Positions 1-22,854 of a DNA stretch of 22,854 bases are shown here, in pieces. A program made the position numbers and the translations under genes. Location of the stretch: positions 1 through 22,854 of the IMG/VR virus record IMGVR_UViG_3300037468_000232; one strand, written 5' to 3'. Each line of letters begins with the position of its first letter. The stretch's first letter is position 1. The notes under the pieces were generated by a model that was given only the letters and a program-made list of their open reading frames with translations, was not told the origin of the DNA and did not search any database. This stretch comes from a virus.

Positions 1-50
1 TGTGCGTGGACCTGCACTAAGAACTGGGCGGGAGGACCCGAAAGCCGGGG

Positions 51-68
51 GGTCGGCGATCACCGACC
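51..68 (-). terminator. Inverted repeat over the stop codon of the gpZ-like gene
   Basis: A perfect 6-bp stem (GGTCGG/CCGACC, loop of 6) spans the stop codon at 60-62. A second GC-rich stem follows at 37-49 (CCCG/CGGG). There is no T-tract, so this is at best a factor-dependent or weak terminator, or an mRNA-stabilising hairpin. No further gene start is clear between 1 and 59. Confidence 0.25.
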
Positions 69-677
69 TCGCTTCGCCGAGTCGAGCACTCGCTGAAATC
101 CTTTGATGAATTGTTCTTGGATGCGCTTCTGCACGTCGTCACGCAGCTGCGGACCAATCGCGGACGCACCAAGGAACATCGATCCAACCGATGGGCCATA
201 GACGCCATAGAAGCGGCCATTGGATCCTTTCCTAAGCACCAAGCTGTTGGCGTTCAGGCCTTGAGCAAAGAAGGCGCCATCAAATGCTTGGCGACCTTTG
301 CCGCGGTTGATCACTGCACTGATCGGCTTGCCTGCCTTGGCGGGCTTGCCCCAGCCCATGCCACGGCCTAGGCCAGGCTGTGGGTAGCGGGTGCCGGCCT
401 TGGGCTTGAACTGGGTAAGCGTTGGTGGGCGGCGGCTGAAGCGGATCAGCGCTGTTTCGCCACCATCGACGAACTGGGTGCGGCTGATGTCCTTCTTGAC
501 CCTGGCTGCCGACAGGTTGTAGGTGGCGGTGATGCCTTTGGCTACTGCAGGTGGGACTGCCTTGGATCCATAGGTGATGCCACCACGCTTTGCCTTGTCG
601 TAGAGCTTTGGGTCAAGGAACAGCTCTAGGCGCTTGAGCTGATCAATGCCTGAGAGCGATAGGGAGATGCTTGCCAT
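60..677 (-). CDS. Minor tail protein, lambda gpZ-like
   Basis: A 205-residue protein. Its N-terminal pattern (short beta start, then helices with conserved Ala and Lys/Arg up to the VKKDISRT segment) resembles the lambda minor tail protein Z / tail-completion family, which helps finish the tail end that joins the head. I chose the ATG at 677 because a strong Shine-Dalgarno run (GGGGAGGG) ends a few bases upstream; an in-frame ATG at 716 would read into the preceding small gene. The protein is basic, with a glycine/proline-rich middle (GLGRGMGWGKPAKAGKP). It is the last full gene of a leftward group, 2 bp after the 52-residue gene. Family assignment is by pattern only; another head-tail connector family is possible. 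Confidence 0.65.
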   Translation of the reverse strand: MASISLSLSGIDQLKRLELFLDPKLYDKAKRGGITYGSKAVPPAVAKGITATYNLSAARVKKDISRTQFVDGGETALIRFSRRPPTLTQFKPKAGTRYPQPGLGRGMGWGKPAKAGKPISAVINRGKGRQAFDGAFFAQGLNANSLVLRKGSNGRFYGVYGPSVGSMFLGASAIGPQLRDDVQKRIQEQFIKGFQRVLDSAKRGR

Positions 678-679
678 GC

Positions 680-838
680 TCAGCCCTCCCCGCACGCACG
701 CACAGCAACCACCCAAGCGTCAGGATTGATCTGCTGGTATAGCCAGCCGGCTTGCCATGCAGAGCGGCCTTCTAGGACCACGTCGCGGGTTCTGCGTGGG
801 TCGCCATCGACCACCACGGCGATCAGGTAGCGGTTCAT
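680..838 (-). CDS. Small hypothetical phage protein, 52 aa
   Basis: An open frame of 52 codons starting MNRYLIAVVVDGDPRR and ending VRACGEG. It is supported mainly by its joints: its ATG overlaps the TGA of the upstream gene in an ATGA arrangement, and its stop lies 2 bp before the gpZ-like start. The Shine-Dalgarno sequence of the gpZ-like gene lies inside its last codons, a usual sign of translational coupling. The sequence suggests a short beta hairpin followed by an amphipathic, Trp-rich helix. Similar small proteins occur beside tail-completion genes in cyanobacterial phages, as far as I recall. No function can be assigned. Confidence 0.6.
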   Translation of the reverse strand: MNRYLIAVVVDGDPRRTRDVVLEGRSAWQAGWLYQQINPDAWVVAVRACGEG

Positions 839-1062
839 CGTTGGCCCAGCTCAGGGTCAAGCAGTTGCTCGAGCTCCATGCGCTTGAGCTCTAGGTCTGT
901 TGGCACATCCCAGGTGACTTCCTGATCGGTCCGGCTGCTGGTGACATGCAGGGTTTCGATCGTGTTCCAGCTGGCCACCCAGTTCAGGATCAGCTCCTGC
1001 CACCAGGTAAGCCATGGGGTGGAGCAGTCGAGCAGGGTCGAGAGATTCGTAGCGCGCTTCAT
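835..1062 (-). CDS. Small hypothetical protein, 75 aa
   Basis: A 75-residue protein, first in the leftward group 1062-60. It has a Trp-rich N-terminal half (LLDCSTPWLTWWQELILNWV) and an acidic/charged C-terminus (LELKRMELEQLLDPELGQR). Its stop overlaps the next start as ATGA. No strong Shine-Dalgarno site is visible before the ATG at 1062; an AGGG stands close by. The gene follows the repeat-rich region and a candidate promoter at 1206-1233 that would give a leader of about 137 nt. By position between replication and tail genes it could be a head-tail or minor tail component, but nothing in its sequence proves that. Confidence 0.5.
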   Translation of the reverse strand: MKRATNLSTLLDCSTPWLTWWQELILNWVASWNTIETLHVTSSRTDQEVTWDVPTDLELKRMELEQLLDPELGQR

Positions 1063-1117
1063 GGCCCTGCAGTGGCTGGTTCAGTCTGGGGATGGAGGTG
1101 GGGCAGGGCCTGACGCG

Positions 1118-1135
1118 TCTTACAGCACCGTAAGA
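1118..1135. repeat. Inverted repeat TCTTAC-N6-GTAAGA
   Basis: TCTTAC at 1118-1123 and GTAAGA at 1130-1135 form a perfect 6-bp inverted repeat with a 6-bp gap. It could be a protein binding site for a dimer or a small hairpin. The same word recurs three more times up to 1378. Confidence 0.55.
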
Positions 1136-1176
1136 GCCGCGTAATGCGAAAACCCTTGGCACGACTGGCTCTTACA

Positions 1177-1194
1177 CTTATTACACTTATTACA
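1177..1194 (+). repeat. Two tandem CTTATTACA 9-mers
   Basis: CTTATTACA is repeated exactly at 1177-1185 and 1186-1194 and is preceded by a shortened copy, CTTACA, at 1171-1176. They directly adjoin the AT-rich core and look like short iterons. Confidence 0.6.
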
Positions 1195-1205
1195 AGAAAA
1201 AGATA

Positions 1206-1233
1206 TTTATAGAGAGAGAAATCCATATCTGAA
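1206..1233 (-). promoter_or_regulatory. Candidate leftward promoter inside the repeat region
   Basis: On the minus strand TTCAGA (1233-1228) and TATAAA (1211-1206) are separated by 16 bp, a fair sigma-70 layout. It would transcribe 1062-60 with a leader of about 137 nt carrying the CTTATTACA repeats. The box also lies in the AT-rich core, so AT-richness alone could produce the match. Confidence 0.35.
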
Positions 1234-1267
1234 TATCCCAAGGTGCTCCTAAGGGGCTCTCTCTCTA
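1210..1267. repeat. 10-bp inverted repeat TAGAGAGAGA / TCTCTCTCTA
   Basis: TAGAGAGAGA at 1210-1219 is matched in inverted orientation at 1258-1267, a 38-bp loop apart. Both arms are low-complexity dinucleotide runs. CTAAGGGG is also repeated directly on either side of the second arm. Confidence 0.45.
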
Positions 1268-1350
1268 AGGGGGTATCTCGGGGCGAAACCGCGTAATTTC
1301 GTAAGAAGCACTGAAAAAGACTGCGCCGCAGTCGATCTCAGCATTACGCG

Positions 1351-1365
1351 GCCCGAAATACGGGC
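1351..1365. terminator. Small hairpin just after the primase-helicase gene
   Basis: GCCCG (1351-1355) and CGGGC (1361-1365) form a 5-bp stem with a 5-base AT loop about 10 bp beyond the stop codon at 1374-1376. No T-tract follows, so termination is uncertain. The hairpin overlaps the right 12-bp inverted repeat. Confidence 0.3.
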
Positions 1366-1373
1366 GTATGATC

Positions 1374-3896
1374 TTACGAAATGGCCAGGTCGTCAGCCGA
1401 AAGCGGCACCAAAGTGCATCGTTTGCTGCCAACGCCTGCGAAATGCGTCGGCGCCTTCGGTGCGTTTGCTCCAGTGATTCGCCGGAGTGATGAGCGGTGC
1501 GCTCCGTTGCTCCATGGCGTCGCTCTCAGCAGCTGATCGAGCTGCGCATTGCTGTTGGCGATCGCCAGCTGGCAGCAGTCCGCGTACTCACCATCGGGCA
1601 GCCTCTCGCCACCGAGGAAGACCTTGACGCCATAGCGCCCCAGGATTGGCACCAGCTCATGCCAGGTCGTCTTGCCCAAGGACTGGCCCTTGGCCACGGC
1701 CCTGACCATCTCGCCTAGGGACGCATCCAGGCCGCCGCCGTAGCGCACGATCTGCTGAAGGATGGTGTCGCGGCACTTGAGCTCGTCAGCGTCACCAGCG
1801 TCGTGCTGCTGGTTCTCCCAGTCCATCTGGTCAATCCACTGCTGTGCCTGCTCAAGGGTGAGCTCACAGCCGCCATCGGCCTCAAGCGACCAAGCGCCAG
1901 CCAGCAGGGTGCCGTGCTGATCACCGAAGCGCTGGCCGAATTTGCGGCCGAGAGCGTGCGCCAGGGTCTTGGCGTTCTTGACGATGGTTGGCAGGTTGCT
2001 GAGCGTGCGGGCGATCAGGGCCTTGCCGTTTTCGATAGTGGAGATGGACAGGATCTCGCGCTCAAAGTCCAGCCATTCGTTTTCGTCGAAGTGACCCTTG
2101 CGCAGTGCCAGCACGCAAAAGCGATCGATGTCGGCCTTTTGAATCAGCGAGACGTTGATGCTTGAGACGCAGAACATGGAGCGAATCTCAAAGGCATTGG
2201 TGCCGCCGCCTGGTGTGCCCTTGTAGATCTTGCCGCCTTCCGATGATGCAATGCGCGCCAGGGCGAGCACGTTCTGCACCATCTGCTTGTCCTTCACCTC
2301 GTTCTGCTCAAACTCATCGAACACCACGGGGATGGCGTCTGATTTGAGCGTGCCGCGCAAGCCGGCTTCAGTTGTGCCGCCGGTGGCGGATTGAAGCACG
2401 CCACCCATAAGCGGACGCATAAAGGTCTTCAGCACGGTCGTCTTGCCGGTGCCGGCACCACCAGTCACCCAGACGTGCGGCCGCCAGGCCAGGGCGCCGC
2501 AGACGGGCGCCAGGATCAGCCAGCCCAGCAGAAAGTGAGCGGAGACAGGCATCTCCCACTTGAATCGCTCAGCAATGTCGCGCAGACGCATAGCGTCCTT
2601 GTCGCCCATGGGCGTGCTGCTGGGGCCGTCCAAGTGCCGAGCCTGCTCGTAGAAGTATTGGGTCGGCGGTGGAACGTGAACGGAATGCACCTTCTCGTCA
2701 ACAATCAACCGATCGCCAAGGTGGAAAACCACGCGGCCATCGTCTAGCCAGGCGCCGCGGCCGCGGATGCGATCGGGGTCAAACACACCTGCTGCTGACT
2801 GGTTGCGAAATAGCGCAGAGGCAGCTGCTAGCCAGTTGACGCCTTCCTTGCTCGGGTGGACAGATTCCCAATAGCCGATCTCCGCCAACTCGAGCAAGTT
2901 CGTTGCGGTGTGCGATCCGCGGGAAACGGTTGTGACTTGGCCAGTGGAGCGGGGCAAGTAGAAATATTTGCCGTTGTCGAATCCCAGGCAGGCAAACGGT
3001 GGCGGCTGGATCTCGCGCGCTGGCGTAACCGCCGGCATTATTGCTGGTTCCACATCGGAAACGTCTGGCAGCGGGTCAAGCGCCTTGGCGAACCTGGCGG
3101 CGATCGTGGCGGCCTGCCCCGGTGTCATGCCTTCGGCTAGGCCATCGGCCAAGTCCCACCCCTGCGCGAGTTTCTCGGATGGGTTGACCACCTGCACGGT
3201 GCAGCGCAGACCCAGCAGGATGCGGGCGAGCTGAGCAGCAGCCTTGCGGCCTACGTCATCGGCGTCTGGCCAGATCGTGACACTGCGGCCTAGGAGCGGG
3301 TGCCAATCAGCATGTTGCACGTTGCTGGTTCCGCCTGGCCATGTGCAGACCGCATGGTCAGGAAACAGCTTGGCGGCGGCATCGGCTGCCTTCTCCCCTT
3401 CGGCGATGAGCACTGGAGCGGATGCTGAACGCCGGACCCAGTAGAGCGGCCGTGGCTTGGCGGGTGACTTCCACGCCCAGGCGCTGCCGGTCCAGGTCAG
3501 CGGACGGATCTTCTTCCCGGGGAAACGGCAGACGATGTAGTCGTCGTTGTAGCGCCAGATGTGCTCAGCGCCGGCTGTGGGCGGCTCGGGCCTGGGTGCT
3601 GTGGCATCGATGCCCAGGTGCTGCTCGATGCGGCGGCAGGCCTGCTTGAAATCCCAGCCGGTAACCCTGGTGAGTAGGTCCATGCCGGAGCCGCCACCAC
3701 CAGCGTGATTCTTGCCGCCGCACTGGTTGCAATACCAGCCGCCCGGGCCATCGTCACGGTCCCAGCGGTAGCGGTCTTCACCACCGCAGGCAGGACAGGG
3801 TTGGTGTTTGTCGGTGAGTTGCTCGGCAGATAGATGGGCGAGCGCTCCCAGCAGCTCCGGCCACCGACCAGAGGCGGCATCAATGGCGGATGGCAT
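1374..3896 (-). CDS. Phage primase-helicase (zinc finger, Toprim and P-loop ATPase)
   Basis: An 840-residue replication protein that should unwind DNA at the fork and synthesise primers. Residues 34-59 form a P4-alpha-like primase zinc finger (C34, C37, C56, C59). A Toprim-like segment follows with EGEK at 166-169 and DAD at 211-213. The C-terminal half is an SF3/DUF927-like ATPase with Walker A GGAGTGKT at 479-486 and Walker B VVFDEFE ending near 529. The size fits multifunctional phage primase-helicases. The ATG at 3896 lies 3 bp behind the RHH gene, so the two are co-transcribed, probably from the promoter at 4103-4131. No Shine-Dalgarno is evident, and coupling to the upstream gene is likely. 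The stop codon is embedded in the repeat array of the candidate origin, which is where such a protein would be expected to bind. Confidence 0.9.
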   Translation of the reverse strand: MPSAIDAASGRWPELLGALAHLSAEQLTDKHQPCPACGGEDRYRWDRDDGPGGWYCNQCGGKNHAGGGGSGMDLLTRVTGWDFKQACRRIEQHLGIDATAPRPEPPTAGAEHIWRYNDDYIVCRFPGKKIRPLTWTGSAWAWKSPAKPRPLYWVRRSASAPVLIAEGEKAADAAAKLFPDHAVCTWPGGTSNVQHADWHPLLGRSVTIWPDADDVGRKAAAQLARILLGLRCTVQVVNPSEKLAQGWDLADGLAEGMTPGQAATIAARFAKALDPLPDVSDVEPAIMPAVTPAREIQPPPFACLGFDNGKYFYLPRSTGQVTTVSRGSHTATNLLELAEIGYWESVHPSKEGVNWLAAASALFRNQSAAGVFDPDRIRGRGAWLDDGRVVFHLGDRLIVDEKVHSVHVPPPTQYFYEQARHLDGPSSTPMGDKDAMRLRDIAERFKWEMPVSAHFLLGWLILAPVCGALAWRPHVWVTGGAGTGKTTVLKTFMRPLMGGVLQSATGGTTEAGLRGTLKSDAIPVVFDEFEQNEVKDKQMVQNVLALARIASSEGGKIYKGTPGGGTNAFEIRSMFCVSSINVSLIQKADIDRFCVLALRKGHFDENEWLDFEREILSISTIENGKALIARTLSNLPTIVKNAKTLAHALGRKFGQRFGDQHGTLLAGAWSLEADGGCELTLEQAQQWIDQMDWENQQHDAGDADELKCRDTILQQIVRYGGGLDASLGEMVRAVAKGQSLGKTTWHELVPILGRYGVKVFLGGERLPDGEYADCCQLAIANSNAQLDQLLRATPWSNGAHRSSLRRITGANAPKAPTHFAGVGSKRCTLVPLSADDLAIS

Positions 3897-3899
3897 GGG

Positions 3900-4079
3900 T
3901 TAGGCCGTCGCCATGCGGCTGGGCCCTTGGCGGTCCATGTCCTTGATCACCAGTCCGCGGAGGTATGCAGCGCGGGATTGGCCGAGGTATCGAGCCTGCG
4001 TGTCGAGGTGCTCGACCAGATCGGTCCTGAGTTCAAGGGTGATCGCGGTTTGACCTTCCTTGGCTGGCCAGCTGGGCAT
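3900..4079 (-). CDS. Ribbon-helix-helix (CopG/Arc-like) DNA-binding protein
   Basis: A 59-residue protein. The stretch TAITLELRTDLVEHLDTQA is a typical RHH beta strand plus first helix, and SRAAYLRGLVIKDM is the second helix. Such proteins dimerise and insert the paired strand into DNA, usually as repressors. I chose the ATG at 4079 rather than the one at 4130: the -10-like TATACT (4108-4103) and the conserved promoter block lie between them, so the longer form would start inside its own promoter. The gene sits directly before the primase-helicase and directly beside the divergent control region, fitting an autoregulator of that region. It might instead bind the origin repeats. The target is not visible from sequence. 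Confidence 0.75.
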   Translation of the reverse strand: MPSWPAKEGQTAITLELRTDLVEHLDTQARYLGQSRAAYLRGLVIKDMDRQGPSRMATA

Positions 4080-4101
4080 GGATCTCGTGGGTGTGAATCC
4101 G

Positions 4102-4141
4102 CAGTATAGGGGGTGCGGATGTGAAACCAAAGGGGTAGGAT
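4102..4141. promoter_or_regulatory. Divergent promoter/operator element, copy 1
   Basis: Leftward: TTTGGT (4131-4126), 17 bp, TATACT (4108-4103), with the RHH start codon 23 nt beyond the -10 box. Rightward: TAGGAT (4136-4141), with GTGCGG 17 bp upstream as a poor -35, about 30 nt before the helicase start at 4172. The block TATAGGGGGTGCGGATG and the following AACCAAA recur almost unchanged in the control region 13501-13538. The leader also contains GTCACCGCC, related to leaders of the other sites. Confidence 0.6.
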
Positions 4142-4171
4142 GGCGAAAGTCACCGCCACAGGCCCTGATCC

Positions 4172-5806
4172 ATGGCCATGCTTGCTACATCAACAGAGCG
4201 CACGTCCCTTTGGCGCGCGATAGAGGATGCGGGCTTTAACGCCGCCGGCACTCCACGCGATGCCATCGCAGCCGAAATTCTGGCGCTGAGGGATTGGCTG
4301 GACGAGGTGTTTGCTGATCAGATTCCCGCGCAGCTTTACAACCTGCTGACAGCCGAATCATTGGATGCCAAAAAAGCGGCACCAGTGGCAACGGTCAAGC
4401 CGGCGGCATTGCAGCTGACCGCAGACCAACAGGTAGCGATTGAAGGAATTCTTGAGGACATTACAAAGCCTGGCATTGAGGGCATCACAAGGCCTGGCGC
4501 AACTCCGGTGCTTTGCGGCTATGCCGGGACTGGCAAGACGGTTACTACGGCGGCTCTAGTTTCGCGACTAGCAGACATGGGTGAGCGTGTTGTCGTTGCT
4601 ACTCCCACGCATAAGGCCCGATCGCAGGTCGAGCGCGCTTTGGACAGCTGTGGCGCTCACGGTTTTGAGGTTGTTACCGTGGCTCGACTGCTGGGCTTGA
4701 AGCAGGTCCGCGATCGCGACACTGGCAAGGAGACGTTCCAACCGGATCCAGGCGGCAAGAACATGCTCAACAAGGAAGAGGAATGGAACGATAATGAAAA
4801 GGAAATGGTGGAATTCCGCCGCATTGACGTTGTTATTGTCGATGAGACATCAATGCTTAACAGCGAGCTTTACGATCTGCTGCTGCGCGAGATTCAGGGA
4901 CGCCCTGTAGTTTTTGTTGGCGATGACCGACAGCTGCTGCCTGTAGGCGAAGACCAGGTCTGCAGAGCGTTTACCGAAGGTAGCTCGCTTTATCGCCTAA
5001 CCGAAGTACTGCGGCACGACGGCGCAATCCTGAACCTGGCCACTGCCACCAGGCAGATGCCAGTTGGAAGGGCCCGATTCGCAACAGCCGAGGGCGGTGG
5101 GTCTTGCGTTGTGGCCTACCGCAGCCGAGAGCAGTGGGGTACTGCTCTTTTAGACATGGCGGCATCACCGGAAGCGATGAGCAGCCCCGATTATTGCCGG
5201 GCTTTGGCGTACACCAACAAGGCGGTGGACGAAATGAATTTACGGATTCATCAGCGCAGGTATGGGTTTAACGCTCCGCAGTTTGTAGAGGGCATGACTT
5301 GCGTGACTGTCGACGCTATTCCTGATCCGATAAGCAACGGACTTTTATTGAACAGCACGGTCGACGTGCTGATCGAGGAAGCCAAGCGCGGCCCGCATCG
5401 GTTCACTGATGCAGGCGATCTGCTGACAGATGAGCCGTGGGACACATGGGAGCTGACCGTCACTGGTGATTTTTATATGGCAAAGACGTTTCGAGTTATT
5501 GCCAAAGAGCAAGAAGACCGCTGGCAAAAATCATTAAAAGAAATTGCAAATCAAGCCAGAGATCTTGGTGGCAAGGAGCGAAAGCTAAAGTGGGATCTAT
5601 TTTTTCGACGCCAAGATTGCGTTGGAAAGTTGCAGCCTGCAAGTGCGTTGACGGTCCACAAGTCGCAGGGGAGCACCTTCCAGCATGTGTTCCTGCATTG
5701 GAGCATCGACGGATGGGGGTCGGCGCCGACTGCGCAGCAGAACCAGCTGTCCTACGTCGGCATCACCAGGGCCGCAGAAAGCCTGCACGTTGTTGGGGAC
5801 CGATGA
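4172..5806 (+). CDS. SF1 DNA helicase, Dda/RecD2-like
   Basis: A 544-residue ATP-dependent helicase, related by motif to T4 Dda and RecD, which move 5'-to-3' and clear proteins or unwind at forks and recombination intermediates. Visible motifs: Walker A GYAGTGKT (116-123), TPTHKAR motif Ia (144-150), DETSM motif II (224-228), GDDRQLLPVGE motif III (250-260), and C-terminal VHKSQGSTF (from 495) and YVGITRA (from 528), typical of UvrD_C_2. It is about 100 residues longer than T4 Dda, mostly at the N-terminus (1-80) and in an insertion near 185-215. It is first in the rightward block and overlaps the SF2 helicase as ATGA. No Shine-Dalgarno precedes the ATG. An alternative start at the second Met (residue 3) would change little. 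Confidence 0.9.
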   Translation: MAMLATSTERTSLWRAIEDAGFNAAGTPRDAIAAEILALRDWLDEVFADQIPAQLYNLLTAESLDAKKAAPVATVKPAALQLTADQQVAIEGILEDITKPGIEGITRPGATPVLCGYAGTGKTVTTAALVSRLADMGERVVVATPTHKARSQVERALDSCGAHGFEVVTVARLLGLKQVRDRDTGKETFQPDPGGKNMLNKEEEWNDNEKEMVEFRRIDVVIVDETSMLNSELYDLLLREIQGRPVVFVGDDRQLLPVGEDQVCRAFTEGSSLYRLTEVLRHDGAILNLATATRQMPVGRARFATAEGGGSCVVAYRSREQWGTALLDMAASPEAMSSPDYCRALAYTNKAVDEMNLRIHQRRYGFNAPQFVEGMTCVTVDAIPDPISNGLLLNSTVDVLIEEAKRGPHRFTDAGDLLTDEPWDTWELTVTGDFYMAKTFRVIAKEQEDRWQKSLKEIANQARDLGGKERKLKWDLFFRRQDCVGKLQPASALTVHKSQGSTFQHVFLHWSIDGWGSAPTAQQNQLSYVGITRAAESLHVVGDR

Positions 5807-7194
5807 CCATCGCCCTCCGCTCTTACCAGCACCAAGCCGTTGAGCAGATCCGCCAGGCCTACCGGCAAAGCCACCGCTCAGTGCTGTTCGTGCTTCCCAC
5901 CGGCGGCGGCAAAACCGTTGTCTTCTCCCACATCGCCGAGCAGGCCGCGGCCCGCGGGAATCGGATCTGCGTGCTGGTGCATCGGCAGGAACTACTGCGC
6001 CAGGCCAGCGCCAGCCTTCATGCCTTAGGCGTGCGCCATGGCCTGATCGCCGCTAACCGATCGATGGACCTGAGCCAGCCGGTGCAGGTGGCCAGCGTGC
6101 AGACCCTGGCCCGGCGGCTGCACCGGATACCGGCTGACTACTTCCAGCTGCTGGTGATTGACGAGGCTCACCACAGCAACGCCGGCACCTGGGCCAAGGT
6201 GCTACAGCACTTTGGCAGCGCTCGGGTGCTAGGTGTCACCGCCACACCATGCCGGAGCGATGGCCGCGGCCTGAATGAGTGGTACTCAGCGATGGTGCTG
6301 GGCCCTACGCCAGCCGATCTCACCGAGCAGGGGTTCCTGGCAGCGGCCCGGGTGCTCGCACCGCCAGGCCCTTCGATGGTGGGTTTGCGGAAGCGCATGG
6401 GCGACTATGACCTGAACCAGGCCGGCCAGATCCTGCAGGCCGGCCAGGCCATGGGCGACTGCCTGTCGCACTACCGGCGGTACCTAGACGGCCAGACCGC
6501 GATCGCGTTCTGCTGCTCGATTGCGCACGCCGAAGCGGTGGCTGATCTGTTTAACCAGCACGGCATCGCCGCGGCTTCGATTGACGGCACGATGGACAGC
6601 CCGACCCGGGAGCAGCTGCTAGCCGATCTCGGCGCCGGCCGCCTGAAGGTGCTCACCAGCTGTCAGCTGATCGGTGAAGGCGTGGACGTGCCCAGCGTCG
6701 CCGGCTGCATCCTGCTGCGGCCCACTCAGAGCGTGAGCCTGCACCTGCAGATGATTGGCCGCTGCCTGCGTCCGCAGCCAGGAAAAACCGCGGTGATTCT
6801 TGATCACGTTGGGAACACTCAGCGGCTCGGCCATCACCTCGAGGAGCGGGAGTGGTCGCTGGATGGCACGCCGAAGAAAGACCGCGAGGCAGCGCCATCC
6901 ATCCGGATATGCCCGAAGTGTTTCAGCGCCATGCCCAGCGCCAAACAGATCTGCCCCGACTGCGGGCATGAGTTCGTCGCCGAGCGCCGAGAGCTGGTGC
7001 ATGTGGATGGTGAGCTGCAGGAAGTCACCAGCGTTGACCGCAAGCGCGAGCAGGCCCAGGCCAACACACTTGATGAGCTGATCGCCATCGGCCGCCGCCG
7101 CGGGATGAAGTCGCCAGCCGGCTGGGCCCGGCATGTGATGGCAGCCAGGAGCCTGCGCAGCGGTAAGGCGCGCGTAAGGGAGCTGGTGGCGTGA
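5803..7194 (+). CDS. SF2 (DEAH-type) helicase with C-terminal zinc finger
   Basis: A 463-residue helicase of the RecQ/UvsW/ComFA-like SF2 type. Motif I TGGGKT (33-38), motif II DEAH (120-123), motif III TATP (146-149), motif V region LIGEGVDVP (289-297) and motif VI QMIGRCLRP (316-324) are all present. A four-cysteine knuckle (C370, C373, C384, C387) follows, likely a zinc-binding DNA contact. Such phage enzymes branch-migrate or unwind during replication and repair. The ATG at 5803 overlaps the upstream stop as ATGA; an open frame extends upstream into the SF1 helicase but lacks motifs. The end overlaps the next gene as GTGA. All key helicase motifs are intact. Confidence 0.9.
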   Translation: MTIALRSYQHQAVEQIRQAYRQSHRSVLFVLPTGGGKTVVFSHIAEQAAARGNRICVLVHRQELLRQASASLHALGVRHGLIAANRSMDLSQPVQVASVQTLARRLHRIPADYFQLLVIDEAHHSNAGTWAKVLQHFGSARVLGVTATPCRSDGRGLNEWYSAMVLGPTPADLTEQGFLAAARVLAPPGPSMVGLRKRMGDYDLNQAGQILQAGQAMGDCLSHYRRYLDGQTAIAFCCSIAHAEAVADLFNQHGIAAASIDGTMDSPTREQLLADLGAGRLKVLTSCQLIGEGVDVPSVAGCILLRPTQSVSLHLQMIGRCLRPQPGKTAVILDHVGNTQRLGHHLEEREWSLDGTPKKDREAAPSIRICPKCFSAMPSAKQICPDCGHEFVAERRELVHVDGELQEVTSVDRKREQAQANTLDELIAIGRRRGMKSPAGWARHVMAARSLRSGKARVRELVA

Positions 7195-7826
7195 CCCATC
7201 CCCCACGCTGGACGCAGCCCGAGCTGGACCACCTAGAGAGCCTGGCGGGCGATGTGCCATTTCCAACGCTGCTGCGCTCGATGCACTACAAGGCCACCGC
7301 CGAGGGCTGGCCACCGCGAACGGATAAGGCAATCGTGATGCGGATGCGGCGCTCCAGGCAGTTCTGCCGTGCGCGCACCGGCGAGTGGACCACCACCTAC
7401 GGAGCAGGGGAAATCCTGGGTTGTCCTGGCACCCGCGTTGAGGCATGGCTGAGGCGGAAGCCCATCGCCAGGATTCTTGATCCGCAGACGACTGGCGGCA
7501 CTAGATACATCAACCGCAGATCATGGCGCCGGCTGGCCAAGCAGATGCCCCGCGTGCTGGGTGGGTTCAGCTCGGATGCGCTGTTCCTGCTGCTTGAGGA
7601 TCGTGATCTGGCCGATGCCATTGCGCAGCAGCACCCGCGGCCGATGGGTGACTGGCGGGTGAGGTGCGTCGAGACGGGCGAGATCTACAGCAGCTGTGGC
7701 GCTGCGGCCCGTGAGCTGCATGTGACCCAGGCCTGCATCAGCCTGGCGATTCGTCAGGCCAGGCCGGTGGCGGCGTTGGGGATGACGTTCGAGGCGTTGC
7801 GGGGTGTGGGGCCGGTGCTCGATTGA
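7191..7826 (+). CDS. DNA-binding protein with NUMOD-like C-terminus
   Basis: A 211-residue protein starting at a GTG that overlaps the helicase stop (GTGA). The N-terminus (WTQPELDHLESLAGD) looks like a SANT/Myb-type helix. The middle (YGAGEILGCPGTRVEAWLRRK, followed by an Arg-rich strand and helix) resembles a winged or MerR-type helix-turn-helix. The C-terminus has the NUMOD1 pattern VRCVETGEIYSSCGAAARELHV, followed by helix and glycine-turn residues, found as DNA-reading modules attached to homing endonucleases. No nuclease domain (HNH or GIY-YIG) is present. It may therefore be a regulator, or a relic or partner of a nuclease; its neighbour is a nuclease gene. The function is inferred only from these modules. 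Confidence 0.65.
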   Translation: MTHPPRWTQPELDHLESLAGDVPFPTLLRSMHYKATAEGWPPRTDKAIVMRMRRSRQFCRARTGEWTTTYGAGEILGCPGTRVEAWLRRKPIARILDPQTTGGTRYINRRSWRRLAKQMPRVLGGFSSDALFLLLEDRDLADAIAQQHPRPMGDWRVRCVETGEIYSSCGAAARELHVTQACISLAIRQARPVAALGMTFEALRGVGPVLD

Positions 7827-7834
7827 CTGCCGGC

Positions 7835-8230
7835 ATGAGCGAGCACATTACCCAGCAGCGGATCCTGTTGGCCCACGGCAGCGGCAGCGTCAGGCTGTGG
7901 CGCAACAACGTCGGCACGGGCTGGGCAGGCCAGGCCACCAAGGTCACAGGCGGAAACCTGCGCACCATCGCCACTGCGCTCCGTCCGGGTGATGTAGTGA
8001 TCCGCCAGGGCCGGCCGTTGCACGCGGGATTGTGCGTTGGCTCATCTGATCTGATCGGCTACCGCCAGGTCGATGGCGTCGCCCAGTTCGTAGCGCTGGA
8101 GGTCAAATCAGCCACCGGCAGGGCCACCAAGGAGCAAAGCCAGTTCATTGACCACATCCAGGCAGCCGGCGGCCTGGCCGGCATCGCCCGGTCCGTTGAC
8201 GATGCCGCAGCGATATTGCAGCTTCCCTAG
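7835..8230 (+). CDS. VRR-NUC domain nuclease
   Basis: A 131-residue protein from the ATG at 7835. A TTG at 7823 would overlap the previous stop as TTGA and add four residues, and that start cannot be ruled out. The core shows the VRR-NUC pattern of the PD-(D/E)XK fold: GSSDLIGY with the acidic residue, FVALEVKSATGRATKEQ with the E-X-K pair and downstream Gln, then a helix and GGLAGIARS. Stand-alone phage members are expected to cut branched or flap DNA (Holliday-junction resolvase-like). It lies between helicases and the RecT-like/SSB genes, which fits a role in recombination intermediates. The stop TAG is the centre of a palindrome (8223-8235) before the next promoter. Confidence 0.85.
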   Translation: MSEHITQQRILLAHGSGSVRLWRNNVGTGWAGQATKVTGGNLRTIATALRPGDVVIRQGRPLHAGLCVGSSDLIGYRQVDGVAQFVALEVKSATGRATKEQSQFIDHIQAAGGLAGIARSVDDAAAILQLP

Positions 8231-8262
8231 GGGAATGGGTTGCAAAGGGGAACTAATCCCCT
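8223..8262. promoter_or_regulatory. Nested G/C-run palindromes, candidate operator
   Basis: TTCCC-TAG-GGGAA (8223-8235) is a perfect palindrome over the nuclease stop codon. AGGGG (8246-8250) and CCCCT (8258-8262) form a second, with a 7-bp gap, filling the spacer between the -35 and -10 boxes. GGGGAA occurs in both. The arrangement suits a repressor or activator site at the RecT-like promoter. Confidence 0.45.
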
Positions 8263-8267
8263 ATAGT
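8240..8267 (+). promoter_or_regulatory. Promoter of the RecT-like/SSB group
   Basis: TTGCAA (8240-8245), a 16-bp spacer and TATAGT (8262-8267) make a good sigma-70 type promoter. The start codon is 23 nt beyond the -10 box. The core CCCCTATAGT is identical to that at 13529-13538, and CAAAGGGG recurs in the 4102-4141 element. Confidence 0.65.
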
Positions 8268-8290
8268 CACAACACCACCCGCTCACCGCC

Positions 8291-9124
8291 ATGGCGATTC
8301 AAAACAGCTCAGCGCTCACTGCGCCGGGCTCCAGTTCATTAAGCCTGCAGGTCAGCTCCGTTGACGATCTGGCGCGCCTTGCTCGGGTGTTTGCTGCGTC
8401 TGGATTGTTCGGCAAGAGCGGCAGCCAGGAAACCCAGGTGGCCGAGTGCGCAATACGCCTGATGGCGGGGATGGAGGCAGGTTTCAGCCCGTTCGCCAGT
8501 GCCACTGGGGTCCACATAATCAACGGCCGCCCGGCATTCAGCGCCAACCTGCTGGCCCAGGCCGTGCGCCGCCACCCTGACTACGACTACCGGGTGTTGG
8601 AGAAAACCGCGCAGCTCTGCCGGATTCGGTTCCTGTCCCGCGGTGAAACGCTCGGCGATGAGCTGTTCACCATCGAGATGGCCGAACGGGCCGGCCTGCT
8701 CAAGAACCCCACCTGGCGTTCGTATCCCGAGGCCATGCTGTTTTCCCGTGCGCTCACCGCCGGGATGCGTACCCACTGCCCCGATGCTCTTGGTGGCCAT
8801 CCGGCCTACACACCCGAAGAGCTGGGCGGTGATGACGTGGTGCCAGTCACGGTGACGGAGCCGGCACCACCAGCACTGGTGCCAGACGCTGAGCTGCTGG
8901 CCAAGGCCTACGCAGCTTGCGGTGACGCTGGCCTCTCTGACGATGGCCTAATCGCCCTCATCGATGAGCTCAGCCAAGGCGCTGCCCAGACGCTGGATCA
9001 GCTGCCGGTGCTCACACTGCAAAGGCTGGCCAAGGTCGGCGTATCTGCCGAGACGGTGGTCCGCTGCAACGGCGACACCACCACCGAAGACCCCGACGAT
9101 CTCCCTGCTGCCTGGTCTGCCTGA
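8291..9124 (+). CDS. RecT-like single-strand annealing recombinase (probable)
   Basis: A 277-residue protein. The pattern AIRLMAGMEAGFSPFASATGVHIINGRPAFSA, split here as a Met/Gly helix, a small-residue loop and a G-R-P-A-F-S-A turn, then WRSYPEAMLFSRALTAGMR and a YTPEEL end, belongs to a phage family commonly annotated as RecT-like recombination proteins. These bind single strands and anneal homologous DNA. The C-terminal 90 residues are acidic helices, perhaps a partner-binding tail. SSB is the next gene, 37 bp downstream, and a nuclease precedes it, as in other phage annealing modules. The start at 8291 is 23 nt after the -10 box, with a C-rich leader and no Shine-Dalgarno. The RecT link is from family pattern and context, not from a proven fold. 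Confidence 0.6.
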   Translation: MAIQNSSALTAPGSSSLSLQVSSVDDLARLARVFAASGLFGKSGSQETQVAECAIRLMAGMEAGFSPFASATGVHIINGRPAFSANLLAQAVRRHPDYDYRVLEKTAQLCRIRFLSRGETLGDELFTIEMAERAGLLKNPTWRSYPEAMLFSRALTAGMRTHCPDALGGHPAYTPEELGGDDVVPVTVTEPAPPALVPDAELLAKAYAACGDAGLSDDGLIALIDELSQGAAQTLDQLPVLTLQRLAKVGVSAETVVRCNGDTTTEDPDDLPAAWSA

Positions 9125-9161
9125 CCTGCGGCAATTCACTTACGGAACCACAACCCTTCAA

Positions 9162-9623
9162 ATGTCAGATCTCATCACTCAAGTCCTGCGTGCTAGCCAG
9201 CACCGTTTCATTGGCCGCATGGCCCGCGACCCTGAGCTGCGCTCGTTTGATTCCGGCAACTGCGTCTGCAACGTCCGCATCCTGATCAACAAGCCAGGCG
9301 CCAAGCGTGACGACGGGCAGGAGCCGGACGGCTTCAAGCTCGAGATATGGGGCGAGAAGGCGCAGGCCTTCACCGATGCCACCCGCAAGGGCGACCTAGT
9401 GGATGTGACCGGCCGCGTGAAGTCCGAGACATGGACCGATCGCAACACCGGCGAGAAGCGCAGCGGGTTGGTGGTGCTGGTCGATGACTGGGCGCTAGCC
9501 GGTAAGCCACGCCAGGCGCCGCCGGCAGCCGCACCTGCTCCAGCTCCAGCTCCAGCCCGTGCCGCCGCACCACAGCCGGCATGGAACACGGCGCCACTGT
9601 CCGATGAAGACGTGCCGTTCTGA
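9162..9623 (+). CDS. ssb: Single-stranded DNA-binding protein
   Basis: A 153-residue SSB with an OB-fold: FIGRMARDPELRSFDSGN, then strands with FKLEIWGEKAQAF and GDLVDVTGRVKSETW. A flexible Ala/Pro linker (about 115-135) leads to an acidic tip ending DEDVPF, the docking peptide for replication and repair partners. It should coat single strands during phage replication and work with the RecT-like protein. The ATG at 9162 places the fold at the very N-terminus; the frame runs open further upstream but only across the preceding gene's C-terminus. The stop overlaps the next start as TGATG. The linker is encoded by near-tandem GCTCCA/CCAGCT units around 9536-9560. Confidence 0.92.
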   Translation: MSDLITQVLRASQHRFIGRMARDPELRSFDSGNCVCNVRILINKPGAKRDDGQEPDGFKLEIWGEKAQAFTDATRKGDLVDVTGRVKSETWTDRNTGEKRSGLVVLVDDWALAGKPRQAPPAAAPAPAPAPARAAAPQPAWNTAPLSDEDVPF

Positions 9624-9883
9624 TGGACGCCCTAACCCAAGCCCGCCAGCAGCTCGACGCCCTGCTGGCGGATCTCGAGCAGCGTGAGCAGTCCGTTGCG
9701 CAGGCTGCTGAGCTGCTCAGTCAGGAACCAGCCATCGCCGCGGCCTGGCAGCAGGGCGGCATGGCCGAGCGCGACCGCGTGGCAGCGCTGATTGATCTTC
9801 AGCTGGACCAGCTCAGCCGCGGTGGCGTCAACGCCCTAGTGCTTACCGTCCTGCGCCGCCAGGTGCTGGAGGTAGAGGCGTGA
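9623..9883 (+). CDS. Small helical protein, 86 aa
   Basis: An 86-residue, almost wholly helical protein with heptad-like Leu/Ala spacing in MDALTQARQQLDALLADLEQ and the following residues, indicating a coiled coil. A central loop (QQGGMAERDR) and a second helix (AALIDLQLDQLSRGG) follow. It is joined to SSB by TGATG and to the next gene by another TGATG, so it is translated with them. Its tail codons carry the GGAGG ribosome site of the next gene (9868-9872). It could be an SSB or replication accessory protein by position, but the sequence does not identify a function. Confidence 0.6.
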   Translation: MDALTQARQQLDALLADLEQREQSVAQAAELLSQEPAIAAAWQQGGMAERDRVAALIDLQLDQLSRGGVNALVLTVLRRQVLEVEA

Positions 9884-10068
9884 TGTTTCCACCACTGGCT
9901 GATCAGCAGTGCAGCAACTGCCGGTATCGCAGGCCTGGATACGAAATCCCCGGCGTCTGGCGCTGCCACCGTCATGCGCCACAGATCGGCCCGCGCGGCT
10001 CAGAGTGGCCCACCGTTGCAGGTGGCGATTGGTGCGGGGAGTGGGTGCAGCTGGATGCAGACCGATGA
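9883..10068 (+). CDS. Small cysteine-rich (zinc-ribbon-like) phage protein
   Basis: A 61-residue protein from the ATG at 9883; a GTG one codon earlier is possible. Cysteines are arranged as QQCSNCRYRR, WRCHRHAP and GDWCGEW, with the conserved WP.V...DWCGE ending seen in many small phage proteins. Four Cys plus His suggest one bound zinc. A good Shine-Dalgarno (GGAGG, 9868-9872) precedes the start. It overlaps neighbours on both sides (TGATG and ATGA). Members of this family lie in early phage gene strings; their job is unknown. Confidence 0.7.
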   Translation: MFPPLADQQCSNCRYRRPGYEIPGVWRCHRHAPQIGPRGSEWPTVAGGDWCGEWVQLDADR

Positions 10069-10277
10069 GCCCCACCTTTATGGCGATCACCAGCACCGGC
10101 GGCTACATCGGCCGCATCTTCTGGACCAACAGCGGCATCCACCCTGACTTCCCCCGATGGGGCAGCATTAACTCAATGCCCGATCCCGTGCTGCCAGGCG
10201 AACCCTGGACCGTCTGGGCTGGCCTATTCCCCGTGGTCCGGCAAATCATCAACTGGAGGTTTTATGAGCATGACTGA
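10065..10277 (+). CDS. Hypothetical protein, 70 aa
   Basis: A 70-residue protein beginning MSPTFMAITSTGGYIGRIFW and ending with an aromatic helix (VVRQIINWRFYEHD). It starts in an ATGA overlap with the zinc-ribbon gene and runs 14 bp into the next gene, whose GGAGG ribosome site lies in its last codons. The open frame continues upstream without a start that fits the layout, so the overlap start is preferred. There is no recognisable domain; the composition (Gly, Trp, Pro) suggests a small folded beta protein. Confidence 0.5.
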   Translation: MSPTFMAITSTGGYIGRIFWTNSGIHPDFPRWGSINSMPDPVLPGEPWTVWAGLFPVVRQIINWRFYEHD

Positions 10278-10722
10278 CTTCCGCGCCCTGTGCGCTGAAC
10301 TGATCGAGGCAATCGACAGCGAGACCGCCGACTGGGAAGACATTGAAGAACTCAAAGCCCGCGCCCGCGCACTGCTGGCCCAGCCAGTGGCGGAAGGGCC
10401 GAGTGATGAGGAGCTTGACGAGCTGTATTTCTACATCGACGCATGGCACGTTGCGTCTTGGAGACATTACGCCCGAGCCGTCCTTGCCAAGTGGGCCCAC
10501 CCCACGCCGCAGCCAGTGGCGGTAAGCGAGCGCTTGCCAGGGCCGGAGGATTGCGATGAGCAGGGGCGGTGTTGGTGGCTGAAACAGAGAGCCAATCCTG
10601 ATCACGATCTTCTGATGCCGACTTGGCACCTACAACGTCAAGGACCAGCAGGCACGACGTTCTTTCGATTCACCCACTGGCTCCCCGCCCACGCCCTACC
10701 CACCCCCGAGGCTAAGCCGTGA
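10264..10722 (+). CDS. DUF551-like protein with N-terminal helical part
   Basis: A 152-residue protein. Residues 1-45 are an acidic amphipathic helix region (MSMTDFRALCAELIEAIDSE and onward). The middle part (DEELDELYFYIDAWHVASWRHYARAVL) is also helical. The C-terminal part, SERLPGPEDCDEQGRCWWL through FFRFTHWLPAHALPTP, matches the DUF551 pattern of small phage proteins. GGAGG at 10255-10259 lies 4 nt before this ATG and 10 nt before the in-frame ATG at 10270, so either Met may be used. It overlaps the next gene as GTGA. Function unknown; this type of protein is common in accessory strings of cyanobacterial and enteric phages. Confidence 0.65.
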   Translation: MSMTDFRALCAELIEAIDSETADWEDIEELKARARALLAQPVAEGPSDEELDELYFYIDAWHVASWRHYARAVLAKWAHPTPQPVAVSERLPGPEDCDEQGRCWWLKQRANPDHDLLMPTWHLQRQGPAGTTFFRFTHWLPAHALPTPEAKP

Positions 10723-10892
10723 CTACGCCCCTATCCCCCGCCACCGCTGCGGTATTGGCCGCTTACTACAGCGAAATCCCCATGACCGGCAGCAACCGCC
10801 TAGCCGCCGCCCTACGCGCCCTAGCAGTGCGCATCAACGGCGCCGACGCCATTCGCCAAGACATCCTCGACATCGCCGCCGAGCTGGCCTAA
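10719..10892 (+). CDS. Small helical protein, 57 aa
   Basis: A 57-codon frame starting with GTG (GTGA overlap with the previous stop) and ending in TAATG with the next gene. The product, starting MTTPLSPATAAVLAAYYSEI and ending IRQDILDIAAELA, is alanine-rich and predicted to form two helices. The tight joints on both sides are the main evidence. No family is recognised. Confidence 0.55.
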   Translation: MTTPLSPATAAVLAAYYSEIPMTGSNRLAAALRALAVRINGADAIRQDILDIAAELA

Positions 10893-11227
10893 TGACAACT
10901 CTCACCACCGCCTGGATGCTCGGTTGCGTCTGCGGTTTCTTTCTAGGCGTCACAGTTGCAAGCCGTCGCCGGCCTACATGCCGCGAGCTGATGCGCGAGC
11001 GCCAGCCCACCTTCGCTGAGCTGTTGATGCCCCAACGCGGCGGCAACATCGGCGCTACCCCCATTGTCCGCAACGAAGGCCGCACCACTGCACAGCGGAT
11101 CTACAGGGGCGCTATGTGGCGGGAAAAGGGAAGCGATACTTGGCACCCCCTAGGCAAAGAGCCCGATTGGGTAGACCTTGCCCGTCAGCAGCTCAACAGC
11201 ACCACCCCGCCACCACGCGAGCCATGA
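10892..11227 (+). CDS. Small membrane-anchored protein, 111 aa
   Basis: A 111-residue protein with one N-terminal hydrophobic segment (about 6-24, AWMLGCVCGFFLGVTVA) followed by SRRRP. This predicts a signal anchor with a cytoplasmic, basic and polar tail. The tail has no recognised domain; it ends in a proline-rich stretch (TTPPPREP). Joined by TAATG upstream and ATGA downstream. It may act at the membrane early in infection; this is inferred from topology only. Confidence 0.6.
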   Translation: MTTLTTAWMLGCVCGFFLGVTVASRRRPTCRELMRERQPTFAELLMPQRGGNIGATPIVRNEGRTTAQRIYRGAMWREKGSDTWHPLGKEPDWVDLARQQLNSTTPPPREP

Positions 11228-11385
11228 GCAACTGGCGCATCCTGGCCCTCGCCCTAGGCGAAAAGGCCCACCCTGACCCCCGCATCGCTGATCGGGTGGC
11301 CTTGGTGCGCTTGGCCATCCTTGGCAGCTACCTGGGCACTAACGCCTGCATCGTGGCCGGCGTGATCCGGCACTGGAATCGCTAA
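11224..11385 (+). CDS. Hypothetical protein, 53 aa
   Basis: A 53-residue protein beginning MSNWRILALALGEKAHPDPR. It has a mildly hydrophobic C-terminal helix (VRLAILGSYLGTNACIVAGV) ending in IRHWNR. It starts in an ATGA overlap with the membrane protein before it. The hydrophobic part is borderline for membrane insertion. It closes the tightly overlapped string; the next gene begins 73 bp later. No function is recognised. Confidence 0.5.
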   Translation: MSNWRILALALGEKAHPDPRIADRVALVRLAILGSYLGTNACIVAGVIRHWNR

Positions 11386-11458
11386 CGATCTGCTACCGTG
11401 AGCGCGTCGACCGGTGAGGCCTGAGCGCCCCGGCTGACGCACCAAAGCATTTCCAGCT

Positions 11459-11647
11459 ATGTCTATCACTTGCCTCGCCGCCTGGGTGGCGGCATTGATT
11501 CTGTTGCCGATCGTCGTTTTGCTCTGGGCCACTGAGAGCCGCCAGCAACGTGCCCGCCGGTGGCGCCAGGCTGGGCTCACCCAGCAGCGGATTGCCGATC
11601 GCCTTGGGTGCTCACGCAGCACGGTGCGGAGGTTGCTGGTGGGGTGA
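11459..11647 (+). CDS. Membrane-anchored helix-turn-helix mini-protein, 62 aa
   Basis: A 62-residue protein made of two parts: a hydrophobic segment (about 4-23, TCLAAWVAALILLPIVVLLW) and, after an Arg-rich turn (SRQQRARRW), a helix-turn-helix LTQQRIADRLGCSRSTVRRL of the resolvase/sigma-region-4 type. It would place a DNA-binding domain at the inner face of the cytoplasmic membrane. The 73 bp before it hold no clear promoter or Shine-Dalgarno site. Its last 71 bp overlap the 3' end of the opposite-strand gene 11577-12068. The HTH reading is convincing; whether it binds DNA at the membrane is inference. Confidence 0.65.
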   Translation: MSITCLAAWVAALILLPIVVLLWATESRQQRARRWRQAGLTQQRIADRLGCSRSTVRRLLVG

Positions 11648-12068
11648 CTGCATCAAACACTGAGCAATCGCGAGCGAACCGTGGGCCTTCGATCTCTGCA
11701 TCAGGGAATCCCATGCTGCAGCCTTCGCTCCAGAACCTGCACTGCTCGCAGGTCGGATCACCTGCCTTGGCCGGTGCTCTGAACCACTCAGGCAGCAGGT
11801 CTTTGTAAATGCTGCCGCTTCGTATCTGCCGAATCAACTCACGGCTGCAGCCATGCTGATCTGCCAGCGATTGATGGCCGTCAGCTGATTGGCGAATTGC
11901 CATCACCGCTGCGTCATCAATCAGGCGCTTAGCGTCTGGCTCGCCATAGGTAATGTTGAAACGGTGCTGACAGTTCTTGCACTCAAACCGTCGATAGCGC
12001 CCATATCGCGTAGCGCGGGATTGAACGACGATCGTTGCCGCGCCGCACTCCAAGCAGTCCTGTTTCAC
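11577..12068 (-). CDS. Zinc-ribbon and helix-turn-helix protein, 163 aa
   Basis: A 163-residue protein. The N-terminus is a transposase/InsA-like zinc ribbon (CLECGAATIVVQSR, then FECKNCQHRF). The middle (VMAIRQSADGHQSLADQHGCSRELIRQIRS) is a helix-turn-helix. The C-terminal part has a second cysteine set (CEQCRFWSEGCSMGFPD, then ARDCSVF). I chose GTG 12068 because it overlaps the upstream stop as GTGA; an ATG at 12113 lies inside the upstream gene. Zinc ribbon plus HTH points to a DNA-binding regulator. The last 20 or so residues (PATSAPCCVSTQGDRQ region) are encoded antisense to the HTH of the convergent gene and look like an unconstrained tail. Confidence 0.7.
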   Translation of the reverse strand: MKQDCLECGAATIVVQSRATRYGRYRRFECKNCQHRFNITYGEPDAKRLIDDAAVMAIRQSADGHQSLADQHGCSRELIRQIRSGSIYKDLLPEWFRAPAKAGDPTCEQCRFWSEGCSMGFPDAEIEGPRFARDCSVFDAVTPPATSAPCCVSTQGDRQSAAG

Positions 12069-12274
12069 GGCACCACCGGCAGACGGGCCAGGCACTGCTG
12101 CGGCACAGTCCATTCGTGCATCTGGTGATCCACCACCAAGTAGTGCGGCCAGCTCAGCCGGCCGTGGCCAAAGGCCAACGTCACCTTGGCCGGCTGCTGC
12201 TCATGGCCGGCGATGTAAACCACATCACCAACAGCAAATCGCCAAGGGTTATCTCTGAGTCTTTCAAGGATCAT
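12065..12274 (-). CDS. Hypothetical protein, 69 aa
   Basis: A 69-residue protein: MILERLRDNPWRFAVGDVVY, then a strand-rich stretch (AKVTLAFGHGRLSWPHYLVVD) and HEWTVPQQCLARLP. The WRFAVGDVVYI...G segment looks like a small beta-barrel (KOW/SH3-like or DUF-type) with conserved aromatic residues. It overlaps the upstream gene as ATGA and the downstream gene as GTGA. The closeness to a DNA-binding gene hints at a regulatory or accessory role, but nothing direct shows it. Confidence 0.6.
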   Translation of the reverse strand: MILERLRDNPWRFAVGDVVYIAGHEQQPAKVTLAFGHGRLSWPHYLVVDHQMHEWTVPQQCLARLPVVP

Positions 12275-12447
12275 TGGCTGGTCGCATAGGTCGGCTGAAC
12301 CTGCACGTCTCGCCCCATCACCGACACGCTGGCCAGCAGGCCCAGCACAGCAAGCGCGACAGCGATCACGGTTCGGCGACGGGCAGCGGCCTGGGCAGCA
12401 AGCACAGCACGTCGGCGTTGCGCCTTGTAGACAGCCAACGAAACCAC
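12271..12447 (-). CDS. Small single-pass membrane protein, 58 aa
   Basis: A 58-residue protein starting at GTG 12447, with an Arg-rich segment (AQRRRAVLAAQAAARRR) directly before a hydrophobic helix (TVIAVALAVLGLLASVSVM) and a short polar end (GRDVQVQPTYATSQ). Positive-inside reasoning puts the C-terminus outside. The frame is open further upstream, with an ATG at 12663, but that would overlap the whole 49-residue gene, so the start 8 bp after that gene is preferred. The stop overlaps the next start as ATGA. The start codon choice is the weakest point. Confidence 0.45.
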   Translation of the reverse strand: MVSLAVYKAQRRRAVLAAQAAARRRTVIAVALAVLGLLASVSVMGRDVQVQPTYATSQ

Positions 12448-12454
12448 AGGCCGA

Positions 12455-12604
12455 TCACAGCACGGCCTCGAGGCGGATGATCTCGGCCTGCGGGTATTGC
12501 TGCTCAAAGGATTGGCGGATTGCCGCTGTAGTCCAGCCAGTCGGGACAATCCATTCAATGTTGATCGTTTCATTGCTCTTGCGGTAGGTGATGGAGTAAG
12601 CCAT
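12455..12604 (-). CDS. Small hypothetical protein, 49 aa
   Basis: A 49-codon frame, MAYSITYRKSNETINIEWIV and then PTGWTTAAIRQSFEQQYPQA, ending IRLEAVL. It starts 3 bp after the upstream stop. The pattern is a beta hairpin, a helix with a Gln-rich face and a final strand, like a small ferredoxin-type or dsRBD-like fold. Start and stop fit the spacing of the operon on both sides. No function is assigned. Confidence 0.55.
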   Translation of the reverse strand: MAYSITYRKSNETINIEWIVPTGWTTAAIRQSFEQQYPQAEIIRLEAVL

Positions 12605-12607
12605 GGA

Positions 12608-12937
12608 TCAGGCGCGGGCATCGGGGCAGGTGCTGGCGGTTTCGATTGATGCGGCGATGGCACGCGACTGGCGGGCCAGGTCCGTCATCAGCTCGCGGTC
12701 CAGCGGTAGGGATTCATCCCAGGCGTTATCAGCAACGGCCCGGGCGACCTGCTGCGTGGCATCGAGCAGCCCCACCAGCAGCGGCAGGATTGGGTTGTTG
12801 CGGCGGCCGGAGTCGGGCAGCGTGATCAGCCGATCAACGTGGCCGGGGATGGCCTGCCGCGCTGCTTGGAGGATCAGATCAGACAGCGCGCCATCGCACT
12901 CAAGGCGGGTTTGGTTGTGAATCAGCATCTCCATCAT
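12608..12937 (-). CDS. Hypothetical helical protein, 109 aa
   Basis: A 109-residue, mostly helical protein starting MMEMLIHNQTRLECDGALSD. The second in-frame ATG (12934) is equally possible, but the first overlaps the Gp157 stop as ATGA. A Gly/Asn-rich loop (DSGRRNNPILPLL) joins two helical halves. It lies second in the leftward operon that begins with Gp157. No known family is recognised; the spacing to both neighbours (overlap and 3 bp) shows it is translated as part of the group. Confidence 0.55.
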   Translation of the reverse strand: MMEMLIHNQTRLECDGALSDLILQAARQAIPGHVDRLITLPDSGRRNNPILPLLVGLLDATQQVARAVADNAWDESLPLDRELMTDLARQSRAIAASIETASTCPDARA

Positions 12938-13476
12938 TTAATGCTCCAGCTCCGGCGTTCAACCAATGCAGCGCCTTCAATCTGCGCACCACCCTTGAGT
13001 GCAGCGGCCAAGGCGGTCTTGTCGGCGGTGATGGTGGTCTTCACTCGCTGGAACTGCTCGGGGAGATTCCACGCCGAACACTCCACATCAACAGCGGTTG
13101 ACTTCCTGCTGGTGATCTTGTGCTCGGGCAGCTCCCAGCTCGTTTCATCAGGTGCCACCTTTTGGAGCGCTGCAATCAGCCGCTCCTGCAAGGCGTCGGC
13201 CTGCTGCTCAGCACTGGTGGCCAGATCTTTGAGCCGCTGAGCGTGAGCGGCGCGGGCTTCGGCTTGGGCCCGCATGTGATCGATCACCCAGCACCAGGCA
13301 TCGGCTTTGGCGTCGAGGGCCCGGCGGTTGCCTGACTCGAAAGCGATCAGTGCCTCCAGCTCGGCGGTGGCGGCGGCAGCTTCGGCTGGGTCATCACTGA
13401 ACAGCAGCTCAGCTGATTCGTTGATCTGTCGTTGAAGGTGCAGGGCTTCGCCAGTCAGGTCGAAGAGGGTGGCCAT
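12934..13476 (-). CDS. Siphovirus Gp157-like protein
   Basis: A 180-residue protein with the layout of the siphovirus Gp157 family: MATLFDLTGEALHLQRQINE start, an acidic helix, a long coiled coil (RAQAEARAAHAQRLKDLATS and onward to about residue 105), then a strand-rich end with KITSRKSTAVDVE and a closing FQRVKTTITADKTALAAALK segment. The family is known from S. thermophilus phages, where it was linked to phage resistance, and is often found beside RecT/SSB-type genes. It is first in the leftward block. Its start is 24 nt beyond the TAGGGT box (13506-13501), with no Shine-Dalgarno in the leader. A role in DNA recombination support is inferred from context. Confidence 0.75.
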   Translation of the reverse strand: MATLFDLTGEALHLQRQINESAELLFSDDPAEAAAATAELEALIAFESGNRRALDAKADAWCWVIDHMRAQAEARAAHAQRLKDLATSAEQQADALQERLIAALQKVAPDETSWELPEHKITSRKSTAVDVECSAWNLPEQFQRVKTTITADKTALAAALKGGAQIEGAALVERRSWSIK

Positions 13477-13500
13477 GGGCCGCTTGCGGTGAACTCGCCA

Positions 13501-13538
13501 ACCCTAGCGTTTTGGTTCCGCATCTGCACCCCTATAGT
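13501..13538. promoter_or_regulatory. Divergent promoter/operator element, copy 2
   Basis: Rightward: TTTGGT (13511-13516), 16 bp, TATAGT (13533-13538), with the sigma GTG 26 nt beyond the -10 box. Leftward: TAGGGT (13506-13501) with GTGCAG 17-18 bp upstream, and the Gp157 start 24 nt beyond. In the leftward reading the block TATAGGGGTGCAGATG, a short variable gap and AACCAAA match the element at 4102-4141 nearly base for base. Confidence 0.6.
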
Positions 13539-13564
13539 GGGCCAATCTTCACGATCTGAATCCC

Positions 13565-14515
13565 GTGGCCGCAAGCTGGTGGCTCGACACGATCGGCCGA
13601 ATACCGCTGCTGACCCCAGCTGAGGAGATCGAGCTCGGCACGGTCATCCAGCGATGGCAGCAGCACCCTGAGCCGTGCCCGCCAGGTATCAGGCGCCGCG
13701 GGATGCGGGCCCGTGATCGGTTTGTGCAGGCGAATCTGCGGCTGGCGGTTTCGTATGTGTCCAAGCGCTGCTTTCGGTTGGCCAAGGCGCACGGCCAGGA
13801 AGACCTGATCCAGGCCGCCAACATGGGCCTCATCACTGCTGCTGAGCGCTTTGATCCAGCCCGCGGGTATAGGTTCAGCACCTATGCCTACTGGTGGATC
13901 CGCCAGGCCGTCAGCCGCTGGGCTGATCAGCATTCCCGCCTGATCTCAATTCCCGGCAGCCACTGCCAGCACCTCGGCCGCATCGGGCCGATCACCCGCC
14001 GCCTCGAGCAGGAGCTGAACCGCACGCCCACCCGCGAAGAGATCGCCACTGAGCTGGGCGTATCGATGCAGGTGCTGGAGCAGGTGCTTGAGAACGGCCG
14101 TTCAATCAGCAGCCTTGATCAGATCATCACCGACGACGGCCTAGAGCTGGGCAGCACCTGCGCATCGTTCGACCGGAGCATTGAGGATGAGGAAGAACAG
14201 CGCGAGCGGTGGCGCCAGGCGGAGCTCCTTAGGAACATGATCGCTCGGCTGCCGGTGTCAGACCAGCGGCTGCTGGTGTTGGCCTGGGGCCTTGATGGCG
14301 TCGAGGTGCCCCGCGCTGAGCTGGCACGGCAGGAAGGCCTGAGCACCCGGGCGCTGGAGTCACGCCTAGAGCGCCTGCAGTCGTCCCTAGCAGCGCACTC
14401 CGTTCAGCTCGTTCTGTTGGCGGTCTGCAGAGTGCGGCCATCGCCACGGCCCAAGCAGAGGCGGCTCAGGCGTGAGGCGTATGGGTTGCAGTTAGCGCTG
14501 GTGGTGACCCCATAA
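13565..14515 (+). CDS. RNA polymerase sigma-70 family factor (phage-encoded)
   Basis: A 316-residue sigma factor. Region 1.2 is the DTIGRIPLLTPAEEIELG segment; region 2 runs from FVQANLRLAVSYVSKRCF through EDLIQAANMGLITAAERFDP and YRFSTYAYWWIRQAVSRWA; region 3 is NRTPTREEIATELGVSMQVLEQ; region 4 begins LPVSDQRLLVLAWGLDG. Regions 1.2-3 are close to cyanobacterial RpoD/group 2 factors, so core and -10 binding should be intact. Region 4.2 (VPRAELARQEGLSTRALESR) departs from the usual DxxREIGxxxGVTRERVRQ form, so -35 reading is probably altered. The start is a GTG 26 nt after the TATAGT box. It probably redirects host polymerase to phage promoters. A basic tail (RPSPRPKQRRLRR) extends beyond region 4. 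Confidence 0.9.
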   Translation: MAASWWLDTIGRIPLLTPAEEIELGTVIQRWQQHPEPCPPGIRRRGMRARDRFVQANLRLAVSYVSKRCFRLAKAHGQEDLIQAANMGLITAAERFDPARGYRFSTYAYWWIRQAVSRWADQHSRLISIPGSHCQHLGRIGPITRRLEQELNRTPTREEIATELGVSMQVLEQVLENGRSISSLDQIITDDGLELGSTCASFDRSIEDEEEQRERWRQAELLRNMIARLPVSDQRLLVLAWGLDGVEVPRAELARQEGLSTRALESRLERLQSSLAAHSVQLVLLAVCRVRPSPRPKQRRLRREAYGLQLALVVTP

Positions 14516-14788
14516 CAACTCCCTTGCCATCTCCACATGCCGCTGCTCTGGTTCCCTCTTCGATGGCACCGGCGGCCCGGCCAAGGCCAGCTTTACCTGC
14601 AGTTGCCGGATCTCGCCCAGCATCCGGTTGATCAGCGAGTGCTGCATGTACCAGGCCTGGATCAGCTCATCGATCTTGCCGGCCAGTTGATCACGGCCAA
14701 GGCGCGCCGCAGCTCTGCGGTCGCATTCCATTTCGAGCTGGGTCGGCAGGCTGAGTTCAGGAATCAACCAATCGCCAGAGCTATCCAT
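14492..14788 (-). CDS. Small helical protein, weakly NblA-like
   Basis: A 98-residue protein. The segment from PELSLPTQLEMECDRRAA through LGRDQLAGKIDELIQAWYMQ to HSLINRMLGEI has the order and spacing of NblA: an L-S-L-x-x-Q-L start, one long helix, a turn with D-Q, and a second helix ending near L-I-N-R-M-L. NblA adapts phycobilisomes for proteolysis. The C-terminal 40 residues (about 60-98) are extra, and the Lys that usually follows the final Leu pair in NblA is absent. Its 3' end overlaps the sigma gene by 24 bp (convergent). A weak promoter, TTGACC (14848-14843), 19 bp, GATAAA (14823-14818), could serve it. The gene call is fair; the NblA relation is tentative. Confidence 0.5.
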   Translation of the reverse strand: MDSSGDWLIPELSLPTQLEMECDRRAAARLGRDQLAGKIDELIQAWYMQHSLINRMLGEIRQLQVKLALAGPPVPSKREPEQRHVEMARELLWGHHQR

Positions 14789-14825
14789 GAAGCAGCCAAT
14801 CGTGATGCCCCAGTCTGTTTATCCG

Positions 14826-14969
14826 ATGATTGAAGTTGTCACGGTCAACGGTGAACCGATCTGGCAGGTGTGCGGCAGTGGCATCTGCACGCGCCACAGG
14901 GCTGGGTATAGGGCGCTGGAAATGTTCTGGGCTCAGTGCAGCAGCCAAGGCCTACAGGCGCCTCAGTAA
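14826..14969 (+). CDS. Small hypothetical protein, 47 aa
   Basis: A 47-residue protein, MIEVVTVNGEPIWQVCGSGI and then CTRHRAGYRALEMFWAQCSS. The Cys/His set (C16, C21, H23) and aromatic residues suggest a compact, perhaps metal-binding mini-domain; I recall similar proteins in cyanobacterial phages. In-frame ATGs at 14787 and 14805 would add 13 or 7 residues. The first of them overlaps the start codon of the minus-strand gene in one CATG, which makes it less attractive. It ends 7 bp inside the convergent endolysin gene. No Shine-Dalgarno is visible. Confidence 0.5.
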   Translation: MIEVVTVNGEPIWQVCGSGICTRHRAGYRALEMFWAQCSSQGLQAPQ

Positions 14970-16033
14970 TTCCACCGCACGCGAGGACGAGGACTGCCAG
15001 CGCGAATGCCTAGATGAACAAAGCCTTTAGGAGCGCCGTAGCCAAGCGAGAAAGGCCAGTTGAGATCGCACCAGTCCTGCACCAATTTGACCGGGACGTT
15101 TTTGATGTACCAATCGATGGCGCCGCATCCTGGCTTGTAGAGATGCTCGCTGTCTGCAGCACCATTGACCGAATCGTTCACTGCTTTTGGCCGATGAGCG
15201 CTCGTGATGATGACTGGCTGGTTACCGAACTCTGCTCTGGCTTTTTCGATGAACGCGCAGAGTTCAGTGGCGATGTCGCACTGTCCCTGGTTCACAAACC
15301 TGCGCCTTTGTTCCCCAAGGCATAGCTCGCCGTAGGAGATGTGCGGCGTCACCAGGGTGCTCAGCGGTGACGATGGCGTGAACCGTGGCGGCGGCGGCGG
15401 CGGAATGGCAGCACCAACGAACAGCGCCACCTCGGCAGCACGGCGACGGGTCAGGCCGGCAAGCGGCGCCCCGTTGACCTTGTCCCACTTGGGGAGCTCC
15501 TGCGGGATTACTACCTGCGCTGATTCACCAGCATTGATGCGGCGTCTGAGCGTGGAATCCTTCACGGCACCTAGGCCCACGTTGTAGGCCCAGCTGATCA
15601 GCGCTGCCTGCTGGTTGCCGCCCCATTTGGCGCTAGCCGGGATGTTCTCATGCAGCTGCTTAGCAATGCGCAGAATCTCAGCGCGCAGCAGTTCATCGGC
15701 CAAGGCCTGGCTGATTGTGTCGCCCTCGCGTACGGGTGCGCCGTTGACGATGGTGGTTCCCCATCCAATCGTCCAGATACCTGCCGGGCATTTGTAGGCC
15801 GCCAGCTTGCAGCCTTCAAAGGCTTTGATGATCTTCTGCGCTGGTGCCAGATAGATCGGATCAGGCTGCTGAGCCGCCGGGCTGCCTTCCGCTCGCCATA
15901 GCTCGGTAAACGCCTGCTTCTGCGCAGCGGTCAGGCCTTCGTCCAGTCCTGAGAGTGCCGCCAACTGTTGCGGCGTGATCGTGCCAGCGCGGGCGATGTG
16001 CTCAGCGGCAGAGCGAACGGTCGCGTAGGTCAT
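14963..16033 (-). CDS. Two-domain endolysin: GH24 lysozyme plus M15 peptidase
   Basis: A 356-residue peptidoglycan-degrading enzyme that should lyse the host. An N-terminal helical part (1-55) precedes a T4/P21-type GH24 lysozyme domain (about 60-210), whose triad follows the E-8-C-5-T pattern in FEGCKLAAYKCPAGIWTIGW, with Cys where T4 has Asp. A proline hinge (PPPPPPRF) leads to a Peptidase_M15_3 domain: ITSAHRPKAVNDSVNG, then the zinc ligands in DSEH, AID and FVHLGIR. The lysozyme cuts the glycan strand and the peptidase cuts the stem peptide. No signal peptide is present, so it needs a holin. It is last in the leftward tail/lysis run, and its ATG overlaps the previous stop as ATGA. Confidence 0.9.
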   Translation of the reverse strand: MTYATVRSAAEHIARAGTITPQQLAALSGLDEGLTAAQKQAFTELWRAEGSPAAQQPDPIYLAPAQKIIKAFEGCKLAAYKCPAGIWTIGWGTTIVNGAPVREGDTISQALADELLRAEILRIAKQLHENIPASAKWGGNQQAALISWAYNVGLGAVKDSTLRRRINAGESAQVVIPQELPKWDKVNGAPLAGLTRRRAAEVALFVGAAIPPPPPPRFTPSSPLSTLVTPHISYGELCLGEQRRRFVNQGQCDIATELCAFIEKARAEFGNQPVIITSAHRPKAVNDSVNGAADSEHLYKPGCGAIDWYIKNVPVKLVQDWCDLNWPFSLGYGAPKGFVHLGIRAGSPRPRVRWNY

Positions 16034-16314
16034 CGGTTAATGACGTTCTTGAGTGCAGCTTTAACGGGGTCATACAGAGCCAGCACGGCGCCCACCTGGG
16101 TGGCGGTAGCAATGCCTCCAATACGCTCCTCGATCACATCAGTGACGACGGCCTGCACTTCAATCGGCTTGGCCTTGTTCATCAACATGTAAGGCAAATC
16201 CGTGTCAAGACGGGCGAAGATTGCGGGCAGCTCTTTGCGGAGTGCGCGATCAACGGCGAGCTTCAGTAAGGCCCGGCCGATCTCAAGGGAAACGGTGCGG
16301 AAGATGTTGGTCAT
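16030..16314 (-). CDS. Hypothetical protein before the endolysin, 94 aa
   Basis: A 94-residue protein starting MTNIFRTVSLEIGRALLKLA. It is helical, with alternating basic and hydrophobic residues in the first half, an acidic segment (VQAVVTDVIEERIGG) and a moderately hydrophobic ATATQVGAVLALYDPVKAAL near the end. It overlaps both neighbours as ATGA. Its place between structural and lysis genes suggests a lysis accessory (spanin- or regulator-like) or small virion protein, but there is no signal peptide, lipobox or clear membrane helix. Confidence 0.6.
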   Translation of the reverse strand: MTNIFRTVSLEIGRALLKLAVDRALRKELPAIFARLDTDLPYMLMNKAKPIEVQAVVTDVIEERIGGIATATQVGAVLALYDPVKAALKNVINR

Positions 16315-16916
16315 TTGAGAAGCTCCACGCGAAGGCGTTGGATGGGTACGTCAGGCAACGCCCCACCTTTTACATCACTGTATCTATACTTTCGGCCTTG
16401 CAAATCAATGGTGTCTTCGGGGCCAAAGTTCTTGATCACTACTTGCTGCAAGTGATTGAGCGGGTGGCACTGAATGCCATGCTTTGCGGAGCACTTGGCT
16501 GCGTCGATTTGATTGGTGAAGCGGAAAACATCAGGCGCGCTGTCTTTGCCGAAGTCCACTATTCCGCCATCGCGCTTGCTGATGACTACGCCTTGCGAGC
16601 CAAAGGTCAGGGAGTCTGGGCCGGTAGAGCCGATGAAGCGCCAGGCGGTGAAGATGCCGCGATCCAAGTGAAAACCGAGAACCTTGGCTTTGGTTTCGCC
16701 AGCGGCTCGCATCCTTTCGCGCTGTAACTGCGGAGTGGTACGCATCACCAGCCCCATCAGATGGCTGCTTGGTGCGCTGGCCTGAACCTTGACGATGCTG
16801 CCGTTCTTGCCGGTGTCGAGCGTGAATGTTGAAAGCCCGCGTTGAGTGGCATCCAATGCGCTCCAGTTGAGTGCAGCGGTAAGGATCGGCAAGATTGTGG
16901 CGGCTGGTGCTGGCAT
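16311..16916 (-). CDS. Hypothetical phage protein, 201 aa
   Basis: A 201-residue protein with an alanine/threonine-rich beginning (MPAPAATILPILTAALNWSA). A strand-rich body follows with FTLDTGKNGSIVKVQ, SLTFGSQGVVISKRDGG and VVIKNFGPEDTIDLQGRKYR, and the end is basic (IQRLRVELLK). It contains two Cys and several His (KCSAKHGIQCHPLNH), which could bind metal. It is neither a known lysozyme nor clearly a tail fibre. It ends in ATGA with the next gene and begins 5 bp after the holin-like gene. The position suggests a virion or lysis-related protein; no family is recognised. Confidence 0.6.
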   Translation of the reverse strand: MPAPAATILPILTAALNWSALDATQRGLSTFTLDTGKNGSIVKVQASAPSSHLMGLVMRTTPQLQRERMRAAGETKAKVLGFHLDRGIFTAWRFIGSTGPDSLTFGSQGVVISKRDGGIVDFGKDSAPDVFRFTNQIDAAKCSAKHGIQCHPLNHLQQVVIKNFGPEDTIDLQGRKYRYSDVKGGALPDVPIQRLRVELLK

Positions 16917-16921
16917 GGTGG

Positions 16922-17128
16922 TTATGGCTTAGTAGGTACGAGCAAGCCGCCAATCCAGCCAGCGGCTGCACCTACCGCAGCATAAACCGCTGATGACTGG
17001 GGATCACAGTTAGATGGGGTGCGGAATCGGCACACCGCTAGGTCGATGCCGCCGATTGTGATGCCAGTTGCTAGCAGCGCCACCAAGCAGCGGATTAGGT
17101 AACTGCGCTCTGTGGACGTGGTAGTCAT
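16922..17128 (-). CDS. Holin-like membrane protein, 68 aa
   Basis: A 68-residue protein with two hydrophobic helices (about 11-32, LIRCLVALLATGITIGGIDL; about 46-64, SAVYAAVGAAAGWIGGLLV). They are joined by a short polar loop (CRFRTPSNCDPQSS) and flanked by charged ends, the build of a class II holin. Such proteins form the membrane hole that lets the endolysin out. It starts inside an ATGA overlap with the gene before it and is three genes from the endolysin. The topology supports a holin; a small membrane protein of other use cannot be excluded. Confidence 0.6.
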   Translation of the reverse strand: MTTTSTERSYLIRCLVALLATGITIGGIDLAVCRFRTPSNCDPQSSAVYAAVGAAAGWIGGLLVPTKP

Positions 17129-17394
17129 TGGCGCCTGTTGCGACCGTCCCAGCTGCCGCTGGCTTCTAGCTTGGTGATACGCTGTTCGACACCGTTAAGG
17201 CGGCCAAATGTTTCTTTGCGCTCGTCTTTGATGTCGGTATGAAGAATCTGTAATTGCACCGAAATTGATTCGACGGCGCTGGTTAGACGCACCACTGCAT
17301 CGCGGGCTTCATCGTTGCGTCTGCTAAAACCCATGGCACCCATAGCCGCCACTGAAATTGAGGCGCCTGCTACTGCGGCAATAAGTTCAATCAT
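17125..17394 (-). CDS. Membrane/coiled-coil protein, XhlA- or holin-accessory-like
   Basis: An 89-residue protein: an N-terminal hydrophobic helix (2-23, IELIAAVAGASISVAAMGAM), a charged turn (FSRRNDEARDAV), then a long coiled coil (VRLTSAVESISVQLQILHTD and onward, ending VEQRITKLEAS). The order is opposite to XhlA, where the helix is C-terminal, but the combination of one membrane helix with a coiled coil next to a holin-like gene is similar. It could be an antiholin or a membrane-tethered lysis regulator. Stop and next start overlap as ATGA. 29 bp separate it from the 44-residue gene upstream. Confidence 0.55.
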   Translation of the reverse strand: MIELIAAVAGASISVAAMGAMGFSRRNDEARDAVVRLTSAVESISVQLQILHTDIKDERKETFGRLNGVEQRITKLEASGSWDGRNRRQ

Positions 17395-17423
17395 TGCGGC
17401 AGTGAGCTACTTGTTGAGTCTAC

Positions 17424-17558
17424 CTACTTTCCTTGGCCGCGACTAAGCTTGCGGCCATGGCTGGGCTTGCTGCGGGCGCCGTTACCTTGACGGGTAAGTT
17501 TGGGCTTGCCTGGCTGGTGTTGCAGTGATGCGGTGCCAGTTTTGGATCTTACAGTCAT
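17424..17558 (-). CDS. Tiny, very basic protein, 44 aa
   Basis: A 44-codon frame with the sequence pattern MTVRSKTGTASLQHQPGKPK followed by TRQGNGARSKPSHGRKLSRG and GQGK. About a third of the residues are Lys, Arg or His, with many Gly, Ser and Gln; it should be disordered and bind nucleic acid or acidic protein. The ATG lies in an ATGA overlap with the preceding gene's stop, which is good evidence that it is translated. I recall similar short basic proteins at this spot in cyanobacterial phages. No function is known. Confidence 0.65.
   Translation of the reverse strand: MTVRSKTGTASLQHQPGKPKLTRQGNGARSKPSHGRKLSRGQGK
17434..17457. repeat. Inverted repeat at the end of the 44-residue gene
   Basis: TGGCCGC (17434-17440) and GCGGCCA (17451-17457) form a 7-bp perfect stem around a 10-base loop, located in the last codons of the small gene and just before the holin-like genes. 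No T-tract follows. It could slow or protect the message between tail and lysis genes, or be chance in GC-rich codons. Confidence 0.3.
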
Positions 17559-17992
17559 ACAGTCGCCGCTCCACCGGCAATGGTGACATCAACCGGCTGC
17601 AGCCCTAGCTCAGCGTCGATGGTGCCATCAGATCCGAGCGTTACGGTGACGTTGACGTAGCCGGTGCTGAAGTGTTCTTCTTCTGGTGCTGCGATATAGC
17701 GCCAGCGGGTATTGGTTGGCACCACGTTGCCGGTGAAGGTGTGACCTTTCCAGATGATCGGCGGCAGCTGAAAGCTGCGGTAACCGCCACCCTGAAACTG
17801 GAAGTGCTGGCGGATCAGGCTGGCTTCTGCGTCAGTGAGTGCGGTGTAGCCGAGCGTTAGCTGGTAGTTCTGCGGTGTAGTGCTGTGCATAAAGCGCACG
17901 ATGCCAGCACTGATGCTGGGTTCTTCCGTCAGCGGGAATAGCCCGAAGTCGTAGGCCCTGGTGGCAGGCTCCAGCTCAGGGAATGTGGCCAT
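17555..17992 (-). CDS. Tail protein, paralogue of 19575-20234
   Basis: A 145-residue, strand-rich protein starting MATFPELEPATRAYDFGLFP. Its first 115 residues align in order with the first 125 or so residues of the protein at 19575-20234: MATFP start, the YTALTDAEASLIRQHF helix against the partner's IGLTESEMLSIRSHY, GGGYRSFQLP against GRFLSFFIP, and WRYIAAPEEE against WIYGSAPQVE. The pair probably descend from a gene duplication and serve as minor tail or baseplate components. It joins the upstream gene as TAATG. The C-terminal 30 residues (DGTIDAELGLQPVDVTIAGG) are its own. Confidence 0.65.
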   Translation of the reverse strand: MATFPELEPATRAYDFGLFPLTEEPSISAGIVRFMHSTTPQNYQLTLGYTALTDAEASLIRQHFQFQGGGYRSFQLPPIIWKGHTFTGNVVPTNTRWRYIAAPEEEHFSTGYVNVTVTLGSDGTIDAELGLQPVDVTIAGGAATV

Positions 17993-18408
17993 TAATTTTG
18001 CAGCGATATAACGCTACTTGAGACTGAGAAAGTTCCTGATGTTGAGCTGACATCGCTGCCAAAATCCACATAGCAAACCAACTCATCGGCACTCGACGCC
18101 CCACCGCGAGATTTGTAGATCACCAGCGCCCTTGCGGTGATGGTACTGGCTGCCCAAGATACTGCGGCAAACGAAAGCGTCACCTTGTCGTTGGCGGTGT
18201 CTTTGGTCACCGTGCAGGCAGTGGTGACACCTCCTGCGGTGTAGCCGGTGCCTGTGGCCTCGTTGGTTACATCGTCGCGCTTGTCATGCGTGTCCTTGTT
18301 CGGCGTGTAGGAGCTGGTGACCAGCATCGCCTTGAAAGTATTGGTATCGAAATCAATGTTGTTGCGCGCCATGTCGTCAATGGCTGAGTTGTAGATCAGA
18401 GATGCCAT
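17992..18408 (-). CDS. Phage structural protein, 138 aa
   Basis: A 138-residue protein beginning MASLIYNSAIDDMARNNIDF. It contains FKAMLVTSSYTPNKDTHDKR, then Thr/Ser/Val-rich strands and a closing beta segment (VCYVDFGSDVSSTSGTFSVS). The pattern FDTNTFKAML...Y.PN.DTH...D is common in phage structural proteins found beside tail fibre genes. It is probably a small surface or fibre-associated virion protein. There is a 24-bp gap to the upstream gene and a 1-bp overlap (TAATG) with the next. It has no catalytic or membrane features. Confidence 0.7.
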   Translation of the reverse strand: MASLIYNSAIDDMARNNIDFDTNTFKAMLVTSSYTPNKDTHDKRDDVTNEATGTGYTAGGVTTACTVTKDTANDKVTLSFAAVSWAASTITARALVIYKSRGGASSADELVCYVDFGSDVSSTSGTFSVSSSVISLQN

Positions 18409-18432
18409 GGGGTGATATGCGCTGGGGTAAGT

Positions 18433-19212
18433 CTAGGACAGTGTGAGGCCCCACTTGGTGCCAAGCCAAGTCTGAACAAGACCTCTATTGGTATCGCTAA
18501 GGACTGAAGAGAAGCAGACGACCTCGCCAATTAGGCCATACCAACCTCGGCCAGCGTTGTTGCGATCCATGCCAATTTGAAATCCATCTACAAACGTTGC
18601 AGCCGTATTGTCAGATTTTTTAACACGAAGCAATGACGCGGAGTTAATTGCAGGCAAAATGAAGCTGAATGTATTGCTAGCGCTACCATTTACAAACGCG
18701 CTGTCCCAACCAGAAGAGCTGCTAAAACCGGCGTCGCCGAAATATCCATCTAGAAAAGGGTTGGCTGAAGTCCCGGAGACTAATCCGTTAAAAGTAGGAA
18801 ACGAGTTGCCAAATGCGGCATCTAGCACGATGTACATTTCAGCAACATTTGTAGACGTGGTGTCAGTATTCCTGAGACGGTTGCTATGAGTTGAGCTGCC
18901 CCAGTCAACGCACTTCAGGCTGTTAGTGCCTACGACGTACTGCGGGCCTGTTGTTGTTTTGGTAAGCGTCCAATTTCTGCTGCCTTTATCGGTGATTTGC
19001 GTTACTTCAGTGCCTGAGGTTGTTACGGTTGATTCGTCTGAAAAGTCGTACCAAAGAATTGGCGATAATGCCGGAATTGGATCTGATACAACGCTTGGCC
19101 AAATGCCTGCACGCTTTGCCAAGACTTGCTCGTTTGACACCCACAGTCCCGATGCCGAGCCGGTGGTTGGCACTTTGCGAACACCCATTAGGCCGCCGTT
19201 TAAGCCAATCAT
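18433..19212 (-). CDS. Tail fibre / LamG-like receptor-binding protein
   Basis: A 259-residue protein. The N-terminus (MIGLNGGLMGVRKVPTTGSA) resembles a docking peptide used by phage particle proteins. From about residue 45 comes a concanavalin/LamG-like body: SPILWYDFSDESTVTTSG, NSLKCVDWGSSTHSN, EMYIVLDAAFG, ending GWYGLIGEVVCFSSVLSDTN and a KWGL motif, the usual close of such jelly-roll domains. It probably binds surface sugar on the host. It begins in TGATG with the preceding gene. GC content is visibly lower than in its neighbours (many AAT, ATT, ACA codons), which fits a recently acquired or fast-evolving receptor-binding gene. Confidence 0.75.
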   Translation of the reverse strand: MIGLNGGLMGVRKVPTTGSASGLWVSNEQVLAKRAGIWPSVVSDPIPALSPILWYDFSDESTVTTSGTEVTQITDKGSRNWTLTKTTTGPQYVVGTNSLKCVDWGSSTHSNRLRNTDTTSTNVAEMYIVLDAAFGNSFPTFNGLVSGTSANPFLDGYFGDAGFSSSSGWDSAFVNGSASNTFSFILPAINSASLLRVKKSDNTAATFVDGFQIGMDRNNAGRGWYGLIGEVVCFSSVLSDTNRGLVQTWLGTKWGLTLS

Positions 19213-19571
19213 CAGCTGATCTCCTCGTAACCGATGACCAGCTCAAGGTCGCTGGCGGCACTGGCTACTGCGCGAAGGCTGTGGCCCTCCTCCAGGTAGA
19301 TGTAACCTTCGCGGGTTACCAGCACTTGAGTAGCGTCGGCAGGCACGGCGATGGTGCTAGCAATCTTGAAGCCGGTGGTGCCGTTGTAGTGCTCCAGGGT
19401 GATGTCCGCTGCGTTTGTGCCATCCACGTTGGCGCAGTAGACCGAGTTGATCTTGAAGACCTTGCCGCTGGCAGCACTATTGCTCAGCGCAGCAGCTAGT
19501 GAAGCCGTCACGGCGTAGCCGACAGTTTTGCCGGTGATCGTCGTTGGACTTTTAAGGTTCGGTGCAGCCAT
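19212..19571 (-). CDS. Phage virion protein, 119 aa
   Basis: A 119-residue protein starting MAAPNLKSPTTITGKTVGYA. It forms a run of strands (KVFKINSVYCANVDGTNAAD, then ITLEHYNGTTGFKIAST and TQVLVTREGYIYLEEGHSLR) that ends in SDLELVIGYEEIS. The layout is typical of small beta-sandwich structural proteins in marine and freshwater phages, often placed between tail tip and fibre genes. It overlaps the fibre gene as TGATG and is 3 bp after the upstream gene. The exact place in the virion is not known. Confidence 0.7.
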   Translation of the reverse strand: MAAPNLKSPTTITGKTVGYAVTASLAAALSNSAASGKVFKINSVYCANVDGTNAADITLEHYNGTTGFKIASTIAVPADATQVLVTREGYIYLEEGHSLRAVASAASDLELVIGYEEIS

Positions 19572-19574
19572 GAT

Positions 19575-20234
19575 TCAAGATGCCCACCATGAGGGATAAA
19601 TGTCAGCCTCAAACCCGTAGGTTTGGATAACCCAGTCTACATAGTAATCTGACTCATCGCCTGAGCTAGCGCCACCAGCAGCAAGAGAAACCGACACCGT
19701 AAGATCAAGTCCAGCACTGCTGTTATCTGCAACTACGCCACCTACGATGGATGCGGTAACAGTCAGATCAGCGCCTGTGGCGTCGCCAGGTGCTGACGCA
19801 ATGCCTGCTGACAACGTGATCGACACAGTGAACTCGGCGCCGTTCACGTTGGCGCCTTCTGGCGGGATCGTGACTAGCTCAACGCTGACGGTGTAACGCT
19901 GAGTGCCGGGGATGTCTTCAACCTGCGGCGCGCTGCCATAGATCCAGCTGTAGCCAGTTGGCGTGAAATATGACGGAGTTGTCATCCCGCTGAGCAAGCT
20001 GCTGGGGATGAAGAAACTTAGGAAGCGCCCCTGCTGACCAACGTAGTGGCTGCGGATGCTGAGCATCTCAGACTCAGTGAGCCCTATAAATGTCAGCCGT
20101 AGCTGCTGCTCAATAATGACGTTGCTGGTCATCACGCGAACCTGCAACCCATTCAGCGTTGGTATCTCCGAGTGCGGATGCCGCCCTGGTGTAAAGGTAC
20201 GGCTTGATGGTGTCAGCGCGGGAAAGGTTGCCAT
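19575..20234 (-). CDS. Tail protein with repeated C-terminal strands
   Basis: A 219-residue protein starting at ATG 20234 (MATFPALTPSSRTFTPGRHP). An in-frame ATG at 20270 would overlap the tail-tip gene and adds unlike sequence. Residues 1-125 pair with the protein at 17555-17992. The C-terminal part carries three degenerate repeats of about 20-22 residues (GAEFTVSITLSAGIAS, GADLTVTASIVGGVV, GLDLTVSVSLAAGGAS) and ends in an aromatic tail (YYVDWVIQTYGFEADIYPSW). It lies 2 bp behind the tail-tip gene. It is probably a minor tail or tip-attached protein, with repeats forming a small beta stack. Confidence 0.7.
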   Translation of the reverse strand: MATFPALTPSSRTFTPGRHPHSEIPTLNGLQVRVMTSNVIIEQQLRLTFIGLTESEMLSIRSHYVGQQGRFLSFFIPSSLLSGMTTPSYFTPTGYSWIYGSAPQVEDIPGTQRYTVSVELVTIPPEGANVNGAEFTVSITLSAGIASAPGDATGADLTVTASIVGGVVADNSSAGLDLTVSVSLAAGGASSGDESDYYVDWVIQTYGFEADIYPSWWAS

Positions 20235-20236
20235 AT

Positions 20237-22435
20237 CTACAGCGGAGTAAATGTACTGACAATGTTCCAATTACCCGGATCTGTTGAGCCATTTATTCCG
20301 CCTTCTGGATTAGTGCCGCCTCCAGCATATACACCGATTAAATACCAATAGCTAAATCCATCGCCTATCACGGCGGTCCACCATTCAATGCTTATGATTC
20401 CGCAAACGCCAGTGGTAGTTTTGCGATACAATCCCCAAGATGCCCCGCCAATATTGTATGAGTTGTTACTAAGGCCTACGGCAGTGGCTCTAAATTCACA
20501 CGTTCCTCCAGGCGCGGGTTGGCCGGAAATAGTAACCGAGGTCAAAGTTGAAGATATATTGGTAGTCCATGTTCCTGGCGTCCATGTATCAGGAACTGGC
20601 CCAGGTGCGGGATTGCCGTCGCCCATAAGCGTAGGCTCAAGACCTTCGGGAGCGTCTGGCGGATATTGCGGATCGCCTGGTTGTGGGTAATCAGCAAAGG
20701 GGTCAGGTGTAACGGGTGGATCATCCTGAGGGTTAAGGGGGTCTTGAGGATTGTCCCCCGTAGGATCACCGCCACCGCCACCACCGCCGCCGCCGCCAGA
20801 ACCACCGCTAACGCCAGGGAAGTCAACCGGGGGCACCTCCGTTACATCAGTATCAAAGTCGCCATCGCCTGGGATGTCCCAATCGTCTGGGTCGAGGCTG
20901 GTGTCAGCAGGGACGCTGGTATCACTTGATGAGTTGACATCGCAGGTAATGCCGCTCAAGCCTGTTGGCAGCACAAAGCCAGCGCCAACTGCTGCATTAA
21001 CTTCCTGGGCAACCACGCTGGCAAAGTTGGAATCAACCGGGAAGTGCGTCAGCTCTAGGCGCACCTCACCCGATATTGATTTGCCAATCCGATCCACTTC
21101 GTAGAGATAGTCGTGAACACTGGCAGCACCAGTTGATGGTGTGCGATCAAGCCTTACGCGCACCAGATCACCAGCCGCCAGGGTTGAGTTAAACGCATCA
21201 GGCTTTACGCCAATCCGCAGCCGGTGGGTGATGTGATTGCGCCTTGAGATAATGTAGGTGCCAACCTTCACCGCATGATTTTCTGATGCGCAGAATGCCG
21301 ATAGGTCGTGTTGCTCAAATGGCCCATCAATAGCAGTGCCGGGGTAGCGCACTTCAGCAGTGCGTATCAACGGGATGCCTAGATCATCCTGCTGCCGCCA
21401 TAACACCATCGCCGCAAACGGCTTGCGATCTGCCAGTGATGTGTAATCAATCTCAAAGGTGTCTGGGATGATGTGCTGCTCGGTGAACGTGAACTCCCAA
21501 GTCACCGCCGTAGTCTTGATGGTGCCGTTGGCGTTGGTTGGCAGCAGCGGCGTTAGCGCTTCCTTGCCGGATACCCTCGCCATCCGCAGCAGGAAATATT
21601 GCAGGTTGCGGCCAATCCAATCGCGCAGGTTGGTTGAGGTGTTGATCGAGCCGTTAAACCAAAAGCCGTTGACGTTGGTGAAGGTTGCTGCTGCTAAGAA
21701 GCTGCCGGCTGCATCAATCTGTGCATCAGGCACCCGTGAGCTGCTGCGCAGCAGGTAACGCAACAGGTCTGCGACGTTGTTGCTGGGTCCGGTGACGCCA
21801 TCAAGCAGCCGCGTGACATTCAGCCCGCCACGCACGAAACAGTGAACCTGGCGATTCCATTGCGTGATGCCATTGGGATAGGTGGCCTGGAATGCCAGCG
21901 TCGATAGCCCGGTGTAGGTGCCGCCAGTGCCGCAGTAGGACGGGCACTCTGGCGTGGTGTAGCCAGACCTGGGCACGATGAAGTTGCCGGGGATGAAGGT
22001 GCCGGCGCGCTTGTTGTAGGTCTGGCTGAAGCTGCCAACGCGGCAGCTGCGCTGAAATACATCACGCACCTGCAACGAGTTCATTGGGCCCTCGCCTAGG
22101 ACCAGGTGGTAAAAGCCGGTGACTTCATTGGTGACGCTGTTTTGGAACCTGGCCTCAGTAGCAGCCGGGCTAATGAGCACACCACCAACACCGCTGATCC
22201 GGCGGGCAAACACAATCGGGATCACCTCACCGATGACGGCACCACGCTGCGATACATCAAGCGAGTTATTGCCTTGCGCTTCCCGCTCAACCAGTGGTGT
22301 CCTTGCTTCAGCTGTTGCTGATGGCAGCCCCATTCCACCGCCTGGGCTTGGTGGTGTTATGCCTGCAATCGCAGCGGAGCGCCTTCTAATTGTTCGCCTA
22401 ATCCTTCGCCTTGTTGCGGCATTAAAGCGCTTCAT
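20237..22435 (-). CDS. Tail-tip (central fibre, gpJ-like) protein
   Basis: A 732-residue protein. It starts with a very Arg-rich segment (MKRFNAATRRRIRRTIRRRS). The next part (about 45-530) has features of tail-tip proteins: SQRGAVIGEVIPIVFARRIS, then VLGEGPMNSLQVRDVF, an inserted strand-rich part and GDLVRVRLDR/YEVDRIGKSISGEVR near its end. A low-complexity hinge follows with a ten-Gly tract and Pro/Asp-rich repeats (about 535-625). A C-terminal beta domain (from TWTTNISSTL) probably faces the host. It would close the tail tube and carry the adsorption apparatus. Position fits: directly after a tail-assembly gene (ATGA) and before minor tail genes. Confidence 0.75.
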   Translation of the reverse strand: MKRFNAATRRRIRRTIRRRSAAIAGITPPSPGGGMGLPSATAEARTPLVEREAQGNNSLDVSQRGAVIGEVIPIVFARRISGVGGVLISPAATEARFQNSVTNEVTGFYHLVLGEGPMNSLQVRDVFQRSCRVGSFSQTYNKRAGTFIPGNFIVPRSGYTTPECPSYCGTGGTYTGLSTLAFQATYPNGITQWNRQVHCFVRGGLNVTRLLDGVTGPSNNVADLLRYLLRSSSRVPDAQIDAAGSFLAAATFTNVNGFWFNGSINTSTNLRDWIGRNLQYFLLRMARVSGKEALTPLLPTNANGTIKTTAVTWEFTFTEQHIIPDTFEIDYTSLADRKPFAAMVLWRQQDDLGIPLIRTAEVRYPGTAIDGPFEQHDLSAFCASENHAVKVGTYIISRRNHITHRLRIGVKPDAFNSTLAAGDLVRVRLDRTPSTGAASVHDYLYEVDRIGKSISGEVRLELTHFPVDSNFASVVAQEVNAAVGAGFVLPTGLSGITCDVNSSSDTSVPADTSLDPDDWDIPGDGDFDTDVTEVPPVDFPGVSGGSGGGGGGGGGGDPTGDNPQDPLNPQDDPPVTPDPFADYPQPGDPQYPPDAPEGLEPTLMGDGNPAPGPVPDTWTPGTWTTNISSTLTSVTISGQPAPGGTCEFRATAVGLSNNSYNIGGASWGLYRKTTTGVCGIISIEWWTAVIGDGFSYWYLIGVYAGGGTNPEGGINGSTDPGNWNIVSTFTPL
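20767..20798. repeat. CCACCGCCG triplet tract encoding a glycine run
   Basis: A tract of CCG/CCA triplets on the plus strand encodes about ten consecutive glycines in the leftward tail-tip gene. It forms the hinge between its core and C-terminal domain. Such tracts can change length by slippage. Confidence 0.6.
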
Positions 22436-22854
22436 AACTTACAAGGTGATCCAGTCAGCTTAGAGGTGAACTTACGCGGTGGAACCTGTGCGCCGATTGG
22501 CGCCAGACTGCTGCCTAGTTCCATCTCGATTGAAGTGAAACTGCCGCTGACGCCAACCACTTCGCCAAGGTAGGAAGCAATCAACGTCTGCCCTGCTTGC
22601 GGCGTGGCGTTGCCTAGCAGGGTGTCGAACTCGTATAGCTGCAACTCAGCTAGGCGCGCCTGATCCAGCGCCTGTAGCGCCACCTCGATGGCGTTGGTGG
22701 TAGCAGGCAGCCGCACCGTGATTGACGATTCTGATTGCACCTCGCCAGCGGTGATGCCATCAGCGTCAAATGGCTGATAAGCCCAGATGTTGCCGTCATA
22801 GCCAACGCTGGTGTTGACGTAGTAAGACTGCCACCGCTGATAGGTGATGCTCCC
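22432..22854 (-). CDS. Tail assembly protein upstream of the tail-tip gene (partial)
   Basis: The frame is open to the window edge, giving at least 140 residues and lacking the start. A GTG at 22740 is in frame, but upstream codons (GSITYQRWQSYYVNTSVGYD) look coding and continuous. The visible part begins with an aromatic strand region, has a helix (AIEVALQALDQARLAELQLYEF) and ends GAQVPPRKFTSKLTGSPCKL. The place just before the gpJ-like gene and the C-terminal P-P-R-x-F...G-x-x-C form recall minor tail L / DUF1833-type tail assembly proteins. The assignment is tentative. Its stop overlaps the tail-tip start as ATGA. Confidence 0.65.
   Translation of the reverse strand, partial: GSITYQRWQSYYVNTSVGYDGNIWAYQPFDADGITAGEVQSESSITVRLPATTNAIEVALQALDQARLAELQLYEFDTLLGNATPQAGQTLIASYLGEVVGVSGSFTSIEMELGSSLAPIGAQVPPRKFTSKLTGSPCKL

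Follow-up and report, generated by a model that had tools for sequence, protein, structure and literature searches.

Two divergent intergenic regions and the element they share

The window, a 22,854-nucleotide stretch of DNA from a freshwater Synechococcus virus, contains two intergenic regions, at positions 4080–4171 and 13477–13564, each lying between diverging genes. At the first, an ORF for a 59-residue protein of the ribbon-helix-helix (RHH) type, our proposed regulator (3900–4079, minus strand), diverges from copy A of an operator-like element, and the first gene to the right of copy A encodes a Dda/RecD-like SF1 helicase (4172–5806, plus strand; PHROG 325, Pfam AAA_30/UvrD_C_2). Copy A (GGTGCGGATGTGAAACCAAAGGGG; 4112–4135, plus strand), recognized by alignment and by a profile, is flanked by a leftward –10 box, TATACT, for the RHH gene (4103–4108, minus strand), read from the sequence, and a rightward box, TAGGAT, for the helicase operon (4136–4141, plus strand), also covered by the profile. 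At the second region, copy B (GGTGCAGATGCGGAACCAAAACGC; 13507–13530, minus strand), recognized in the same two ways, lies between a TAGGGT box for the Gp157 operon (13501–13506, minus strand) and a TATAGT box for the sigma gene (13533–13538, plus strand), both read from the sequence. The flanking genes encode a Gp157-family protein (12934–13476, minus strand; Pfam PF05565, 1.5e-22) and a phage sigma factor of cyanobacterial RpoD-like type (13565–14515, plus strand; Pfam Sigma70 r1.2/r2/r3). A third, weaker element (GGTTGCAAAGGGGAACTAATCCCC) with a TATAGT –10 box is found by the profile with 18.1 bits at 8238–8267 on the plus strand, before a gene for a RecT-like annealing protein (8291–9124, plus strand; PHROG 561, E 1e-48).

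The initial annotation held that the two regions can be aligned in inverted orientation, and our analysis bears this out. The local alignment of 4080–4171 with the reverse complement of 13477–13564 scores 30 over ~65 bp, far above 5000 pairs of dinucleotide shuffles (8.6 ± 1.6, maximum 19), and all the short words quoted in the annotation are found where it places them. When the whole query is searched against the window, the next best match after the A/B pair scores 17 and lies in coding sequence. The alignment (TATAGGGGGTGCGGATGTGAAACCAAAGGGGTAGGATGGCGAAAGTCACCGC for copy A, plus strand; TATAGGGGTGCAGATGCGGAACCAAAACGCTAGGGTTGGCGAGTTCACCGC for copy B, minus strand) extends over the leftward –10, the element, the rightward –10 and a short leader, TGGCGA..TCACCGC, that is common to both copies outside the element. 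The same two intergenic regions of Synechococcus phage S-LBS1 (MG271909), the closest isolate, also align to each other (score 28; shuffles with mean 8.5 and maximum 22), and the likeness of A and B is therefore seen in a second phage.

The repeated unit is an element of ~24 bp directly upstream of a –10 hexamer of the form TANNNT. Sequences upstream of the sigma gene in ~35 relatives, all viral contigs, give the consensus GGTGCRGAnnCGGAACCnnnnCGGTAnGnT. Most real sites score 18–46 bits with a profile built on positions –24 to +7 relative to the –10, against at most 12 bits in random sequence totalling 0.9 Mb; in the window the profile matches A, B, B read from its opposite face and the weaker site before recT. 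Outward promoter-like boxes had also been described for both regions. They stand as –10 hexamers on both sides of both copies, but a sigma-70 scan of the two regions finds no complete –35/–10 pair (a TTGACA-like –35 located 16–18 bp before the –10). The second outward –10 is present at 24 of 29 sites at divergent loci vs 1 of 17 one-way sites (Fisher p = 3e-7), and this dependence on gene orientation supports reading the boxes as promoters. Of the 16 RHH sites, 14 have the far-side –10, as does every one of the 10 Gp157/sigma sites with the element next to sigma; the three Gp157 sites with sigma non-adjacent or not found lack it. The spacing from element to rightward –10 is fixed at 24–25 nt at nearly all sites, and the distance to the leftward –10 varies by 0–3 bp.

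The element contains an imperfect dyad of ~22 bp with its axis 13.5 bp before the –10, so that it fills the –35/spacer region. Symmetry averages 5.0 of 11 pairs vs 2.8 ± 1.4 in shuffled sequence and reaches 9 of 11 in the relatives L009 and L010. A hairpin reading of the covariation in the outer arm pairs (C:G to G:C around the spacer) was rejected, as the arms lie upstream of the start sites and the pairs are broken in some sites. Between the RHH start and the element, which begins 33 bp away, lies the leftward –10. A dyad that looks like an operator thus appears to lie at the RHH gene's own promoter, as in RHH autoregulators with an adjacent operator. That these sites form one element family with divergent promoters is a conclusion we hold with high confidence.

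Distribution and types of the element in related phages

The initial annotation took the arrangement for a duplicated switch present in two copies. Its central idea, one control element used at more than one place, survives and is extended by the scan of related cyanophage genomes; the two-copy form does not, since relatives carry 3–5 copies, many of them one-way, and the window has its weaker third copy. Because the profile finds several further places per relative, the element is better described as dispersed than as a two-copy duplication. The copies lie before the RHH gene and helicase, recT, Gp157/sigma and a gene for a protein with a membrane segment and a helix-turn-helix (TM-HTH), and in more than 12 relatives it is found ahead of the same functional genes. 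A short RHH-type gene stands immediately to the left of the element in the relatives whose sequences cover this region, mostly divergent from the helicase gene. When the query for each genome is only the RHH-side 24-mer of that genome plus a following TANNNT, the next best sites precede recT, Gp157 (opposite sigma), the TM-HTH gene and a leader near the left end, in most genomes above a clear gap.

A recent duplication or recombination copy with no common binding factor would account for the short leader that A and B share beyond the element. We regard this origin as highly improbable: many relatives have the element at 3–5 separate loci, the similarity being largely limited to the element and its –10, and changes of type are common to the sites of a phage. 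A search of 151 genomes from one picocyanobacterial family finds no CGGAACC-type element. With a pattern of this length, the absence shows no more than that the motif is not common among hosts. The CGGAACC profile has no match in the marine phage S-H1. Searches for extra copies of the different dyad of genome G002 gave no convincing further site, those for the dyad of G004 gave solely that dyad read in reverse together with a weak match, and a prophage search by RecT alignment against bacterial genomes found no relative. In L238 (5472–5499) an RHH-side element of the window's type (GGTGCGAATGTGAAACCAAAGGGGTAGGAT) precedes a different, SF2 helicase gene, and the element may be able to travel independently of the downstream gene.

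Several types of the element occur across the phages: CGGAACC, CGGTATG, GCTGCG...CGCAGC, TGCATCCGCA, TTGCGCAA, TGCATCCGCATTGC and AGTTCCGGAACT. The type differs between phages and is mostly common to the sites of one phage. Different sites within one phage are identical at 18.6 of 24 positions vs 12.2 of 24 for same-gene sites in phages of different type (permutation p = 5e-5). As these sites had been found via the RHH-side element, the comparison was repeated on fixed upstream regions without pre-selection of sites, giving 16.7 for the phage's own operator vs 13.2 for other types (p = 5e-5). One motif type per genome, different between genomes, is the pattern of a multi-operator regulon; the exception is G016 (L118/L119, L235), a mosaic with an S-LBS1-like RHH protein and RHH-side element and CGGAACC-type elements elsewhere. 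Because the sites of one phage mostly share a type, a phage-encoded trans-acting factor with phage-specific recognition is, on the sequence evidence, very probable.

Some relatives show further features around the element. In 16 related cyanophages a non-coding leader of 150–190 nt, absent from the window, lies between the RHH-side element and the helicase/ResIII gene (L009 9815–10005, L010 8281–8447, L105 5786–5980, L112 4553–4745, L123 15787–15973, L097 5646–5819, and 10 more). In its alignment 92% of cells are paired and 16 of 36 pairs are changed on both sides, and all slid controls fall far below this; refolding with a closing stem gives a model in which 18 of 40 pairs are changed on both sides. 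No Rfam family matches at the gathering threshold. That this leader is a structured RNA is well supported, and it is a candidate for a new structured 5′ leader, perhaps riboswitch-like. A left-end copy of the element (L011 2582 and L097 2173, both minus strand, and equivalent places in G031 and G032) precedes a conserved leader (CCTGCCGGGTCGGTCCTACCCGCAAGGAT) without an evident ORF, possibly a second non-coding RNA. The layout of S-H1 (L234 4870–5100; about 14870–15100 of record MK105819) is similar to that of the RHH gene and element: an unannotated RHH-like ORF (MRLANPTPIRLTQAQLDWLDRRRVAGLSRSAVIRLLVEEAMK...) adjoins the primase gene and lies beside a large dyad, GCTTGC...GTAGCCGCAGCGGCTAC...GCAAGC, that encloses –10-like boxes.

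Candidate binding factors

The AlphaFold2 monomer model of the RHH protein (pLDDT 84) has helices at residues 19–32 and 36–50, and the N-terminal strand is unassigned in the monomer. The top Foldseek matches are CopG, Arc and ParD, with probabilities of 0.95–0.99 but E values of 0.12–0.25, and the best is CopG on 22-bp DNA (1ea4). A Pfam scan of the window protein gives no RHH match, and RHH_1 exceeds its cut-off only in the homologue L008. The modelled protein thus appears to have the β-α-α fold of 40–60 residues of the CopG/Arc/MetJ proteins.

Comparison of the window with S-LBS1, where the RHH gene is annotated as hypothetical A51, bears most directly on the choice of factor. The sigma factors are 95% identical with region 4 almost unchanged, and the Zn-ribbon HTH protein (91%, its HTH unchanged), HTH7191 (99%), Gp157 (91%) and RecT (88–91%) are also close. 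The RHH protein is 56% identical and is the only strongly diverged one among the DNA-binding candidates found in both phages. The RHH/helicase and sigma/Gp157 elements of S-LBS1 share a CGGTATG core and are identical to each other at 27 of 31 positions; its sigma-side element matches the window counterpart at 22 of 30. With sigma nearly constant, the RHH protein diverged and both elements changed together, the comparison favors RHH over sigma. The recT element is almost unchanged in S-LBS1, which makes the regulon membership of the window's third copy uncertain; this copy may lie outside the regulon or be weakly bound. A different gene stands beside RHH in S-LBS1, and its RHH/helicase block may have been exchanged as a whole unit.

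The initial annotation had named both the RHH protein and the phage sigma factor as candidate binders. The former was well chosen, and is the most diverged DNA-binding candidate in S-LBS1. The latter would make the element a sigma promoter, with GTGCRG as –35 and TANNNT as –10, a sigma regulon and positive autoregulation at copy B. The fixed 24–25-nt spacing to the rightward –10, the sigma gene at one copy and a correlation of sigma distance with element distance (r 0.55) agree with this, but a motif read by a phage sigma should stay constant when the sigma does, and in S-LBS1 both element cores differ although sigma is nearly unchanged. G003 moreover has the element set and no detectable homologue of this sigma, and the element is partly dyad-symmetric, unlike sigma sites. 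We consider the sigma promoter an unlikely explanation.

Slightly more doubtful is recognition by another DNA-binding protein of the phage, such as the TM-HTH or the Zn-ribbon HTH protein. The former, 62 residues long in the window (11459–11647, plus strand; GLTQQRIADRLGCSRSTVRRLLVG), has what looks like a hydrophobic membrane segment, with an HTH after it; a DNA-binding protein tethered to the membrane would be unusual. In many relatives its own gene has the element upstream, and TM-HTH distance is strongly correlated with that of the element (r 0.65), but the protein has no match in S-LBS1 (E<0.01), where elements are present. The Zn-ribbon HTH keeps its HTH unchanged there while the elements changed, and neither gene abuts the RHH-side element. 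For the whole RHH protein the correlation with element distance is weak (Mantel r 0.23, p 0.05), in a test confounded by shared descent and with a few RHH sequences wrongly called. Whole-gene Mantel tests place sigma and TM-HTH ahead of RHH and do not discriminate well enough to single out the regulator. The correlations count against the RHH protein, as do the predicted DNA-facing β-strand residues (C, T, E), which are identical in S-LBS1 and G015 despite differing elements, the G016 mosaic and the unchanged recT element. Taken with these, the RHH protein is moderately likely to be the trans-acting factor.

Proposed regulation and its relation to known systems

The reading that we prefer, with moderate confidence, is a CopG/Arc-like autoregulator with an early-gene regulon, in which A and B would be divergent operator-promoters of one regulon. 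In a –10-type promoter the dyad would occupy the –35/spacer region, flanked on its other side by a further outward –10 where genes diverge, and the 59-residue RHH protein encoded beside copy A would bind it. The protein would shut off its own gene and the helicase operon at copy A, and both the Gp157 operon and the sigma gene at copy B. Several early blocks, a sigma gene included, would then rise and fall together. The suggestion in the initial annotation that a shared element coordinates several transcription units is probably correct.

CopG and Arc act as repressors by sitting on the –35/spacer region, where the dyad here also lies, and this is the basis for reading the proposed circuit as repression. 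If the RHH protein is the factor, we take repression by analogy to be rather likely. It could instead bind and activate, making up for the missing –35. The lack of a consensus –35 and the rigid distance to the rightward –10 speak for this, a distance that would also suit a promoter-recognition element, and the archaeal virus RHH factor AvtR is able both to activate and to repress (PMC5569661). Activation nonetheless seems quite unlikely, with a dyad placed over the –35/spacer region, so that a bound dimer would stand in the way of polymerase, and a leftward –10 whose distance varies. The majority of known RHH regulators, moreover, are repressors.

Repression by the RHH protein would place the circuit beside several known systems. 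Like the autorepressor CopG of plasmid pMV158, with its 22-bp operator, it has a short RHH protein and a ~22-bp pseudo-dyad over the –35/spacer of that protein's own promoter; the plasmid has one operator, whereas here there are several per phage, some of them bidirectional. Arc of phage P22, whose structures are among the top Foldseek matches, is likewise an RHH repressor of a tailed phage, and its operator lies between –10 and –35. Arc acts at the immI locus, in contrast to the element here, which is dispersed before replication, recombination and sigma genes. The RHH factors SvtR and AvtR of archaeal viruses recognize imperfect inverted repeats both at their own promoter and at several further viral sites (PMC5569661), the arrangement proposed here from sequence; hosts, promoters and proteins differ, and sequence homology is not established. 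Phage-specific operator motifs that are spread across one genome and differ between relatives are known from the Rep/stoperator systems of cluster A mycobacteriophages (PMC6550527), which have an unrelated repressor, up to about 30 sites and experimentally proven immunity. By analogy, the circuit may be autoregulation of the CopG, Arc and SvtR/AvtR type spread over several promoters as in stoperator systems.

The literature searched, including searches for RHH proteins with cyanophages, contains no cyanophage description of such an element or circuit. S-LBS1 comes from Lake Bourget and carries an integrase; no induction was seen with mitomycin C, and the consulted passages of its description do not mention the element (PMC6157547). 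A bolder extension would make the RHH protein the master (immunity) repressor for a group of temperate freshwater Synechococcus siphoviruses, with element types as immunity groups and operators co-evolving genome-wide; we put this forward tentatively and at low probability. Some picocyanobacterial siphoviruses have integrases, and no repressor or transcription programme is described for them in the literature searched. For this group of phages the element points at once to a set of regulated operons and to a small protein as candidate regulator, and an isolate and its host, S-LBS1 and Synechococcus TCC793, exist for testing. The element types form a natural series for studying how the specificity of an operator set and of its regulator change jointly.
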